Both the position numbers and the translations under genes were made by a program. From contig NZ_FSRE01000002.1 in assembly GCF_900141795.1 (NCBI RefSeq), forward strand, positions 434,001 through 498,000: a stretch of DNA of 64,000 nucleotides, read 5' to 3'. This document shows positions 1-64,000 of this stretch, piece by piece (position 1 is the first letter of the stretch; each line of letters opens with the position of its first letter). Source of the stretch: Sulfurivirga caldicuralii. GTDB taxonomy: Bacteria; Pseudomonadota; Gammaproteobacteria; Thiomicrospirales; Thiomicrospiraceae. Under the pieces are notes generated by a model. The model was not told where the DNA came from. It saw only the letters and a program-made list of their open reading frames with translations, and made no database searches.

Positions 1-443
1 TCCTGCCCCGTCGGGCGCAAAAGTCCCAGTCTGACTGGGGAGATGCCTTTGAAGCACTGGATGAGCCCATGGTGGCCGTTCCCGTGCTGGGCTGGACCTC
101 TGCGGGCGAACCCATCCAGATGGAGCTGGACTACGATACGGTACAGGTGCCGGCATCGCTGGTGAAAAAGGAGACGTTTGCCCTGCGAGTCAAGGGCGAC
201 TCCATGATCGAGGAAGGCATTCGGGACGGCGACCTGGTCGTGATCGAGCGCTCTTCCAGTGCGGCCACCGGCGAGTCGGTCATCGTGCGCATCAACAACG
301 AAACCGTCACCATGAAGAAGCTCTATATCGAAAAGGGCGGCGTGCGTCTGCAGCCCGCCAATCCCACCATGGAACCCATCTTCCTCAAGAACGAGGATGT
401 GGAAATCCTCGGCATCGTGCGCGCCATTGTACGCCAGCCATGA
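1..443 (+). CDS. lexA: LexA repressor, C-terminal part (5' end outside window)
   Basis: The reading frame is open from the left edge, so only the end of the linker and the S24 autoprotease domain are present. LexA represses SOS genes as a dimer and cleaves itself when stimulated by RecA filaments. Visible landmarks are the cleavage dipeptide Ala-Gly in GWTSAGEP, the nucleophile Ser in KGDSM and the general-base Lys in TMKKL, in the right order and spacing. The DNA-binding winged helix lies outside the window. The stop codon overlaps the next start as ATGA, so the downstream genes are probably co-transcribed and SOS-coupled (inference). UmuD shares this domain, but the spacing and the tail fit LexA better. 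Confidence 0.92.
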   Translation, partial: LPRRAQKSQSDWGDAFEALDEPMVAVPVLGWTSAGEPIQMELDYDTVQVPASLVKKETFALRVKGDSMIEEGIRDGDLVVIERSSSAATGESVIVRINNETVTMKKLYIEKGGVRLQPANPTMEPIFLKNEDVEILGIVRAIVRQP

Positions 444-931
444 TCGGCCTGATCATCACCGGCGGCACCCTCGACAAGGATTACGACGCTGTTTCCGGCG
501 AGCTGGTCTTCCCGGGCACCTGCGTGCCCGACATGCTGCAGCAGGGTCGCGTCAGCCACCCCGTGCAACTCCAGGTTATTCTTCAGAAGGATTCGCTCGA
601 ACTCACCGATATGGATCGTCAGCGCATTGCAGATGCCTGCGCCAAGCATCCCGCCCGGCAGCTGGTCATCACCCACGGAACCGACACCATGGTAGAAACG
701 GCGCGCGTGCTGGCGCAGGATGTGCGCCTGCACGACAAGACCCTCGTCCTCACCGGCGCCATGCGCCCTTTCCGTCTCGGAAAGAGCGACGCCCTCTTCA
801 ATCTCGGTGCCGCCCTGATGGCTGTCCAGCTGGCAACACCGGGCGTATGGATCAGCATGCAGGGTGAGCTGTTCCCCTGGCACGGCGTGCGCAAGGATCG
901 CACCGCCGGGCGCTTCGTGGCAGCCTCATGA
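440..931 (+). CDS. Single-domain asparaginase-like protein
   Basis: This 163-residue protein matches only the N-terminal domain of type I/II L-asparaginases. It has the first catalytic-Thr motif TGGT (residues 7-10), the second motif THGTD (78-82) and the TGAMRP segment (105-110). The C-terminal domain that completes the active site in the usual 320-residue enzymes is absent, and the next gene starts immediately, so this is a compact family member rather than a frameshift. Activity on asparagine cannot be assumed. Its start overlaps the lexA stop (ATGA) and its own stop overlaps the next start (ATGA), so all three genes are translationally coupled. Confidence 0.8.
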   Translation: MIGLIITGGTLDKDYDAVSGELVFPGTCVPDMLQQGRVSHPVQLQVILQKDSLELTDMDRQRIADACAKHPARQLVITHGTDTMVETARVLAQDVRLHDKTLVLTGAMRPFRLGKSDALFNLGAALMAVQLATPGVWISMQGELFPWHGVRKDRTAGRFVAAS

Positions 932-1389
932 GCGGGCGGATCTGGGTGGATGCCGACGCCTGCCCGGTGCCGGTGCGCGAGATGATTCTGCGTGCCTGCC
1001 AGCGCACGCAGTGCCCAGTCACTTTCGTTGCCAACCATCCCCTGCCCCTGCCGCAACGCAGCTGGGTGTCCTTTCAGCAGGTGCCCGCCGGCTTCGATGT
1101 GGCCGATGGCGTCATCGCGCACCAGGTCAGCACGAATGATCTGGTGGTCACGCAGGATATTCCCCTGGCAGCCATCGTGGTGGAGAAAGGGGCGCTGTCT
1201 GTCAGCCCGCGGGGCGAGCGCTACGACGCCCAGAGTGTGCGCCAGCGCCTCTCCATGCGCAATTTCATGGAAGAACTGAGAAACAGCGGCGTGCAGACTG
1301 GCGGCAAGGCCACTTTCAGCGAGCGGGATCGACGCCAGTTCGCCCAGGTGCTGGACAGCTGGCTGCAGCGCCGCAACAGTGCACACTAG
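928..1389 (+). CDS. YaiI/YqxD family protein (UPF0178)
   Basis: This 153-residue protein begins with the family signature IWVDADACPVP, the acidic metal-binding-like motif of the UPF0178 group, which has a PIN/NYN-like fold. The second acidic cluster (VTQDIPLA) and the glycine/arginine-rich middle (SVSPRGERYDAQ) also match. The biochemical role of the family is not established; a nuclease-like role is suggested only by fold. It is the last gene of the lexA transcription unit and is followed at once by an intrinsic terminator. Confidence 0.88.
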   Translation: MSGRIWVDADACPVPVREMILRACQRTQCPVTFVANHPLPLPQRSWVSFQQVPAGFDVADGVIAHQVSTNDLVVTQDIPLAAIVVEKGALSVSPRGERYDAQSVRQRLSMRNFMEELRNSGVQTGGKATFSERDRRQFAQVLDSWLQRRNSAH

Positions 1390-1390
1390 A

Positions 1391-1418
1391 AAGGCCGCAA
1401 AGCGCGGCCTTCCTTTTT
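1391..1418 (+). terminator. Intrinsic terminator of the lexA unit
   Basis: An 8-bp perfect stem AAGGCCGC/GCGGCCTT with a 5-base loop is followed by TTCCTTTTT, directly after the UPF0178 stop codon and before the convergent cyclic-nucleotide-binding gene. Confidence 0.85.
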
Positions 1419-1441
1419 AAACAGGGTTGATACGGTGTCGC

Positions 1442-1933
1442 TTAACGCTTGCCAGTGCCCATCAGATAGTGCTCCATGGCGGAAATGTCCTGACTCATGG
1501 TGCGCACTAGATGATCGAGACTCACGATAGCGTTTTCCAGAATGTTTACCGCAATATAGGGCTCTTCCACCTTGAGGCGGTCGTACATGGGGCGGGTCAG
1601 CTCCAGCAGAATGACTTCGCGGCTGTCGGCCTGCATGCGCAGATTGCGCGGCTTGCGGTCAAAAAAGGACATTTCACCAATCAGCGTGCCTTCCGGCTGG
1701 GTGCCGACTTCCACCACTTCGTGACCATTCTTGCTGTAGAAACCCACCTTGCCCTCGTAAACGTAATAGAGCGCTTCGCCCACTTCGCCCATGTCGGAAA
1801 TGATGTCGCCCTGCTTGTAGTGGCGCTCATGCAGGTAATTGCTCAGTCGCTTGACCTCGTCCCGGGTCAGGGATTCACAGATCTTGTACTGCTGGAAAAA
1901 GTCGTAAAGCTGTTCCGGGGTGATTTCTTTCAT
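1442..1933 (-). CDS. Cyclic nucleotide-binding domain protein without a DNA-binding domain
   Basis: This 163-residue protein consists almost entirely of one CRP-type cyclic nucleotide-binding beta-roll (about residues 15-130), including KQGDIISDMGEVGEALYYVYEGKV and LIGEMSFFDRKPR, the position of the phosphate-binding cassette. A helical tail follows (residues 130-163); there is no helix-turn-helix, so it is not a CRP/FNR transcription factor. It probably senses a nucleotide or acts as a protein-interaction module (inference). Its start codon overlaps the stop of the methyltransferase gene (ATGA), making it the last gene of the leftward truB unit. Confidence 0.82.
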   Translation of the reverse strand: MKEITPEQLYDFFQQYKICESLTRDEVKRLSNYLHERHYKQGDIISDMGEVGEALYYVYEGKVGFYSKNGHEVVEVGTQPEGTLIGEMSFFDRKPRNLRMQADSREVILLELTRPMYDRLKVEEPYIAVNILENAIVSLDHLVRTMSQDISAMEHYLMGTGKR

Positions 1934-2688
1934 GGTTTCCTCCCAATGTAGAGCGACATGGGCCGCCCGTCTGACGATTGAATTATTTTAGCAGTGATTG
2001 GCGTCAGTGCGGCAAATCCGCGCTGCAACTGCTCGGGCGTGGCCTTGTGAGCTGCAGCGGCCGGCTTACTGGCATCCGGATGAAAGCAGAGTACAAATAC
2101 GTGGCCGCCCGATGCAAGACGCGACGCCATGGTTTCGAACAGCTCGGGCAGGTGCATGCGCACCATCAGAACCAAATCAAACGGGTCCGTGGGCATACAG
2201 TCAGGCTGACGCAGATTGCACGCCCTGAAATCCACCACTACGCCTTCATGCCGGGCCAGCGCCTCGGCCCGTGCCAGGGCCCGCGCTTCGCGATCAATGG
2301 CCGTGACCGACCAACCCTGCATGGCCAGCCAGACCGCATCCCGTCCGCCGCCGCACCCCAGATCGAGTGCCCGTCCCACGGGCAAGGTTCCCTCTTCCAG
2401 CCACTGCTGCAACGCCGGAGTGGGTTGCCACAGGCGTGCCGAGTCAGAACCCATTTCCACCGGGCCCGTCCATGCTGACCAGTCGTGCAGCTGTACCGCA
2501 TAACCCTTGGCCCGAAGCCAGTCCACCGCATCGGAGGGCGGCTCCATCAGGTGGAGCGTACCAACATGCGGCGCCGGCAACGCATTCTGCAACAGCCGCA
2601 GTGCCGGCCAGGAAAAATGGGCGCTGCCCGGCACATGCCCAGCCGCAAAAGCGGCCTCGGACCGAAAATCGAGCCAGCAAGGCTTCAT
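1930..2688 (-). CDS. Rhodanese-like/SAM-dependent methyltransferase fusion
   Basis: The first 70 residues resemble a rhodanese domain (DFRSEAAFAAGHVPGSAHFSWP), but the active-site loop near residues 46-53 (LHLMEPPS) has no cysteine, so sulfur transfer by that domain is unlikely. Residues 85-252 form a class I methyltransferase with motif I LDLGCGGGRDA (108-118), the acidic end of beta-2 (VTAIDRE) and a TehB-like layout. The substrate is unknown. It lies 51 bases behind truB on the same strand and overlaps the following gene by 4 bases, so it is probably expressed from the translation operon. Confidence 0.78.
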   Translation of the reverse strand: MKPCWLDFRSEAAFAAGHVPGSAHFSWPALRLLQNALPAPHVGTLHLMEPPSDAVDWLRAKGYAVQLHDWSAWTGPVEMGSDSARLWQPTPALQQWLEEGTLPVGRALDLGCGGGRDAVWLAMQGWSVTAIDREARALARAEALARHEGVVVDFRACNLRQPDCMPTDPFDLVLMVRMHLPELFETMASRLASGGHVFVLCFHPDASKPAAAAHKATPEQLQRGFAALTPITAKIIQSSDGRPMSLYIGRKP

Positions 2689-2739
2689 GGGGAAAGGGCC
2701 TGGCCCGTCAGATACCGGCCTGCCATGGCGGAACGCCCC

Positions 2740-3642
2740 TCAACCCGCCGATGGAGAAGGCAGGTTGAAAATACGCTGCGGCCACAGCTGTCCGTCACGC
2801 TGAACGCCGATGCCCAGCAGACGACCTTCCCCGTCATACACCCGCCAACGTTCCACTGTCTGGCTGGAGGCCGCCACTGGATTGCCATGCTGAAAACGCT
2901 CAGCCTGCTCGGGACTGAGCAACCTTTCAGGCAGATGGCTCAGCAGGCGATCCACCGGCAGCAGCGCCGTTTCGGGAAAGGCTTCGATAACCTCCAGCGG
3001 CAGCGCCATGTCCACCTTGAAACCACCGGTTTCCGTGCGTCGCAGCTGAGTGAGATGGCCTACCGTGCCCAGCTGCACCGCCAGATCCTCGCCGAGCGTG
3101 CGAATGTAGGTACCCTTGCCCACCGTGGCCCGGAAACGAATGTGGGCGTCGTCGAAATCCAGCAGTTCGAAACGGTGCACCTGCACCCGCCGCGGCGCCA
3201 CCTCGACAGCCTCGCCCTTGCGGGCATAGTGATACAGCGGCTTGCCGTCCTTTTTCAGCGCTGAATAGACAGGTGGAATCTGCTCGATCTCGCCGGTAAG
3301 GCTGTACATGGCCGCCACAATGCCATCCCGCGTCAGCAGGGGCAGTGGCGCCGTTTCGATCACCTCACCCTCGCAGTCCGCCGTGTCCGTGCGTGCCCCC
3401 AGCTTGAGAGTCGCCTCATAGGTCTTGTCCGCATCCAGCAAAAAGGCACTCGCCTTGGTGGCCTCGCCAAGACACACGGGCAGCAAGCCGGTCGCAAACG
3501 GATCAAGCGTGCCGGTATGCCCGGCCTTCTGTGCGTCGTAGATGCGCTTGATCCGCTGCACCACAGCATTGGATGTCATGCCTGCAGGCTTGTCCACCAG
3601 CACGACGCCGGAAATCGGCTTGCCACGTCGTTTTTTAGCCAT
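2740..3642 (-). CDS. truB: tRNA pseudouridine(55) synthase TruB
   Basis: TruB isomerises U55 in the T-loop of tRNAs. The catalytic Asp is in GHTGTLDPFATG (Asp47 from the chosen start), with the upstream VDKPAGMTSN motif and a C-terminal PUA-like region. The start chosen here gives MAKKRRGKPISG, the usual family N-terminus; an ATG four codons upstream (3654) is also possible. It is the last gene of the rimP-nusA-infB-rbfA-truB order, but a hairpin terminator and one copy of the dispersed 20-bp repeat separate it from rbfA, so its expression may be partly independent. Confidence 0.95.
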   Translation of the reverse strand: MAKKRRGKPISGVVLVDKPAGMTSNAVVQRIKRIYDAQKAGHTGTLDPFATGLLPVCLGEATKASAFLLDADKTYEATLKLGARTDTADCEGEVIETAPLPLLTRDGIVAAMYSLTGEIEQIPPVYSALKKDGKPLYHYARKGEAVEVAPRRVQVHRFELLDFDDAHIRFRATVGKGTYIRTLGEDLAVQLGTVGHLTQLRRTETGGFKVDMALPLEVIEAFPETALLPVDRLLSHLPERLLSPEQAERFQHGNPVAASSQTVERWRVYDGEGRLLGIGVQRDGQLWPQRIFNLPSPSAG

Positions 3643-3663
3643 AACGCTGCTCATACCCCATAC

Positions 3664-3687
3664 AAAAACGCCCTGGAATCCAGGGCG
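3664..3687 (-). terminator. Hairpin terminator between rbfA and truB
   Basis: Read leftward, the perfect 8-bp stem CGCCCTGG/CCAGGGCG with a 3-base loop is followed by TTTTTG. It would reduce read-through from infB-rbfA into truB. Confidence 0.7.
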
Positions 3688-3701
3688 AAAAAATTCATTT
3701 C

Positions 3702-3722
3702 AAAAAAGTCGGGGACCCCCCT
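3702..3722. repeat. Dispersed 20-bp repeat, copy 1
   Basis: AAAAAAGTCGGGGACCCCCC followed by T, lying between the rbfA stop and the terminator hairpin. It shares the core GTCGGGGACCCCC with the other full copies in this window. Confidence 0.85.
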
Positions 3723-3732
3723 TTCGGGGCGC

Positions 3733-4095
3733 CTACCGCTTGTGCAGTGCCTTGGCAATAAGCGCTTCGATCTCGCTGGCCTTTTCCGGTACTTCATCGT
3801 AATAGAAGCGCAGCTCCGGCGTGATGCGCAGGAGCAGCTGCTTGCCGAGGCTGCTGCGCAGAAAGCCCCTCGCCTTCTCAAATCCGGCCAGAGCGTCCTG
3901 CACCTGCGGGTCGTCCCGGTTGGCGCCGAGCACGTCGAAATAGACCTTGCAAATGCTCAGGTCCTTGGAGACCTTGCATTCGGTGATGGTCACGCCCTGC
4001 AGGCGCGGATCCTTGACCTCGCGCTGCAGCAGGGTGGCGAGAATGCGCTGAATCTCGCTTTCGACGCGGTCGGTGCGGCTGTAGTCCCGTTCCAT
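3733..4095 (-). CDS. rbfA: Ribosome-binding factor A
   Basis: This 120-residue, single KH-like domain protein acts in late 30S subunit maturation around the 5' end of 16S rRNA. Family landmarks are the N-terminal RTDRVESEIQRILATLLQREVKDPRL segment, the VSKDLSICKVYFDVL strand and the RITPELRFYYDE motif near the C-terminus. Its start overlaps the infB stop (ATGA), as expected for coupling in the nusA-infB operon. Confidence 0.95.
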   Translation of the reverse strand: MERDYSRTDRVESEIQRILATLLQREVKDPRLQGVTITECKVSKDLSICKVYFDVLGANRDDPQVQDALAGFEKARGFLRSSLGKQLLLRITPELRFYYDEVPEKASEIEALIAKALHKR

Positions 4096-6641
4096 CAGTC
4101 AAGCGTCCGTTTGGTTTCCACACGCTCGAACACCTCGATCTGGTCTCCAACGCGCACATCGTTGTAGTCCTTCACGCCGATACCGCACTCCATGCCCTGG
4201 CGCACTTCCTGCACGTCTTCCTTGAAGCGGCGCAGGGATTCCAGTTCGCCCGTGTAGATGACGGTGTTGTCGCGCAGCACGCGGATCGGGTTGTTGCGCT
4301 TGACCACGCCCTCGGTGACCATGCAGCCCGCTACCGCGCCAAACTTGGGCGAGCGGAACACGTCGCGCACTTCGGCGACACCGATGATCTCTTCCTTGAA
4401 CTCCGGTGCCATCTTGCCTTCGATGGCGCGCTTGATGGTGTCCACGGCATCGTAGATGACCGAGAAGTAGTGCACGTCCACGCCTTCCTGCTCGATCAGC
4501 TTGCGGGCGGTGGCATCGGCACGCACGTTAAAGCCGATGATGATGGCGTGGGTGGCCATGGCCAGGTTGACGTCGGTTTCGGTAATGGCACCCACTCCGG
4601 CGGAAACCACATTGACCTTTACCTCGTCGGTGGAGAGCTTGGTCAGCGACTCGCGCAGCGCTTCCAGCGAGCCCTGCACGTCTGCCTTGATAATGACATT
4701 GACCTCTTCCAGCTCGGCTTCACCCATGCGGTTGAACATGGCTTCCAGCTTGGTCTTCTGCTGGCGCTTGAGCTGCTCCTGACGAATGCGCTCCTTGCGC
4801 TGCTCGGCCACTTCCTTGGCCTTGCGTTCGTTGGGCACCACCAGCATCTCGTCACCGGCTGCCGGCACGCCAGACAGGCCGATCACCTCTACCGGCGTGG
4901 ACGGTGTGGCTTCCTTCACCTGCTTGCCCAGGTCGTTGATCATGCTGCGCACACGCCCGTATTCGGTGCCCGCCAGCATCATGTCCCCCTTGTGCAGGGT
5001 ACCGGCCTGCACCAGCACGGTCGCCACCGGACCACGTCCCTTATCGAGACGGGACTCCAGAATGACCCCTTTCGCAGGCCCCTTGTAAGGCGCCTTGAGC
5101 TCGAGAATTTCGGAGACCAGCAGGATGGTTTCCAGCAGCTCGTCCACGCCCTGGCCCGTCTTGGCCGAAACCTTGACGAAAGGTACGTCACCACCCCATT
5201 CTTCCGGCACCACTTCGTGCTGCACCAGCTCCTGCATGACGCGGTCAGGATTGGCGGTTTCCTTGTCGATCTTATTAATGGCCACGATCATGGCCACGCC
5301 CGCCGACTTGGCGTGCTGGATGGCCTCAATGGTCTGCGGCATGACGCCATCGTCCGCCGCCACCACGATAATGGCCACATCTGTTGCCTTCGCGCCGCGG
5401 GCACGCATGGCGGTAAAGGCCTCGTGCCCCGGGGTATCAATGAAGGTGATCCTGCCGGAGGGCAGCTCCACGCTATAGGCACCGATGTGCTGGGTAATGC
5501 CGCCCGCCTCTTTCGCGGTAACGCGGGAGTTGCGGATGTAGTCCAGCAGCGAGGTCTTGCCATGATCCACGTGGCCCATGATGGTGACCACCGGTGGGCG
5601 CGGACGCACATCACTGTACTGGCCTTCCACTTGCTCGATCACCTTCTCTTCCAGCTCGGTTTCACTCACGGTGACCGGCTTGTGACCGAACTCTTCCACC
5701 ACCAGCACGGCGGTTTCCTGATCGATGGACTGGTTGATGGTGGCCATTTCGCCCATCATCATCAATTTCTTGATCACCTCGGTGGCCTTGACCGCCATGC
5801 GGTCGGCCAGCTCCGCTACGGTGATGGTTTCCGGAATGCGCACTTCGCGCACCACCGGTCCTGCGGGTTTCTTGAAGCCGTGCCTGTTGTTGATCTTGAT
5901 TTCCTTCTTCGGTTCGAACGGTTTGGGCTTGTCCTTCTTCAGCAGCGGATTGACCACCTTGGCAGTGGTATCGTCTTCCTCCACGGCATCATCCAGCAGC
6001 CCCTTTTTCTTCTTGCCCGGCTTTTTCTTCGCCGGTTTGGGCTTTTCTTTCAGCTTCTTGAGCTGTTCCAGCTTTTCCAGCGCCTTGGCGTCGGCTTCTA
6101 GCTCTTTCTTGATCGCCTTTTCGTCCGCTTCAGCCTTGGTTTTGGGTTTAGGCTCTGCCTTGGGCTTGGGTGCCGTCTCGGTGGCCTTGGCCGCCTTGGC
6201 CTGCTCCTCGGCGATGCGCTTGGCCTCTTCCGCCTTGCGCTTCGCTTCCAGTTCCGCTTCACGCTGCTTGCGGGCTTCTTCCTCGGCCTTGCGCTTGGCT
6301 TCCTCTTCCGCCTTGCGCTTCGCCTCTTCTTCGGCACGCTGTTCTTCAATGACACTGCGCTTTACATAGGTACGCTTCTTGCGCACCTCAATGCTGACCT
6401 TGCGCTTGCCGTCCACATTGAGCGTTTTCACCTGTTTGCGGCGCAGGGTCACCTTTTCGGGCGCTTCGGCGTCCTGACCGTGTTTGCTCTTCAGATGCGA
6501 CAGCAGCTGCTGCTTTTCTTCATCGGTCAGCGGATCGGTCGGCTGCTTGCCCTTGATGCCCGCCTCTTCCAGCTGGCTAATCAGTTTTTCAACAGAAAGG
6601 TCCAGTAGCTGTGCAAATTTGTCAATCGTTGTTCCTGCCAT
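4095..6641 (-). CDS. infB: Translation initiation factor IF-2
   Basis: IF-2 is the GTPase that positions initiator tRNA on the 30S subunit. The 848 residues hold a short N-terminal IF2_N helical domain (residues 1-50), a long low-complexity linker rich in Lys, Glu and Ala (about 85-250, with repeated [11 protein letters not shown] blocks), a second IF2_N unit, then the G domain with G1 GHVDHGKTS near residue 354, DTPGHEAF and NKIDK, followed by domains II-IV. The length is typical of gammaproteobacteria. It lies 18 bases behind nusA with a good ribosome site. Confidence 0.97.
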
Positions 6642-6659
6642 GCGGCACCTCCTTTCTGT

Positions 6660-8153
6660 TTACTCGAACCACGGTGCGCGGGCTTTCATGATCAGCTCGG
6701 CAGCGGTTTCCTCGTCGATACCGGCAATATCCATCAGCTCATCGGTGCTGAGTTCGGCCAGATCTTCCTGCGTGACCACGCCGGCTGCAGCCAGCTTGTT
6801 GGCCAGCTCCTCTGTCATGCCTTCAAGGTTCAACAGGTCCTCGGCCGGCTTGGCGGTTTCGATCTTTTCTTCTTCGGCAATCGCCTTGGTCAGCAGCGCA
6901 TCCTTGGCGCGCTGCTTGAGCTCGCTGACCAGCTCTTCATCAAAGCCGTCGATCTCCAGCATTTCAATAGCGGGGACGTACGCTACTTCTTCCAGCGTAG
7001 TGAAGCCTTCTTCGGCCAGTACACGCGCCAGATCGTCGTCGATGCCGAGACTCTCCTTGAACATCTCGATGATCTTCTGCGCTTCGGAGGCGTGCTTGGC
7101 CTCCATTTCGGAAGCGCTCATGACGTTGAGCTCCCAGCCGGTCAGCTGAGAGGCCAGGCGCACGTTCTGGCCGTTCTTACCAATGGCCAGCGACAGTTGC
7201 TCGTCCTCGACCGCCAGATCCATTTCGTGCTTGTCTTCGTCCACGGTAATGGCAACGATCTCAGCCGGTGCCATGGCGTTGATGACGTACTGGGCATCAT
7301 TTTCATCCCACTTGATAATGTCGATGCGCTCGCCATTGAGCTCGTTACTCACCGCATTGACGCGGCCACCACGCATGCCGATACAGGCACCGACGGGGTC
7401 CAGACGCGGGTCATTGGAGCGCACCGCCACCTTGGCGCGGGATCCCGGATCGCGTGCCGCGCCCATGATGTCGATCAGGCCTTCGTTGATCTCCGGCACT
7501 TCGATCTTGAACAGCTCGATCAAAAATTCGTTGCAGGTGCGCGAACAGACCAGCAGCGGCCCGCGGGGGCGGTATTCCACTTCCTTCAGATAGGCGCGGG
7601 CGCGCTCGCCCAGGCGGAAATGCTCGCGGGGAATAACGTCTGACCGGGGTATCACCGCCTCCACATTATCGCCCAGGTCGAGAATGATATCGCCACGGTC
7701 CACCCGCTTAACCTGGCCGGACACCAGTTCACCGACACGGTCCCTGTAGTCTTCCACAATTTTCTTGCGCTCAGCTTCGCGCACCTTCTGGATGATGACC
7801 TGTTTGGCCGTCTGTGCACCGATGCGGCCGAAGTCCACCGACTCAATCGGTTCCTCGATGATATCGCCCACCTGCGCGTGCGGATCACGCTTCTGCGCTT
7901 CGCTCAGACGCATGTACCAGCCTTCGTTCTCTTCGATTTCGGCGTCGTCGTCCACCACTTCCCACACGCGGAAGGTTTCATAATCGCCGGTTTCACGGTC
8001 GATCTTCACGCGGGCATTGATCTCGTCGTGATGCTTCTTGCGCGTCGCGGTTGCCAGCGCCGTTTCGATGGCGTCGAAAATAACCTCTTCATCCACGCCC
8101 TTCTCGTTGGACATGATTTCGACGATCTGCAAAATTTCCTTGTTCTTGCTCAT
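6660..8153 (-). CDS. nusA: Transcription termination/antitermination factor NusA
   Basis: NusA binds RNA polymerase and nascent RNA and modulates pausing, termination and antitermination. The 497 residues show the N-terminal polymerase-binding domain, an S1 domain (around [21 protein letters not shown]), KH1 and KH2 ([17 protein letters not shown] and [14 protein letters not shown]) and two acidic C-terminal repeats as in E. coli. It is 12 bases from rimP. NusA often autoregulates its own operon; the leader terminator ahead of rimP is a plausible site for that here. Confidence 0.97.
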
Positions 8154-8165
8154 GGTGGGTCCTCG

Positions 8166-8621
8166 TTAAAACTTGGGAACGACGTTGGCCTTGTCGATGT
8201 TGTCGTAATCAATTTCGTAGGTTTCGCCATCCACTTCCATGGCGATGCCGTCTTCATTCACATCCGTGATCGGCCCCTTGAACTTGCGGCGGCCCATCAC
8301 CGGGTCGTGGGTGCGTACCGCAACGGTTTCGTCGCGAAAGCGCTCGAACTGCTCGCGATTGAATAGCGGACGGTCCAGCCCTGGCGATGAAATCTCCAGG
8401 TTGTAGGCATTGGCAATGGGGTCTTCCACATCGAGAATGCCGCTGACTTCGTAGCTGACATCCGCGCAGTCGTCCACGGTGACACCGCCCGGCTTGTCGA
8501 TATAAATGCGCAGGGTGGCGCGCCCTCCGACGGGGACATACTCGCACCCCCAGAATTCCATGCCCATCTCTTCAATGGTCGGGCGCACCAGTTGTTCAAT
8601 CCTGTCTTCAATGCGACTCAT
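8166..8621 (-). CDS. rimP: Ribosome maturation factor RimP
   Basis: RimP assists 30S subunit assembly. The 151-residue protein begins MSRIEDRIEQLVRP and carries the family strands GMEFWGCEYVPVGGRATLRIYID and the ISSPGLDRPL motif, then an SH3-like C-terminal domain. The frame is open upstream, but translation from farther up would run through the promoter -10 and the leader terminator, so the start at 8621 is preferred. It is the first gene of the operon. Confidence 0.94.
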   Translation of the reverse strand: MSRIEDRIEQLVRPTIEEMGMEFWGCEYVPVGGRATLRIYIDKPGGVTVDDCADVSYEVSGILDVEDPIANAYNLEISSPGLDRPLFNREQFERFRDETVAVRTHDPVMGRRKFKGPITDVNEDGIAMEVDGETYEIDYDNIDKANVVPKF

Positions 8622-8644
8622 GCGTGTTTCTTTTTCTCCATTAA

Positions 8645-8669
8645 CAAAAAACCCCGACACGGCGGGGTT
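8645..8669 (-). terminator. Leader terminator (attenuator) upstream of rimP
   Basis: Read leftward, AACCCCG-CCGTGT-CGGGGTT is followed by a T tract, about 70-90 bases after the predicted transcription start and 24 bases before rimP. The leader also holds an imperfect CCCTG/CAGGG stem enclosing GGTC/GACC. Because it lies between promoter and first gene, it is likely an attenuator rather than a gene-end terminator (inference). Confidence 0.75.
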
Positions 8670-8744
8670 TTCACCACCCTGCCCGGTCAGACGACCAAAC
8701 AGGGCGTGTGCACTGCACGCGCACACCAATTTCAATACAGGCAA

Positions 8745-8772
8745 ATTATAGGGTCAAAGCACGCGAAGTCAA
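8745..8772 (-). promoter_or_regulatory. Sigma70 promoter of the rimP-nusA-infB operon
   Basis: Read leftward: TTGACT, 16-base spacer, TATAAT, a near-consensus housekeeping promoter. The rest of the roughly 180-base divergent interval up to the DUF4212 gene holds an inverted repeat TTTGCT-N6-AGCAAA at 8803-8820 that could be an operator for either side. Confidence 0.82.
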
Positions 8773-8953
8773 GGCATTCAACAGCTTAACTTTCTTTCGC
8801 ATTTTGCTGAAATAAGCAAATATTACAGGGCATAAAGAGGGCTTATCCAAGCAGACCTCATTAAGTGGTAGCATGCGCACAATTCGGGCTGCAGCAAGCC
8901 TGGAGACTGCTGTTGATCATCCCAACAAAAAAGCAATAAAAAAAGGAGGTCAC

Positions 8954-9226
8954 ATGACCGAAGAAACCAATACCCCTACACGCAATGACGGGCACTGGCG
9001 CGATACCCTGCGTTTGCTGGTGACCTGTCTGGCCATCTGGTTTACGGTGTCCTACCTGTTCGGCATCATCCTGGTGGATGTGCTGAACCAGGTTCGCATC
9101 GGCGGCTATCCTCTGGGCTTCTGGTTTGCCCAGCAGGGATCCATCTATGTGTTCATCTTCCTCGTGTTCTGCTATGCATCACGCATGAACAAGATTGACC
9201 GTCACCATGACGTCCACGAACAATAA
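8954..9226 (+). CDS. DUF4212 small membrane subunit of a sodium/solute symporter
   Basis: This 90-residue protein has two predicted membrane helices (LRLLVTCLAIWFTVSYLFGI and the stretch around FWFAQQGSIYVFIFLVFCY). The family is almost always encoded next to a VC_2705-type sodium/solute symporter, as here 12 bases upstream, and is considered its small subunit. The start is set by a strong Shine-Dalgarno AAGGAGGT just before the ATG; an in-frame start 27 codons upstream lacks such a site. Confidence 0.88.
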   Translation: MTEETNTPTRNDGHWRDTLRLLVTCLAIWFTVSYLFGIILVDVLNQVRIGGYPLGFWFAQQGSIYVFIFLVFCYASRMNKIDRHHDVHEQ

Positions 9227-9238
9227 GGAGCCGAATAC

Positions 9239-11023
9239 ATGGATCTGCAAACCCTAACGTATCTTGTCGTCGGCGCCACCTTTGCGCTGTACATCGGCAT
9301 TGCCATCTGGGCCCGCGCCCAGTCCACCGGTGATTTCTATGTGGCGGGCGGGAACGTGCACCCCATTGCCAACGGCATGGCGACCGCCGCCGACTGGATG
9401 TCTGCCGCCTCCTTCATCTCCATGGCGGGTCTGATCGCCTTCAACGGCTATGGCGCATCCGTGTTCCTGATGGGCTGGACCGGCGGCTACGTGCTGCTGG
9501 CGATGCTGCTGGCACCGTACCTGCGCAAGTTCGGCAAGTACACTGTGCCCGAGTTCATCGGTGAGCGCTACTACTCCGATACCGCGCGCATCATTGCGGT
9601 CATCTGTCTGATTCTTGCCTCCGTAACCTACGTTATCGGGCAGATGAAAGGAATCGGTGTGGCCTTCTCGCGCTTCCTGGAGACCGATTATGATACCGGC
9701 CTGTATGTGGGCATGGCGATCGTGTTCTTCTATGCGGTACTGGGGGGCATGAAGGGAATCACCTACACACAGATTGCGCAGTATGTGATTCTCATCTTCG
9801 CCTATACCGTGCCTGCAGTCTTCATCTCCCTGCACCTGACCGGCAACCCGCTGCCGCAGCTGGGCCTGGGGGACCGCCTGCTGAGCGACGGCACCTATGT
9901 GCTGGACAAGCTGGATCAGCTGCTGACCGATCTGGGCTTTGCCCAGTACACCACCCAGCGCATGGGCAATGATCTCAACATGTTCTTCTACACCCTGACG
10001 CTGATGATCGGTACCGCCGGTCTGCCACACGTGATCATGCGCTTCTTTACCGTGCCGACGGTAAAGGATGCCCGTATCTCTGCCGGCTGGGCACTGGTCT
10101 TTATTGCTGCGCTCTACACTGTTGCACCAGCTGTTGGCGGCATGGCCCGTCTGAACCTGACCAACACCGTCCAGGTGGGTCCGGTGGGCGACCCCAGCGG
10201 CAACCTCAACTACAGCGAACGTCCCGAGTGGTTCAAGAAGTGGGAAACCACCGGCCTGCTGAAATTTGAGGACAAGAACGGTGACGGCCGCATTCAGTAC
10301 TACAACGACAAGAACCCGGAGTTCGCCAAGAAGGCCGAACAGTGGGGCTGGAAGGGCTCAGAGCTGAAGGTTGACCGCGACATCATGGTACTGGCCAACC
10401 CGGAAATTGCTGGCCTGCCCAACTGGGTGATCGCGCTGGTGGTGGCCGGTGGTCTGGCCGCGGCGCTCTCCACCGCAGCCGGGCTGTTGCTGGCAATCGC
10501 TTCAGCCGTCTCCCACGACCTGCTCAAGGGCATTTTCTTCAAGGACATGTCCGAACGGGCTGAACTGCGCGCCTCGCGTATCGCCATGTCACTGGCCGTA
10601 CTGGGGGCAGGCTATCTTGGCCTGAATCCACCTGACTTTGCCGCCGGCACCGTGGCGATCGCCTTCGGTCTTGCCGCGGCCTCGCTCTTCCCGGCGCTGA
10701 TCATGGGTGTGTTCTTCAAGCACATTAACCGTGAAGGCGCCATGTGGGGCATGATCGCCGGCATGACCGTGACGCTGCTGTATGTATTCCAGCACAAGGG
10801 CATCATGTTCATTCCAGGCACATCCTTCCTGGGTGACATGTCGCCTAACTGGTTCTTCGGCATCTCGCCCAACGCCTTCGGCGCCGTGGGTGCGATCGTG
10901 AACTTTGTCGTGGCCTTCCTGGTGACCAAGTACACCTCGCCGACACCGGTTCACATTCAGGACCTGGTGGATGACATTCGCATCCCCAAAGGCTCCAGCA
11001 GTGTGGTAAAAGGCGCACACTGA
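9239..11023 (+). CDS. Sodium/solute symporter, VC_2705/ActP-like subfamily
   Basis: This 594-residue SSS-family transporter has the expected run of about 13 membrane helices, starting LTYLVVGATFALYIGIAIW, with AADWMSAASFISMAGL near the sodium site and the SYVIGQMKG-like region. The subfamily is related to the acetate permease ActP, but the substrate is not proven. A hydrophilic loop around residues 320-385 contains DKNGDGRIQYYN, which resembles a calcium-binding EF-type loop. With the upstream DUF4212 gene it forms a two-gene transporter unit ended by a clear terminator. Confidence 0.9.
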   Translation: MDLQTLTYLVVGATFALYIGIAIWARAQSTGDFYVAGGNVHPIANGMATAADWMSAASFISMAGLIAFNGYGASVFLMGWTGGYVLLAMLLAPYLRKFGKYTVPEFIGERYYSDTARIIAVICLILASVTYVIGQMKGIGVAFSRFLETDYDTGLYVGMAIVFFYAVLGGMKGITYTQIAQYVILIFAYTVPAVFISLHLTGNPLPQLGLGDRLLSDGTYVLDKLDQLLTDLGFAQYTTQRMGNDLNMFFYTLTLMIGTAGLPHVIMRFFTVPTVKDARISAGWALVFIAALYTVAPAVGGMARLNLTNTVQVGPVGDPSGNLNYSERPEWFKKWETTGLLKFEDKNGDGRIQYYNDKNPEFAKKAEQWGWKGSELKVDRDIMVLANPEIAGLPNWVIALVVAGGLAAALSTAAGLLLAIASAVSHDLLKGIFFKDMSERAELRASRIAMSLAVLGAGYLGLNPPDFAAGTVAIAFGLAAASLFPALIMGVFFKHINREGAMWGMIAGMTVTLLYVFQHKGIMFIPGTSFLGDMSPNWFFGISPNAFGAVGAIVNFVVAFLVTKYTSPTPVHIQDLVDDIRIPKGSSSVVKGAH

Positions 11024-11049
11024 GCCTGAACACCTGGTATAACTGCACA

Positions 11050-11072
11050 GCCCCGCTTTTGCGGGGCTTTTT
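11050..11072 (+). terminator. Intrinsic terminator after the symporter gene
   Basis: GCCCCGC-TTTT-GCGGGGC followed by TTTTT, 26 bases after the symporter stop codon. Confidence 0.9.
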
Positions 11073-11128
11073 CTGCCCAGAGGGCCCTTTTCCGGTATTG
11101 CAATCCCGCGGCCGGAAAAGTGTCTTCC

Positions 11129-11148
11129 AAAAAGTCGGGGACCCCCCT
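11129..11148. repeat. Dispersed 20-bp repeat, copy 2
   Basis: AAAAAGTCGGGGACCCCCCT ends exactly one base before the ATG of the next gene. Its GGGGA could act as the ribosome-binding site with a 7-base spacer. Read in the frame of that gene it would encode KVGDPP, the same phrase as the copies inside proteins. Confidence 0.85.
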
Positions 11149-11562
11149 ATGAAAAAGCACTTTCTGATCGCCACCATCATGGTGCCGTTCATGATCTTTG
11201 TGGGCTATGCCCTCACCGACTGGTATCTGAAGCGTGATCAGCAAAAGTCTGCCCTGCTGCCGCTGAGACTGGACACCCCGGGCTGTACGCTGCAAAACGG
11301 ATGCCAGCTGCATGCCAAGGACTTTGTGATCACCCTCCGTGCCGAAGACAATCGCATTATCATCAAGGGCAATCAGCGCATCAAAGACGCCATGCTCGAG
11401 GCGGTGGATATCCTGCCACCTAGCAAGGGCATCCAAGCTGATGCAGACGGCTATATCTGGCAATGGACCCTGCCCAAATCCCTGCCGGAAAAAGCCACGT
11501 TGCACTTTGTCATTGCCGGCCACTGGCAAAACTATCTGGGTGAGCTGACTGCTGCCCCGTAA
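11149..11562 (+). CDS. Uncharacterised small exported or membrane-anchored protein
   Basis: This 137-residue protein starts MKKHFLIATIMVPFMIFVGYAL, a single N-terminal membrane segment or uncleaved signal, followed by a soluble, beta-rich region with two cysteines (PGCTLQNGCQ) that could form a short disulfide loop. No family was recognised. Upstream in-frame starts fall in the preceding terminator hairpin, so the ATG right behind the dispersed repeat is preferred. It is followed 9 bases later by the DUF294 gene and is probably co-transcribed with it. Confidence 0.7.
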   Translation: MKKHFLIATIMVPFMIFVGYALTDWYLKRDQQKSALLPLRLDTPGCTLQNGCQLHAKDFVITLRAEDNRIIIKGNQRIKDAMLEAVDILPPSKGIQADADGYIWQWTLPKSLPEKATLHFVIAGHWQNYLGELTAAP

Positions 11563-11571
11563 GGAGCCGTC

Positions 11572-13422
11572 ATGGAAATTGAACAGCGGGAGCTCTTTCG
11601 CTTCCTGAAGCAGACACCGCCCCTGTCCACGCTGGATGACGCCACCCTGCGGCGCTGGGTGGAAGCCGTACAGATCGCCTACTTCCGAACAGGCGAAACC
11701 ATTCTCTCGCCCGAACAGCCCAATCGCGAAGTCTGTCTAATCCGCAGCGGTGCCGTTGACGTGTTCGATGCCAACGGCGAACTGGTGAACGCACTGGCCG
11801 AAGGCGACTGGCTTGGCTACCGATCCGTATTGAATGACGGCCAGGTCAGTCTGACCATTCGAGCGGCAGAGGACACCCTGCTCTACTGCTTTCCGGCTGA
11901 GCTGTTTCTGAAATATTACGCACAGCACCCATCCTTTCAGCAGTTTTTCGCCCAGCACAAGCCTTCGCGGCTGCGCCAGGCGCTGCAACAGCTGCGCCAC
12001 GATACGCTCGCCATTCCACTGGATCAGGCCATCAGCACGCTGGCCCAGACCACCGCCATTATCGACCTCGATACCCCGGTGCAAGCCGCTGCAAGGCAGT
12101 GGCAAACCCTGCGCACCCCGCTGATCGTACGCGACGCACGCACGCAGACACTTCACGCCCTGCTGACTCCGGAGGTGCTCGCAAGCCACCTCGCTGCAGG
12201 CGGCGGGCCGGATGATGCCGTGGCGACCTGCATACGCAAGCGCTCCGCGGTTCTATTGCCTGCCGGCAGGCCATTGGCGGACGCGCTGGTGATGCTGCTG
12301 CGGGCGGGGCAGACGGCCGGGATTGTTGTCGATAACGCAAATGAACCTGTTGGCGTACTGGATATCCGCCACTTTCACGACAGTCCGGACTCGCCCCAGG
12401 CACTTGCCAGTGCCATCCCCGCAGCCGAAAGTACCGAGCAACTTATCCAACTGAGCCAGCATTTCAGCCAGCTGTTTGCCCATCTGGTGCGTGCCCATAC
12501 TCCGCCCTATGAGGTGGGCCTGCTGATCAGTAGCCTGGGCGAAGCGCTGACCGCACGTCTGGTGGCACTGGCCGAAGCACAACAGGGAGAAGCGCCGGTC
12601 AGCTACTGTTTTTTCATCACCGGCTCCATGGCCCGGGGCGAACAGACGCTGCATACCGATCAGGACTCCGGCCTCATCCAGGCGGACGCGTTCGACAAGG
12701 CGCTGCACGACAACTGGTTTGCCACCCTTGCCCAGACGGTCAGCGATCAGCTCAATGCCGCCGGCTACGCGTACTGCCCCGGCGGGATCATGGCCAGTAA
12801 TCCGCGCTGGCGGCAGCCGCTGCATCGGTGGCTCAAGGATTTCCGGCAGTGGATCGAGGCGCCCACCGCCGAAGCCCTGTTGCAGGCGAGCATCTTTTTC
12901 GACATGCAGGCCGTTCATGGCGATACGGCACTGTTTGACCACCTGCGCAGCCAGTTCCTCAAGTGGGCGCCTGACAGTGGCCTGTTTCTGCACCACATGG
13001 CCGCCAATGCGCTCTCGTTTCGTCCCCCGCTTGGGTTTTTCCGCAACCTGATTCTCGAGCGCACCGGTGACCATCGCAAGGTGCTGGACCTGAAAAAGCG
13101 CGGCATCGCCCCTGTGGTGGAAATGGCGCGGGTTTATGCCCTGTCCGAGGGCTTGCCTGCGCTGAACACCTGGGAGCGGCTGCAGCAGGCTCAGGCGGTC
13201 GGTGCATTGAGCCGACAGGGTTTCGAGGACCTGCGCGATGCACTGGATTTCATTGCCACCACGCGTCTGCGCCATCAGCTGAATCAGATCGACGCCGGGC
13301 TGGAACCCGACAACCTGATCGATCCGCGCCAGCTGTCTCATCTGGAACGACGCCACCTGCGCGACAGCTTTGCGGTGATCAGCGAGATGCAGGACGCCAT
13401 GGCACAGCGGTTCGGAGGCTAG
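11572..13422 (+). CDS. CNBD-CBS-DUF294 nucleotidyltransferase-like signalling protein
   Basis: The 616 residues hold an N-terminal cyclic nucleotide-binding domain (about 1-125), a CBS-like pair (about 145-270), and a nucleotidyltransferase-like DUF294 domain with GSMARGEQTLHTDQD near residues 350-365, the GS...D-x-D signature of GlnD-type enzymes, followed by a helical DUF294_C domain. This architecture is commonly found beside VC_2705-type symporters and DnaQ-like exonucleases, as here. Nucleotide ligand and target protein are unknown; regulation of the transporter is a guess from neighbourhood. The start has an AAGGAG site. Confidence 0.85.
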   Translation: MEIEQRELFRFLKQTPPLSTLDDATLRRWVEAVQIAYFRTGETILSPEQPNREVCLIRSGAVDVFDANGELVNALAEGDWLGYRSVLNDGQVSLTIRAAEDTLLYCFPAELFLKYYAQHPSFQQFFAQHKPSRLRQALQQLRHDTLAIPLDQAISTLAQTTAIIDLDTPVQAAARQWQTLRTPLIVRDARTQTLHALLTPEVLASHLAAGGGPDDAVATCIRKRSAVLLPAGRPLADALVMLLRAGQTAGIVVDNANEPVGVLDIRHFHDSPDSPQALASAIPAAESTEQLIQLSQHFSQLFAHLVRAHTPPYEVGLLISSLGEALTARLVALAEAQQGEAPVSYCFFITGSMARGEQTLHTDQDSGLIQADAFDKALHDNWFATLAQTVSDQLNAAGYAYCPGGIMASNPRWRQPLHRWLKDFRQWIEAPTAEALLQASIFFDMQAVHGDTALFDHLRSQFLKWAPDSGLFLHHMAANALSFRPPLGFFRNLILERTGDHRKVLDLKKRGIAPVVEMARVYALSEGLPALNTWERLQQAQAVGALSRQGFEDLRDALDFIATTRLRHQLNQIDAGLEPDNLIDPRQLSHLERRHLRDSFAVISEMQDAMAQRFGG

Positions 13423-14109
13423 ATGGATCTGCTGGCAAAGCTCCTCTGGATCTGGCGTCTGAAGCGTGCGCGCAGGACCTGCCAAGACATACCACCCTGC
13501 GTTGCTCTGAAGAGCCTGCCGGATTTCACCACGCCGGCCCAGCAGCAGCGCTATCTGGCCGTGGATTTTGAAACCACCGGCCTCAATCCGAAGCGGGATG
13601 CCATTCTGTCCATCGGCTGGGTGCCCATTGAAAACGGGCGCGTCCTTGCGGGCCAGGGCGACCATCACATTATCCGCATCGACCAGCCCCTTTCTGAAGA
13701 GAGCATCAAGATCCACGGCATTACCCACCAGCGCATGGCCGCCGGTCAGTCCCTTGAAAGGGTGTTGCCGCAGCTGTTTGAGGCGCTGGCCGGACGGGTG
13801 GCGCTGGTGCACTTCGCGCCTATCGAGCGCCGCTTCCTCGCCCAGGCCTGTCAACACCTGTGGCACTGGGCACCGCCGCTGCCCATGGTCGATACCCTGG
13901 CGCTGGCACAACGGCGCCTGCCCCAGGCCAGTCAGCAGGGGGATCCCAATCCCTATCGACTCTATAACCTGCGCCGACGCTTCCATCTGCCTGACAGGCC
14001 CCCTCATCACGCCCTGGAAGATGCCATCGCCACGGCAGAGCTGTTTATCGCCATGCTGCACCATTTCCCCGACTGGCAGCAGGTGTCCACATGGGATTTG
14101 CTGAGCTGA
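13423..14109 (+). CDS. DnaQ-like 3'-5' exonuclease (DEDDh)
   Basis: This 228-residue protein has Exo I YLAVDFETTGLNP (Asp48, Glu50), a middle motif VALVHFAPIERRF and Exo III HHALEDAIATAE with the His and Asp of DEDDh nucleases. It lacks the tail that binds the polymerase alpha subunit, so it is unlikely to be the replicative epsilon subunit. The start codon abuts the stop of the DUF294 gene with no gap, so the two are translated together. Substrate unknown. Confidence 0.85.
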   Translation: MDLLAKLLWIWRLKRARRTCQDIPPCVALKSLPDFTTPAQQQRYLAVDFETTGLNPKRDAILSIGWVPIENGRVLAGQGDHHIIRIDQPLSEESIKIHGITHQRMAAGQSLERVLPQLFEALAGRVALVHFAPIERRFLAQACQHLWHWAPPLPMVDTLALAQRRLPQASQQGDPNPYRLYNLRRRFHLPDRPPHHALEDAIATAELFIAMLHHFPDWQQVSTWDLLS

Positions 14110-14124
14110 ACGGAAAGGCAGGCG

Positions 14125-14130
14125 TATAAT
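14125..14130 (+). promoter_or_regulatory. Possible promoter -10 of ygfZ
   Basis: A perfect TATAAT lies 32 bases ahead of ygfZ. No good -35 hexamer sits at 16-18 bases, so this is a weak prediction. Confidence 0.35.
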
Positions 14131-14162
14131 TTGCCCACACGCATGAATACAGGAGCGGCAGC

Positions 14163-15230
14163 ATGAACGCACAGTGGAAAACCTTTCTCAGCGGTCAGGG
14201 TGCCCAGTTCGACGAGCTGGACAATGTCATCACCTTTGGCGAACCTGAACTGGAGCGGGTGCTGGTGAAGCACGGCCCTGTCATTACCTCTCTCGCCAAT
14301 CAGGCGCTGGTTCAGGTCGCAGGCGACGATGCCAAGGCTTTTTTGCAGGCGCAGCTGACAAACGACATCGAAGAGGTCAGCAACAAGCGGGCGCAGCTGT
14401 CCGCCTGGTGCGACCCCAAGGGCAACGTACTCGCCACCTTTGTCGTATTCATGTATCAGCGCGACTACTACCTCAGCTTCGATGCCAGCCTCAAGGACGC
14501 CATTCTCAAGCGGTTGCAGATGTTTATCCTGCGCAGCAAGGTGGAGCTGGTTGACCGCACCGACGAACTGGTTCAGGTCGGCTTTGGCGGCAGTTTCGGC
14601 GATCTGGATCTGCAGCGCGCCTTTGACGCCAAGGTCAAGGAAACGTGGGAATGCGGCATGCTGCCCAAGGAGGGCGTGCGCAAGATCAAGGCGATTAAGA
14701 TTCCGGGGCCGTATCATCGTTATCTGCTGGTCGGTCCCGAAGCCGAAATGGAAACCGCATGGAACACCCTGCTCATTAACGGCGACAGGACCAATCAGTA
14801 CGACTGGCACCTGATGGACATTGCCGCCGGCGTGCCGGTGGTGACCGCAGCGGTCAGCGGCAAATTCGTGGCGCAGATGCTCAACCTGGACAAGCTCAAC
14901 GCCATCAATTTCAAGAAGGGCTGCTTCCCGGGGCAGGAAATCATCGCTCGCCTGCACTTCCGCGCCACCGTACCCAAGCGCATGCTCAAGCTGCACACCG
15001 ATGCTGACATTGTGCCGGCTCCTGGCGAGACGCTTGAGGTGCACGATGAAAGCGGCAAGCGCATCGAATTCGAGGTGCTCTATAGCCGTCCTGACCCCAT
15101 CGAAGGCGTCATGATTCAGGCGGTGGGCAACCTGAAAACCCTCGCCAACGCTCAGGGCGATCTGAAACTGGAAAGCGGCGAGGCGTTGACCATCGAGCCG
15201 CTGCCCTACCCGGTAGTGGAAGGCGACTGA
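14163..15230 (+). CDS. ygfZ: YgfZ/GcvT-like folate-binding protein
   Basis: YgfZ uses tetrahydrofolate in assembly or repair of a subset of iron-sulfur proteins. The 355-residue protein has the GcvT fold and the diagnostic KGCFPGQE motif near residue 252 with its essential Cys. The start follows an AGGAG site. It is a single gene with a terminator some 120 bases downstream. Confidence 0.92.
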   Translation: MNAQWKTFLSGQGAQFDELDNVITFGEPELERVLVKHGPVITSLANQALVQVAGDDAKAFLQAQLTNDIEEVSNKRAQLSAWCDPKGNVLATFVVFMYQRDYYLSFDASLKDAILKRLQMFILRSKVELVDRTDELVQVGFGGSFGDLDLQRAFDAKVKETWECGMLPKEGVRKIKAIKIPGPYHRYLLVGPEAEMETAWNTLLINGDRTNQYDWHLMDIAAGVPVVTAAVSGKFVAQMLNLDKLNAINFKKGCFPGQEIIARLHFRATVPKRMLKLHTDADIVPAPGETLEVHDESGKRIEFEVLYSRPDPIEGVMIQAVGNLKTLANAQGDLKLESGEALTIEPLPYPVVEGD

Positions 15231-15347
15231 ACGGCGCCTGTGACGAAAATGGCACGTGTGGCAACCCGCAAAACCTCACGTGCCAGAAAAGTGTCAGCGC
15301 TCTTGCCCTTTTCGACCCGGGACCGGGATAGAAGACGTTGTAAAAGG

Positions 15348-15385
15348 AAAAGGCCCGCATACGCCTTACAGCAGACGGGCCTTTT
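15348..15385. terminator. Bidirectional terminator between ygfZ and rlmI
   Basis: Inverted repeat AAAAGGCCCG/CGGGCCTTTT with an 18-base loop between convergent genes; T tracts appear on both strands. Confidence 0.75.
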
Positions 15386-15397
15386 ACCGCTGATGCA

Positions 15398-15463
15398 CCC
15401 TTTCAGGGTGCCGAGACAGATTTCCGACACCTTGATGCCGCTGCGTCCAAGAGGATTTCTCAT
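15398..15463 (-). pseudogene. N-terminal remnant of an aldo/keto reductase gene
   Basis: Right behind the rlmI stop, the leftward frame begins with ATG and reads MRNPLGRSGIKVSEICLGT, which closely matches the first strand and helix of aldo/keto reductases. After about 20 residues the similarity ends; the frame then passes through the terminator hairpin and stops inside ygfZ. The rest of the roughly 300-residue enzyme is absent. The junction holds a perfect small hairpin GGCACCC-TGAAA-GGGTGC type sequence. Confidence 0.6.
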
Positions 15464-15468
15464 CCTGC

Positions 15469-16665
15469 TCAACGCTCCAGCCAGATGCGGGCAAAGTAGG
15501 TTTTCAGATATTCGGTCTCGGGCATGGCCGGATGGATTGGATGATCGGGCCCCTGCCCGTCCTGATCGAAAATCTGCGCCATGCGATCCACTTCGCGCGC
15601 CGCGCGCTGGATCTGCTCTCGCAGCGCCTCCCGCGGCAGATGATGGGAACAGGAGGCGCTGACCAGAATGCCATCGCTGCGCAGCAGGCGCATGGCCAGC
15701 GCATTGACGCGCTTGTAGCCTTCCATCCCGTTGCGGTAATCCTTCTTGCGCTTGATGAACGCCGGCGGATCCACCACGACAATGTCAAAGCGTTCCCCCT
15801 CGTTCAGCAAGTGCGGCAGCACTTCGAACGCATTGCCCTGATAGGTGGTGACGCGGTCGATAACCCCATTGCGCACGGCCGCCCGTTCCAGATAGTCCAG
15901 CGCCTGCGCGGAACTGTCCACGCATACCACTTCGCTTGCGCCGGCCACAGCGGCTTCCACGCCCCAGCCGCCCAGATAGCTGAACACATCCAGCACCCGC
16001 TGTCCCTTGCACAGCGCCTGCAGCTTGCGCCGCCCCATGCGATGGTCGTAGAACCAGCCCGTTTTCTGGCCGCTTTCCACTGGCAACTCAAACCAGGTGC
16101 CGTTCTCCTCAATCCAAACCGGTTCATCCAGAACGCCAACCACTTCGTTTTCCAGCGGCAGCCCTTCCAGTTTGCGGCTGTCCAGATCGTTGCGGAACAC
16201 CATGGCACGGGGAGAATACAACGCTTCCAGCGCGGTGATAATCTGCGGTTTGAGGCGTTCCATGCCTGCGGTGGTAATCTGCAGGACGAACACATCGCCG
16301 TGCCGGTCGATCACCAGCCCCGGCAGCAGATCGCTTTCGCCATACACGAGACGGTAATAGGGCTTGCCGAAAAAGCGCTCTCGCAACGCCTGCGCATGGC
16401 TGATGCGTTTCTTGAACCAGCGCGCCCCCAATTGGGTATCGAGATTGCGGCTGAGCAGACGAATCGCAATCAGTGAATGAGGATTGATGGTACCAATGCC
16501 CAGCGGCTTGCCATTAGCCGCTTCCACCACCACCGGCTGACCCGGCTCATACGCCTTCAGCGGTGAAATCGAGGTGTCGATTTCATTAGAATAGATCCAT
16601 AAATGACCCTGGCGGATGCGCCGCTCTTCATTCTTGCGCAAACGTACCCTTGCAAACTCGCTCAT
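15469..16665 (-). CDS. rlmI: 23S rRNA (cytosine1962-C5)-methyltransferase RlmI-like
   Basis: The 398 residues start with a PUA domain (VRLRKNEERRIRQGHLWIYSNEI) followed by a class I methyltransferase domain: motif I VLDVFSYLGGWGVEA, motif IV VVDPPAFIKRKKD and the catalytic-Cys motif SASCSHHL. RlmI methylates C1962 of 23S rRNA. The gene is divergent from the oxygenase gene with only 24 bases between the two starts. Confidence 0.92.
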   Translation of the reverse strand: MSEFARVRLRKNEERRIRQGHLWIYSNEIDTSISPLKAYEPGQPVVVEAANGKPLGIGTINPHSLIAIRLLSRNLDTQLGARWFKKRISHAQALRERFFGKPYYRLVYGESDLLPGLVIDRHGDVFVLQITTAGMERLKPQIITALEALYSPRAMVFRNDLDSRKLEGLPLENEVVGVLDEPVWIEENGTWFELPVESGQKTGWFYDHRMGRRKLQALCKGQRVLDVFSYLGGWGVEAAVAGASEVVCVDSSAQALDYLERAAVRNGVIDRVTTYQGNAFEVLPHLLNEGERFDIVVVDPPAFIKRKKDYRNGMEGYKRVNALAMRLLRSDGILVSASCSHHLPREALREQIQRAAREVDRMAQIFDQDGQGPDHPIHPAMPETEYLKTYFARIWLER

Positions 16666-16689
16666 GTTGGCTGTCCATTGGGAGGAAAC

Positions 16690-17325
16690 ATGAACAGTAT
16701 TGTAGAGGCTGCGCCCCGCGCCGCAATGGAAGATGTGCTCGATGGACTCACCGAGCAGGGCTATGCCGTCGTTCCAGACTTTCTACCCGAATCCCTGCGC
16801 AATGCGCTGTATCAGCAGGCCGTGCAGTCGTACCAGAGCGACGGCATGCATCGGGCCAGCATCGGGCAGGGACGGGACAACCAGATAAACACGTCCATCC
16901 GCGGCGACAGCATTGTGTGGCTAGACGGCAGCACGCCTGCCCAGCGCGACTTTCTGGAAAGAATGGACGCCTATCGCGCCCTGCTCAACCGGTCCCTCTA
17001 TCTGGGCATCAATAACTACGAAGCCCATTTCGCCTACTATCCGCCGGGGCGCTACTACCGCACCCACTGGGACAATTTCCGCGGCCGCAGCAACCGCCTC
17101 GTGACCACCGTGCTTTACCTGAACCCCCATTGGTCATCCGACTGCGGTGGCGAGCTGGTGCTGTACGCAGAGGATGAAAAAACCGTGCGGGAGACGATCG
17201 TGCCGCAACCGGGCATGCTAGTCACCTTCATGAGCGCACAGATTCCCCACGAAGTGCGCCCCACCCACCAACCCCGAGTCAGTATTGCCGGCTGGATGCG
17301 TCGGGATAGCATTTTGAGCCGCTAA
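16690..17325 (+). CDS. 2-oxoglutarate/Fe(II)-dependent oxygenase, prolyl 4-hydroxylase-like
   Basis: This 211-residue protein carries the iron-binding facial triad: HWD (HxD, near residues 126-128) and a distal His in QIPHEVRPT, then the oxoglutarate-binding Arg in PRVSIAGWMR. The N-terminal EQGYAVVPDFLPESL is typical of the P4Hc type. The substrate, possibly a protein side chain, is unknown. The start is fixed by a GGAGG site; an upstream in-frame start would overlap rlmI. Confidence 0.87.
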   Translation: MNSIVEAAPRAAMEDVLDGLTEQGYAVVPDFLPESLRNALYQQAVQSYQSDGMHRASIGQGRDNQINTSIRGDSIVWLDGSTPAQRDFLERMDAYRALLNRSLYLGINNYEAHFAYYPPGRYYRTHWDNFRGRSNRLVTTVLYLNPHWSSDCGGELVLYAEDEKTVRETIVPQPGMLVTFMSAQIPHEVRPTHQPRVSIAGWMRRDSILSR

Positions 17326-17352
17326 GCCGTTTTCCGCGCTTTTTGCGGGCAC

Positions 17353-17380
17353 AAAAAACGGGCCGAAAAAATCGGCCCGT
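17353..17380 (-). terminator. Terminator of the pepN/envelope operon
   Basis: Read leftward: perfect 9-bp stem ACGGGCCGA/TCGGCCCGT with a 5-base loop, followed by six T. It lies 45 bases behind the last gene of the leftward envelope operon. Confidence 0.88.
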
Positions 17381-17400
17381 AAAAAATCGGGGACCCCCCT
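17381..17400. repeat. Dispersed 20-bp repeat, copy 3
   Basis: AAAAAATCGGGGACCCCCCT, abutting the terminator hairpin. It carries ATCGGGG where the others have GTCGGGG. Confidence 0.8.
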
Positions 17401-17425
17401 TCCACTCGGCAGGAAAGAAGGAAAA

Positions 17426-17707
17426 TCAGGGATAGAAGTAACGCTTGTCCACGGCGCCGCGGCGCTTTTTCATAAAGCTTTCCAGGTGCCCAACCCGCCC
17501 TTCCAGCTTATCGATGCGTTCGCCCTGTTTTTTCACCGCATTGCGCTGCACGGCAATCGCCTTGGTGTTGGCGCGAATCTGGCGGTCGTGCTTCTTGACC
17601 TTGCTTTCCAGAATGCGTACCCGCGTGCTGATACTGGCAGCCTGCACACTCTGCACAGCGAAAATCAGCACAACCCCCAGCCACAAAATCCAGTTTGGCG
17701 CTTTCAT
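17426..17707 (-). CDS. Small exported coiled-coil protein
   Basis: This 93-residue protein has a signal peptide (WILWLGVVLIFAVQSVQAAS, cleavage likely after VQA) and then a heptad-like helix through residues 30-80 (RVRILESKVKKHDRQI...GERIDKLEGRVGHLESF), strongly basic. It resembles small periplasmic coiled-coil proteins, with no named family recognised. The ATG used here has a GAGGAGG site at 5 bases; a GTG two codons upstream is too close to that site. It is the last gene of the envelope operon, 10 bases after the lipoprotein. Confidence 0.75.
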   Translation of the reverse strand: MKAPNWILWLGVVLIFAVQSVQAASISTRVRILESKVKKHDRQIRANTKAIAVQRNAVKKQGERIDKLEGRVGHLESFMKKRRGAVDKRYFYP

Positions 17708-17717
17708 GCGCACCTCC

Positions 17718-18311
17718 TCAATGCTGCTGGCCGGCTTCGATGCAGTTCATGCGCGCATCACAGTTCAATTCAATGGGTTGATACGCCTCTTCCGGGTAGC
17801 ACCCGCCATCCGGGCAGTCGCCGGTGTAAACGAAGTTCTGGCGGAAGAAATTCTTGTCAACATAGACCTCCAGCACGGTCTCGTAGTTATGATCCGCCAT
17901 GGGGGTCACACTGACGATACGTGCACCGCGCACCACGGCGTTCACTCGCGCACGGAAGCTGTCGTTTTTGGCCATCATGGCGGAAACAGTGGTGTTGGAG
18001 TCGATCTTGATGCCATAGATCTGCTCGGCCAGTGAACGATAGGCATCCAGCTTGGAAGCACGGATCGCCATCAGGCGGCGCTGACCGGGCGTATAAACTT
18101 CATAGGTGCTTTCTGAACCGTAACCGATGCCGACAATCTTGATCAGCTCCGGCTTCTTGCGTTGCTGAGCAGACTGAACCTTCTTCGGCGCTACCTTAAT
18201 GACCACCTGCTGGGGTTCAGCCGGTTGCGTCTGCTGCATGGCACAGCCGCTCAGAACCAGCGTCGCCGCAATGATGCCAAGAGCCAGGGCGCGGATTGTT
18301 GTCTTTATCAT
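17718..18311 (-). CDS. LPP20/FlgP-like outer membrane lipoprotein
   Basis: This 197-residue protein has a lipoprotein signal with lipobox LVLSGC (Cys23) and a mature domain with RRLMAIRASKLDAYRSLAEQIYGIKID, the signature of the LPP20 family, which includes FlgP of polar flagella. A Cys-rich tail (GDCPDGGCYPEEAYQPIELNCDARMNC) is unusual and could carry two disulfides. The start follows an AAGGAG site. Flagellar genes are not adjacent, so a FlgP role is only a possibility. Confidence 0.8.
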   Translation of the reverse strand: MIKTTIRALALGIIAATLVLSGCAMQQTQPAEPQQVVIKVAPKKVQSAQQRKKPELIKIVGIGYGSESTYEVYTPGQRRLMAIRASKLDAYRSLAEQIYGIKIDSNTTVSAMMAKNDSFRARVNAVVRGARIVSVTPMADHNYETVLEVYVDKNFFRQNFVYTGDCPDGGCYPEEAYQPIELNCDARMNCIEAGQQH

Positions 18312-18370
18312 GATAGTACTCCTTCTTTTGCCGAGTTTCTTGTTTTGGGATGACATGAGCACTGCCTGTC

Positions 18371-19636
18371 TCATGGGTATGAATTCACATGTGCCGGGTC
18401 GAAGGGCGTGGCGCGGTAGAAGTAGTCTTCACGGCCCTCCTGTGCCTTTTTCGTCTTATCGGCCGCTTTCTTTTTGGCTTCAGCCTGTTTTTTCAGCAGG
18501 ATCTGCATCCTTTTCAGCTGCACCAGCAGTGTGCGGTAGTCCTCCTGCAGACGCACCAGACGGCTGTAAATAGCCTCCACTTTCTTGTGCGTGCGGGTCA
18601 GACGACTGTTTACGCTGCCCAGCGTTTTCTTCACATCCGGATCCACTGCCACCGTTGTCGGGGCGGCAGCGGTCTGAACCGGGGCGGCAGCATGGCCTGC
18701 CGTAGCGACCGTTTCATGCCCGCCATGCGTTGCGCCATGCGTTGCGCCATGGGTGTCGCCGCCATGTGCTGCAGCAGCCGCCGGGCCGTGCATTGGTGCT
18801 GCATGGGCTGCGGCTTGCGCCGCCAATCCCGGATTGGCTTCTTCCAGCTTGCCCAGATCGCTATTGATCTGTTCCAGCTGGTAGCTGAGCGCATCGATTT
18901 TTTTCTCGATGGCCTCCAGCGCCTTGTCCTGCTGACTCGTTTTGACCACCACGTGCTCGACGCCCGCCTTCACATCCTCCAGCAGCGCATGACTCTCTTC
19001 ATCCAGATGATGATTGGAGGCCGACACCGCTGCCCAGGTCGTCAACCCGAGCCCTATAACCACCAGCGTGGTGAGCGTTATGCCGAATATGAGTATGAGT
19101 TTCTTCAAGGTATCCATTTCTTCCGCCGTCAGTTCGTCTTTGGTTTCGAATTTTTCAGCCAGAGGCTGTTTGAAATGTTCCGGTATGGGTTCTGCCTCTT
19201 CCTCGGCCGGTGGGGGCTGCTCCTGCGCCTCTGCTTGCGGTTTTTCCACTGGCGGGCCAGCCTCTACCGGTTCGTCCTCATCTTCCTTCTCCGGCTCGGG
19301 AATAAAGTCTTCTATTGCCTCATCCTGTTCAGGTTCCGCCTGCTCCGGCACGGCATCAGCCAGCGCGGCGAACGGATCCTCTTCACTCTCTTCGGCCACT
19401 TCAGGCGCTGTTTCGGCTTCAGCGGGGGTCTCATCCATGTCCGCTTCCGAAGCCTCCGCCTCTCCCTCTGACTGCGCCGCCTCTGATGTTTCTTCAGATG
19501 GCGCGTCTGCTTCCGTGGCATCTGCCACATCCGTTTCTACAGCCTCTTCCGCTGCAGCAGCGGCCTGCTCTGCCTCTTCGAGCAGCGCATCAATGCTATC
19601 CAGTTCGCTGAGTTCGTCTTTCGTATCTCGAGCCAC
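18371..19636 (-). CDS. Acidic single-span membrane protein with periplasmic coiled coil and His-rich segment
   Basis: No family was recognised for this 421-residue protein. Residues 1-175 are a Glu/Ala/Pro-rich, presumably disordered cytoplasmic domain. Residues 178-206 form one membrane helix (LILIFGITLTTLVVIGLGL). The periplasmic part has a coiled coil (about 215-267), a His/Ala/Gly segment (277-315, with THGATHGATHGGH), a second coiled coil (335-395) and a basic tail ending in an aromatic stretch. The plan recalls envelope-spanning linker proteins. It lies 12 bases behind the LpoA-like gene and 59 bases before the LPP20 lipoprotein. Confidence 0.7.
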   Translation of the reverse strand: MARDTKDELSELDSIDALLEEAEQAAAAAEEAVETDVADATEADAPSEETSEAAQSEGEAEASEADMDETPAEAETAPEVAEESEEDPFAALADAVPEQAEPEQDEAIEDFIPEPEKEDEDEPVEAGPPVEKPQAEAQEQPPPAEEEAEPIPEHFKQPLAEKFETKDELTAEEMDTLKKLILIFGITLTTLVVIGLGLTTWAAVSASNHHLDEESHALLEDVKAGVEHVVVKTSQQDKALEAIEKKIDALSYQLEQINSDLGKLEEANPGLAAQAAAHAAPMHGPAAAAAHGGDTHGATHGATHGGHETVATAGHAAAPVQTAAAPTTVAVDPDVKKTLGSVNSRLTRTHKKVEAIYSRLVRLQEDYRTLLVQLKRMQILLKKQAEAKKKAADKTKKAQEGREDYFYRATPFDPAHVNSYP

Positions 19637-19648
19637 AAGCTGTCCTGA

Positions 19649-20944
19649 TTATTCGTCGGATAACGTCTTCATCAACGGCTGCCACTGCGGACCGCGTTCA
19701 TGCACATAGGGCACGAAGGTCACCTTCAATTGCCCGTCAGCCCAGTCCAATCGCCCCAGTGGCGTCATCACCGCCTGGGAAGGCTCTACCTGAAGGCGCT
19801 TGGCCACACTCTCACCCAAAGCACGGAACATGCCAGTTTCAAAAGTATCCACGTCGGTTTGCCATACAAACGGCGGCAGCATAGCCACCATGGCAGGCCA
19901 GGTTTGCGCTCGCAGTGCACGCGGCAACGTGCGTTGCAACCGTGAAGGCAACCAAACAAATCGGGTGGAAACCTGCCAGAAACCCAGCAATGCACTCATC
20001 TGCTGTGCCTGCGCCAATGAACCCATCATCACCACACTGAACAAATCCGCCCGGGCCCGGGGAACGGTTTTGACGGGATGACTCAGGACATGCTGCAGAT
20101 AGCGGCTACGGTTGCGGCTGGCTTGAATACCCAGACGCGATTGCAGTGCATCACCCAGCCGATGGCGGAAAAAAAGCCAGGTGTTCTGGGCGGAAAGCTG
20201 CTCGAGCGGTGGCAGCTGCCCACGCAGACTGTCCGGCACCACAACCAGATTGATGCCTGACTTGCCGACAATATCATCCATAACCCCAGGCAATTGGTCC
20301 TGCGGACGCAGCGTGAGGCTGAAGCAGGCAGGACACGGCATGCCACGCCGGCTCCGTCCCAGCAGAAGTGTCGGCCATTCCGGTGCCTGTTCCACCCATT
20401 CATCGACCCTGTTCGGTCGCAGGGGCCCCAGCACCCACTCGGGTCGATAAAGCGCCACCATCTGCTGCAATGCTTCGGCATCGAAAAGTTCCGTATCCAG
20501 CACATCCACTGGTGCACAGTCTGCCGCTTTCAGGGCATTCACAATGGCCTGCCCCGCGCTGGCGAGGGGGCCGGACAGCGGCAGCAGGGCCACAAAGGTC
20601 CTGGCACAGGAAAAGGGTGTCGGCCCATGCGCCGATACACTGCCATGGGCGACGGCTGGCACGTCCTTCAACTGCTGCATCAGTCGCGTCCAGCGGGGAC
20701 GATACAGCGGGTAAAAGCGCAACTGTGGTTCGACCGTCTGCAACAGTTCGCGAGCAACCTGGAGACGGCCATCGATCAATGCCATTTCCGCACGAAGAAT
20801 CTTGACTTCCACTTCCACCTGGTCCAACTGGACAGGCGCCTCGACTGACTGCCCCTGACTTGCAGTTGCCAGAAAGCAGAAAGCGGCAAAAATTGCCGCT
20901 TTCAGCCAGTTCATGTTGAAGTGTTCAGCAGTAGGCGTCTTCAT
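19649..20944 (-). CDS. LpoA/LppC-like periplasmic protein without a lipobox
   Basis: The 431 residues have an N-terminal signal (LKAAIFAAFCFLATASQGQS), a short helical region, and a domain containing FVALLPLSGPLASAGQAI, the characteristic opening of the C-terminal periplasmic-binding-like domain of LpoA, the activator of penicillin-binding protein 1A. It is shorter than LpoA (about 600-700 residues) and has no lipobox Cys, so it would be soluble or anchored otherwise. The start overlaps the pepN stop (ATGA); an ATG ten codons in (20914) is an alternative. Function is inferred only by resemblance. Confidence 0.62.
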   Translation of the reverse strand: MKTPTAEHFNMNWLKAAIFAAFCFLATASQGQSVEAPVQLDQVEVEVKILRAEMALIDGRLQVARELLQTVEPQLRFYPLYRPRWTRLMQQLKDVPAVAHGSVSAHGPTPFSCARTFVALLPLSGPLASAGQAIVNALKAADCAPVDVLDTELFDAEALQQMVALYRPEWVLGPLRPNRVDEWVEQAPEWPTLLLGRSRRGMPCPACFSLTLRPQDQLPGVMDDIVGKSGINLVVVPDSLRGQLPPLEQLSAQNTWLFFRHRLGDALQSRLGIQASRNRSRYLQHVLSHPVKTVPRARADLFSVVMMGSLAQAQQMSALLGFWQVSTRFVWLPSRLQRTLPRALRAQTWPAMVAMLPPFVWQTDVDTFETGMFRALGESVAKRLQVEPSQAVMTPLGRLDWADGQLKVTFVPYVHERGPQWQPLMKTLSDE

Positions 20945-23565
20945 GACAGAGTGAGGGATTTCTCCACAATCTCATAGCTGTTGCTCGACAGACTGGGTAC
21001 CTGCAAGATGCGTTCCAACTGTGCCTTCATCAGCGCCTGTCGTGCCGTGTCGAAACGACGCCACTGGGTAAAGGGCGACAGCAGCCGCGCAGCAATCTGC
21101 GGATTGAGCTTGTCCACCTTGAGGATTTCGTCCGCCAGGAATACATAGCCTGACCCGTCTGCACGGTGAAAGGCAGCGCGATTCTGCCCGAATACGCCCA
21201 GCAGACTACGCACACGGTTGGGATTGGTATAGGTGAAATCAGGGTGGCGCGTCAGCATGCGCACATGCTCCAGGGTGTGCGGGTGATCACTGCCCGCCTG
21301 CAGCGCGAACCACTTGTCGATAACCAGCGGATCGTTGCGGAAACGATAGTAGAAGTCGTCCAGCGCCGTCTTGCGCGCCGCATGTTCCACCCCTGTCAGG
21401 GCACGCAAGGCTCCGAAGCGGTCGGTCATGTTATTGGCATGCTGATAGTGGTACAGCGCCTGTTCGATCCACTTGGCCTTACCGGTCTGCACCAGATAGT
21501 GCAGTGCCAGGGTTCGCAGGCTGCGCTTTCCATACTGCTCGGCATTGAAGGTATAGGGCTGATCAAGTTCAGCAGACAGTGTGTCGTAAATGCTCGCCCA
21601 TTGAACTTCAAAACGCTGCGCAAGCTCGCTCTGTAGCGCTTTTCGAGCCTGATGAATCGCCTCCACCGCAATGGTCTCGAACTGCTCGCCCAAGGTGACC
21701 TCATCAGGCAGTGTCAGCGCCAGTGCATGCCAGGCCGGATCTTCCAGGGCAGCCTGCAGGCGCACGCCGACGGCATCGAGATAGGTTTGTGGCCATGCAG
21801 GCGCCTCGCCCCGCTCGATTGCAGTGACCGCCTCCATCAGCGCCTTGAGGGCAAGAGTATTGAGTGCATCCCAGCGCAGGAAGTCGTCGGGGTCGTGCGC
21901 TGCCAGCAGGGCCCATTCCGCGTCATCAAGATCTGTCTCCAGAATCACCGGCGCAGAGAAGTCCCGCAACAGCGCCGGCACTGCACCCTCCGGCACCTGC
22001 TCGAGCACCAGTTGCTGATGGCGGGTATCGAACAGATGGACATACTCCATGCCCAGTTCTTCACCCCCTACCACCAACGGTAGAGGATTGCCTGAGGCAT
22101 CCAGCAATCCCAAGCGAATTGGAATGGGCAATGGCGTAAAGCCCTCGCCCACTTTTGGCAACGACTGCGTCAAATCCAGCGTCAGGCGTTGCGAGTCCGC
22201 ATCATAGTGACGCCGCACCTTAACATGAGGCGTCCCAGGCTGATCGTACCAGGCTCGCATGGACGACAGGTCTACCCCGTTGGCATCCGCCATGGCCTGA
22301 CGAAAGTCATCCACGGTGACAGCCTGACCATCGTGGCGCTGGAAGTACAGATCCATACCTTTGCGGAAGCCTTCGCGTCCCAGCAGCGTCTGGTAAATAC
22401 GCACCACCTCGGCGCCCTTTTCGTATACCGTCATGGTGTAGAAATTGTCCATCTTGATATAGGACTTGGGCTGGATGGGGTGCGCCATGGGTCCCGCATC
22501 TTCCGGGAACTGATAGCGACGCAAATGAATCACATCCTGAATGCGCTTGATGGACGGCAGCAGCATATCCGCAGTAAATTCCTGATCCCGGAAAACGGTC
22601 AAGCCTTCCTTCAGCGTCAGCTGGAACCAGTCGCGGCAGGTCACCCGATTGCCCGTCCAGTTATGGAAGTATTCGTGCGCCACCACCGACTCGATGCCTT
22701 CATAGTCAGTATCCGTAGCCGTCTCCGGCCTGGCGAGAATGTACTTGGAGTTGAAGATATTGAGACTCTTGTTCTCCATCGCCCCCATGTTGAAGTCATC
22801 CACGGCGACAATATTGAACACGTCCAGGTCGTAACTAAGCCCGAAACGCTCCTCATCCCAGCGCATGGCGCGCTTGAGTGCCTGCATGGCAAACTCGCAG
22901 CGGTCGATATTGTGGGGCTCCACGTAGATGCGCAGCGTCACGTCACGCTCTCCCGCCGTGGTGTAGTGATCTTCGATGAACTGCAGATCGCCCGCCACCA
23001 GCGCAAACAGGTAGCAGGGCTTTTTCCACGGATCGTGCCAGAGCGCATAGTGCTGCCCATCAGGCAAATCCCCCTGCTCAATGAGATTGCCGTTGGATAG
23101 GAGTACCGGATACGCAGACTTGTCCGCTTCGATTCGCACAGTGTAGGTGGCCAGTACATCCGGACGATCCAGAAACGGCGTAATGCGGCGAAACCCTTCA
23201 GCCTCACACTGGGTGCAAAAATTGCCACTGGAAAGATACAGCCCTTCCAGCGCCGTGTTTTCCTTTGGGTTGATGCGATTGCGAATCCGCAGGGTAAAGC
23301 GTTCGGGCACGTCCTCAATGATCAGCCTACCGTCCTCGATCCGCCAGGCTGACTCGCCAAGTTCAATGCCATCCAGTGCAACAGACTCGACAACCAGGTT
23401 TTCCAGATTCAGCTGCAGGGGTTCCTCCGCCCGTTGCCGCCGCATGGCAAGTGTACTGGTGACTCGGGTGGCAACCGGGTCCAGCTGGAAAAGCAGGTGG
23501 ACGTCATCAATGGCAAAAGCGGGGGATTGATAATCTTCAAGGCGGTGTTCAACAGGTGCACGCAT
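20941..23565 (-). CDS. pepN: Aminopeptidase N
   Basis: This M1-family zinc aminopeptidase of 874 residues is the size of the E. coli enzyme. The substrate-anchoring motif GAMEN is in MGAMENKSLN, and the zinc site HExxH in VVAHEYFHNW, with the third ligand Glu in KEGLTVFRDQEF. A helical C-terminal domain follows. It removes N-terminal residues from peptides in the cytoplasm. It starts the leftward unit that continues into the LpoA-like gene with a 4-base overlap. Confidence 0.96.
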   Translation of the reverse strand: MRAPVEHRLEDYQSPAFAIDDVHLLFQLDPVATRVTSTLAMRRQRAEEPLQLNLENLVVESVALDGIELGESAWRIEDGRLIIEDVPERFTLRIRNRINPKENTALEGLYLSSGNFCTQCEAEGFRRITPFLDRPDVLATYTVRIEADKSAYPVLLSNGNLIEQGDLPDGQHYALWHDPWKKPCYLFALVAGDLQFIEDHYTTAGERDVTLRIYVEPHNIDRCEFAMQALKRAMRWDEERFGLSYDLDVFNIVAVDDFNMGAMENKSLNIFNSKYILARPETATDTDYEGIESVVAHEYFHNWTGNRVTCRDWFQLTLKEGLTVFRDQEFTADMLLPSIKRIQDVIHLRRYQFPEDAGPMAHPIQPKSYIKMDNFYTMTVYEKGAEVVRIYQTLLGREGFRKGMDLYFQRHDGQAVTVDDFRQAMADANGVDLSSMRAWYDQPGTPHVKVRRHYDADSQRLTLDLTQSLPKVGEGFTPLPIPIRLGLLDASGNPLPLVVGGEELGMEYVHLFDTRHQQLVLEQVPEGAVPALLRDFSAPVILETDLDDAEWALLAAHDPDDFLRWDALNTLALKALMEAVTAIERGEAPAWPQTYLDAVGVRLQAALEDPAWHALALTLPDEVTLGEQFETIAVEAIHQARKALQSELAQRFEVQWASIYDTLSAELDQPYTFNAEQYGKRSLRTLALHYLVQTGKAKWIEQALYHYQHANNMTDRFGALRALTGVEHAARKTALDDFYYRFRNDPLVIDKWFALQAGSDHPHTLEHVRMLTRHPDFTYTNPNRVRSLLGVFGQNRAAFHRADGSGYVFLADEILKVDKLNPQIAARLLSPFTQWRRFDTARQALMKAQLERILQVPSLSSNSYEIVEKSLTLS

Positions 23566-23590
23566 TGGCTATTCAGTCTCCAGAAATGAC

Positions 23591-23623
23591 AAAGCCTTTC
23601 GTTGCAGTGCAACGAAAGGCTTT
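23591..23623 (-). terminator. Strong hairpin behind pal
   Basis: A perfect 15-bp stem AAAGCCTTTCGTTGC/GCAACGAAAGGCTTT with a 3-base loop, between pal and pepN. The following T run is only three bases, so it may stabilise the pal mRNA end as well as terminate. Confidence 0.7.
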
Positions 23624-23646
23624 CGGTTGAATCGATTCAGTAATGA

Positions 23647-24195
23647 TCAGTGCGGACGGACGAAGGCGTTAATGCCATACACGAATGTTGCACGGCGGTT
23701 TTTCGCCCACGCCTCTTCATTGTGCGCCGGATCCAGCGGATAGGCCTCACCGTAACTTACGGTCTGAATGCGACTGGGGCTGACACCTTCAGCTACCAGC
23801 GCATTGTAGGCTGCATTGGCACGGCGCTCACCCAGTGCCAGGTTGTATTCATCACTGCCACGCTCATCACAGTAACCGGCAATGGTGACTTTCACTTCAG
23901 GATGCGCCGCCATGAACTTGGCATGTTCCTGAATGACGGAGAAGTATTCAGGCTTGATGGCTGACTTGTCAAAATCGAAATGAACACGCTTTTCGCGCAG
24001 AGCCACCATCTGCTGTTGCAGCACCTCGCGAGACTCCACCGCTTCTTCTGCTGCGACGTTTGTCTTGGCTGCGTCCTGAGCCGCTTCTGTTTTCGCTGCT
24101 TCTGCTGGCGTTGCTTCCTGTTTCGGTGTACTGCTACACCCTGTCAGGGCCAGTCCCAGAAAACCTGCCGCAAACAGCATATGAAGTTTTTTCAT
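23647..24195 (-). CDS. pal: Peptidoglycan-associated lipoprotein (Pal/OmpA family)
   Basis: The 182 residues have a lipoprotein signal with lipobox LALTGC (Cys20), a Lys/Glu/Ala-rich linker, and an OmpA-like peptidoglycan-binding domain (VHFDFDKSAI, GYCDERGSDEYNLALGERRA, RIQTVSYGEAYP). Pal tethers the outer membrane to peptidoglycan in the Tol-Pal complex; here it is not next to tolB, so a Pal-like paralogue is possible. The ATG used has an AAGGAG site; a TTG five codons upstream overlaps that site. Confidence 0.88.
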   Translation of the reverse strand: MKKLHMLFAAGFLGLALTGCSSTPKQEATPAEAAKTEAAQDAAKTNVAAEEAVESREVLQQQMVALREKRVHFDFDKSAIKPEYFSVIQEHAKFMAAHPEVKVTIAGYCDERGSDEYNLALGERRANAAYNALVAEGVSPSRIQTVSYGEAYPLDPAHNEEAWAKNRRATFVYGINAFVRPH

Positions 24196-24242
24196 GCCAC
24201 GCTCCTTCAAAAGGTAAGAATGATCAGTTGGATACTGTGCAG

Positions 24243-24270
24243 GATATATGGATCAGGCAATCATTTTCAA
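24243..24270 (-). promoter_or_regulatory. Probable promoter of pal
   Basis: Read leftward: TTGAAA, 16-base spacer, TATATC, about 48 bases ahead of the pal start and just beyond the upstream terminator. Confidence 0.45.
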
Positions 24271-24280
24271 CCCCACCAAC

Positions 24281-24306
24281 AAAAAAACCCGGACATCTGT
24301 CCGGGT
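24281..24306 (-). terminator. Intrinsic terminator downstream of fnr / end of candidate small RNA
   Basis: Read leftward: perfect 9-bp stem ACCCGGACA/TGTCCGGGT with a 2-base core loop (GA), followed by seven T. It lies about 100 bases behind the fnr stop. Confidence 0.9.
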
Positions 24307-24355
24307 CAAGCGGGCTACATTATGGAGGAACCGATCAAATCGATTTCCATCAGCA
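24281..24355 (-). ncRNA. Candidate FNR-dependent small RNA
   Basis: Between the fnr stop and the terminator, a promoter can be read that would produce a transcript of about 75 bases with no plausible coding frame. It contains GGTTCCTCCATAATG, a CU-rich stretch able to pair with Shine-Dalgarno sequences, an AAATCGATTT palindrome, and ends in a strong Rho-independent terminator, the general plan of Hfq-binding trans-acting small RNAs such as FnrS. Sequence homology to FnrS was not seen; the assignment rests on promoter and terminator placement. Confidence 0.5.
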
Positions 24356-24361
24356 GTTCCC

Positions 24362-24403
24362 ATTAAACCCTATTTAAGATAGGGAATACTTGACCCAGAT
24401 CAA
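24362..24403 (-). promoter_or_regulatory. FNR-box (class II) promoter behind fnr
   Basis: Read leftward: TTGATCTGGGTCAA, one mismatch from the FNR consensus TTGAT-N4-ATCAA, and a -10 TTTAAT (5 of 6). With a start near 24355, the box centre is at -41.5, the standard position for FNR-activated class II promoters. Confidence 0.6.
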
Positions 24404-24406
24404 TTT

Positions 24407-25141
24407 TCAGCCACGTTTTCGCGCGCGATAGTGACATTCCGGCTGGGCGCACCCTTCTGCCAGAGCCTGCAAGGCCTCGGCATCGAGAATATCCACCTGC
24501 TTGCGTCGCCAGCTGAGCCAGCCATTGTTCTGAAAACGATTTAATACGCGGGAGAAGGTTTCCGGTGTCAGACCGAGATAAGTGGCCACTTCCCGGTGCA
24601 GAATGGGCAGTCGGAAAGAGGTTGAATCCAGTCCCCGTGCATGAAAGCGATTGGCAATGCTGAGCACAAAGGCGGCAACACGTTCTTCAGCGGTCTTGTT
24701 GAGCAACTGGTCAAAGTGCTCCCGCTCCAGGCGCAGATCCTGGGCCAACATGCTGAGGATCTGGCGATTGAGGGTGGGAATTTTCTGCGCCAGGGTTTCC
24801 AGATCATCGCGGTGGATACGACAGAAGGTGCAATTGTCCAGCGTAATGGCGTCGAAGGGATACACCGGGCTATCAAGCGCTTCCATGCCCAGGACATCAC
24901 CGGGCAGATAAAAGGCATGAATGATCTCATTGCCTGCCTGGTCGAAACGACTCAGCTTGACCACACCCGATTTGAGTGCATAGAGGAAGTCTGCAGCGTC
25001 TCCGGCGCTGAACAGCTGACTGCCACGGGGGATAGCCGGATGAGAGGAAACAATCTGATCCAGCTGTGCGATTTCGTTACTGGACAGACTCTTGGGGAAA
25101 CAGATCCGCTGCAGTCCACAGTGCGCACAGGAAATATGCAT
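24407..25141 (-). CDS. FNR/Anr-type oxygen-responsive transcription regulator
   Basis: This CRP-family protein of 244 residues has the cysteines for an oxygen-labile [4Fe-4S] cluster: Cys5, Cys8 and Cys14 (CAHCGLQRIC) and a fourth among CTFC (104/107). The cyclic-nucleotide-like roll follows, then a helix-turn-helix with recognition helix ETFSRVLNRF, whose E..SR pattern matches FNR and predicts binding to TTGAT-N4-ATCAA. Such a site lies just downstream of its own gene. It should switch gene expression between aerobic and oxygen-limited conditions. The upstream 700 bases hold no gene. Confidence 0.93.
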   Translation of the reverse strand: MHISCAHCGLQRICFPKSLSSNEIAQLDQIVSSHPAIPRGSQLFSAGDAADFLYALKSGVVKLSRFDQAGNEIIHAFYLPGDVLGMEALDSPVYPFDAITLDNCTFCRIHRDDLETLAQKIPTLNRQILSMLAQDLRLEREHFDQLLNKTAEERVAAFVLSIANRFHARGLDSTSFRLPILHREVATYLGLTPETFSRVLNRFQNNGWLSWRRKQVDILDAEALQALAEGCAQPECHYRARKRG

Positions 25142-25415
25142 TGATTCAAGCCCGCTTGGATGGAGTGTACTTATATTTTTATGTGGCGAGATCGGTGCAT
25201 CACCCGTTGCGCTCGCGCCATGGACACAACGCCATGGAGAAGCATCGGATCAACCTCGCCTCGCTTGTGATCATGGTAGGTTGTTGCGCCGTTTTTTTCA
25301 ATGGAAATGATACATTCCCATGCAACCAATCCACTGTCTATTTTTTAATCAGTTTAACGCCAAGCGTTGGAATCATTGGCGATTGCGGCAAGCTTGTTGC
25401 AAACAATGCACAAAG

Positions 25416-25438
25416 TTATCCACAGATTCTGTGGATAA
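25416..25438. promoter_or_regulatory. Inverted pair of perfect DnaA boxes
   Basis: TTATCCACA, 5-base spacer, TGTGGATAA. Both 9-mers match the strongest DnaA box exactly. The flanks (AATGCACAAAG on the left, TGCACACC on the right) are also partly symmetric. Confidence 0.85.
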
Positions 25439-25454
25439 TGCACACCTCAAAAAA

Positions 25455-25467
25455 TATCAATGCCTTA
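25455..25467 (+). promoter_or_regulatory. IHF-consensus match
   Basis: TATCAATGCCTTA fits WATCAA-N4-TTR with no mismatch, preceded by an A-tract, 16 bases from the DnaA box pair. Confidence 0.5.
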
Positions 25468-25865
25468 GGCGCAGAATAACGCCATTATCTCTTTAATTTC
25501 AATCGCTTGCACAACTATTAACAAACAGCTTTAAAAAGTTAACGTTGGTGAGATTTGTGCTTTGTCAACCCGTCAAAGCAAAGTTATTCACCGGATTTTT
25601 TATAAAAGGGGCAAAAGTTATTTATGGAATCTTATCCCTGACCGAGCCCCCGTAACATGCACGAGGTGGATCAGGGTTGATCCCTGCGCCTGATTGACAC
25701 AACCTATCACCACTGCAAGCTCGAATCGCAACCATGGCAGCATCCTGCCGCATCAATAAAAACGCTGCTTCATCGCCAGCCAGAACGCCCCCAGCAAACA
25801 GCCGTTCAGACAGGTTCGACCATCACTTAAAATACAGTCCCTTTAACACTTCAGGATCACAGGCG

Positions 25866-27086
25866 ATGAGCAGCTTTCTTGGTGTAGGCAACCTGGTACT
25901 GGACACCATTCTGACGACCAGCCACTTTCCAGCTGAAAACGAGGAAATGCGGGCAGAGGCGCGCCAGCTGCAGCCCGGCGGCAATGCGGCCAACACCCTC
26001 TATGTTCTCAAGCAACTTGGACATGAGTGCGCCCTTGCCAGCGCTATTGCCGTGGACGACAGCGGACGCAAGCTGCTCAAGGCCGTCAGTGACCGCGGTA
26101 TTGATACATCGCTGTGTCAGAAACGCCTCAAGGGGGCTACGCCAACCAGCTACGTACTGGTCAACAAGGAAAACGGCAGCCGCACCATCGTGCACTACCG
26201 CGATCTGGCCGAACTGGACTTCGAGCACTTCGCCAGGCAAGAAATCGAGCGTTTTGACTGGCTCCACTTTGAAGGTCGCAATGTGGACAACCTCAAAGGC
26301 ATGCTCAATATCGCCCGCACATTCTGCCCGAATACGCCTATCAGCCTCGAGCTGGAAAAGCCGCGCGATGGTATCGAAGCGCTCTTTGGCGTGCCCAATC
26401 TTATTATTATCGCGCGACACTATGCTAACGATACGGGATTGGCGGATGCAGAAGCGGCTATCGAGCATGTGCGCACCTTTGCGCCTCAAGCCACACTCGT
26501 CTGCACCTGGGGCAGTGATGGCGCCTGGTTTGCCTCACCGGGGAATCCCATTCGGCACCAGCCAGCCATTCCTGTTCCCCGCGTTGTGGACACACTGGGG
26601 GCCGGCGACACCTTTAATGCCGGACTTTTGCATAAACTGGCAGAAGGCGCCCCCATTGATGAGGCCGTCCGCTTTGCCGCAGAGCTGGCGGCACGCAAGA
26701 TTCGCCAGCAGGGTTTTGATAATCTGCTCGCTCCTTTAGCGGATGACCAGCCACTGACGCATGTGGACAATGTCACCAACGCCCGCGCCACCATTGCGCG
26801 CGTCCCTGGCAAGGAGTTCAGCGTCATTCTCATCAAGGATGGTGAAGGGAAAATCCGCGCGTGGGTCAACAACTGCCCGCATCAGCATGTTCCGCTCAAC
26901 GAAGCCTACAAGGTGGACGTCAATCCCTTTACCCAAACCATGAAATGCTCAGTGCACGATGCCTGGTTCAAGGTGGATGATGGGGAATGTGTCGAAGGCC
27001 CCTGTTACGGCGATCACCTGACGCCCTTCCCTATCCGCATTGATGAGGACGGCAATATCTATGCCGATACGTCCGAAAGCGACTGA
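25866..27086 (+). CDS. PfkB-family sugar kinase fused to a Rieske [2Fe-2S] domain
   Basis: Residues 1-300 are a ribokinase/ketohexokinase-like kinase: GGNAANTLYVLKQLG near residue 40 and the catalytic anion-hole motif DTLGAGDTFNAG near 243. Residues 310-406 form a Rieske domain with CPH (Cys337, His339) and CSVH (Cys361, His364), the C-x-H and C-x2-H ligand sets, followed by the GPC turn. The two parts are in one frame with no break. A kinase would transfer phosphate from ATP to a sugar; the Rieske cluster would handle electrons or sense redox, and the reason to join them is unclear. The start at MSSFLGVGN is chosen because the kinase fold begins there; the frame is open 44 codons further up. 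Confidence 0.88.
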   Translation: MSSFLGVGNLVLDTILTTSHFPAENEEMRAEARQLQPGGNAANTLYVLKQLGHECALASAIAVDDSGRKLLKAVSDRGIDTSLCQKRLKGATPTSYVLVNKENGSRTIVHYRDLAELDFEHFARQEIERFDWLHFEGRNVDNLKGMLNIARTFCPNTPISLELEKPRDGIEALFGVPNLIIIARHYANDTGLADAEAAIEHVRTFAPQATLVCTWGSDGAWFASPGNPIRHQPAIPVPRVVDTLGAGDTFNAGLLHKLAEGAPIDEAVRFAAELAARKIRQQGFDNLLAPLADDQPLTHVDNVTNARATIARVPGKEFSVILIKDGEGKIRAWVNNCPHQHVPLNEAYKVDVNPFTQTMKCSVHDAWFKVDDGECVEGPCYGDHLTPFPIRIDEDGNIYADTSESD

Positions 27087-27100
27087 AAGCGTGAATTACA

Positions 27101-27121
27101 AAGGGGGTCCCCGACTTTTTT
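27101..27121. repeat. Dispersed 20-bp repeat, copy 4
   Basis: Inverted relative to copies 1-3: AAGGGGGTCCCCGACTTTTTT, between the kinase-Rieske stop and the rlmB terminator. Confidence 0.85.
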
Positions 27122-27129
27122 GAAAGCAC

Positions 27130-27157
27130 AAAAAAAGCCCGCTGCAAGAAGCGGGCT
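27130..27157 (-). terminator. Intrinsic terminator of rnr-rlmB
   Basis: Read leftward: perfect 8-bp stem AGCCCGCT/AGCGGGCT with a 6-base loop, followed by seven T, 25 bases behind rlmB. Confidence 0.9.
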
Positions 27158-27181
27158 GCTCAGAAGGCAAAAATGGCCCTT

Positions 27182-27919
27182 TCAGGCATAGCGACGCTGC
27201 CGCAGGGTTTCATAGAGCGCAACCCCGGCAGCAACGGAAACATTGAGGCTTTCCACGCTGCCCACCATGGGCAGCGCACAGATAAAGTCACACTGCTCTC
27301 GCGTCAGGCGGCGCAGCCCCTTTCCTTCCGCACCCAACACCAGGCCCACGGGACCGGTGAGATCCTGCTGAAACAACACCGTATCCGTCTCGCCCGCCAG
27401 GCCCACCAGCCATAGACCAGCCTCCTTGGCGGCTTCCATGGCGCGGGCCAAGTTGTTGACCGCAATGACGGGTATGGTTTCGGCCGCACCGCTGGCCACC
27501 TTGCGCACCACCGGTGTCACCCCGACAGACTGATGCTTGGGGATGACGATGGCCTGAGCACCTGTGGCATCACACGTGCGCAAAATGGCGCCCAGATTGT
27601 GGGGATCCTGCACTTCATCGAGAAAAACGATGAGGGGCTGTTCAACGGAACCGATCAACTCGGGCAAGTCGGTCTCAGTGAAGCGGGGAGAAGCGCTTTT
27701 GGCCAGCTCCGCCACCACACCCTGGTGAACCCCTTCGAAGCGTTCGAAAAAGCGGCGGTCGGCAAAATCGACAGTGATGCCCTGCTTTTGCGCCAGCTGC
27801 TGCAGTTTCTGCTGACGGGTATTGAGCCGCCCACGCCCCATGACCAGGCGGCAAACCCCCTGTCCGCCCTGCTTGAGCAGCTTTTCAACAGCATGCAGGC
27901 CGTAAACCCAGTCGCTCAT
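27182..27919 (-). CDS. rlmB: 23S rRNA (guanosine2251-2'-O)-methyltransferase RlmB
   Basis: This SpoU/TrmH-family protein of 245 residues has an N-terminal substrate-binding domain (YGLHAVEKLLKQG) and a knotted methyltransferase domain with motif 1 LDEVQDPHNLGAILRTCDATGA, motif 2 LGAEGKGLRRL and motif 3 MVGSVESLNVSVAAGVALYE. It methylates G2251 in the peptidyl-transferase loop. The start overlaps the rnr stop by 4 bases, the rnr-rlmB pairing seen in many gammaproteobacteria. Confidence 0.95.
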   Translation of the reverse strand: MSDWVYGLHAVEKLLKQGGQGVCRLVMGRGRLNTRQQKLQQLAQKQGITVDFADRRFFERFEGVHQGVVAELAKSASPRFTETDLPELIGSVEQPLIVFLDEVQDPHNLGAILRTCDATGAQAIVIPKHQSVGVTPVVRKVASGAAETIPVIAVNNLARAMEAAKEAGLWLVGLAGETDTVLFQQDLTGPVGLVLGAEGKGLRRLTREQCDFICALPMVGSVESLNVSVAAGVALYETLRQRRYA

Positions 27920-30351
27920 GCCTGTGCCCTGGGCTTCCGTGTCCGCTTGCGACGCGGCTTGCGCTTGGGTGCATCCGTCGCCTTTTTATCCGCATCCGCG
28001 CCGCCGACCTGAGCGGCCGCTTTCTTGCTACCACGCCCGCGCCCGCCGCGACGACGAGGCTTGCGCTTTTTCGCCTCCTCATCGCGACCGGCTTCGGCCT
28101 GAGCCTCAGTCACATCACCGGCTTCATTGTCCACCCCCAGCTCATCAGGCGCCTTGAGCAGGCGCAACTCCACCTTGCGCTCGTCCAGATTGACCTGCGC
28201 CACCTGAACCCGCACCGGATCGCCGATACGGAAGCGGCGCCTGGTGCGCTCACCGACCAGACAGTGACGGGCCCGGTCATAGACAAAATAGTCGTCACCC
28301 AGCTCGGTTACATGGACCAGACCTTCCACATACAGCGGCTGCAGTTCCACAAATATGCCGAAATTGGTTACCGCCGAAATGATGCCGTCATACTCGTTGC
28401 CTAAATGGTGGGAGAGGTATTCGCACTTGAGGAAGTTCACCGCATCGCGTGTTGCTTCATCGGCGCGGCGCTCCGTTTCGGAGCAGTGGCCGCCGATCTC
28501 TTCCATACGCGGCAGGTCATAGGGATACAGTTCCTTCTCAAGCACATGGCGCAGGGCACGGTGAATAATCAGGTCCGGGTAGCGACGGATGGGTGAGGTA
28601 AAGTGGGTATAGCAGTCGAAATTCAGACCGAAGTGCCCCTTGTTCTCCGGCTGGTACACTGCCTGATTCATGCTACGCAGCATGACCGTCTGCACCAGGT
28701 TCGCATAGGGCTTGCCTTCCACCTGCTTGAGCACTGCCGCAAAATCGGCTGCAGTGGGCGCATCACCACCCCGCAGCGTCAGGCCAAAGTCGGCCAGGAA
28801 GGTACGCAATTCCTGCAGACGCTCCGGCTTGGGCGGCTCGTGCACGCGGTACAGGATTGGGAAATCAAATTTGGCGAGATGCTTGGCCGCGGCCACATTG
28901 GCCATCAGCATGCACTCCTCGATCAACTTGTGCGCATCGTTGCGGATAACCGGCACGATCTCCTTGATCTTGCGGTTTTCATCAAACTCGATGCGGGTTT
29001 CCACCGTATCAAAGTCCAATACGCCGCGCTGTTCACGCTGCTTGCGCAGCACCTGATACAGTTCGTACAGTTCCTTGACGTGCGGCAAAACCGCTTTCAG
29101 ATCTTCGGAACAGGCGTAATTTTCGTTCGTCAGCGCCTGATAAACCTCGTCATAGGTCAGACGTGCATGGGAATGCATCACCGCCGGGTAAAACTGGCTG
29201 CGGCGCAGTTTGCCCTCTTCGGAAATTTCCATGTCCGCCACCATGCACAGACGATCCACGTGCGGGTTCAGGGAGCACAGCCCATTGGAAAGCTTTTCAG
29301 GCAGCATGGGTACGGTCAGTTGCGGGAAATAGACACTGTTGCCCCGCCGATAGGCATCTTCATCCAGCGCGCTGCCAGGCTGCACATAGTGGGATACGTC
29401 AGCGATGGCCACCACCAGCCGCCAGCCGTTCTTGCGTCGCTTGGCAAATACGGCATCATCAAAGTCCTTGGAATCCACCCCGTCAATGGTCACCAGTGGC
29501 AGATGACGCAAATCCTTGCGCCCCTTCTTCTCCTCCTCAAGCACCGTATCCGGAATCTCATCCAGCTCGGCCAGAGCTTCGGCAGACCACTCATTGGGGA
29601 TGTCATAGGCGTAGATGGCCGACTCGATTTCAAGACCGGGATCCAGATAATCACCCAGCACCTTGATGACACGACCTACGGGACCTGAACGGCGTGTGGG
29701 CTGGCGAATGATTTCTGCCAGAACAACCTGGCCTTCCTTCGCACCCCCCAGGCCGTCGCCGGGGATGAAAAGGTCCTGCGTAATGCGCGGATTGCTGGGC
29801 TGCACCCAGGCCAGTCCGTATTCATCCAGATGCAGACGGCCGAGAATCTTCTGTGTATGGCGACGAATGACTTCGACGATGACACCTTCCTTGCGGCCTC
29901 GCTTGTCCTCGCCGACGACAGAAACCAGCACTTCGTCGCCGTGCAGCACCTTGTGCATTTCATGGGCGGGGATGTAAATGTCCTCTGCACTCACCTCCGG
30001 ATCTTCCGGCACCAGAAAGCCGAAGCCGTCCGGATGGCCAATGATGCGGCCCTTGACCAGATGCATGCGCTTGACGATGCCGTAGGCACCGCGGCGATTG
30101 CGCAGCAGCTGGCCATCGCGCACCATCGCCTTGAGCCGACGTGACAGGCCTTCCAGACGCTCTTCGTCCTCAATACCGAGACGGGCCGCAATCACCTTGA
30201 ATGGAAGCGGCTTTCCTTCTTCCTCGAGAAACTTGAGAATGAATTCACGGCTGGGGACAGGGTTTTCATACTTTTCCGCTTCGCGCTCGGCGTGCGGATC
30301 TGCAGCAATGGGATCAACCTTGCTGCGCTTGTTGTTTTCCTGATCTTGCAT
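27916..30351 (-). CDS. rnr: Ribonuclease R
   Basis: RNase R is the processive 3'-5' exoribonuclease that degrades structured RNA. The 811 residues show an N-terminal winged helix, two cold-shock domains, the RNB catalytic domain with VTIDGVDSKDFDDAVFA (metal-binding Asp cluster), an S1 domain, and a Lys/Arg-rich tail after about residue 760 (KKRKPRRRGGRGRGSKK). The start MQDQENNK is chosen because residues upstream of it are not family-like; the ribosome site there (AAAAGG) is rather distant. The leader upstream holds a long inverted repeat. Confidence 0.95.
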   Translation of the reverse strand: MQDQENNKRSKVDPIAADPHAEREAEKYENPVPSREFILKFLEEEGKPLPFKVIAARLGIEDEERLEGLSRRLKAMVRDGQLLRNRRGAYGIVKRMHLVKGRIIGHPDGFGFLVPEDPEVSAEDIYIPAHEMHKVLHGDEVLVSVVGEDKRGRKEGVIVEVIRRHTQKILGRLHLDEYGLAWVQPSNPRITQDLFIPGDGLGGAKEGQVVLAEIIRQPTRRSGPVGRVIKVLGDYLDPGLEIESAIYAYDIPNEWSAEALAELDEIPDTVLEEEKKGRKDLRHLPLVTIDGVDSKDFDDAVFAKRRKNGWRLVVAIADVSHYVQPGSALDEDAYRRGNSVYFPQLTVPMLPEKLSNGLCSLNPHVDRLCMVADMEISEEGKLRRSQFYPAVMHSHARLTYDEVYQALTNENYACSEDLKAVLPHVKELYELYQVLRKQREQRGVLDFDTVETRIEFDENRKIKEIVPVIRNDAHKLIEECMLMANVAAAKHLAKFDFPILYRVHEPPKPERLQELRTFLADFGLTLRGGDAPTAADFAAVLKQVEGKPYANLVQTVMLRSMNQAVYQPENKGHFGLNFDCYTHFTSPIRRYPDLIIHRALRHVLEKELYPYDLPRMEEIGGHCSETERRADEATRDAVNFLKCEYLSHHLGNEYDGIISAVTNFGIFVELQPLYVEGLVHVTELGDDYFVYDRARHCLVGERTRRRFRIGDPVRVQVAQVNLDERKVELRLLKAPDELGVDNEAGDVTEAQAEAGRDEEAKKRKPRRRGGRGRGSKKAAAQVGGADADKKATDAPKRKPRRKRTRKPRAQA

Positions 30352-30451
30352 TTTGATTCTTAACCTTTTCTTGTTGCAGGATGATTCAATGCTGACCGAA
30401 GTCAGCGAGTGCGCCACACGTCTTGGCCAGACGCGGTCTGCACCGATTTGT

Positions 30452-30517
30452 CACACCCTCCAAAACCTGTCAATTCTTGCAACATGCTGCAAAAAAACAC
30501 AGGTTTTGCAGGGTGTG
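30452..30517. repeat. Long inverted repeat in the rnr leader
   Basis: CACACCCTCCAAAACCTGT and, 28 bases on, ACAGGTTTTGCAGGGTGTG: 19-bp arms with one mismatch. Any rnr transcript starting near 30517 would begin with this stem-loop. Confidence 0.75.
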
Positions 30518-30523
30518 GTCGCG

Positions 30524-30529
30524 ATTATA
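30524..30529 (-). promoter_or_regulatory. Possible -10 element of rnr
   Basis: TATAAT read leftward, directly upstream of the long inverted repeat. No convincing -35 is present; the same bases also read as TATACT rightward. Confidence 0.35.
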
Positions 30530-30560
30530 CTTTATGCACCACGGCATAAAACGGCAGAAC

Positions 30561-30832
30561 ACCTTTGGCATCTGCGCAAAACCTCTGAGTGCGCTCGCGG
30601 TGCAGGCGCGATGGGGTAGATGCAAGGCGCGAGCCGCAGGGTTTGGTGGCTCCAAATCCAAGGCGAGCAACACAGCAAATGCCGCCATCCCGCCGCAATC
30701 CGAAGGGGGCGATTCTGAGCCAGTGCTGCGATGTGGATCGCTGACATGGAATGACCATGCTGCGCTCCCCACGCCTTACCTTGAACCAGAATCGCCACTG
30801 TAGCGACCGTTCAGAGGTTTTGCGGAGGTGCC
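30561..30832. repeat. MITE-like element, copy 1
   Basis: About 272 bases with terminal inverted repeats: GGCATCTGCGCAAAACCTCTGA at the left and, as its reverse complement, GGCACCTCCGCAAAACCTC... at the right, 22 bp with two differences. The interior has no convincing gene. A diverged copy lies at 39588-39867 in the same orientation. It fills most of the gap between rnr and the transglycosylase gene. Confidence 0.72.
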
Positions 30833-30906
30833 CTATCTTTACCTTACACACTTTCCAGTGCGTGGTAGACTGCTGAAGGTGCCTTGTGGAGGAGCATGGA
30901 TGCCGG

Positions 30907-32418
30907 ATGATGAATTTCCGTAAATGGCGCTGGCTATTCGCCTGCCTCCTTTCAGGGTGGCTTGCGGGTGGCCTGGCGCAGGAAGACGAAGCGTATTCAT
31001 TTAATGGGCGCCTGTTGCTGCCTTTTCAAGGGGACCTGCCCGAAATGCAGCAGCGCCGCCTGATTCGCGTACTCGTCAATCCATCACGCACCAACTTTTT
31101 TTTCGAAGGCGATCGCATTCGCGGCATCGAGCATGAACTGCTGAGCCGCTACGAACAATTTCTCAATCGCGGCCCGCGAAAACAGCGCTACCGCATTCAC
31201 CTTATCTATCTGCCCACCCCTTTCAGTGTCGTGCTGGATGGGGTGATAACCGGCAAGGGTGACATCGGTGCGGCCGGGCTGACCATCACCCCTGAACGCG
31301 CCAATCTGGTAGCCTTTACCAAGCCCTATCTCACAGGCATCAATGAGGTACTTGTCACTGCTGCTGATGTACCGCAGCCCAGGCGGCTGGAAGACCTATC
31401 TAACAAGGTGGTGGTTGTGGTGCGTCACAGCAGCTATGCCGCCCATCTGCAGCTCTTCAATCTGGCACTGGGACAGGCTGGCCTGCAGCCCATGGAGGTG
31501 GTTCAGGCCGACCCCACCCTGGAGGCAGAGGATATTCTTGAGCTGGTCAACGAGGGACTCGTGGACTACACCGTTGTGGACAGCCATATCGCTGCGCTGT
31601 GGGAAAAGGTCCTGCCCAATATCCGCGTGCACGAGAATTTCGTGTTTCACTATGGTGGCGAAATCGGCTGGGCAGTGCGCAAGACCAACCCCAAGTTGCT
31701 TCGCTCACTCAATGACTTCATTGAGCGCTATGCCAGGCCGGGCAAACTGCTCAGCAACATTCTCTACAAACGCTACTTTGAAAACACGCGCTGGCTGAAT
31801 CAGGACTTCACGCAAAGCGCCCGGAAAGGCTTCCGGTGCTACAAGCCGTGGCTGCATACTTTTGCAGATTTCTTCGATTTTCCCTGGCATCTGCTGGCTG
31901 CTGTCGCCTATACGGAATCACACCTGAACCCTCGCAAGAGGAGCAGTGCCGGGGCGGTGGGGTTGATGCAGATCAAGCCGGTCATTGCCCGTCAGTTTGG
32001 CATCCGCAATCTGTACGACCCCTATGACAACCTGTTTGCCGGCAGCGCCTATCTGGCCTGGCTACGGGATATCTATTTTGATGAACCCGGCTACACGCCC
32101 GAAGAACGTCTCAATTTTGTGCTAGCCGCCTATAATGCCGGCCCTACCCGCGTTCGCAAACTGCAAAAGGAAGCCGCTGCACGCGGACTCGATCCCTACA
32201 AGTGGTTTTACAACGTGGAAATCGTCGCACGTCAGCGTATTGGGCACGAAACCGTCAATTATGTGGCCCGCGTACGCAAGACCGAAACCGCGCTACGGTT
32301 GATGGAGGCCCTTGAAGAACACCAGCGCCGCGTCAAGCTGAACCTTCTCGCCCGTCAGGACGATACACCCGCACATCAAACCCCTGCGTCAGCAGATGCT
32401 GCCCGTGCAGCTGACTGA
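30907..32418 (+). CDS. MltF-like membrane-bound lytic transglycosylase
   Basis: This 503-residue exported protein has a signal peptide (WRWLFACLLSGWLAGGLAQ), a family 3 solute-binding domain (residues 55-290, LIRVLVNPSRTNFFFEGDRIRGIEHELL) and an SLT transglycosylase domain with catalytic Glu in AYTESHLNP, then GLMQI and AYNAG. It cleaves peptidoglycan between MurNAc and GlcNAc, forming 1,6-anhydro ends. A GGAGG lies about 14 bases before the chosen ATG; the adjacent second ATG or a GTG farther up are alternatives. Its 3' end overlaps the convergent thiI gene by 86 bases. Confidence 0.88.
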   Translation: MMNFRKWRWLFACLLSGWLAGGLAQEDEAYSFNGRLLLPFQGDLPEMQQRRLIRVLVNPSRTNFFFEGDRIRGIEHELLSRYEQFLNRGPRKQRYRIHLIYLPTPFSVVLDGVITGKGDIGAAGLTITPERANLVAFTKPYLTGINEVLVTAADVPQPRRLEDLSNKVVVVVRHSSYAAHLQLFNLALGQAGLQPMEVVQADPTLEAEDILELVNEGLVDYTVVDSHIAALWEKVLPNIRVHENFVFHYGGEIGWAVRKTNPKLLRSLNDFIERYARPGKLLSNILYKRYFENTRWLNQDFTQSARKGFRCYKPWLHTFADFFDFPWHLLAAVAYTESHLNPRKRSSAGAVGLMQIKPVIARQFGIRNLYDPYDNLFAGSAYLAWLRDIYFDEPGYTPEERLNFVLAAYNAGPTRVRKLQKEAAARGLDPYKWFYNVEIVARQRIGHETVNYVARVRKTETALRLMEALEEHQRRVKLNLLARQDDTPAHQTPASADAARAAD

Positions 32419-33790
32419 GCACGCCCTTGTCGCAATAAAGCAGATAACGCTTGCTCGGATCCAGCTCTGCAAAGCGGCGGTTGAGTTGATGAAACGAGAT
32501 CTGCAGCGAAGCTTCGGGCAATGGACGCGCCTGTGCCTGCTCCGGCATGCGGATATCCACCACCACATCCCCGTCTGCCACCGCATTGACCACCGGAACC
32601 GCCTGCTGTGCATTGATATTGGCCACCAGCTCATCCACATTGAAACGCTCGCGCCGTGCGACCGCATCCTCCAGGAGGGAAAAATCGAAGCGTTTTTCCG
32701 CCTCAGCCAGTTTCTTGAAGGACCCATGGGTCACCGGATTGCGTGAAATCACGCCACAGTATTCCGGCATGGTCTCGGCAAATTCACGGGTGCCAATTTG
32801 GTCCGCCAGACGGATGATGTCCGGCTTGTCCATCATGGCGAGTGGACGCAGCACCAGCTTGTCCGTGGCCTGATCGATCAGGGCCAGGTTGCGCAACGTC
32901 TGACTTGACACCTGTGCAACGCTTTCGCCGGTCACTAGTGCGTCCAGCCCCATCTCGTCTGCCACCCGTTCGGCTGCCATCAGCATCAGACGCTTGAGCA
33001 TCACCCCCATGTAGCTGTCGGGAACCTGCGTCAGCAGCCCCTCCACCACACCTTCAAAGGGGACGGAAATGAACCTGACCCGATGGGAACTGCCAAAGCG
33101 CTGCCACAGGTAATAGCTCACCTGCTTCACACCAATATCATGGGCAATACCCCCCAGATTGAAAAACAGGAAGTGGGTCTTGATGCCACGGCGCATGCTC
33201 AGGTAGGACGCCACCGTAGAATCAAACCCGCCCGATACCAGCGACAACGCCTCGCCCTGGGAGCCCAGCGGGTAGCCGCCCAGGCCGGGGAGACGCGCGT
33301 CGATCAGACTCAGGGTATTGTTTTCCACCTCCAGCTCCACACGCACGTCCGGGTGGTGCAGATCGACGCCTGCCGTTTCCCCGGTCCGCAGCAGCGCACC
33401 ACCCACATGGCGCTCGATTTCCTGTGAGGTAAAGACATGCTGCCCCTTGCGCTTCACCCGCACCACAAAAGTCTTGGCACGCACCCGGTCGGCGGCCTGC
33501 TCCACGACAATGCGTGCAATTTCCTCAAGGGAAACCGGATCAAGACGAAACTGCCGTACCCGCAGAACCTGCTCGATACCTGGTGTATGGGTCAGCAGAT
33601 CCTCGGCATCATTGGCATGTGCGTCATCCACCTCCACTTCAATCTTGTCGAGAAAGCGCTTGACCTGTGGCGCCATGTTGCGCTGTAGCAGCATGCGCTT
33701 CAGATTGTCTGCCAGCTGCGCGGTCATTTTCTTTTTGACGCTGGCGCCCTTGATCATGATTTCCGGAAAGAGTTTGACGATATATCGCAT
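32333..33790 (-). CDS. thiI: tRNA 4-thiouridine synthase ThiI
   Basis: ThiI makes 4-thiouridine at tRNA position 8 and helps thiazole synthesis. The 485 residues have a ferredoxin-like/THUMP region, the PP-loop SGGFDSTVAS, the conserved Cys in EYCGVISR and a C-terminal rhodanese domain with the persulfide-carrying Cys in YCDKGVLS. Length equals the E. coli enzyme. The start MRYIVKLFPEIMIKG is the usual family N-terminus. The end overlaps the transglycosylase gene tail-to-tail. Confidence 0.95.
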   Translation of the reverse strand: MRYIVKLFPEIMIKGASVKKKMTAQLADNLKRMLLQRNMAPQVKRFLDKIEVEVDDAHANDAEDLLTHTPGIEQVLRVRQFRLDPVSLEEIARIVVEQAADRVRAKTFVVRVKRKGQHVFTSQEIERHVGGALLRTGETAGVDLHHPDVRVELEVENNTLSLIDARLPGLGGYPLGSQGEALSLVSGGFDSTVASYLSMRRGIKTHFLFFNLGGIAHDIGVKQVSYYLWQRFGSSHRVRFISVPFEGVVEGLLTQVPDSYMGVMLKRLMLMAAERVADEMGLDALVTGESVAQVSSQTLRNLALIDQATDKLVLRPLAMMDKPDIIRLADQIGTREFAETMPEYCGVISRNPVTHGSFKKLAEAEKRFDFSLLEDAVARRERFNVDELVANINAQQAVPVVNAVADGDVVVDIRMPEQAQARPLPEASLQISFHQLNRRFAELDPSKRYLLYCDKGVLSQLHGQHLLTQGFDVRVYRPDGREGSA

Positions 33791-33945
33791 GGGTGTCTCA
33801 AAGGTTATTAGGGAGAGATAGCACATCTGCCGTCGGTCGCCTTGCAGCGGGAATACATCGACCCAAGGTCGATCACCTTTTATTTTGCGGCTTTTTCGGC
33901 TATGCTTTGCAGAATCATTTTAGCTAAATCCAGGAGAAGTTCCCT

Positions 33946-34920
33946 ATGTTGCGTGTCGACGAAATCCTGCGCCGCGATGGTGCATCCGATGAACTGCGCT
34001 CTGTTATCAACCACATTCTGGTCGGTTGCAAGGAAATTGCGCACAAACTGAGCCAGGGCGAGCTGGCCGGCATCCTCGGCTCTACCGAAACCGAAAACGT
34101 ACAGGGTGAAACGCAGAAAAAGCTGGACGTCATCTCCAACGACGTTCTCAAGCATATCCTCAAGCAGGACCCCAACGTGCGCGGCATTGCATCCGAAGAG
34201 GAAGACAACACCGTTGCCGCCAACGATGATGGCAAGTATCTGGTGACCTTCGATCCGCTGGATGGCTCATCCAATATCGATGTAAACCTGTCTGTCGGCA
34301 CCATCTTCTCCATTCTGGAAGCTCAGGGCGAAGGCTCCGGTGACAACATGGAGCTGTTCCTGCAGTCCGGCCGCAACCAGGTTGCTGCCGGTTACGTCCT
34401 GTACGGCCCCTCCGCCATTCTGGTGCTGACTACCGGCAAGGGCGTGAACTTCTTTACGCTGGATCGCCACATCGGTGAATTCGTGCTGACCAAGGAAAAG
34501 GTGTGCATCCCCGAAGACACCAAGGAATTCGCCATCAACATGTCCAACCAGCGCTTCTGGGAAAAGCCCATGCAGGATTACATCAGCCACTGCCTGCAGG
34601 GTGAAGAAGGCCCCCTGGGCAAGCGCTACAACATGCGCTGGGTTGCCTCCATGGTGGCCGAAGTGCACCGCATCCTGGTGCGTGGCGGTATCTTCATGTA
34701 CCCCTGGGACAGCCGCGATCCCGGCAAGGCCGGCAAGCTGCGCCTGATGTACGAAGGCAACCCCATGAGCTTCATCGTCGAGCAGGCCTGCGGCCGCTCC
34801 ACAACGGGGCGCGAAGACATCATGGATATTCAGCCTACGGAAATTCACCAGCGTGTACCGGTGGTTCTGGGCTCGAAGAACGAAGTTGAAACCGTCATGC
34901 GCTACCACCAGGAGGGCTGA
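33946..34920 (+). CDS. fbp: Class I fructose-1,6-bisphosphatase
   Basis: This enzyme hydrolyses fructose 1,6-bisphosphate in gluconeogenesis and the Calvin cycle. It has 324 residues with the metal-site motif FDPLDGSSN (Asp103-Asn110), the acidic cluster SEEEDN and [19 protein letters not shown] near the C-terminus. A good AGGAG site precedes the start. It is followed by a terminator and the pyrophosphatase gene; the pairing with ppa and ppc suggests a central-carbon neighbourhood. Confidence 0.96.
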
Positions 34921-34946
34921 ACGCCAACCGGTATTCCATGACATTC

Positions 34947-34970
34947 ACACCCGCGCAAGCGGGTGTTTTT
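34947..34970 (+). terminator. Intrinsic terminator of fbp
   Basis: ACACCCGC-GCAA-GCGGGTGT followed by a run of five T. Confidence 0.9.
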
Positions 34971-34998
34971 CATTTCCTCAAGGCACAAGGAGCTGAGC

Positions 34999-35529
34999 AT
35001 GAGTTTTGCAGACGTACCCGCTGGCAAGAACATTCCCCACGAAATCAATGTCATCATTGAAATTCCGGCGTTTGCCCCGCCGATCAAGTACGAAATCGAC
35101 AAGGACACCCAGGTTGTGTGGGTAGACCGCCTGCAGGCCACCACCATGGCCTATCCGGCCAACTACGGCTACATCAACCAGACCCTCGCCAACGACGGCG
35201 ACCCGGTTGACGTACTGGTGGTCACCCCCCATCCACTGATGGTTGGCTGTGTCATTCCCGCCCGTCCCATCGGCATGCTGCGCATGACCGACGACGGCGG
35301 TGAAGACAGCAAGATCATCGCTGTCCCCACCAGCAAGATGACCACCATCTATGATCATGTGGAAAAGGTGGAAGACCTGCCGCTGATCAAGGAGCAGACC
35401 GAACACTTCTTCAGCCATTACAAGGACCTGGAGAAAGGCAAGTGGGTCAAGATAGAAGGCTGGGAAGACGTCAACATGGCCAAGAAGGAAATCCTCGAGG
35501 CCCACGAAAACTTCTGCAGCGGAAAATAA
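34999..35529 (+). CDS. ppa: Inorganic pyrophosphatase (family I)
   Basis: The 176-residue soluble enzyme hydrolyses pyrophosphate to two phosphates. Visible are [15 protein letters not shown], the magnesium-binding [12 protein letters not shown] motif and KIIAVP. The ATG with an AAGGAG site is used; an upstream in-frame start lies in the fbp terminator. It is flanked by terminators on both sides, so it is probably monocistronic. Confidence 0.97.
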
Positions 35530-35552
35530 CGCTTCCTTTCGCCAGCCATTCA

Positions 35553-35580
35553 AGCCCCGCTCTGCGGGGCTTTTCGTTTT
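35553..35580 (+). terminator. Intrinsic terminator of ppa
   Basis: AGCCCCGC-TCT-GCGGGGCT followed by TTTCGTTTTT. Confidence 0.9.
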
Positions 35581-35610
35581 TACCGGCATGAAGCCGCACG
35601 CTTCACCCGG

Positions 35611-35616
35611 TATAAT
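35611..35616 (+). promoter_or_regulatory. Probable promoter -10 of ppc
   Basis: TATAAT 33 bases ahead of the ppc start; the -35 region (ATGAAG at 17 bases) is a poor match. Confidence 0.4.
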
Positions 35617-35649
35617 GTATCGGTTTTGAACTTAACAATGGGAGTTGGC

Positions 35650-38442
35650 ATGGCCAGCGAAGAACTTCGAGATCAGCGACTGCGCGCGCGCGTCAAGCTT
35701 CTGGGCAACCTGCTGGGCGAGATCATCCGCAAGGAGCACGGCGACGAAATTCTCAATGCCATCGAGAAACTGCGCAAGGGCTTCATCCAGTTGCGGCAAG
35801 AGGACGACCCCGCCCTGCGCGAAGAACTGATTCACTTTATCGAATCGCTGGACCCCGACTCCCTCATCCTCATCATTCGTGCCTTCAATATCTATTTCGG
35901 CCTGGTCAACCTGGCCGAGGAAGAGCATCAGTTCCATGAGCGCCAGACTCAGGTCAAGTCCGACGGCCCCCTGTGGTTCGGCTCCGTGCTCAGCACCCTG
36001 AACGAATTCAAGAAGGAAGGCATTACCCGCGAAGAGCTGGAGCTTCTGCTCAACCGACTCAACTACATTCCGGTCTTCACGGCACACCCCACCGAATCCA
36101 AGCGCCGCGTCACCATGGAAAACCAACGCCGCATTTTTGAAACCATCGGTGAGCTGAATGAAGCCGAGCTGTACCAGAACACCTACTTGCAGGAAGAGAT
36201 CATTCACAAGCTGAAGTATCAGATTCAGACCTTGTGGAAGACCGATGAAATTCGCCGCCATAAGCCCACCGTGGAAGACGAGATTCGTAACGGCATCTAC
36301 TATTTTCGCCTGTCTCTGTTCAAGGCCATTCCAGCAGTGTATCGCTATATGGAACGGGCCGTGGCGCGCAACTACGGGGAGAAAATCTTTACTATCCCCA
36401 ACTTCATGACCTTCGGTTCCTGGATTGGTGGCGACCGCGACGGCAACCCCTACGTCACCCATGAAACCACCGAGCATGCGCTGTACATGCATGCGCGTGC
36501 CGCCCTGTATGAATACCAGCGCCGCATCTTCCAGCTGGCCGGGCAACTGACCCATTCCCGCTATCTGTGCAACATCAAGCAGGACGTGCTTAACCGCGTC
36601 ACCATCGTGGATGCCGATCTGATCAGCATGGTGTTCAAGAAACGGGCTGACCGTTTCCGTGATGAGCCCTACCGCCGCTTCCTTTACCTGATTCACGGGC
36701 GACTGCAGTGCAACCTCAACTATGTGGAAGGCAAGCTCAACGACCAGCCCATCCAGAAAAGCCGTTTTGCCTATCAGAATGAAGAGGAGCTGCTGGATGA
36801 TCTGCGCATCATCTACGACTCCCTGTGTGAACACGGCGACGAGGATCTGGCCAATGCCGACCTGCGCGACCTGATCCGTCTGGTAGAAACCTTTGGTTTT
36901 TACCTCATGCGCCTCGACATTCGCCAGGAATCCACTGTACACACGGACGCCGTTGCTGACCTGCTCAAGAACGTCAATGTGGATTATCTGAGCCTCGACG
37001 AAACCGAGCGGCAAAAACTGCTGGCCGAGCATATCGCCTCGGCCACCATTATCGATACGCAGCACCTCGAGCTGGAGCCCATGACGCGCGAAGTGCTTGA
37101 GGTTTTCCACGTCATGCGCCGCATGCGCGACGAGATCAGCCCCAAGGCATTCAATAACTACGTCATCTCCATGACGCATCAGGCCAGCCACGTACTGGAA
37201 GTGCTCTTCCTCGCCCACCAGGCGGGGCTGGCCGGCTACCATGGCAAGACGCCCTACTGTTTCGTCAACGTCAGCCCGCTGTTTGAAACCATTGAGGATC
37301 TGGAGCACATCGTACCGGTCACCGAAGCCCTGTTCCAGAATGAGACCTACATGGCCCTGCTCAAGGCCAGCGGCAATCAGCAGGAAATCATGCTGGGCTA
37401 CTCCGATTCTGCCAAGGATGGTGGCAATCTGGCGTCGGCCTGGAGCCTGTATCAGGCGCAGAAGGAGATCATCGCCCTGGCTGACCGCTACAACGTGGAC
37501 TGCCGCCTGTTCCACGGCCGGGGTGGCACAATCGGTCGCGGCGGCGGCCCGACGCACCTGGCGATCATGTCCCAGCCAGCGGGCACCGTCCGTGGCGAGA
37601 TCAAGTTCACCGAACAGGGTGAAGTACTGTCCTACAAGTACAGCAACGAGGAAACCGCTGCCTACGAGCTGTCCTTGGGTGTCACCGGCCTGATGAAAGC
37701 CAGCCTGGGTCTGATTCGTCCTGTACCGGAAGATGATCCGAAACACCTGGAGATGATGAAGAAACTGGCCAAGGATGGCGAGCGCCACTACCGTGAGCTA
37801 ACCGATCACACACCCGGGTTCTTCGAAGTGTTTTACGAGATCACCCCTGTGAATGAAATTGGACTGCTCAATATCGGCTCTCGCCCCTCCCATCGCAAGA
37901 AGACGGTATTGGGCAAGAGCTCCATCCGCGCCATTCCGTGGGTATTCGGCTGGGCACAGGCACGCCTAACCTTCCCGGCCTGGTATGGCACCGGCTATGC
38001 CCTGCAGAAAAAGCATGAAGCCGGGCTGAATGCTGAACTCAAGGACATGTACGAGCGCTGGCCCTTCTTCCGCGCCATCATCAGCAATATCCAGATGGCA
38101 CTAGCCAAGACGGACCTGAAGATCGGCAAGGAATACAGCAAGTTGGCAAAGGACCAACAGACCGCACAGAAAATCTACAACATGATTGCACAAGAGCATA
38201 CCCGCACGGTGGATCGCGTACTGGACGTCTCGGGCAACCCTTATCTGATGGCCGATGTCCCCACCATTGCCCTCTCGCTGCAGCGCCGCAACCCCTACCT
38301 GGATCCCCTCAACCATATCCAGGTGGTGCTGTTGCGCCGCTATCACAATGAAAGCCTGCCGGAAGAAGAGCGGGAAAAGTGGCTGACGCCGCTATTGCGC
38401 TCCATCAATGCCATCGCCGCCGGCATGCGCAACACCGGCTGA
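35650..38442 (+). CDS. ppc: Phosphoenolpyruvate carboxylase
   Basis: This enzyme fixes bicarbonate onto PEP to give oxaloacetate. The 930 residues hold the catalytic His in FTAHPTESKRR (His146), GGDRDGNP, the substrate loop FHGRGGTIGRGGGP, GYSDSAKDGG, and end with the conserved NTG. The start MASEELRDQR has GGGAG at 5 bases; an ATG four codons upstream is possible. Allosteric control by aspartate/acetyl-CoA is usual for the family. Confidence 0.97.
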   Translation: MASEELRDQRLRARVKLLGNLLGEIIRKEHGDEILNAIEKLRKGFIQLRQEDDPALREELIHFIESLDPDSLILIIRAFNIYFGLVNLAEEEHQFHERQTQVKSDGPLWFGSVLSTLNEFKKEGITREELELLLNRLNYIPVFTAHPTESKRRVTMENQRRIFETIGELNEAELYQNTYLQEEIIHKLKYQIQTLWKTDEIRRHKPTVEDEIRNGIYYFRLSLFKAIPAVYRYMERAVARNYGEKIFTIPNFMTFGSWIGGDRDGNPYVTHETTEHALYMHARAALYEYQRRIFQLAGQLTHSRYLCNIKQDVLNRVTIVDADLISMVFKKRADRFRDEPYRRFLYLIHGRLQCNLNYVEGKLNDQPIQKSRFAYQNEEELLDDLRIIYDSLCEHGDEDLANADLRDLIRLVETFGFYLMRLDIRQESTVHTDAVADLLKNVNVDYLSLDETERQKLLAEHIASATIIDTQHLELEPMTREVLEVFHVMRRMRDEISPKAFNNYVISMTHQASHVLEVLFLAHQAGLAGYHGKTPYCFVNVSPLFETIEDLEHIVPVTEALFQNETYMALLKASGNQQEIMLGYSDSAKDGGNLASAWSLYQAQKEIIALADRYNVDCRLFHGRGGTIGRGGGPTHLAIMSQPAGTVRGEIKFTEQGEVLSYKYSNEETAAYELSLGVTGLMKASLGLIRPVPEDDPKHLEMMKKLAKDGERHYRELTDHTPGFFEVFYEITPVNEIGLLNIGSRPSHRKKTVLGKSSIRAIPWVFGWAQARLTFPAWYGTGYALQKKHEAGLNAELKDMYERWPFFRAIISNIQMALAKTDLKIGKEYSKLAKDQQTAQKIYNMIAQEHTRTVDRVLDVSGNPYLMADVPTIALSLQRRNPYLDPLNHIQVVLLRRYHNESLPEEEREKWLTPLLRSINAIAAGMRNTG

Positions 38443-38509
38443 CCGGCCCCACGTGCACGCTATCTGCCGCCAGCCCTCTTGGGTTCGCGGCAGTTATCCC
38501 CATATCTGC

Positions 38510-38515
38510 TATAAT
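38510..38515 (+). promoter_or_regulatory. Possible promoter -10 of panD
   Basis: TATAAT 30 bases ahead of panD, without a clear -35. Confidence 0.35.
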
Positions 38516-38545
38516 TCAAGCATTAAACTTCAGTGACTCAGACCT

Positions 38546-38935
38546 ATGTTTGTAACGCTGCTCAAGGCCAAACTGCATCGCGTAACCGCCACACAGGTGG
38601 AGCTGGACTACGAAGGCTCCTGTGCCATTGATGGTCACCTGCTCGACCGGGCTGGCATTCGTGAATACGAGCAGATCCAGATCTACAACATCACCAATGG
38701 CGAACGCTTCACCACCTATGCCATTCGCGCCGAAGCCCATAGCGGCACCATCAGCGTCAATGGCGCAGCAGCACACAAGGCCCGGGTGGGCGATCTGCTG
38801 ATTATCGCCAGCTACGCACAGATGGATGAGGCCGAAGCCGAAAATTTCCAGCCCACGCTGGTGTATGTGGATGAGCGAAATCGCATCACCGCCATCAAGA
38901 ACCAAATCCCCGAACAGAAGCTCAAGGCCGTCTGA
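38546..38935 (+). CDS. panD: Aspartate 1-decarboxylase proenzyme
   Basis: PanD makes beta-alanine for pantothenate and coenzyme A. The 129-residue proenzyme has the self-cleavage site Gly-Ser in EGSCAID (Ser25 becomes the pyruvoyl group), plus [12 protein letters not shown] and [14 protein letters not shown]. Other pan genes are not nearby. It is followed 66 bases later by the PilZ gene on the same strand. Confidence 0.96.
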
Positions 38936-39001
38936 ACTGGCGCGCTTTGTGCTTGCATCCTGATTATCTCAACCAGCAAACGCGAATCAGAGGCACGTCA
39001 C

Positions 39002-39586
39002 ATGAGCCAGAACAAACGGGGTTTTTATCGTCTCAACGTCATGATTCCCTTGAGCTATCGCATCCTCAGCGAGGAAGAAGCCAAGGCCGAACCCCTGCCG
39101 AAAGAGGAAGCGAACAGCGCCTATATCGAGCGTCACTTTCTCGATACGCTGCAGAAAATCGAACACGAGCTGCACACCGCAGTAGAAAAGATTGCCAGCA
39201 AGAGCGACCTGCTCGCCAGCGCACTGCATGCGCTCAACAGCAAGATCAATCTGGCGCTACAGACAGTGGACAAGCGCCAACTGGCGCATCTGATGCCGCT
39301 ACGTCGTGTCAATATCAGCGGTGGCGGTCTTGCCTTCATTATCGAAGATGCCATTCACCCGACCGACAAGATCGACCTGCTCATGCAACCCCTCCCGGAG
39401 GAAGACCCCATCCTGGTGCGCGGTCATGTGGTCAATATTCAGCCTGCGCCGGAAAAGAGCCCACAGGCAAAACGGATCGCCGTGGAGTTTGAAAACCTGA
39501 CGGAAAACGATCGCCGCAAGCTCATTTTCTTTATTCAGAAAAAGGAACTGGAGCAGGCGCAGATCGAAAAGGCCAAGCAGAAATAA
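39002..39586 (+). CDS. PilZ-domain protein with helical insert
   Basis: The 194 residues show N-terminal RGFYRLNVMIPLSYRI, a helical insert (residues 40-95, coiled-coil-like), and a PilZ-type beta-barrel with LRRVNISGGGLAF (the D/NxSxxG motif), a RGHVVNI strand, and a tail FENLTENDRRKLIFFI. PilZ domains usually bind cyclic di-GMP; the RxxxR part is poorly preserved here, so binding is uncertain. A GAGGCAC site precedes the start. The stop codon is two bases from the MITE-like element. Confidence 0.8.
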   Translation: MSQNKRGFYRLNVMIPLSYRILSEEEAKAEPLPKEEANSAYIERHFLDTLQKIEHELHTAVEKIASKSDLLASALHALNSKINLALQTVDKRQLAHLMPLRRVNISGGGLAFIIEDAIHPTDKIDLLMQPLPEEDPILVRGHVVNIQPAPEKSPQAKRIAVEFENLTENDRRKLIFFIQKKELEQAQIEKAKQK

Positions 39587-39587
39587 A

Positions 39588-39867
39588 GGTATCTACGCAA
39601 AAAACCTCTGAATACACTCGCGTTGCAGACGTGATGGCGGCAGATGCAAGGCGCAAGCCGCAGGGTCTGGCGGGGGCAAATCCAAGGCGAGCAACGCTGC
39701 AGATGCCGCCATCCCACCGCAACCCGAAGGGACAGGGTAATTCTGGCTTCCATGCTTCGCTGTAGCTCGCTTACATGGAAAGACCATGCTGCGCTCGCCA
39801 CGCCTTGCCTTGAACCAGAGTCGCCACTGTCGCGACCGTTCAGAGGTTCTGTGGAGGTGCCAAAGGT
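39588..39867. repeat. MITE-like element, copy 2
   Basis: About 280 bases, clearly related along its whole length to the element at 30561-30832, with ends GGTATCTACG...AACCTCTGA and TCAGAGGTTCTGTGGAGGTGCC. AAAGGT occurs next to both ends and may be a target duplication. The copy fills the gap between the convergent PilZ and mrp genes and holds no convincing gene. Confidence 0.72.
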
Positions 39868-39888
39868 CCCGCCAAAAGGCGGAGGCAC

Positions 39889-41004
39889 TCACTTGACCAC
39901 GATTTCCGGAAAGAGCTGACGGTACTCCTTCTTCTTCTCCGCCAGTCGGCCCCCCACCTTGATGGCGATCTCATGATAACGGCGTGCCAGTGGACTGTCC
40001 GGTTCAGCAACCACGGTGGGTTTGCCCGCATCCATGTCGGCGCAGATGCGCTTATCCAGCGGCAACTTGCCCAGCAAGGGCACACCATTTTCCTGCGCCA
40101 GCACCTCCCCACCCGATTCGCCAAAAATCGCCTCCTCACAGCCGCAGCATGAGCAGATGTGCGTGCTCATGTTTTCGATAATGCCCAGCGTGGTGATCTT
40201 CACCTTGTCAAACATGGCGATGGCCTTTTTAGCATCCACCACGGCCACCTTTTGCGGCGTGGTAACCGCAATCGCGCCAGAGACCGGGATCTGCTGTGCC
40301 AGCGTCAGTTGCACGTCGCCTGTGCCGGGCGGGAGGTCGATGACCAGATAGTCCAGCCCTCCCCAGCGGGTTTCGTTGAGCAGCTGCACCAGTGTCTGCG
40401 TGACCAGCGGCCCACGCCAGATCATCGGCGTGTCTTCTTCAATGAGAAAACCGATGGACATGGCCTTGATGCCCATCACCTCAATCGGTTGCATGTGCTG
40501 GCCATCTTCCGACTGGGGTCGCTGATGCACCCCTAGCATGGTAGGCAGGCTGGGACCATAAATATCCGCATCCAGAATGCCCACCTGTGCACCTTCCTGT
40601 GCAAGGGCCAGCGCCAGATTGACTGCCGTGGTGGACTTGCCCACCCCCCCCTTGCCGGAACCCACGGCAATGATGTTCTTGACCCCTTCAAGCGGCTTGA
40701 CCCCCGCCTGTACCTCGCGGATTTCTACGGCGGTCTGCCACGTAATCTTTACCTGCTCAAAGCCAGCCTCACGCAGGGCCGCTTCCAGCTGCTCGGTCAG
40801 TTGCTGCCACAGGCTCCGAGCCGGAAAGGGCAGCGCCAGCGTCAGCGTCAGCACACCCTTTTTCAGCCTTGCGTCCTGCAGCGCATCCAGATCGGCCAGC
40901 GAACGGGCTGCATGAGGCACCACCACCTTTTTCAGTGCCGTTTCAATCGCCTGCTGTTGCGTTTCATCGATACCGTTGCCAAAAAGTTTCTTGAACAGGT
41001 TCAT
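39889..41004 (-). CDS. apbC: Iron-sulfur cluster carrier protein Mrp/ApbC
   Basis: This P-loop NTPase of the Mrp/Nbp35 family moves [4Fe-4S] clusters to target proteins. Its 371 residues have a MIP18/DUF59 domain (1-95), a deviant Walker A GSGKGGVGKST, Walker B VIDLPPGTGD and a cluster-binding Cys motif (SCCGC, preceded by HIC). Divergent from metG with 55 bases between starts, a common arrangement in proteobacteria. Confidence 0.94.
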   Translation of the reverse strand: MNLFKKLFGNGIDETQQQAIETALKKVVVPHAARSLADLDALQDARLKKGVLTLTLALPFPARSLWQQLTEQLEAALREAGFEQVKITWQTAVEIREVQAGVKPLEGVKNIIAVGSGKGGVGKSTTAVNLALALAQEGAQVGILDADIYGPSLPTMLGVHQRPQSEDGQHMQPIEVMGIKAMSIGFLIEEDTPMIWRGPLVTQTLVQLLNETRWGGLDYLVIDLPPGTGDVQLTLAQQIPVSGAIAVTTPQKVAVVDAKKAIAMFDKVKITTLGIIENMSTHICSCCGCEEAIFGESGGEVLAQENGVPLLGKLPLDKRICADMDAGKPTVVAEPDSPLARRYHEIAIKVGGRLAEKKKEYRQLFPEIVVK

Positions 41005-41059
41005 AGCCTGGGTTCCGTTTATAATATTGCGCTTATTTTAACGATCCTGTCAAAGCCCC

Positions 41060-43117
41060 ATGAGCCAGAAAACGCGCAAAATCCTTGTGACATCCGCCCT
41101 TCCGTATGCCAATGGCCCCATCCATCTGGGGCACTTGGTGGAATACATTCAGACCGACATCTGGGTGCGTTTTCAAAAACTGCAGGGACATGAATGCTAT
41201 TACGTCTGCGCGGACGACGCCCATGGCACCCCCATCATGCTGCGAGCACAGAACGAGGGCATTACGCCGCAAGCGCTCATCGAGCGCGTTCATGCCGAAC
41301 ACAAGGCCGATTTTGACGGCTTCAACATCGGCTTCGACAACTATTACACCACCCACTCGCCTGAAAACCGCGAACTGGCCAGGGCCATTTTCCTGCGTCT
41401 CAAGGAAAAGGGCGCCATCTTCAAGAAGACCATTCGTCAGCTCTACGACCCCGAACGGGAGATGTTTCTGCCGGATCGCTTCATCAAAGGCACCTGTCCG
41501 AAGTGCAAGGCCACTGATCAGTATGGTGATAACTGCGAAGTCTGCGGTGCCACCTACAGCCCCACCGAGCTGATCGACCCCTACTCGGCCGTCAGCGGCG
41601 CGAAACCGGTGGAAAAAGAGACAGAACACTATTTCTTTGATCTTCCCCAGTTTGCCGACTTCCTGCAGGAGTGGATTCAGGCCGGCCATCTGCAGCCGGA
41701 AGTGGCCAACAAGCTGAAGGAGTGGTTCGAGGCCGGTCTGCAGCCCTGGGATATCACACGCGACGCCCCCTATTTTGGCTTCCAGATCCCCGGCGAAAAG
41801 GACAAGTACTTTTACGTCTGGCTCGATGCCCCCATCGGCTACATGGCCAGTTTCAAGAATCTGTGCGAGCGCATCGGTCTGGATTTCGATGCCTGGTGGA
41901 AAGCGGACAGCGATACCGAGCTGTATCACTTCATCGGCAAGGACATCATCTATTTCCACGCGCTGTTCTGGCCGGCAATGCTGCACGGCAGCGACCATCG
42001 CACCCCCACGTTCGTCAATGCACACGGTTTCCTCACCGTGGACGGCCAGAAGATGTCCAAATCCCGCGGCACCTTCATCATGGCGCGCACCTACCTGGAG
42101 CATCTGGATCCTGAGTATCTGCGCTACTACTACGCCGCCAAGCTCACCAGCCGTGTGGACGACATTGACCTGAACCTGGAAGACTTTGCCCAGCGCGTCA
42201 ATGCAGATCTGGTCAACAAGGTGGTCAATCTGGCCAGTCGCAACGCCGGTTTCGTCAACAAGCGCTTCGGCGGCACCCTCGCAGCGGAGTGGTCCGAAGA
42301 GGGCCGCGCCCTCTATCAGCAGTTCGTGGACGCGCGCGAAGCCATTGCCGCCAAATACGAAGCCCGCGACTTCAATGCCGCCATGCGCGACATCATGGCG
42401 CTGGCCGATCGAGCCAATGAATATGTAGACGCCAAGGCGCCCTGGGTGCTGGCAAAGGACGACAGTAGAAAGGACGAACTGCACGAAGTGGTCTCCGTCA
42501 GCCTGAACCTGTTCCGGGCACTGATGACCTACCTGGCCCCGGTTGTGCCCGTCATGGCCGACAAGGCTGCTGGCTTCCTCAATATTAATGGCTGGGACTG
42601 GAGCTCACTCGATGCACCCCTGATGGACCACACCATCAACAAGTTCAAGCCGCTGATGACGAGGGTTGAGATGGATCGCATCGAAAAAATGGTTGAAGCC
42701 TCAAAGGCAACCCTGCAACAGTCGTCTTCGGCAAAAGCCGCACCCCAGAAAGAAGCCTCGTCTGAAGAAGCCGATTTTGAACCACTGGTGCCGCAAATCA
42801 CCATCGACGACTTCATGAAGGTGGACATGCGCGTTGCGCGCATCGTCAAGGCAGAGGCCGTGCCGGAGGCGAACAAGCTGCTGAAGCTGACACTGGACAT
42901 TGGCTTTGAAACGCGCACCGTTTTTGCCGGTATCAAGTCCGCGTATGCGCCGGAAGAGCTGGAGGGCCGACTTACCGTCATGGTCGCCAACCTCAAACCG
43001 CGCAAGATGCGCTTTGGCGTATCGGAAGGCATGGTGCTGGCAGCGGGCCCGGGCGGCAAGGAGATCCATATTCTCTCCCCCGATGAAGGGGCCAGACCGG
43101 GCGACCGCATCCACTGA
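41060..43117 (+). CDS. metG: Methionyl-tRNA synthetase
   Basis: This class I synthetase of 685 residues has HLGH (residues 22-25, the HIGH motif), a zinc knuckle ([18 protein letters not shown]), KMSKS in [11 protein letters not shown], an anticodon-binding helical domain and a C-terminal tRNA-binding OB domain ([23 protein letters not shown]), joined by an Ala/Ser/Glu-rich linker near residue 550-575. The architecture is the same as the E. coli dimeric enzyme. A TATAAT lies 35 bases upstream. Confidence 0.97.
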
Positions 43118-43195
43118 TGGGGAGAGATTAAAAAGGCTTATCCCCCATGGGGCTTTGCAGGCTACAATCTGCATGAATCGACACAGGACACTGCC

Positions 43196-43774
43196 ATGAC
43201 CGAATATGCATTGATTTTGTTGAGCACCATTCTGGTCAACAACTTCGTGCTGGTGAAATTCCTCGGCCTGTGTCCCTTCATGGGCGTTTCCAAAAAAACC
43301 GATGCCGCACTGGGCATGGGGCTGGCAACGACCTTCGTGCTGACGTTAAGTTCCGTGCTCAGCTACCTGATTTATCAGTATCTTCTCATCCCCTTTGATC
43401 TTGCCTACCTGAAAACCATCGCCTTCATCATTGCCATCGCGGCCGTGGTCGGCTTTACCGAAATGGCGATCCACAAGACCAGTCCTGCGCTCTATCAGGT
43501 GCTGGGGATCTACCTGCCGCTGATCACCACCAACTGCGCCGTGCTGGGGGTGGCGCTGTTGAACGTGGGCGAGCAGAACAATTTCATTGAATCGGCCTTT
43601 TACGGTCTCGGCGCCTCGCTGGGCTTTACCTTGGTGCTGGTTGCCTTTGCCGCCATGCGTGAACGCATCGCCGTGGCCGACGTCCCGCGTCCATTCCAAG
43701 GTGCCCCCATCGCGCTGATTACCGCCGGACTGATGTCGCTGGCGTTCATGGGCTTCAGCGGACTGGTGAAATAG
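43196..43774 (+). CDS. rsxA: Electron transport complex subunit RsxA/RnfA
   Basis: This integral membrane subunit of the Rnf/Rsx complex has 192 residues and six predicted helices. The family motif [24 protein letters not shown] contains a Cys implicated in a membrane-embedded iron centre with RnfE. The complex couples electron transfer between ferredoxin and NAD to ion movement, or keeps SoxR reduced. First gene of the A-B-C-D-G-E-nth unit. Confidence 0.96.
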
Positions 43775-43777
43775 CCC

Positions 43778-44359
43778 ATGCTTTCAGCCATTCTCATCTT
43801 CCTCGCCCTTGCTCTGGTTATCGGTGCCCTGCTCGGTTATGCGGCAGTGCGCTTCAAGGTGGAAGAGCCCCCCATTGTGGAAGAAATCGACAGTGTACTG
43901 CCGCAGATCCAGTGCGGCCAGTGTGGCTATCCTGGCTGCCGCCCCTATGCCGAAGCCGTTGCCAACGGTGAAGCGGATATCAACCAGTGCACACCCGGGG
44001 GCGAGGCGGTCATGCTCAAGATCGCCGAAATCATGCATGTGGATCCCAAACCGCTGAAGGCCGCCGAAGACGGTGAAGAAATCGTGGGTCACAAGGTGGC
44101 CTTTATCCACGAGGACGACTGCATCGGCTGCATGCACTGTATCAAGGCGTGCCCGGTCGATGCCATTGTCGGCACCACCAAGGCCGTACATACCGTCATT
44201 CTCAAGGAATGCACCGGTTGCGAGCTGTGCGTGCCCGTGTGCCCGACCGACTGCATTGAAATGCGACCGGAGCCGGTCACACCTCGCGACTGGATCTGGC
44301 CCGATCCGGAAAAACTGGTACCGACCGTCACCCCACCGGTCAAGGGGGCACACCCATGA
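43778..44359 (+). CDS. rsxB: Electron transport complex subunit RsxB/RnfB
   Basis: The 193 residues have an N-terminal membrane helix, a [4Fe-4S] Fes motif (CGQCGYPGC with a distal Cys in QCTPGG) and a two-cluster ferredoxin domain ([14 protein letters not shown] and [14 protein letters not shown]). It is the ferredoxin-like entry subunit on the cytoplasmic face. It overlaps the next start by ATGA. Confidence 0.96.
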
Positions 44360-46629
44360 GCCTGAAAGAAACGCTTATTCGTGGCCTTGCCTATCTGTAC
44401 CCCATGGCCAGGCGCTGGCTCAAGCGCTTTCCCGGTGGCGTTTACCCACAGTACAAGAAAGAACTTTCCGCGCGTCATCCCCTGCACGCGCCCATCCTGC
44501 CGGACGAACTGATTCTACCACTGCAGCAGCATGTGGGCGTTCCGGCCATCCCCACTGTCAAAGTGGGAGAACGTGTGCGCAAATTCCAGCAGATCGCCAA
44601 ACCGGCACCGGGACTGTCCGTACCCGTGCATGCGCCGACGTCAGGCACGGTCAAGGCCATTGAAAAGCGCCCACTGCCTCATCCCTCCGGCCTGCCGGAC
44701 TGGTGCATCGTGATCGAACCTGATGGTCAGGACGAAGCGGGCGACATGCCCGTTGCCATTCAAACGCCCACCTGCCCGGCCTCGCTCAAGAAGATGATCC
44801 TGCAGGCTGGCATCGTGGGGATGGGTGGCGCCGGCTTCCCCTCATGGCGCAAACTGCCCACAAAGCAGGGGCAGATTCATACCCTGCTGATCAATGGCGC
44901 CGAATGTGAGCCCTACATCACCTGCGACGATCTGCTCATGCAGACACGCCCGCACGACATCATTCAGGGTGCGCTAAAAGTGGCCGAGTGCATTGGAGCA
45001 GAAAAAATCATCGTTGGGATCGAGGACAACAAGCCATTTGCCCTCAAGGCCATGCGCCAGGCAGCTGAGGGCACCGGCGTCGACATTCAGGCCGTGCCCA
45101 CGGTGTATCCCATGGGAGGACAAAAGCAGCTCACCGAACAGCTCACCGGTATCGAGGTGCCAGCCAAGGCCCATGCCGTGGATGTGGGGCTGCTGATGTT
45201 CAACGTGGCCACAGCGGCCGCCATTTATCGCGCAGCCGAGTACCACGAGCCGCTTGTCAGCCGCCTGGTGACCGTCAGCGGCGAAGGGCTGGCTGAGCCC
45301 ATGAATATCGAAGCGCTGCTGGGCACCCCCTTCGAAGCCCTGGCCAACGTCGCCAAACCCAAACAGCCACTTGACTACCCCCTCATCATGGGCGGCCCCA
45401 TGATGGGACACGAAGTGGTCAATACGCAGGTGCCGGTGATCAAGACCACCAACTGCATCCTTGCCAATCCGCCGCAACCGATCACCCCGGCCATGCCTTG
45501 CATCCGTTGCGGGGAATGCATGGATGCCTGCCCGGTCAACCTGCTGCCCCAGCAGATGTACTGGCACGCCCATGCTCACGAATGGGACAAGGTGGAAAAG
45601 CTGCACCTGTTTGACTGTATCGAATGCGGCTGCTGCAGTTTTGTCTGCCCCAGCCATATTCCACTGGTGCAGTATTATCGTCACGCTAAGGGCGAGATTC
45701 GCAAGCTGCGCGAAGAGCAGGCATTTCAGGAACACGCCCGCCGACGCCATGAAGCCCATCTGGCTCGACTGGAACGAGAAAAAGCGGAAAAGGAAGCACG
45801 CCTCAAGGCGAAGAAGGAAGCCGTCAAGAAGCAGGCCGCCCAAAGCACACCGTCCGTGGATGCCCAGTCAGCGGGACTGTCCGCCCGCGAACGCGCCATC
45901 GCAGCGGCAAAGGCCCGTGCTGCGAAGGAATCCGGTCCGACCGCAACGGATGATACCGCAGCCAAGCGCAAAGCCGCCATGGAGGCTGCACGCAAGCGCG
46001 CTGCCGCCAAACGAAAAGCTGATACATCAGACGAACCGGCCCAAAGCCCGGAAGAGAAGCGCAAGGCTGCCATGGAAGCGGCAAAACGCCGTGCCGAAGC
46101 CCTGAAAGCCCAAAAGGCGTCCACCGACTCGGCAACCGAAAAAACGCCTTCCGAAAAAGTCGGGGACCCCCTCTGCGCCGACGCGAAACGCAAGGCCGCC
46201 ATGGAGGCTGCACGCAAGCGCGCCGCGGCACAACGCGCCAAAAAGGCACAGGAAGCCGCATCCTCTACTGATACCAGCACGCCCCCCGGTTCCGATCAGG
46301 CAACAGAGGAAACTGCACAGGCAGATCGCCGCCTGGCCGCCATGGAAGCGGCCAGGCGCCGTGCAGCGGCTCTTCGCCAACAGAAACAGGAGACTGGAGA
46401 GGAAACACCAGCCGGCAAGGACCAAACACCCGTTGAAAATGCTCAAACGGCTCAAAACCCCACTTCTGCAGCCACGCCTTCAGCCACCGAAAAACGCGAC
46501 ACCGAAAAAGTCGGGGACCCCCCTTCTCGCGACTCCAAACGCAAGGCCGCCATGGAGGCTGCGCGCAAACGGGCAGCCGCACTGCGAGCCCGCAAGGCCC
46601 AACAGAACAGTGAGCATAACGACACATGA
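44356..46629 (+). CDS. rsxC: Electron transport complex subunit RsxC/RnfC with long repeat tail
   Basis: RnfC is the peripheral NADH/FMN-binding subunit. Of its 757 residues the first 460 are the conserved part: a [14 protein letters not shown] opening, the Gly-rich [12 protein letters not shown] flavin/NAD site and two ferredoxin motifs ([26 protein letters not shown]). The remaining 290 or so form a basic, Ala-rich tail with five copies of a unit like [15 protein letters not shown]. Two copies of the dispersed 20-bp DNA repeat sit in this tail, both read as EKVGDP. Long Ala/Lys tails occur in other gammaproteobacterial RsxC proteins. Confidence 0.95.
46154..46172. repeat. Dispersed 20-bp repeat, copy 5, inside rsxC
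   Basis: AAAAAGTCGGGGACCCCCT; read in the gene as KVGDPL between two repeat units of the tail. Confidence 0.85.
46505..46524. repeat. Dispersed 20-bp repeat, copy 6, inside rsxC
   Basis: AAAAAGTCGGGGACCCCCCT; read as KVGDPP ahead of the last tail unit. Confidence 0.85.
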
Positions 46630-47675
46630 GCAACAACGGTAATCTCTGGCCGCCGGCCGGCGCCCCCTTTACCCATGCCGATGCGTCTGTCGGCAAGGTG
46701 ATGATGCAGGTGCAGATAGCATCCATCCTGCCTCTGCTGGTCCATATCTACTATTTTGGCTGGGGCATTGCCGTACAGTGGATGCTGGCCATGATGACCG
46801 GGCTAGTGGTGGAGTACGCCATGCTGCACCTGCGCGGCCGTCCTGTGAAACCCTTCCTGCTGGACGGCAGTGCCGTCATCACCGTGACGGGCCTCACCTT
46901 CTGTATTCCACCCGAAAGTCCCTGGTGGCTGATTGTGGTGGGCGTCTCCTTCGCCCTGATTTTTGGCAAGCACCTGTATGGCGGGCTGGGCTACAACCCA
47001 TTCAACCCGGCCATGCTTGGCTATGCCTTCCTGCTGGTCTCCTTCCCTGCGGAAATGACCCAGTGGACCCTGCCCAGCGCTGTCAGCGGCCACACGCTCA
47101 GCATCATGGATTCCATGATCAAAATCTTTACCGGTCATCTTCCACAGGGACTCATCGATCAGGTGACTGGCGCCACCCCGCTGGATCATGTCAAAACCGG
47201 TCTGCATAACGGCGGCACGGTTCACGATGTGCTGAGCCACAGCCAGACCATATGGAACGGCATTGCCGGACACGGCTGGATCCAGGTCAATATTGCCTTC
47301 ATGCTCGGTGGTCTTTATCTGTTGTGGACGCGCACCATTCGCTGGCAGTATCCGGTCGGTTTTCTTGGCACGCTGGCGCTGCTGGCGTGGATCTTCCACA
47401 CCATCGACCCCGCTCACTATGCCCCGCCCCTGTTCCATCTGCTCTCCGGTGGCACAATGCTGGCGGCCTTCTTTATCATTACCGATCCGGTCACGGCGGC
47501 CGCCACGCCCAAGGGACGACTGATCTATGCCATGGGCATCGGTGTGCTGGTCTATGTGATTCGCACCTGGGGTGGCTACCCGGACGGCATTGCCTTTGCC
47601 GTACTGCTGATGAATATCTTTGTCCCGCTGATCGACCAGTACACGCAACCACGCGTCAAGGGGTACAGCAAATGA
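46626..47675 (+). CDS. rsxD: Electron transport complex subunit RsxD/RnfD
   Basis: This membrane subunit of 349 residues has about nine helices and the covalent-FMN site region SGHTLSIM...TGATPLDHVKTG (the Thr of GATPL is the expected FMN attachment). Related to NqrB. It overlaps rsxC by ATGA and rsxG by TGATGA-type overlap, so translation is coupled. Confidence 0.95.
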   Translation: MSNNGNLWPPAGAPFTHADASVGKVMMQVQIASILPLLVHIYYFGWGIAVQWMLAMMTGLVVEYAMLHLRGRPVKPFLLDGSAVITVTGLTFCIPPESPWWLIVVGVSFALIFGKHLYGGLGYNPFNPAMLGYAFLLVSFPAEMTQWTLPSAVSGHTLSIMDSMIKIFTGHLPQGLIDQVTGATPLDHVKTGLHNGGTVHDVLSHSQTIWNGIAGHGWIQVNIAFMLGGLYLLWTRTIRWQYPVGFLGTLALLAWIFHTIDPAHYAPPLFHLLSGGTMLAAFFIITDPVTAAATPKGRLIYAMGIGVLVYVIRTWGGYPDGIAFAVLLMNIFVPLIDQYTQPRVKGYSK

Positions 47676-48304
47676 GTACGCCACGGGAAGAGCTCCTCCG
47701 CCATATCCGCCAGGCCACTGGAAAAATGGTGCTGTTCATTGGCCTGGCCATTATTGTGCTGGTGGCAGTGCGCGCTTGGCTGGAACCCAAAATTGAGCAG
47801 GCACGCGTGGAGACTTTGAAAAGCCAACTCAACGAGACTATTCCGCAGACGGCCTACGACAACGATCTCCTGCAGGATACGGTAATGATTAGGGCACCGG
47901 AATTGCTGGGTACCGACAAGCCCGTTACCCTCTACCGTGCCCGCAAGAATGGAAAGCCGGTGGGCGTTGTGTTTGAAACCATTGCCCCTGACGGCTATAG
48001 CGGCGACATACACCTCTTGGTTGGCATCTACGCTGATGGACGCATTGCGGGGGTGCGTGTGCTTGAACATCGTGAAACCCCGGGTCTGGGCGATAAAATC
48101 GAACTTAAAAAATCACCGTGGATCCTTTCCTTTGACGGCAAACGGCTCACGCCAGAAAATGAAGCACAGTGGCACGTTAAAAAGGACGGCGGCATCTTTG
48201 ATCAGTTTACCGGTGCCACGATCACTCCACGCGCCGTGGTCAAGGCGGTGAAAAAGGCACTTGCGTTTTATCAACAGTATCAAGACAGGATCTGGCAGCC
48301 ATGA
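47672..48304 (+). CDS. rsxG: Electron transport complex subunit RsxG/RnfG
   Basis: The 210-residue subunit has one N-terminal membrane helix (VLFIGLAIIVLVAVRAW) and a periplasmic FMN-binding domain with covalent FMN at Thr in FTGATITPRAVV and the HRETPGLGDKI loop. The ATG overlapping the rsxD stop is used; the frame is open far upstream only because it shadows rsxD. Confidence 0.95.
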   Translation: MSTPREELLRHIRQATGKMVLFIGLAIIVLVAVRAWLEPKIEQARVETLKSQLNETIPQTAYDNDLLQDTVMIRAPELLGTDKPVTLYRARKNGKPVGVVFETIAPDGYSGDIHLLVGIYADGRIAGVRVLEHRETPGLGDKIELKKSPWILSFDGKRLTPENEAQWHVKKDGGIFDQFTGATITPRAVVKAVKKALAFYQQYQDRIWQP

Positions 48305-49002
48305 CCTTGGAACGCTTGCGCGAAATCGTTTACGAAGGGCTGTGGAACAATAACCAGGCGCTGGTTGCCCTGCTGGGGCTCTGTCCCATGCTGGCGGTCA
48401 CCAATAACGCCATCAACGGCCTTGGACTGGGCATTGCCACGCTCGTGGTGCTGGTGGTTTCCAATGTGCTGGTCTCGCTGATCCGTGCCCATGTGCCCCG
48501 TGAAGTGCGCATCCCCATCTTCATCGGGATTATCGCCACAGCCGTCACCATTATTGACATGGTCATGGACGCCTATATGCACACCCTGCACGGCATCCTC
48601 GGCATCTTTATTCCGCTGATCGTGACCAACTGCGTCATTCTTGGCCGCGCCGAAGCCTTTGCCTCGCGCAACCCGGTGCTCGAATCCGCCGTGGATGGCC
48701 TGGCCATGGGGATCGGGTTTCTGATTGTATTGGTCGTGCTCGGCGGCATGCGCGAACTGCTGGCGCAAGGCACCCTGCTGGATCAGGCAGAGCTGCTCTT
48801 TGGCCCAACCGCAAAGGCATGGACGCTGCATCTTACGGACAATCCGCACGGTGTCCTGCTCGCCGCCCTGCCCCCCGGCGCATTCCTTGGCTTGGGCATC
48901 CTCGTTGCCATCAAGCAATGGATTGAGCTACGCCGTGAAGAACGACTGCACGCCCAGCCTCAAGCGGAAAACATGCCTTCCCATGAACCAGAAAAAGCGT
49001 GA
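48301..49002 (+). CDS. rsxE: Electron transport complex subunit RsxE/RnfE
   Basis: This 233-residue integral membrane protein is homologous to RnfA, with LVALLGLCPMLAVTNNAINGLGLG carrying the conserved Cys and IPLIVTNCVILGRAEAFAS. It partners RnfA in the membrane. It overlaps rsxG by ATGA and nth by 20 bases. Confidence 0.96.
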   Translation: MTLERLREIVYEGLWNNNQALVALLGLCPMLAVTNNAINGLGLGIATLVVLVVSNVLVSLIRAHVPREVRIPIFIGIIATAVTIIDMVMDAYMHTLHGILGIFIPLIVTNCVILGRAEAFASRNPVLESAVDGLAMGIGFLIVLVVLGGMRELLAQGTLLDQAELLFGPTAKAWTLHLTDNPHGVLLAALPPGAFLGLGILVAIKQWIELRREERLHAQPQAENMPSHEPEKA

Positions 49003-49624
49003 AGCCATCTTTGACCGCCTGGCGGAATGCATTCCCAACCCTACTACTGAGCTCAACTACAGCAACCCGTTCGAACTGCTGGTAGCCGTCATCCTCTCTG
49101 CCCAGGCTACCGACAAGGGCGTTAACAAGGCGACGGAAAAGCTGTTCAAGGTGGCCAGTACGCCTGAAAAGATGCTTGAGCTTGGCGAGGAAGGCCTGAA
49201 GGAATACATTAAGACCATCGGGCTGTATAACACCAAGGCAAAAAACATTATTGAAACCAGCCGCATTCTTGTGGAACGCTACGGCGGGCAGATCCCGCGC
49301 ACACGCAAGGAACTGGAAGCCCTGCCGGGTGTAGGCCGCAAGACCGCCAATGTGATACTCAATACGGCATTTGGCGAAGCGGTGATCGCCGTGGACACCC
49401 ATATCTTCCGTGTAGCCAATCGAACCGGGCTGGCACCCGGCAAGACGGTGCGTGAAGTGGAAGACAGGCTCATGAAGGTCACGCCCAAGCGCCACCTGAA
49501 GGATGCACACCACCTGCTTATCCTGCATGGCCGCTATACCTGCACGGCGCGCAAGCCAAAATGCGGCAAATGCTGCATTTACGACCTGTGCGAATTCCCC
49601 GACAAAAGCAAGTACGTGGAGTAA
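48983..49624 (+). CDS. nth: Endonuclease III
   Basis: This DNA glycosylase/AP lyase removes oxidised pyrimidines. The 213 residues hold the helix-hairpin-helix LPGVGRKTANVIL with catalytic Lys, the catalytic Asp in VDTHIFRVANR and a [4Fe-4S] loop C-x6-C-x2-C-x5-C (CTARKPKCGKCCIYDLC). Its start lies inside rsxE. The rsx-nth linkage is standard in gammaproteobacteria. Confidence 0.97.
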   Translation: MNQKKREAIFDRLAECIPNPTTELNYSNPFELLVAVILSAQATDKGVNKATEKLFKVASTPEKMLELGEEGLKEYIKTIGLYNTKAKNIIETSRILVERYGGQIPRTRKELEALPGVGRKTANVILNTAFGEAVIAVDTHIFRVANRTGLAPGKTVREVEDRLMKVTPKRHLKDAHHLLILHGRYTCTARKPKCGKCCIYDLCEFPDKSKYVE

Positions 49625-49626
49625 CC

Positions 49627-50052
49627 GTGTTTACACAAGACCGTGATCAACTGCGCAAATTCTGGGTGGATGCCTGGCAGAAAAGCCAACGCGGCGAGCC
49701 ACTGGACCCATTGTCACAGCAGGTGGTGGAGATTATTTCAGAGCACCCTGAGTACCAAGCCCTGTTGACGGAAAAAGCCATGCAGCGCGAATTCCTGCCG
49801 GAAAGCGGCGAGGTAAACCCGTTTTTGCACATGGGCATGCACCTGGCCCTGCGCGAACAGATCGCCACCGATCGCCCGCAGGGCATCCGCCATGTTTTCA
49901 ACCGGCTGGCGCTACAGTCCGGCGGATCCCACGAAGCCGAACATCGCATGATGGACTGCCTGGGCGAAGCGCTCTGGCAGGCGCAGCGCAGCCAACGACC
50001 ACCTGATGAACAGGCTTATCTCGCCTGCCTCAAAAGCCTGCTAACCCCTTGA
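49627..50052 (+). CDS. DUF1841 family protein
   Basis: This 141-residue soluble protein begins at a GTG three bases after the nth stop, with GGAG at the right distance. Family-like segments are LRKFWVDAWQKSQRGEPLDPL, NPFLHMGMHLALREQIATDRP and SGGSHEAEHRMMDCLGEALW. The function is unknown; a His/Glu pattern (HMGMH, HEAEH) hints at metal binding (inference). Genes of this family often follow nth. Confidence 0.85.
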   Translation: MFTQDRDQLRKFWVDAWQKSQRGEPLDPLSQQVVEIISEHPEYQALLTEKAMQREFLPESGEVNPFLHMGMHLALREQIATDRPQGIRHVFNRLALQSGGSHEAEHRMMDCLGEALWQAQRSQRPPDEQAYLACLKSLLTP

Positions 50053-50054
50053 TT

Positions 50055-50082
50055 TTGCATTCAACACGAAACGCTGTACAAT
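50055..50082 (+). promoter_or_regulatory. Promoter of the cobalamin-riboswitch unit
   Basis: TTGCAT, 16-base spacer, TACAAT, placing the start of transcription about 10 bases ahead of the riboswitch. Confidence 0.6.
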
Positions 50083-50098
50083 ACGCGCCCTCAAAAGC

Positions 50099-50252
50099 GC
50101 ATCAGGTGCCCTGTACGGGATAATCGGGAAGTTCGGTGCAAGTCCGACGCTGCCCCCGCAACGGTGATGGAGAAGACGCTGCACAACGCCACTGGCCAAC
50201 CGCCGGGAAGGCGCAGCGGAATGGCTCCTCAGCCCGGAGACCGGCCTGATGC
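50099..50252 (+). promoter_or_regulatory. Cobalamin (B12) riboswitch
   Basis: The leader carries the conserved parts in order: GGTGCAAGTCCGACGCTGCC, CCCGCAACGGTGA, GCCACTGGCC, GGGAAGGC and AGCCCGGAGACCGGCC, closed by the P1 helix GCATCAGG/CCTGATGC. It should bind adenosylcobalamin or a related cobalamin and repress the downstream receptor gene. Confidence 0.95.
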
Positions 50253-50322
50253 AAGCACATCAACCACATTGCGGCGGGCAATGGTGGGTACGGCACGGTC
50301 ATGACGTGCAGGCCTCCCCTTG

Positions 50323-50345
50323 CCTTTGTTGCGTGACAACAAAGG
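50323..50345 (+). promoter_or_regulatory. Ribosome-site-sequestering hairpin before btuB
   Basis: Perfect stem CCTTTGTTG/CAACAAAGG with a CGTGA loop. The right arm contains the AAAGG of the btuB Shine-Dalgarno, so this is the likely translational expression platform of the riboswitch. Confidence 0.7.
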
Positions 50346-50354
50346 ACCCGAAAC

Positions 50355-52148
50355 ATGAAAAGACATCTGCTTTCTGCAACGATTGCGAGCATCCTGTATA
50401 CGCCGGCATACGCTGAACAGCTGGACCCGATTGTGGTCACGGCCAATAACCTGGAACAGCCCATATCCAGTGTCACCAGTCCCACCTACGTGATTACCCG
50501 TGAGGAAATCGACACGCGCGGCTGGGAAACACTGACCGATGCACTGACCAGTTTACCCAGTGTGAGCTTCAACCGCGCCGGGGGCCCTGGCACTCTGACA
50601 ACCGTGCGCATGCGTGGGCAAGACGGGAAAGGCATTCTTTTCATGATCGACGGCCAGATGGTTGCCGATCCGGGTGGAACAACCCTGTCCCCCACAATCG
50701 AGAACCTTTCCCTGGATCAGGTAGAACGCATCGAAGTAGTGCTGGGACCCCAATCGGGCATCTGGGGCAGCAACGCCTCGGCCGGGGTCATCAATATCAT
50801 TACCCGCCAAGCAGGTCATCAAACGCTTCTCGTGGAAGGTGGCAGCGAAAACACGCGCCGTATCAGTGCCACAGCCAGTAAGAAAACAGAACGCTACAGC
50901 CTGTTGGCCAGCCTCTCCAGTGTCAATACAGAAGGTTATACGGCAGTCAAGAAATACGGCAGCGCCGGCAAGCACAATGAAAAGGACGGCTTCCGGCAGG
51001 ATGATGTGCTGTTCAAGGCAAGCGTGTCACCCCGCAAAGGACATGCATTGGGTGTATCGCTGCAGCACACGACGGCCAATGCCGAATTTGATGACAGCAA
51101 CAATCCTGAACAGACAGCCACGCATAACGAACGCGACCTGCTGAATAAACGTGCCTGGTATGCCTTTCAACACGGCGGTCTGAATCTGAAGCTGAGCGTG
51201 TCCGAATACACCATTGAGCGCACCAGCTACTCCAGCTGGGGTCCCTATTCATCCCACGGCAATCTCACCCGCTGGAGCGGGCTGGCCGGTTATACCTATA
51301 CACCACACAGCACCCTCCAGTTGACCGCAGGCAACGAGCGTCTGCAAGGTAACAAAGATGCCTATTGGCACGACTATGCCGGCATCACCCACGTGCACAC
51401 ACTGGGTCGTCTGCAATTGACCGAAGCATTACGCACGGATCACTTTGACAAGTTCAAGGACGCCACCACCGGTAAACTTGGCTTCAAGCTTCCCTTTGAG
51501 ACATTCAGCCTACAGGGCAATTACGGCACCAGTTACAACGCCCCAACCCCTTTCCAGGTCAGCTATGGTGCCACACAGAATCTGAAACCTGAAGCTGGCA
51601 AAGGCTGGGATCTGGGCATTAGCGCTTTTGGTGCCACATTAACTTATTATGATCAGTCCATTGAAGATGCCATTATCTATGCAGGCACCTGGCCAAATGA
51701 CTACTACACCAACGCCAAGGGTAAAAACCGCTTCAGCGGCTGGGAATTCAGCTACAGCGGTGGCTGGGGCGACTGGGATGTGGGGCTGAATTATGCCTGG
51801 CTGGATGCACGAGATAAAAACGATACTTTCCTGGCCCGGGTCCCTCATGACAAAGGCACGCTGACTCTCGATTACTATGGCTTCAGCAAATGGCATCTGG
51901 GTACGGAAGTCCAGCACATGGGTGATTACCATGACACCGACGGCTCCAGCGGCAAGAACCTGGGTAACTATACATTGGTCAACGTCAAGGCCGACTATGC
52001 CCTTAATCGTCATTTCAGCCTCTATGCCAAAGCCATCAATCTATTCGACGTGGATTACTACACTGCTGCCGATCAGCAGACACCACCTCAATACGGCTAC
52101 AACACTGGCGGCTTCCAATGGCGCGTTGGCCTGCGCGGGAAGTTCTGA
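50355..52148 (+). CDS. btuB: TonB-dependent cobalamin receptor BtuB
   Basis: This outer-membrane receptor of 597 residues has a signal peptide (LLSATIASILYTPAYA), a TonB-box-like start DPIVVTAN, a plug domain (VTSPTYVITREEIDTRGWETLTDALTSLPSV, GIWGSNASAGVINIIT) and a 22-strand barrel ending in Phe (QWRVGLRGKF). B12 as substrate is supported by the riboswitch and the following BtuF-like gene. Its stop overlaps the next start. Confidence 0.93.
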   Translation: MKRHLLSATIASILYTPAYAEQLDPIVVTANNLEQPISSVTSPTYVITREEIDTRGWETLTDALTSLPSVSFNRAGGPGTLTTVRMRGQDGKGILFMIDGQMVADPGGTTLSPTIENLSLDQVERIEVVLGPQSGIWGSNASAGVINIITRQAGHQTLLVEGGSENTRRISATASKKTERYSLLASLSSVNTEGYTAVKKYGSAGKHNEKDGFRQDDVLFKASVSPRKGHALGVSLQHTTANAEFDDSNNPEQTATHNERDLLNKRAWYAFQHGGLNLKLSVSEYTIERTSYSSWGPYSSHGNLTRWSGLAGYTYTPHSTLQLTAGNERLQGNKDAYWHDYAGITHVHTLGRLQLTEALRTDHFDKFKDATTGKLGFKLPFETFSLQGNYGTSYNAPTPFQVSYGATQNLKPEAGKGWDLGISAFGATLTYYDQSIEDAIIYAGTWPNDYYTNAKGKNRFSGWEFSYSGGWGDWDVGLNYAWLDARDKNDTFLARVPHDKGTLTLDYYGFSKWHLGTEVQHMGDYHDTDGSSGKNLGNYTLVNVKADYALNRHFSLYAKAINLFDVDYYTAADQQTPPQYGYNTGGFQWRVGLRGKF

Positions 52149-53005
52149 TGATAAAACGAGGAGTTAAAGCCCCCCTTGCGGGGCTTTTTTTATGGCTTCT
52201 CTGCACCACTGCAGTGCTGGGCGCACCACCTCAACGGATCGTGGTGCTGGCCCCCCATGCCGGTGAGCTGGTCTGTGCGGCGGGTGGTTGCGATCGCATT
52301 ATCGCTGTGGTAGACCATACCGACTTTCCAGCGCAATTGAAAAAACTGCCTCATGTGGGTAGCTACGCAGCGGTAAATATCGAACGGCTGATACAGCTGC
52401 GGCCGGATCTGGTGGTCTACTGGTCAGGGGGTCTGTCTGCCAGGGTGCTCCAAAAACTGCGGATGCTCAACCTGCCGCTGCTGGATGTCTCCCCAAAGCG
52501 ACTGGAAGATATTCCTCAAATCATTCGACAACTGGGAATTCGGCTGGGAACACAGGCGCAGGCTAAAAACGTGGCGCGTGTCCTGACAAATCAGCTAAAG
52601 GCATTACTGCACACTTTTGGCAGGCGTCCGCCTATTCGCGTCTTTTACGAAATCTGGGAACCGCCCCTGATGACCATTGGCCATGGTCATTTTATCGACC
52701 AGGCCATTCACCTGTGCGGCGGCATCAACATTTACGACGATGTCAGCCGCCCCAGCATTACCGTTATGGAAGAGAGTCTGCTGGCTCGCAATCCACAGGT
52801 GGTGCTATTGGGGGGAGAACCGACATTGCAACAGCGCTGGCTGAAAACATGGCAGCGCAAGCGCGCTTTTATGGACGTGGTTAAGCGGGGGGCTCTTTTT
52901 CCTGTCCCGGCCGATCTGACCCAACGACCTGGGCCCCGCCTGATCGCCGGCACGGCGATTATCTGCCATGCGCTGGATCTGGCTCGCACCAGGGTTTTCA
53001 AGTAA
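52148..53005 (+). CDS. btuF: BtuF-like periplasmic cobalamin-binding protein
   Basis: The 285 residues have a signal peptide (APLAGLFLWLLCTTAVLGA) and a class III binding-protein fold: RIVVLAPHAGELVCAAG, HVGSYAAVNIERLIQLRPDLVV and ITVMEESLLARNPQVVLLGG. It should hand B12 to an inner-membrane ABC transporter, which is not encoded here. The ATG overlapping the btuB stop gives a good signal peptide with a basic n-region. Its first codons contain an intrinsic terminator. Confidence 0.87.
   Translation: MIKRGVKAPLAGLFLWLLCTTAVLGAPPQRIVVLAPHAGELVCAAGGCDRIIAVVDHTDFPAQLKKLPHVGSYAAVNIERLIQLRPDLVVYWSGGLSARVLQKLRMLNLPLLDVSPKRLEDIPQIIRQLGIRLGTQAQAKNVARVLTNQLKALLHTFGRRPPIRVFYEIWEPPLMTIGHGHFIDQAIHLCGGINIYDDVSRPSITVMEESLLARNPQVVLLGGEPTLQQRWLKTWQRKRAFMDVVKRGALFPVPADLTQRPGPRLIAGTAIICHALDLARTRVFK
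52166..52191 (+). terminator. Intrinsic terminator within the btuF signal-peptide codons
   Basis: AAAGCCCC, 6-base loop, GGGGCTTT, with seven T in total, 18 bases behind the btuB stop and inside btuF codons 7-15. Confidence 0.8.
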
Positions 53006-53023
53006 TTATTCGGCCATCTCCGC

Positions 53024-53518
53024 CTAGGATTCGAACAGGCTGGGCACATCCACCAGGATAATGACCTGATCGCGATAGTGGGCGATACCCTGGATGTAGC
53101 GACTATTGTCTTCCTGACTGGATCCCAGCGGCTCAATGCGCTTTTCCGGAATATCGCGCACTTCCTGCACACGATCCACCAGCAGCCCTACCGGGCAATC
53201 TTCTTCCAGTTCTACAATGATGATGCGGCTTTCGTGGGTCAGGTCCGATACCGGCACGTCAATCATGCGGCGCATGTCCGCCACAGTCACAATCACACCG
53301 CGCACGTTGATCACGCCCAGCAGGCGCGGATCAGCGCCCGGCACCTTGCGGATGCGACCCACACGCAGCACTTCACGGATGTTGGACACGTCGATGCCGT
53401 AGGTTTCCCGGTCCAGATTAAACAGCACGCACCGCTGCATGGGTCCGATGGCTTCTTCTTCTGCCGCTTCCGCGGGGGTCAGGTAAGGTTCGTTCTGCAT
53501 GGCTTCTGTCACTTCCAT
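53024..53518 (-). CDS. cheW: Chemotaxis coupling protein CheW
   Basis: The 164 residues are one CheW domain with a 28-residue N-terminal extension: LFNLDRETYGIDVSNIREVLR, RLLGVINVRGVIVTVADMRR and VGLLVDRVQEVRDI. CheW links receptors to CheA. It lies 10 bases after cheA with a GAGGGA site and ends the leftward flagellar-chemotaxis run, tail to tail with btuF. Confidence 0.92.
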   Translation of the reverse strand: MEVTEAMQNEPYLTPAEAAEEEAIGPMQRCVLFNLDRETYGIDVSNIREVLRVGRIRKVPGADPRLLGVINVRGVIVTVADMRRMIDVPVSDLTHESRIIIVELEEDCPVGLLVDRVQEVRDIPEKRIEPLGSSQEDNSRYIQGIAHYRDQVIILVDVPSLFES

Positions 53519-53528
53519 TGTCTGTCCC

Positions 53529-55610
53529 TCAATGCATTTGATTGTAGCGTTGCAGCACGCCCGGCAGATCCAGAATCAGGGCAATACTGCCATTGCCGGT
53601 GATGGTGGCGCCTGCATAGCCGGCCACTTTCTGCAGCATGACGCCCAGCGGCTTGATAACCACCTCTTCCTGGCCCTTGACCTGCTGCACCACCAGCCCA
53701 ACACGCTGGCCGCCTACGTTGACGATCACCACCTTGTCCCGCTCGGCTTCATTGCCCTCGGGCTGCGGTTCGATATCCGGCGCCAGCCACTCCTGCAGGA
53801 AATACAGAGGAATGCTGCGTTCGCGCAGCTGCACCATCATCTGTCCATCTATGCGGTTGGTTTCATCGGGGTTGTAGTCGAAGATCTCCTGCACACTGGT
53901 CAGAGGAATGGAATAGCTGTCCTCGCCGAAGGCCACCATCAGCGTCGGCAGAATCGCCAGCGTCAGCGGCACGCGAATCTTGATCTGCGTTCCCTGACCT
54001 TGCACGGAATCGATCTCGATACTGCCGTTCAGGCGGGTAATCATGCTCTTGACCACATCCATACCCACACCCCGGCCAGAAATATCGCTGATGGTTTCCG
54101 CAGTAGAGAAACCGGGCGCCATGATCAGCTCAAATGCTTCCTTGTCGCTCATCTGCGCAGCGGTCATCTCGTCGATCAGCCCCTTTTCAATCGCCTTGCG
54201 CTTGAGCTTTTCAGGGTCCATGCCGCGGCCATCGTCGGTGATGGATAGGAGGATATGATCCCCCTCCTGTTCCGCCGCGAGAATGATATGTCCCACAGGC
54301 GGTTTGCCCGCCTTGATACGCTCTTCAGGCGGCTCGATGCCATGGTCAACGGAGTTGCGCACCAGGTGCACCAGGGGATCTGCCAAGGCTTCCACCAGGT
54401 TCTTGTCCAGATCGGTATCTTCACCGCGCAGTTCCAGCTCGATCTGCTTACCCAGCTTGCGGGCCAGGTCACGCACCACGCGCGGGAAGCGACCAAATAC
54501 TTTCTTGACCGGCTGCATGCGCGTTTTCATCACGGCGGCCTGCAGGTCGGTGGTGACATGATCCAGATTTGACACCGCATTGGAAATCTCTTCCAGATCC
54601 ACTTCCTGACCATTGCGCAGCGTGAGCAGGCGGTTGCGCACCAATACCAGCTCACCCACCAGGTTCATGATCTCATCCAGCCGCTTGGTGTCCACGCGCA
54701 CCGTACTTTCAGACTTGGCAGCCGGTGCAGTCGATTCGGCCTTTGGCTCGGCCGCCTTTGTTTTATCCGCAGGCATGGCAGGTTCCTCGTTCACTTGCCT
54801 GATTTGTGAATGTTCAGCAACGGCAGCTGGCTGAGAAGAAGTACCCGTTTCAGCTGGGGCCGGCTCGGGTTCAACGTGGTCTGCCCCATCCGACTCGGCA
54901 GCGCTTTCCACCTGTGAAAGCTTCTCTTCACGCATCTGCAGCAGCTGCTCGAATTCTTCATCGGTAATGTCTTCGTCGGGATCCCACCCTTCCGGCAACT
55001 CCAGCGGCACTTCGGCGAGCGCCTTGTTGTCGTCGTCTGCGCCGACTTCTCCGGCCGCCAGCTTTTGCTCGCGCATCTGCAGCAGCAATTCAAATTCTTC
55101 ATCGGTAATGTCATCATCCGGATCCCAGTCTTCCGGCAATTCCAGCGGTACCTCGGCCACAGCAGCCGTTTCGCTCATGGTGGTATCCGATGCGGATGAC
55201 GACTCTGTGCTTTCGGAAGGCGTCGCCGAACCGCCCTTGACCAGGGCATCCAGCCGGGCAAGCAGGTCGGGATCCACGTCTTCAAATTCGCGCTCCCCCT
55301 CCTGCAGGCGATTGATCATGTCGGTAATGGTGTCGTACACCTGCAGGATGATGTCCGCCACCTCAGGCGTATAGGTCATCTCGCTGTTGCGAATCTTGTC
55401 GAACACATTTTCCGCGCGATGGCACACCTCTACCAGCGGCTTGATGCCGATAAACCCGGCTCCCCCCTTGATGGTATGGAACGCACGAAAGATGGCGTTG
55501 AGCAGCTCGATATCATCCGGGACCTGTTCAAGGTCCACCAGCTGTTCGTTCAACTGCTCCAGAAGATCCTGCGCTTCGGCGAGAAAGTCCTGCAAAATGT
55601 CTTCGTCCAC
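53529..55610 (-). CDS. cheA: Chemotaxis histidine kinase CheA
   Basis: The 693-residue kinase has an N-terminal Hpt domain with phosphorylated His45 in FHTIKGGAGF, an acidic linker containing a duplicated 40-residue unit (about 150-230), a dimerisation domain (VDTKRLDEIMNLVGELVLVRNRL), a kinase domain (HLVRNSVDHGIE, DDGRGMD, GRGVGMDVV) and a C-terminal CheW-like domain. No separate P2 CheY-binding domain is clear; the duplicated unit occupies its place. The start is a GTG with GGGAG at 6 bases; upstream codons run into the terminator behind cheZ. Confidence 0.94.
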   Translation of the reverse strand: MDEDILQDFLAEAQDLLEQLNEQLVDLEQVPDDIELLNAIFRAFHTIKGGAGFIGIKPLVEVCHRAENVFDKIRNSEMTYTPEVADIILQVYDTITDMINRLQEGEREFEDVDPDLLARLDALVKGGSATPSESTESSSASDTTMSETAAVAEVPLELPEDWDPDDDITDEEFELLLQMREQKLAAGEVGADDDNKALAEVPLELPEGWDPDEDITDEEFEQLLQMREEKLSQVESAAESDGADHVEPEPAPAETGTSSQPAAVAEHSQIRQVNEEPAMPADKTKAAEPKAESTAPAAKSESTVRVDTKRLDEIMNLVGELVLVRNRLLTLRNGQEVDLEEISNAVSNLDHVTTDLQAAVMKTRMQPVKKVFGRFPRVVRDLARKLGKQIELELRGEDTDLDKNLVEALADPLVHLVRNSVDHGIEPPEERIKAGKPPVGHIILAAEQEGDHILLSITDDGRGMDPEKLKRKAIEKGLIDEMTAAQMSDKEAFELIMAPGFSTAETISDISGRGVGMDVVKSMITRLNGSIEIDSVQGQGTQIKIRVPLTLAILPTLMVAFGEDSYSIPLTSVQEIFDYNPDETNRIDGQMMVQLRERSIPLYFLQEWLAPDIEPQPEGNEAERDKVVIVNVGGQRVGLVVQQVKGQEEVVIKPLGVMLQKVAGYAGATITGNGSIALILDLPGVLQRYNQMH

Positions 55611-55677
55611 GGCTTGCTCCCTGTGTAATTTTTGACGTTGGACGCGGGGAATAAAGCAAGGCTCATGCCATATAACG

Positions 55678-55700
55678 AAAAAGGGGCCGAAGCCCCTTTT
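55678..55700 (-). terminator. Terminator between cheZ and cheA
   Basis: Read leftward: AAGGGGC-TTCG-GCCCCTT followed by TTT; a UUCG tetraloop hairpin. cheA probably depends on read-through or its own promoter. Confidence 0.8.
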
Positions 55701-55711
55701 GACGAAAACGA

Positions 55712-56341
55712 TCAAATCCCGAGCGAATCAAGCAGATCATCCACCTCATCCTGAGAGGACACACTGTCCTGTTTGCTCTTGGCTGTAACATTGGGCCCTA
55801 CCCCTTTCATGATGTCCTCGTTTCGGGAGGGCTTTTCTGTCCCGGTTGCCTTCACTAGCGTGTCAAGAATCTGGTTCATTTCCGCCAACGCAGGAATCAT
55901 GCGCTTGAGAATCTGGCCGGTCAGATCCTGATATTCCTGCGCCATCACCAGGTCCTGGGTGCGCTTGAGCATGATCTGAATCAGCGCCCTGTCTTCATCA
56001 CTGTCTGCCTTCTCCAGCAGGGTGTGCAGGCCTTCGCTGAGCTCATCCGCAATATCAAGACTGGTGTTGGCGGACTTTTCCGTTTCTTCCAGAATGTATT
56101 TCAGGCGTTCCGCCGCATCGCTCAATTGGGCGCTGGCTTCGATAATATTGCCCTGCTCATCTTCAGAGCCGGCCACATCAAGCATCTGCTTCAAATCTTT
56201 CAGCTGTTCGGCCACTTTGATTTCGTGAAGGACGGTCAGCCAGTCCAGATGGTGCTCGATCTGTTCCATGTCATTGGCTGCAACCGCTTTGCACAACTGG
56301 TTGAGCCGATCCTTCATTTTGGCGGTCAGTTTGGTGTCCAT
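55712..56341 (-). CDS. cheZ: Chemotaxis phosphatase CheZ
   Basis: CheZ dephosphorylates CheY-P. The 209-residue helical protein has the catalytic segment VMAQEYQDLTGQILKR with the active Gln and a C-terminal CheY-binding peptide SQDEVDDLLDSLGI. A central four-helix bundle (residues 20-160) is expected. It has an AAGGA site and follows cheY across a tandem-repeat spacer. Confidence 0.93.
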   Translation of the reverse strand: MDTKLTAKMKDRLNQLCKAVAANDMEQIEHHLDWLTVLHEIKVAEQLKDLKQMLDVAGSEDEQGNIIEASAQLSDAAERLKYILEETEKSANTSLDIADELSEGLHTLLEKADSDEDRALIQIMLKRTQDLVMAQEYQDLTGQILKRMIPALAEMNQILDTLVKATGTEKPSRNEDIMKGVGPNVTAKSKQDSVSSQDEVDDLLDSLGI

Positions 56342-56381
56342 GGGGGATCCTTTCGTTTTCTGGTCGGACGCGTGATGCCTT

Positions 56382-56437
56382 AATCTTTAATCTTTAATCT
56401 TTAATCTTTAATCTTTAATCTTTAATCTTTAATCTTT
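56382..56437. repeat. Tandem repeat of a 7-bp unit between cheY and cheZ
   Basis: Eight perfect copies of AATCTTT in a row, plus an imperfect ninth (AATCTTTTT) just before the cheY stop. On the transcribed strand this reads AAAGATT repeated. It fills most of the 107 bases between the two genes. Confidence 0.95.
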
Positions 56438-56448
56438 TTATAATCTTT

Positions 56449-56877
56449 TTATTTGGCGGCACCAGCCTGCTTTTTCTTCGCCATGCGGGCGTTGTAGCGT
56501 TCAAACACCTTTTCCAATTTCTCAGCCAGTGTCGCGGCAGTAAAGGGCTTGACGATATAGCCATCCACCCCGGCCTGTGCTGCTTCCAGAATCTGGCTCT
56601 TCTTGGCTTCGGCGGTAATCAGCAGGAAGGCGGTATCCTTCAGTTTTTCGTCCGCACGCACACGCTTGAGCAGCTCGATGCCGGTCATTTTTGGCATGTT
56701 CCAGTCGCTGACGATTAACTGATACTTGCCGCTCTGCACCATGGGCCATGCGGTGGCGCCATCATCGGCCTCGTCAAAGTTTTTGAAGCCCAACTCCTTG
56801 AGCAGGTTCTTCACGATTCGACGCATGGTGGAAAAGTCATCCACCACCAAAATGTTGATATCGCGATCGATATTCAT
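56449..56877 (-). CDS. cheY: Chemotaxis response regulator CheY
   Basis: This single receiver domain has the acidic pocket VVDDF, phospho-acceptor Asp58 in IVSDWNMP, the Thr/Ser in LLITAEA and the invariant Lys in YIVKPF. At 142 residues it has a short extra basic tail ([12 protein letters not shown]). Phosphorylated CheY binds FliM at the flagellar motor. It starts 16 bases after fliA. Confidence 0.95.
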
Positions 56878-56893
56878 TCGATTCTCCCGTCTG

Positions 56894-57619
56894 TTATATC
56901 CAGTTCTTCAGGCGCGCCCGCAGACGCTTGATGGCCTGGCTGTGCAGCTGGCTGACGCGCGACTCGCTCACACCCAGCACTTCGCCAATTTCCTTCAGGT
57001 TCAGTTCTTCGTCGTAATACAGTGCCATCACCAGCTTTTCCTTTTCAGGCAGGCGGCCAATTTCTTCCGCCAGCGCATTCTGAAAGGCATCATCCATCAC
57101 TTCCCGCAAGGGGGTTGGACCGTGGGACACCAGCTGATCTTCGTTCAACTCGTCGTGATCCGGCTCATCTATGGAAAGCAGCTGGGCCGAATTGGTATCC
57201 TGAAGGATCTTATGATACTCGGTCAGGGTCAGCCCCAGCACCTCGGCCACTTCTTCGTCCCGCGCTTCACGCCCCTCCCGTGCTTCGACCACTGCAATGG
57301 CCTCACTGACCTCTCGGGCCTTCTTGTGCACGGAGCGGGGCGTCCAGTCGCCGCGACGAATTTCGTCGAGCATGGCACCACGAATGCGGATACCGGCATA
57401 GGTTTCGAAGGTGGCGCCCTGATCGTTGCGGAAATTTTGCATGGCCTCGATCAGCCCCAGCACTCCTGCTTGGATCAGATCATCCACCAGCACACTTTCC
57501 GGAAGGCGTCCTTTCAAGTGCCAGGCAATGCGTTTAACCAACGGCAGATAACTCTCCACATCACCCAGTTCAGGTGAGCTACTTCGAGCCACTTTTTCGT
57601 ATGCGCTTGCGCCCTTCAT
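56894..57619 (-). CDS. fliA: Flagellar sigma factor FliA (sigma28)
   Basis: The 241 residues contain sigma region 2 ([55 protein letters not shown]), region 3 and region 4 with helix-turn-helix [29 protein letters not shown]. It directs transcription of late flagellar and chemotaxis genes and is normally held by FlgM. It follows flhG by 15 bases. Confidence 0.95.
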
Positions 57620-57634
57620 CCGCTACTGGCTCTC

Positions 57635-58564
57635 CTATCCCTGAAACAGGTTTTCCACGAAAAACTGAATATACCCGGTGGCCCCCTGTGGCACCGGCCA
57701 GCGATTGACCTGTTCGGCAATCTGCCGGAAGGCGCCGGCAGATACGCTGGTGGGATTATAAAGGGTAACGGGCACCTGTTTCTGCACGGCTTCTTTCAGC
57801 GCCGGGTCAAACGGAACCGTACCCAGATACTCCAGCTGCACGTTGTCCAGAAAACGCTCGGTTACGGTCGCCAGCTTCAGAAACAGTTTGCGCCCATGCT
57901 GCTCGCTCTGGGCCATATTGGCCAGCACGCGGAAATGATTAAGCTGATAATCCCGGTTGAGCACCTTGATCAGTGCGTAGGCGTCAGTCAGTGAAGCCGG
58001 TTCGTCGCACACGACCACCACCACTTCCTGCGCTGCCTGGCAAAAGGTTGCCACACTGCTGGCAATGCCTGCCGCCGTATCCACAATGAGCACATCCAGA
58101 TCGTTGGCAAGCTCGGAAAAGGCGTGCACGATGCCTGCATTCTCCAGTGCACTCAGCTCCGCCATACGCTTGACGCCCGACGCGGCCGGAATGACCTTGA
58201 GGCCGCCCGGCCCCTCTACAATCACCTCGCGCAGGCTTTTCTGGCCATCCAGCACGTGAGACAGGTTATATTGCGGGCTCAACCCCAGCATGATGTCCAC
58301 ATTGGCCAGCCCCATGTCTGCGTCCATGAGCAGAACCCGGTTGCCCTTCGCGCTCAGGGCCACACCAAGATTGACGGAGACATTTGTCTTACCCACACCG
58401 CCCTTGCCGCTGGTGACGGCAATCACACGCACCGGCTTGCCAGAGGGGGGGTCCCCGACTTTTTCGGGGGCCGTTTTTTTCGCCGCCGCTGCAGTGGGAT
58501 TCGACGTGCTTCCTGCCGGCTTTTTCTGCATGGCGCGCAGTCCTGCCGCCTGATCAGTGTGCAT
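57635..58564 (-). CDS. flhG: Flagellar number regulator FlhG (FleN/MinD-like ATPase)
   Basis: This ParA/MinD-type ATPase limits flagellar number together with FlhF. The 309 residues have a 45-residue N-terminal extension, deviant Walker A TSGKGGVGKTN, DADMGLANVDIMLG and the switch DTAAGI. One copy of the dispersed 20-bp repeat sits in the extension and is read as EKVGDPP just before the fold begins. The start overlaps flhF by 11 bases. Confidence 0.94.
   Translation of the reverse strand: MHTDQAAGLRAMQKKPAGSTSNPTAAAAKKTAPEKVGDPPSGKPVRVIAVTSGKGGVGKTNVSVNLGVALSAKGNRVLLMDADMGLANVDIMLGLSPQYNLSHVLDGQKSLREVIVEGPGGLKVIPAASGVKRMAELSALENAGIVHAFSELANDLDVLIVDTAAGIASSVATFCQAAQEVVVVVCDEPASLTDAYALIKVLNRDYQLNHFRVLANMAQSEQHGRKLFLKLATVTERFLDNVQLEYLGTVPFDPALKEAVQKQVPVTLYNPTSVSAGAFRQIAEQVNRWPVPQGATGYIQFFVENLFQG
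58444..58464. repeat. Dispersed 20-bp repeat, copy 7, inside flhG
   Basis: On the coding strand AAAAAGTCGGGGACCCCCCC followed by T, read in the gene as KVGDPP in the N-terminal extension. Confidence 0.85.
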
Positions 58565-59681
58565 CGAAATACTCCTTGCCCAATCCCAGTTTGAACGCCA
58601 TGTCGGCGCGTTCGTCCGTCTGCTGCGCCCCCAATACGATGGCGCGATCGATCAATTCCTGCGGATCCGCGACCTGCAGATCTTCCGGCACCCGCTGCCC
58701 TTCGGAAAAGTAGGTCAGCGGCAGGCCGGTTTCCGTCGCCAGCGTCAGCGCACTGCCCAGCTGGGTGGCTTCATCAAGCTTGGTGAACAGAAGGCCATCC
58801 AGCTTCAACTGCCCGAAGGCCTCAACCACTTCGCGCATCACCTTCAGCGGCGTGGCTGCCGAGAGCACGAGCAGATTGCGCACCGGCAAGCCCCCTCCCT
58901 GTCGGTTGGTCGCCTGCTGGGCAATGCGAATGTCCCTCTGGCTCATGCCTGCCGTATCGATCAGCACCAGTTTCTTGCCGCGCAGACCCATCAGCAGCGT
59001 GACCAGTTCACTCTGATCCCGAGCCACATGCACCGGCACGCCCATCAGGTCCGCAAAGGTCTGCAATTGCGCCTGCGCCCCTATTTTATAGCAATCGGTG
59101 GTCACCAGCGCCAGCTGGCTCGCGCCCTGTCGCATGACGAAACGGCCTGCCAGCTTGGCGATGGTGGTGGTCTTGCCTACACCGGTTGGTCCCACCAGCG
59201 CAACGATACCGCCCTGCCGGCTAATGTCCCGCTCGCTGGGCTTCAGCCCTTGAGCAACCAGCCCAAGCAGTTGCGACCACGCCGCATCTTCATCTGTAAT
59301 CGGCTCAACCTGCTGAAGCAAGCTTTGGGCCAGCTCCCAGCCGATGCCCATATTCAGCAGTTTTTTCAAAAGAAAAACGCGCTGGGGTGCCTGCTGCTCG
59401 GCCTGACCCCACGCCAATCCGGCCATCTGCTGCTCCAGCAATTGACGCATGTACTGCAGCTCGGACGAGAGTCGTTCCAGCTCAGCACTGTTGGCAGGTG
59501 CCCGAGGGGCAGCAGGGCGCTCCAGCGAAACCGGGGCCTCGACATCATCCATGGCAGCCACCACTTCGTACTGACCGTTTTCCTGCCGCGAGGAGAGGAT
59601 GACCGCATCCGGCCCCAGGGTTGCCTTGACTTCCGCCAGCGCCGCCTTGAGCGTGGGGGCAACAAAACGACGCATTTTCAT
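58554..59681 (-). CDS. flhF: Flagellar placement GTPase FlhF
   Basis: This SRP-type GTPase sets the polar site of flagellar assembly. The 375 residues have an N-terminal basic B domain (MKMRRFVAPTLKAALAEVKATLGPDAVILSS style), an N domain, and the G domain with ALVGPTGVGKTTTIAKLAG, TTDCYKIGAQAQL, LIDTAGMSQRD and FTKLDEA. It overlaps flhA by ATGA and flhG by 11 bases. Confidence 0.95.
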   Translation of the reverse strand: MKMRRFVAPTLKAALAEVKATLGPDAVILSSRQENGQYEVVAAMDDVEAPVSLERPAAPRAPANSAELERLSSELQYMRQLLEQQMAGLAWGQAEQQAPQRVFLLKKLLNMGIGWELAQSLLQQVEPITDEDAAWSQLLGLVAQGLKPSERDISRQGGIVALVGPTGVGKTTTIAKLAGRFVMRQGASQLALVTTDCYKIGAQAQLQTFADLMGVPVHVARDQSELVTLLMGLRGKKLVLIDTAGMSQRDIRIAQQATNRQGGGLPVRNLLVLSAATPLKVMREVVEAFGQLKLDGLLFTKLDEATQLGSALTLATETGLPLTYFSEGQRVPEDLQVADPQELIDRAIVLGAQQTDERADMAFKLGLGKEYFDAH

Positions 59682-61789
59682 GGGGATGCCCCTTCAGCGT
59701 TGTGCTGCTGGCCAACGGATGCCACCACATTGATCTGGCGGTTTTCCGGCACTTCCGTATAGGCGAGCACGTGCAGATTGGGCAGGCTGTAGCGGAACAG
59801 CCGCGCCAGTGCGGCACGGATCTGCGGTGCCACCAGCAGGACCGGCGTGTGTCCCTGAGTTTCCAGCTGCTGCACCTGCTCTGCCAGCGCGGTATAGAGC
59901 CGTTCGGCCAGTCCCGGATCGATGGTGATCTGTCCCGGCGGGGAGTTCTGTGCCGCCTGCAGCAGCAGCTGCTCCAGAGACGGATCCAGCGTAATCACGT
60001 GCAGTGGCGCATCCCCCGGCGCCAGCATGTCAACGATGGCACGCCCCAGAGCCGCACGCACGTATTGGGTGAGTTGCTCGGGATCCTGTGTCTGCGTGGC
60101 GTATTCATTAAGCGTCTGCAGGATGGTGCGCAGATCGCGAATCGGCACCTTTTCACGCAGCAGGTTCTGCAATACCTTCACCACAGTTGCCAGCGGCAGT
60201 TTGTCCGGTACCAGCTCCTCCACCAGTTTTGGCGAGTGCTCGCGCACGCGGTCCAGCAGCTTCTGCACTTCATCAGGACCGAGCAGCTGCCAGGCATACT
60301 CCTGAATGATCTGACTCAGGTGGGTCGCTATGACCGTGCTGGCATCCACCACGGTGTAGCCCATGGCCTGGGCATGATCCCGCTCCGATGGACTGATCCA
60401 CAGCGCATCCAGCCCGAAAGCGGGATCCTTGGTTGGGATGCCCTCCACCTCGCCATATACCTGGCCCGGATTGATGGCGAGCTCCCGGTCCGGATAGACC
60501 TCACCCTCGCCGGCGGTAACCCCCATGACCTGAATGCGATACTGGGTCGGCTTGAGCTCCAGGTTGTCACGAATATGCACCGGGGGAATGAGGAAACCCA
60601 GTTCCTGCGACAGCTTGCGCCGCACCCCTTTGATACGATCCAGCAGTTCGCCGCCCTGATTCTTGTCCACCAGCGGAATGAGACGATACCCCACTTCCAG
60701 TCCCAGCGGATCCACCTGCCCCACATCATCCCAGCCCACGTCCTGCGGTGCCTGCGTCTCCTCTTCTTCAACCTCTTCCAGCGCGGCCTCGTCACTGACC
60801 TGCGCTGCCTCCCGGGACACATACCATGCCAATGCGGCCAGGGCTGCCGCCAGAGAGAGAAACGCAAAATTGGGCATGCCCGGAATGACGCCGATGATGG
60901 CCATAATGCCCGCCGTCACCGCCAGCACTTTCGGATTGGCAAACAGCTGTTTCTGCACCTGCCGGCTCATGTCATTGCTGTCGCTGTTGACACGGGTAAT
61001 GATGATGGCGGTGGCTGTGGAGAGCAGGATGGAGGGAATCTGCGCTACCAGGCCGTCACCGATGGTCAGCAGCGTATAGGTCTGAATGGCGTCGCTGAAA
61101 CTCATGTTGTGCTGCAGCAGACCGATAAAAAGACCACCGACGATGTTGATAAACAGAATGACAATGCCGGCCACTGCATCGCCGCGCACGAACTTGCTGG
61201 CACCATCCATGGCACCGTAGAAGTCCGCCTCCATGGCGATCTCCTTGCGGCGCTGCTGAGCCTCTTCCTGCGTGATCAACCCCGCGTTCAAATCCGCATC
61301 GATGGCCATCTGCTTGCCGGGCATGGAATCCAGCGTGAAGCGAGCGCTCACTTCAGCCACACGAGTCGCACCCTTGGTGACCACGACAAAGTTAATCACC
61401 ACCAGAATGGCGAACACCACCAGACCCACCGCATAGTTGCCACCGATGACAAACTCACCGAAGGATTCGATCACCTTGCCGGCGGCATCCGGGCCGTTAT
61501 GCCCTTCCAGCAGAATAACCCGTGTCGAAGCGATGTTGAGTGCAAGACGGAAAAGCGTGGTGACCAGAATAATGGTGGGAAAGATGGCGAATTCGAGCGG
61601 GCGCTTGACGTAAAGCGTGACAACCAGAACAACCAGCGACAGGGCAATGTTAAAAGTAAAAAAGACATCGAGCAGGAACGGCGGCAGCGGGATGGTAATC
61701 AGCCCCAGCAGTGCCAGAACGGCGATCGGCACCCCAAGGCCACTGCCAGCGCCCTGCTTGATCTTTTCCCACACAGCCGTCAATGTCAT
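59678..61789 (-). CDS. flhA: Flagellar export gate protein FlhA
   Basis: FlhA forms the nonameric export gate. The 703 residues have eight predicted membrane helices in the first 330, the FHIPEP signature around RLALNIASTRVILL and MPGKQMAIDADLNAG, and a cytoplasmic domain after about residue 360 that binds chaperone-substrate complexes. It lies 19 bases behind flhB. Confidence 0.96.
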   Translation of the reverse strand: MTLTAVWEKIKQGAGSGLGVPIAVLALLGLITIPLPPFLLDVFFTFNIALSLVVLVVTLYVKRPLEFAIFPTIILVTTLFRLALNIASTRVILLEGHNGPDAAGKVIESFGEFVIGGNYAVGLVVFAILVVINFVVVTKGATRVAEVSARFTLDSMPGKQMAIDADLNAGLITQEEAQQRRKEIAMEADFYGAMDGASKFVRGDAVAGIVILFINIVGGLFIGLLQHNMSFSDAIQTYTLLTIGDGLVAQIPSILLSTATAIIITRVNSDSNDMSRQVQKQLFANPKVLAVTAGIMAIIGVIPGMPNFAFLSLAAALAALAWYVSREAAQVSDEAALEEVEEEETQAPQDVGWDDVGQVDPLGLEVGYRLIPLVDKNQGGELLDRIKGVRRKLSQELGFLIPPVHIRDNLELKPTQYRIQVMGVTAGEGEVYPDRELAINPGQVYGEVEGIPTKDPAFGLDALWISPSERDHAQAMGYTVVDASTVIATHLSQIIQEYAWQLLGPDEVQKLLDRVREHSPKLVEELVPDKLPLATVVKVLQNLLREKVPIRDLRTILQTLNEYATQTQDPEQLTQYVRAALGRAIVDMLAPGDAPLHVITLDPSLEQLLLQAAQNSPPGQITIDPGLAERLYTALAEQVQQLETQGHTPVLLVAPQIRAALARLFRYSLPNLHVLAYTEVPENRQINVVASVGQQHNAEGASP

Positions 61790-61808
61790 AGGGTGTCGTT
61801 CTCAATCC

Positions 61809-62939
61809 TCATGGCGGGGGTTGGGTCATCTCTTCCGGCACGGGCAGATGCTCGAAATCCGGCGGTGTGGCCGCCTGGCCATCCCGCAGCTGATAGACAT
61901 AGGCCAGTACGGCCGCCACGGCGCGGAACAGCTGATAGGGAATCGGCGCCCCTTCCTGGGCATTATAGTACAGGGCTCGCGCCAGCGCGGGCGCCTCCAC
62001 CACGGGCACATGATGCTTTTTCGCCAGGGTGCGGATCTGGCTCGCCATCAGGTCCGCCCCCATCGCCAGTACAATGGGTTCGCGCATGGTGGCCGGGTCG
62101 TACTTGAGCGCCACGGCAAAGTGCGTGGGGTTGGTGATGACCACGTCGGCCTCAGGCACCTTCTGCAGCATGCGCCGCTGCGCCATCTCATGCTGCAGCT
62201 GGCGAATGCGCCCCTTGACCTGCGGATCCCCTTCCTGCTGCTTGAACTCTTCCTTGACCTCCTGACGGGTCATCATCATCTGCCGAGTATGCTCCCACAG
62301 CTGATAGGGCACGTCAATCAGTGCCACCACGATGAGCGACAGACTGATCAGGATGAACGACCACACCACGATGCTGGCGGCCTCGCCCATGGCGTTAAGT
62401 AGGCTCAATTTGGCCAGTCCCAGCAGCTGATCCAGCATCTGACCGATCACCAGCACCGCCACCAGCGCCACCAGCGAAACCTTGAGCAGCGCTTTCACCA
62501 GCTCCAGCAGATTGCGCAGGGAAAACAGCTTGGCAAAGCCAGTAATGGGGTTCAGCTTGGCGAAATTGGGCGCCAGCGCCTTGGGCGCAAAGTTCCAACC
62601 GCCAATCAGCAGCGGCGAGGCCACGGCAATGACCACCATGACAGCAAGAAACGGCCACACAATAGCCCACGCCTGCACAAACAGGCCGATGATCAGCTCC
62701 AGATCCTTTTTCAAGTCGAAAGCGTGGGCGCGATCCAGCGACAGCCCTTCGCGCATCAGCGCCTCGAACTGCTGCACCGTATAAGGACCCAGCACGAGAA
62801 AATAGACCCCGGCCCCCAGCAGCATCAGCACGGTGGCCAGCTCTTTCGAGCGCGGCACCTGTCCCTTTTCACGGGCCTCACGGAGTTTTTTCTCCGTTGG
62901 CTGTTCCGACTTTTCCTGACCGTCTGCGTTTTCTGCCAT
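61809..62939 (-). CDS. flhB: Flagellar export switch protein FlhB
   Basis: FlhB switches export specificity from rod/hook to filament. The 376 residues begin with the typical KSEQPTEKKLREAREKGQVPRSKEL, hold four membrane helices, and carry the autocleavage site NPTH in ITNPTHFAVAL. A 20-residue Pro-rich tail follows. It starts 3 bases behind fliR. Confidence 0.96.
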   Translation of the reverse strand: MAENADGQEKSEQPTEKKLREAREKGQVPRSKELATVLMLLGAGVYFLVLGPYTVQQFEALMREGLSLDRAHAFDLKKDLELIIGLFVQAWAIVWPFLAVMVVIAVASPLLIGGWNFAPKALAPNFAKLNPITGFAKLFSLRNLLELVKALLKVSLVALVAVLVIGQMLDQLLGLAKLSLLNAMGEAASIVVWSFILISLSLIVVALIDVPYQLWEHTRQMMMTRQEVKEEFKQQEGDPQVKGRIRQLQHEMAQRRMLQKVPEADVVITNPTHFAVALKYDPATMREPIVLAMGADLMASQIRTLAKKHHVPVVEAPALARALYYNAQEGAPIPYQLFRAVAAVLAYVYQLRDGQAATPPDFEHLPVPEEMTQPPP

Positions 62940-62942
62940 GCC

Positions 62943-63716
62943 TTACCTCAACTGCAGCGCCTGTGTCTGCTCCATGGCCAGATGCACCAGCGTACGCAGA
63001 TGCTCCAGAATCATCGGCCCCATCAGTGAAAGCAGCACCAGACCGGACAACAGGGTGATCGGAAAGCCAACCGCAAAGATATTCATAGCCGGTGCCGCAC
63101 GGGACATGATGCCAAACGCCAGGTTCACCAGCAGCAGGCTGGTCACCACCGGCAACGCCATCACCACCCCGGCACTGAAGATGTAGGCCCCAAAGGCCAC
63201 CACCCGCCTAATGCTCTCGGGGCTGAGCATATCCACACCCACCGGCAGGGTGTTGAAGCTGTCCACCACTACCTGAATCACCAGCAGGTGCCCGTTGAGC
63301 ACCAGAAAAAACAGCGTGGCCAGAATGGTGAAAAACTGGCTGAGTATGGGCACACTGACCCCATTGATGGGGTCAGCCATGGATGCGAAAGCCAGACCCA
63401 TGCCCATGGAGATGAAGTGCCCGGCCAACACAAAGGCCTGAAACACCACCAACCAGATCAAGCCCATGGCCAAGCCGATGACCACCTGCTGCATCACCAC
63501 CAGCAGGCCCTCGGCACTAAAGGGGTCGATGGGCGGCGGAAGCGGAATTTGGGGGGCGGCGGCCAGCACGATGAACACGACCGTAAGCAGCCGCACCCTG
63601 ACCGGCACAGCGGCCATGGAAAAGATGGGAATCATGGCCATAGCGGCACCGAGGCGCACCAGAGGCCAGAAATACTGCCCCAGCAGCTGCAGAAACTGAT
63701 CGAAGCTAAAGACCAT
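62943..63716 (-). CDS. fliR: Flagellar export protein FliR
   Basis: This 257-residue membrane protein of the export gate has six predicted helices and matches the family at LVRLGAAMAMIPIFS and GISQ-type positions such as FAFASMADPINGVSVPILSQFF. The ATG at 63716 is preferred; a TTG two codons upstream abuts the fliQ stop. Confidence 0.93.
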   Translation of the reverse strand: MVFSFDQFLQLLGQYFWPLVRLGAAMAMIPIFSMAAVPVRVRLLTVVFIVLAAAPQIPLPPPIDPFSAEGLLVVMQQVVIGLAMGLIWLVVFQAFVLAGHFISMGMGLAFASMADPINGVSVPILSQFFTILATLFFLVLNGHLLVIQVVVDSFNTLPVGVDMLSPESIRRVVAFGAYIFSAGVVMALPVVTSLLLVNLAFGIMSRAAPAMNIFAVGFPITLLSGLVLLSLMGPMILEHLRTLVHLAMEQTQALQLR

Positions 63717-63722
63717 GCCCAA

Positions 63723-64000
63723 TCAGTGCGACAGCCCCAGCGTCGCAGGAATGTTGCGGATCAGTTCCACGGTAAAGCTGGTCCAGACATCGAGCATCCA
63801 TGGGCCGAACAGTACTGTGGAGAGGGCAACAATCGCCAGCTTGGGGATAAAGCTGAGTGTCATTTCGTTTATTTGTGTGGCAGCCTGAAACATGCCCACC
63901 AGCAGCCCCACGATCAGCGCCGGCAGCAACAGCGGCGCCGAGAGCATGGCCACGATTTCCATCATCTGCTGCCCCAGTTGCAATACCGTCGATTCGTTCA
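63723..64000 (-). CDS. fliQ: Flagellar export protein FliQ (start codon cut by window edge)
   Basis: This small export-gate protein has two membrane helices (LSAPLLLPALIVGLLVGMFQAATQINEMTLSF and PKLAIVALSTVLFGPWML). The frame runs to the right edge, where it reads xTG AAC GAA TCG ACG GTA; a single base beyond the window would complete ATG, giving the usual FliQ opening and a full length of about 92 residues. It heads the visible fliQ-fliR-flhB run; fliP is expected just outside. Confidence 0.92.
   Translation of the reverse strand, partial: NESTVLQLGQQMMEIVAMLSAPLLLPALIVGLLVGMFQAATQINEMTLSFIPKLAIVALSTVLFGPWMLDVWTSFTVELIRNIPATLGLSH

Follow-up and report, generated by a model that had tools for sequence, protein, structure and literature searches.

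We identified a predicted small RNA that lies directly behind fnr in a Sulfurivirga-like genome (1.67 Mb; order Thiomicrospirales), and which is very probably driven by FNR itself. Among bacterial oxygen switches, FNR is the classic one, and Sulfurivirga is a hot-vent sulfur bacterium. Taken as a whole, we think it likely that FNR activates this RNA, that the RNA acts by pairing through a conserved seed, and that fnr is subject to feedback from it. If the pairing with fnr is real, then a regulator and its RNA brake travel as one cassette, and the locus would be a natural model, and a compact one, for negative feedback by an RNA on an oxygen sensor. To our knowledge, small RNAs that are made under the control of FNR are known from few bacteria, which are mostly enteric or pathogenic.

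A predicted small RNA between fnr and pal

We analyzed a stretch of 64,000 nucleotides ("the window"; all coordinates refer to it). The features of the locus are:

25149..25157, minus strand: predicted target site in fnr, AAGCGGGCU, complementary to the seed, at -16 to -8 from the fnr start codon
24407..25141, minus strand: fnr, encoding an oxygen-sensing activator of the Crp/Fnr family, 244 amino acids (Pfam HTH_Crp_2, cNMP_binding, Crp)
24390..24403, minus strand: FNR box TTGATCTGGGTCAA, with one mismatch to TTGATNNNNATCAA, centred at -41.5 (the class II position)
24362..24367, minus strand: -10 element TTTAAT, 22 bases past the box
24281..24355, minus strand: predicted small RNA of ~75 nt, starting at 24355 (from sequence, folding, and covariance-model matches)
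24325..24354, minus strand: 5' hairpin region, in which a CU-rich stretch lies (from folding of 13 homologues)
24308..24324, minus strand: conserved seed CAUAAUGUAGCCCGCUU, mostly single-stranded (from alignment and folding)
24281..24307, minus strand: intrinsic terminator GACCCGGACAGATGTCCGGGTTTTTTT, with a 9-pair stem and 7 U (stem pairing is kept in relatives)
23647..24195, minus strand: pal, encoding an OmpA-family lipoprotein (Pfam OmpA), the next gene and outside the unit

Along the minus strand, the order is fnr, FNR box, -10 element, predicted start (24355), terminator, and pal. (Another terminator-like hairpin, which is strong, with 15 pairs, lies directly 3' of pal at 23591-23623 on the minus strand.) The translation of fnr contains an N-terminal C-x2-C-x5-C motif and a central cysteine, and its recognition helix reads ETFSR. 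With these cysteines, the ETFSR helix, and the Pfam domains, the genome appears to encode a true FNR, adjacent to the RNA, and the protein is predicted to carry an Fe-S cluster.

Because the -10 element is 22 bases after the box, the box has its centre at -41.5 relative to the predicted start (24355). A first-pass annotation of this DNA had described a one-mismatch FNR box, a -10 element, class II spacing, a terminator, and a predicted RNA of about 75 bases, and we found all of these as it claimed. By itself, a one-mismatch FNR box is weak evidence for a promoter: the window contains five of them, with 1.6 expected. The window also contains a perfect FNR box (TTGATGCAGATCAA, 31963-31976, plus strand), which is probably a chance match because it is inside a long reading frame. 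Elsewhere in the window is a clear cobalamin riboswitch (50087-50263, plus strand; Rfam RF00174, 110.9 bits).

The predicted promoter and RNA, and their linkage to fnr, are conserved

Searching relatives at the DNA level, we recovered the interval from 15 genomes, each time beside fnr, and we built a covariance model from these. The model identifies 30 clear copies (E < 1e-8) in 30 of 63 Thiomicrospirales genomes. Every copy is directly behind fnr, and among the 63 genomes from the order, we saw no copy without fnr beside it. All 30 loci also have an FNR box, with no mismatches in 17 of them and one mismatch in 13. The box is followed by a -10 element at a spacing of 21–22 bases in 30 of 30 loci, which places the centre of the box at about -41.5. 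(A script scored the spacing as 22 in 22 genomes, 21 in three genomes, and 17 in five genomes. In the five genomes that were scored as 17, the script picked TATGGT-like hexamers, and TTAAAT, TCAAAT, TGAAAT, or TTCAAT is visible at 22. Counting by eye on the sequences gives 27 genomes at 22.) Most of the relatives have an extended -10 element such as TATGGTCTAAT. Because the box, the -10 spacing, the RNA core, and the terminator are kept in 30 of 30 loci, the FNR box is more than a chance match. The first-pass annotation had proposed an FNR-activated, terminator-ended small RNA directly behind fnr, and had set conservation of the box and the -10 element in relatives as the test beforehand; with both conserved in all 30 loci, the proposal is well backed as a prediction from sequence.

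Outside of Thiomicrospirales, our searches gave almost no matches to the RNA. In an exact pattern scan of ~85,000 species genomes, the core plus terminator was confined to Thiomicrospirales, with two exceptions. One is an Oscillospiraceae match that has neither fnr nor a box, which we take to be chance. The other is on a short contig labelled Lysobacterales (L088, JALWKC010000190.1), which carries a Sulfurivirga-like fnr as well as this RNA; the label is probably a binning error. Among 274 genomes of the class, the covariance model had zero matches in the other orders. No Rfam family reached its threshold for this RNA, and in the literature that we searched, we found no report of this RNA or of one in this order. 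If FNR does drive it, this would be an order-wide family of FNR-driven small RNAs in chemoautotrophic sulfur oxidisers that is absent from Rfam.

The predicted 75-nt RNA folds 3.7 standard deviations better than shuffled sequences do. Folding of the homologues gives a 5' hairpin (in most of them, and absent in some), an open stretch, and a terminator hairpin. CAUAAUGUAGCCCGCUU is nearly invariant across the homologues and is unpaired in most of the folds. Within the first 15 aligned sequences, AUGUAGCCCGCUU is identical, and a few of the later sequences (such as L030, L044, and L045) have one to three changes in the seed region. The sequence of the terminator stem varies between relatives, but its pairs are retained. 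Aside from the seed and the terminator, which are conserved, the bases drift. The terminator is present and conserved, as expected for a discrete transcript, and the transcript itself is predicted. The U-rich tail of the terminator is compatible with binding by Hfq and says no more than that; hfq is encoded in all 8 of the genomes examined. Comparison across the order demonstrates the geometry of the putative promoter, the predicted RNA unit, the conservation of the seed, and the linkage to fnr.

The acting part of the RNA is probably not the one that was suggested originally. The first-pass annotation favored a CU-rich stretch, TTCCTCC. The stretch exists (24330-24324), but it is largely base-paired in the 5' hairpin, and it is kept only in Sulfurivirga and a few others; the next 15–17 bases are the nearly invariant part. 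Because TTCCTCC varies between genera and is mostly paired, whereas CAUAAUGUAGCCCGCUU is nearly invariant and open, we take the latter as the seed.

Other explanations for the conserved locus

So far we have assumed that the RNA has its own promoter and acts as an RNA. It could instead be merely the 3' UTR of fnr with its terminator, or a small RNA that is processed from the fnr mRNA, with the box as a chance match. The position immediately downstream of fnr fits this idea, and a transcript of fnr would share the terminator. However, the box and the -10 element are at a near-fixed spacing in 30 of 30 loci while the DNA between them drifts, and we consider an origin from the fnr transcript only to be very improbable. 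The two origins may coexist because transcripts that run on from fnr would produce the RNA as well. Similarly, in most of the loci, fnr, the RNA, and pal follow one another on one strand, so we considered that the RNA might be a 5' leader whose conditional terminator regulates pal. But in one genus (L018, L020, L035, and L036), the next gene is convergent, which largely refutes a leader for pal. Furthermore, pal still comes after fnr in genomes where the RNA was lost. A role as a pal leader seems just as improbable as an origin in the fnr transcript. Even less credible is a short coding gene. An 11-codon frame (MEIDLIGSSIM) is retained in Sulfurivirga, but it is broken in other genera, where the RNA core is retained. 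Also, the ATG is just ~5 bases from the 5' end (with the start at 24355), so there is no room for a ribosome-binding site. We rejected this peptide, as its frame is not conserved.

Proposed mechanism

Our preferred reading remains a separate small RNA that is activated by FNR. We infer that when oxygen is low, FNR dimers would occupy the box (centre at -41.5) and switch on expression from 24355 in the class II manner, and that the terminator would end transcription near 24281. The RNA would act in trans, probably with the assistance of Hfq, and would display the open seed UAAUGUAGCCCGCUU, flanked by the 5' hairpin and the terminator. Through this seed, the RNA would pair with the start regions of mRNAs and block their translation, and the fnr mRNA would be first among these targets. 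This retains the outline of the mechanism in the first-pass annotation, but with another seed, and sodB is unmatched (see below).

The fnr mRNA as a predicted target

The complement of the seed, AAGCGGGCUACAUUAUG, resembles the start region of fnr. In this genome, the 9-base match to the seed (AAGCGGGCU, at -16 to -8 of fnr) is the only match of at least 8 bases among 424 sampled start regions. (The target ranking sampled ~460 kb of this genome and 400 kb of the genome G065.) In G003, 10 matching bases are in codons 2-5 of fnr, and in G001 and G002, 7 matching bases are in codons 2-4, so the site in fnr is at differing positions within one genus. Several genomes from the genera g2 and g3 have GGGCUA or GGCUAC just 5' of the fnr start codon. 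Of the 316 start regions ranked in G065, that of fnr comes first.

We formed the hypothesis of a site in fnr by eye, and we then tested it on the same data with controls. At least six bases of GCGGGCTAC are present in the fnr start regions of 12 of the 30 genomes with the RNA and in none of the 23 without it; because the genomes are related, these counts are not independent, and p-values from them overstate the evidence. Among background start regions, the frequency of at least six bases of GCGGGCTAC is 0.3% in G065 and 3.3% in G000. In mean energy, fnr regions from genomes with the RNA differed from those of genomes lacking it by more than was seen with 300 shuffled seeds (p = 0.003, with the same caveat). 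As a control, we considered the gene after the RNA, which has no such match (median of -6.0 kcal/mol, versus -13.5 kcal/mol for fnr).

Other results argue against fnr as a target. When the start regions in this genome are ordered by duplex energy with the wider RNA, fnr comes only 30th of 424. About a third of the genomes with the RNA (~10 of 30) have no notable complementarity in fnr, and 6 of the 23 genomes without the RNA are also in the top 5% by energy. In a swap test, the fnr of the same species gave each RNA no better pairing than the fnr of other species did. The absence of an own-species advantage is expected if the seed and the site are shared, but it also means that there is no support from co-variation, and we rejected species-specific co-evolution of the RNA and the fnr site.

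On balance, the fnr mRNA is the best-supported target of the predicted RNA, and we lean slightly towards the view that it is a genuine target, both in Sulfurivirga and in several other clades. In that case, the unit would form a negative feedback loop, with FNR producing the RNA and the RNA limiting the synthesis of FNR. Our proposal also gives a testable reading to the RNA's position behind the regulator gene, which the first-pass annotation had singled out. The probability that fnr is the only target is low, because several clades keep the seed without a site in fnr.

Since fnr has no site in those clades, something else must hold the seed there. So we also considered an FnrS-like role, in which FNR activates the RNA but the RNA acts mainly on mRNAs other than fnr (for instance those of genes for aerobic life), with the complementarity to fnr being secondary or accidental. 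Retention of the seed without the fnr site favors this alternative, as does the limited search for targets: the ranking covered the samples from two genomes described above, and our search across 28 genomes was for matches of 9 seed bases. However, the other candidates did not hold up. sodB is a classic known target of FnrS, but the start regions of sodB (n = 16) did not match the seed (median of -6.8 kcal/mol), and we rejected it. The top energy match in this genome is the gene for a cNMP-binding protein (1442-1933, minus strand), but the match in its start region is not conserved among relatives, and we rejected this candidate as well. Across 28 genomes, we inspected 16 sites where 9 seed bases precede an ATG, and none of them was a convincing gene start. 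In the genome itself, the extended seed complement has 39 matches, versus 31 for the control, which is not a clear enrichment. We consider it rather unlikely that the main targets are mRNAs other than fnr.

Two other genes in the window came up during this search. The cNMP-binding-domain protein (1442-1933) has no detected DNA-binding domain and is present in 60 of 62 genomes of the order. The start region of a 2OG-Fe(II) oxygenase gene (16690-17325, plus strand; CCATTGGGAGGAAACATG) pairs well with the RNA in this genome and ranks 6th of 424.

Origin and loss of the RNA

In the 23 genomes that have fnr but not the RNA, the box, the seed, and the terminator are all absent behind fnr, save for one box-like remnant. 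The remnant (ATGATTTGGATCAA) is in L141, ~119 bases past the end of fnr; this genome has lost the RNA while the surrounding clade keeps it. The box-like sequence is perhaps a decaying copy. Three Thiomicrospira genomes (G008, G015, and G029, of genus g6) have neither the RNA nor a match to FNR at E ≤ 1e-40, and two further genomes likewise have no match to FNR at this threshold. A quick tree of FNR, with long branches, requires five changes in the presence of the RNA, of which two are forced by well-supported branches. As the RNA is found in Sulfurivirga and in most of the other genera, an old origin followed by repeated loss is likely. That relatives have repeatedly lost the whole cassette but retained fnr makes for a ready-made comparison.

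A broader claim would be that this is an undescribed RNA family that is ancestral to Thiomicrospirales, and that it forms a self-contained two-gene oxygen switch with fnr: FNR drives the RNA, and the RNA shuts off the translation of fnr. The seed would have been held almost constant while the target site in fnr moved, lying in the 5' region in some genomes and in the first codons in others. We see the chances for and against this broader claim as evenly balanced.

Comparison with known systems

FnrS from E. coli is an FNR-activated small RNA that is made without oxygen and represses mRNAs (Durand and Storz 2010; reviewed in PMC8139620). FNR-type control, which is predicted here, is common to both RNAs. 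But this RNA has no sequence similarity to FnrS and has a different seed, sodB is unmatched, the RNA is located behind fnr, and fnr is a predicted target. Furthermore, the Rfam model for FnrS gave no match at its gathering score, nor at any E value up to 5. The analogy to FnrS in the first-pass annotation is thus apt for the type of control, but a close likeness in targets is not borne out.

AniS of meningococci and FnrS of gonococci are small RNAs made under oxygen limitation whose targets have been called elusive (PMC5362039). The likeness to AniS is that of a low-oxygen small RNA, as is predicted here; we detected no sequence similarity. SicX from Pseudomonas aeruginosa has an upstream motif for Anr (an FNR homologue), is induced at low oxygen, and ends in a terminator; it activates the translation of ubiUVT, and Hfq is not needed for that (PMC10247376). 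The upstream FNR-type motif and the terminator are common to SicX and this RNA, but the RNAs are different.

The circuit that we predict is like that of OmrA and OmrB in E. coli, in which an activator induces small RNAs that repress the activator's own mRNA, ompR-envZ (PMC12692685). The regulator and the RNA are unrelated, and the Rfam model for OmrA-B (RF00079) scored 20.6 bits, versus a cut-off of 40. Because the model matches and the sodB test fail, we place this RNA outside of the FnrS and OmrA-B families. Small RNAs that derive from 3' UTRs autoregulate a gene with an RNA from the gene's own mRNA (PMC7398697). Our RNA is likewise encoded just 3' of the gene that it would feed back on; what differs here is the separate FNR-type promoter. 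With such a promoter predicted in 30 of 30 loci, we would describe this as a new RNA that probably belongs to the known functional class of FNR-activated small RNAs.

Follow-up and report, generated by a model that had tools for sequence, protein, structure and literature searches.

Three kinds of described protein are closest to the gene considered here. The first is ketohexokinase, the animal fructokinase (KHK-A/C; PDB 2hqq, 3nbv, 6ul7), of which the solved chains matched in this work consist of a kinase domain alone, with no Rieske. The second is the Escherichia coli sulfofructose kinase YihV (PDB 7ag6), a PfkB ketose kinase that is part of sulfoglycolysis and also has no Rieske domain. The third comprises the Rieske-type ferredoxins (2i7f, 1fqt and T4moC, 1vm9) and NirD. 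We describe a gene in a 64,000-nucleotide stretch of the Sulfurivirga caldicuralii genome (the window, to which all positions refer) that joins a kinase resembling the first two to a domain resembling the third. The kinase half shares 34–36% identity with ketohexokinase, including substrate and catalytic positions, and 25–26% with YihV. The Rieske half has the fold and the CxH and Cx2H ligands of the ferredoxins and NirD (Z 10–14), but it is fused to a kinase, carries an additional invariant CxxGPC motif and is only 13–24% identical to them. An initial annotation of this DNA held that PfkB kinases normally act alone. This needs qualification, as NCBIfam holds PfkB kinases fused to a second domain in HldE, the IolC–aldolase protein (NF047869) and the KDPG aldolase–kinase (NF041633); the partner in those fusions is an enzyme, however, and none has a redox domain as found here. 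The protein scores far below the NCBIfam cut-offs of all three.

Architecture and conservation of the fusion gene

The forward strand of 25866–27086 is one unbroken frame of 406 amino acids plus stop. Both Pfam domains score above their cut-offs within it, PfkB (PF00294) over residues 7–285 (25884–26720; E 8.8e-41, 140.6 bits against a cut-off of 25.8) and Rieske (PF00355) over residues 296–382 (26751–27011; E 3.4e-10, 40.2 bits against 20.3), and the single frame proposed in the initial annotation is therefore upheld. An alternative in-frame ATG upstream, at 25734, would give a product of 450 amino acids. Translation from 25866 is likelier, since the homology of relatives begins there and a sigma-70-like promoter match lies just ahead of it (25805–25833, forward strand). 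That match is weak (9 of 12 positions) and is not in itself evidence of function, as three such matches were found against 1.6 expected by chance. A scan with Rfam gave no match at the fusion gene itself; elsewhere in the window it placed a cobalamin riboswitch at 50087–50263 on the forward strand (110.9 bits).

Of 62 Thiomicrospiraceae genomes, 62 gave a single match across both domains, two of these matches being partial (G774, covering residues 1–368, and G786, residues 74–400), and the fusion was retained even in a family genome of 1.67 Mb. Frameshift, misassembly and absence from close relatives, three of the outcomes named beforehand as damaging to the reading, are thereby ruled out together with chance. 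Relatives were sought in genome contigs with an alignment as query, the window protein alone having given no match there, and the best 80 of 196 matches were retained. Sulfurivirga sp. and Sulfurivirga caldicuralii MAGs (65% identity) rank among the nearest named loci in this set of 80, and more distant fused loci came from Thiomicrospira, Hydrogenovibrio and Thiomicrorhabdus, then from Halothiobacillus and Guyparkeria. The named records of the last two genera thus answer the suggestion that databases be searched for the two-domain architecture. All these fusion-bearing genera are sulfur-oxidising autotrophs. No relatives were confirmed in viral contigs. A plasmid origin was rejected, as plasmid matches were distant (<60% identity) and the three with >80% coverage were chromosome-size Acinetobacter records (3.7–4.1 Mb). 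A search of the open-licence literature, which leaves most subscription papers outside its scope, returned no description of a kinase–Rieske pairing and so agrees with the earlier remark that none was known. The architecture is real and conserved, is built of known families, and is apparently undescribed.

The gene stands by itself, with a divergent Crp/FNR-family regulator gene upstream (24407–25141, reverse strand; Pfam HTH_Crp_2 and cNMP_binding) and convergent rlmB and rnr downstream, the last two named from their Pfam domains. The regulator had raised the idea of a link with oxygen status, and conserved neighbours had been proposed as a check. An FNR-like gene did recur beside the kinase in 13 of 18 fetched family loci, but in none of 42 outside the family, including all the fused or adjacent loci there, and no third gene accompanied the fused or adjacent forms across families, bar a SnoaL-like one at some adjacent pairs. 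No FNR box with zero or one mismatch lies between the regulator and the fusion gene. The FNR neighbour is local synteny, the regulator is not thought to be part of the system, and the oxygen link through FNR has little to recommend it. The rest of the window has five FNR-box-like matches (1.57 expected), which have no bearing on the fusion gene. A perfect FNR-box-like sequence, TTGATGCAGATCAA, at 31963–31976 is probably a chance match, as it falls inside an open frame (30886–32418).

Properties of the kinase and Rieske halves

Animal ketohexokinase was the closest solved-structure family by sequence (E 7.7e-54, the next family being at about 1e-17). An AlphaFold2 model of the fusion protein, built from a 64-row alignment (pLDDT 94.8, pTM 0.85), matched human KHK over the whole kinase half (Z 41, rmsd 1.4 Å over 288 residues); further matches were YihV (Z 35) and ribokinases (about Z 33). 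The protein passes the PF00294 cut-off, conserves the GG(N) and GAGD motifs, and among the PfkB families of known structure is most similar to KHK in both sequence and fold. Residues G38, G39, N40 and N43 were invariant in all 64 aligned fused proteins, and the GGN of residues 38–40 (25977–25985) is the substrate-site motif by alignment with human KHK. The GAGD motif (residues 245–248; 26598–26609) holds D248, the predicted catalytic base from its alignment with D258 of human KHK, which was present in every fused, adjacent and stand-alone kinase row. The substrate and catalytic positions D15, G41, N42, N45, R108 and D258 of human KHK are conserved in the window kinase. The residues of KHK that contact fructose are D15, D27, G41, N42, N45 and D258, all present here but D27, which corresponds to N25, a position that is D in 85% of fused rows; most of these contact residues are also general to the ribokinase fold. 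Moreover, R112, at least 95% conserved in each of the three bacterial groups (fused, adjacent and stand-alone), is T115 in human KHK, and the true substrate may therefore differ from that of KHK. The S. caldicuralii genome (99.99% complete) has just one other PfkB gene, a 483-amino-acid frame of HldE size.

The four Rieske ligands lie exactly where the initial annotation had placed them, C337-x-H339 (26874–26882) in the first predicted cluster-binding loop and C361-x2-H364 (26946–26957) in the second. They were invariant in 64 of 64 fused proteins, as were two further cysteines, C375 and C380, within a DGxCxxGPC stretch (CxxGPC at 26988–27005), although identities among these rows fall to 37%. 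The six-residue pattern matched 63 of 63 named fused loci, which are the same sequences as the 64-row set minus that of the window, and C375 and C380 were found in all 15 Rieske rows compared from fused, adjacent and Acinetobacter loci. Modelled alone, the domain (pLDDT 94.2) had its best matches in soluble Rieske ferredoxins, from Z 13.8 downwards. Rieske subunits of cytochrome bc1/b6f complexes have disulfide cysteines in both cluster loops and an N-terminal membrane helix, and the bc1 loops also carry a Ser/Tyr pair; the loops here read CPHQHV and CSVHDA, with neither the extra cysteines nor the Ser/Tyr, and the domain follows a soluble kinase. The loop sequences suggest a domain of the low-potential ferredoxin type. 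Its score with the NCBIfam model of HcaC, an oxygenase ferredoxin, is far below the cut-off (18.5 bits against 150), and no dioxygenase partner was found in its own genome, in which the only other Rieske gene is a 209-amino-acid frame of bc1 size. The genome thus offers no Rieske oxygenase as a partner, and the role of oxygenase ferredoxin was ruled out for this organism.

Kinase–Rieske pairing and RuBisCO in the Gammaproteobacteria

KHK-like kinases were found in 102 of 369 genomes of the class. A phylum-wide draw matched 2 of 398 genomes, the window's own included, so the apparent frequency depends on the draw; the 22 genomes listed in the phylum draw are all of one class and say little on the others. 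Pairing was counted in 92 of the 102 kinase genomes, the ten with later handles, outside the second draw, being left out. In 33 the Rieske domain was fused to the kinase or encoded immediately after it, in 1 it lay immediately before it, in 20 it was encoded elsewhere, and in 38 none was found. It was therefore fused or next door in 34 of 92, once in reverse gene order, and adjacent pairs were separated by short gaps or overlapped at an ATGA (as in Methylophaga). That the pairing occurs as a fusion, as a tight operon and once in the opposite order argues for a functional link; the 38 kinase genomes without such a Rieske indicate that any control it exerts is dispensable. On the kinase tree and its bootstrap trees the fused state needed three changes, so that the fusion may have been gained repeatedly, but a single origin was not rejected (p-AU 0.2). 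The tree was built after removal of seven long-branch rows, of short fused rows and of near-duplicates, which took the 126 rows to 118 and then to 80.

Other gene pairings were noticed around these families. In 14 of 28 stand-alone kinase loci (L060, L065, L067, L072, L077, L079, L080, L083, L084, L086, L088, L092, L094 and L099) a small, conserved CPxC...CxxC protein with hydrophobic stretches is encoded directly upstream on the same strand, the gap to the kinase being −29 to 34 nt; it was seen in 0 of 32 fused or adjacent loci. The 60 kinase loci were hand-picked (family members and better-scoring class matches), so this count is no random sample, and from gene order the CPxC...CxxC protein and the Rieske look like mutually exclusive partners of the kinase. 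At L181:5809-7150 in Acinetobacter baumannii, in a chromosome-size record classed as a plasmid, the gene of a different, 338-amino-acid PfkB kinase precedes a Rieske gene that also belongs to the CxxGPC family, and the two overlap or lie 1 nt apart according to which start is chosen; this could possibly be a second kind of kinase–Rieske pair. A SnoaL-like protein (PF13474) is encoded upstream of the kinase at a number of kinase–Rieske pairs (L075, L082, L085, L091 and others), and stand-alone members of this Rieske family have a similar protein encoded next to them (L184, L205 and others).

RuBisCO (PF00016, E <= 1e-30) was surveyed in a draw that matched the kinase draw in size and settings and was present in 176 of 369 class genomes. 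It accompanied the kinase in 94 of 102 genomes, as against 82 of 267 genomes without it (odds ratio 26.5). When each family was represented by a single genome (158 in all, taken by handle order), the counts were 41 of 44 and 35 of 114 (odds ratio 30.8), and for the Rieske family alone the odds ratio on that basis was 3.6. Among kinase genomes, RuBisCO was found in 32 of 36 with an adjacent or fused Rieske and in 62 of 66 without, the latter class including eight genomes outside the Rieske test; the link with CO2 fixation thus belongs to the kinase and not to the Rieske. The eight kinase genomes lacking RuBisCO are G025, G056, G071, G182, G231, G306, G380 and G384, of which G025 and G182 group on the kinase tree with Methylophaga, methylotrophs that use the RuMP cycle. 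No cbb gene stood out next to the kinase among the conserved neighbour families of the fetched loci. The association may in part reflect shared ancestry and ecology.

Possible roles of the fusion protein

The data directly support that the two domains are fused and the fusion is conserved, that all ligands are present, that the kinase resembles KHK in fold and active site, that kinase and Rieske genes pair in operons in other lineages, and that kinase and RuBisCO strongly co-occur; the substrate and the redox gating of the kinase are what we infer from them. We tentatively favour a ketohexokinase-type ketose kinase whose C-terminal ferredoxin-type Rieske domain is an accessory redox module modulating the kinase in CO2-fixing bacteria. 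The kinase would phosphorylate a ketose at C1 with ATP, either fructose or a pentulose or heptulose derived from Calvin- or RuMP-cycle sugars, and would thereby serve salvage or balancing in cells that carry a heavy flux of ketose phosphates. The Rieske domain would bind a cluster of the low-potential ferredoxin type and could raise or lower kinase activity with the electron supply or oxygen exposure of the cell. Redox control of sugar phosphorylation, one of the mechanisms raised at the outset, seems the best account of the pairing. Besides the kinase genomes that lack the Rieske, two observations count against gating. An allosteric interface might be expected to leave a mark on the kinase, and a comparison of fused, adjacent and stand-alone rows revealed none: at the thresholds used, no position was conserved in the fused and adjacent kinases, which have the Rieske, yet lost in the stand-alone ones. 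The Rieske family, present in 130 of 339 class genomes, also stands mostly in other gene contexts, and these were scattered in 60 fetched loci without a neighbouring KHK-like kinase.

One alternative, possible but somewhat doubtful, is that the Rieske domain is an electron carrier and no regulator, passing electrons to a third enzyme that acts on the same ketose or its phosphate. The nearest Rieske folds are indeed dioxygenase ferredoxins (Z 13.8 to 11), the PfkB fusions on record join enzymes, and the occurrence of the same Rieske family in many unrelated gene contexts is as expected of a general carrier. No conserved third gene was found with the fused or adjacent forms across families, however, bar the SnoaL-like neighbour at some adjacent pairs, nor does the S. 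caldicuralii genome offer a Rieske oxygenase. It is unlikely that the domain serves structure or stability, or stores thiols or iron, without any redox effect on the kinase, and that drift from an operon pair fixed the fusion. Active-site positions are alike in kinases with and without it, so that it does look like an optional accessory, and many kinase genomes lack it altogether; yet drift sits poorly with six ligand and cysteine positions held invariant in all 64 rows at such divergence, and with a fused state that may have arisen more than once, even if one origin is not rejected by the AU test. It is improbable that the kinase works in the turnover of sucrose or in ordinary catabolism of fructose via fructose-1-phosphate, with an incidental RuBisCO link, even though its closest characterised relative is a ketohexokinase. 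The sucrose-synthesis family PF00862 occurs in just 4 of 13 searched family genomes (all 13 having the fusion), and in those four another PfkB gene lies within a few kb of the PF00862 gene. In S. caldicuralii the only other PfkB gene is that of HldE size, so that a candidate for 1-phosphofructokinase is lacking; the genome does have a PF00365 phosphofructokinase, which also rejects a replacement phosphofructokinase.

Returning to the redox-module reading, a wider and more speculative form of it, which we consider rather doubtful as a whole, is that the KHK-like kinase accompanying RuBisCO in the Gammaproteobacteria acts in the repair, salvage or balancing of Calvin-cycle (or RuMP-cycle) ketoses, and that in several lineages of sulfur oxidisers it carries a [2Fe-2S] switch through which the electron supply gates sugar phosphorylation. 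If true, autotrophic sugar metabolism would here be under redox control by an iron–sulfur cluster rather than by thioredoxin. We know of no role assigned to the KHK-like kinase in RuBisCO-bearing bacteria, and without gating the kinase would still mark an autotroph function lacking assignment. Both halves of the protein are familiar; their pairing is new to the open-licence literature that was searched and is universal in one family of chemolithoautotrophs, and if the Rieske domain does gate the kinase, it would constitute an iron–sulfur switch on the carbohydrate metabolism of CO2-fixing bacteria.
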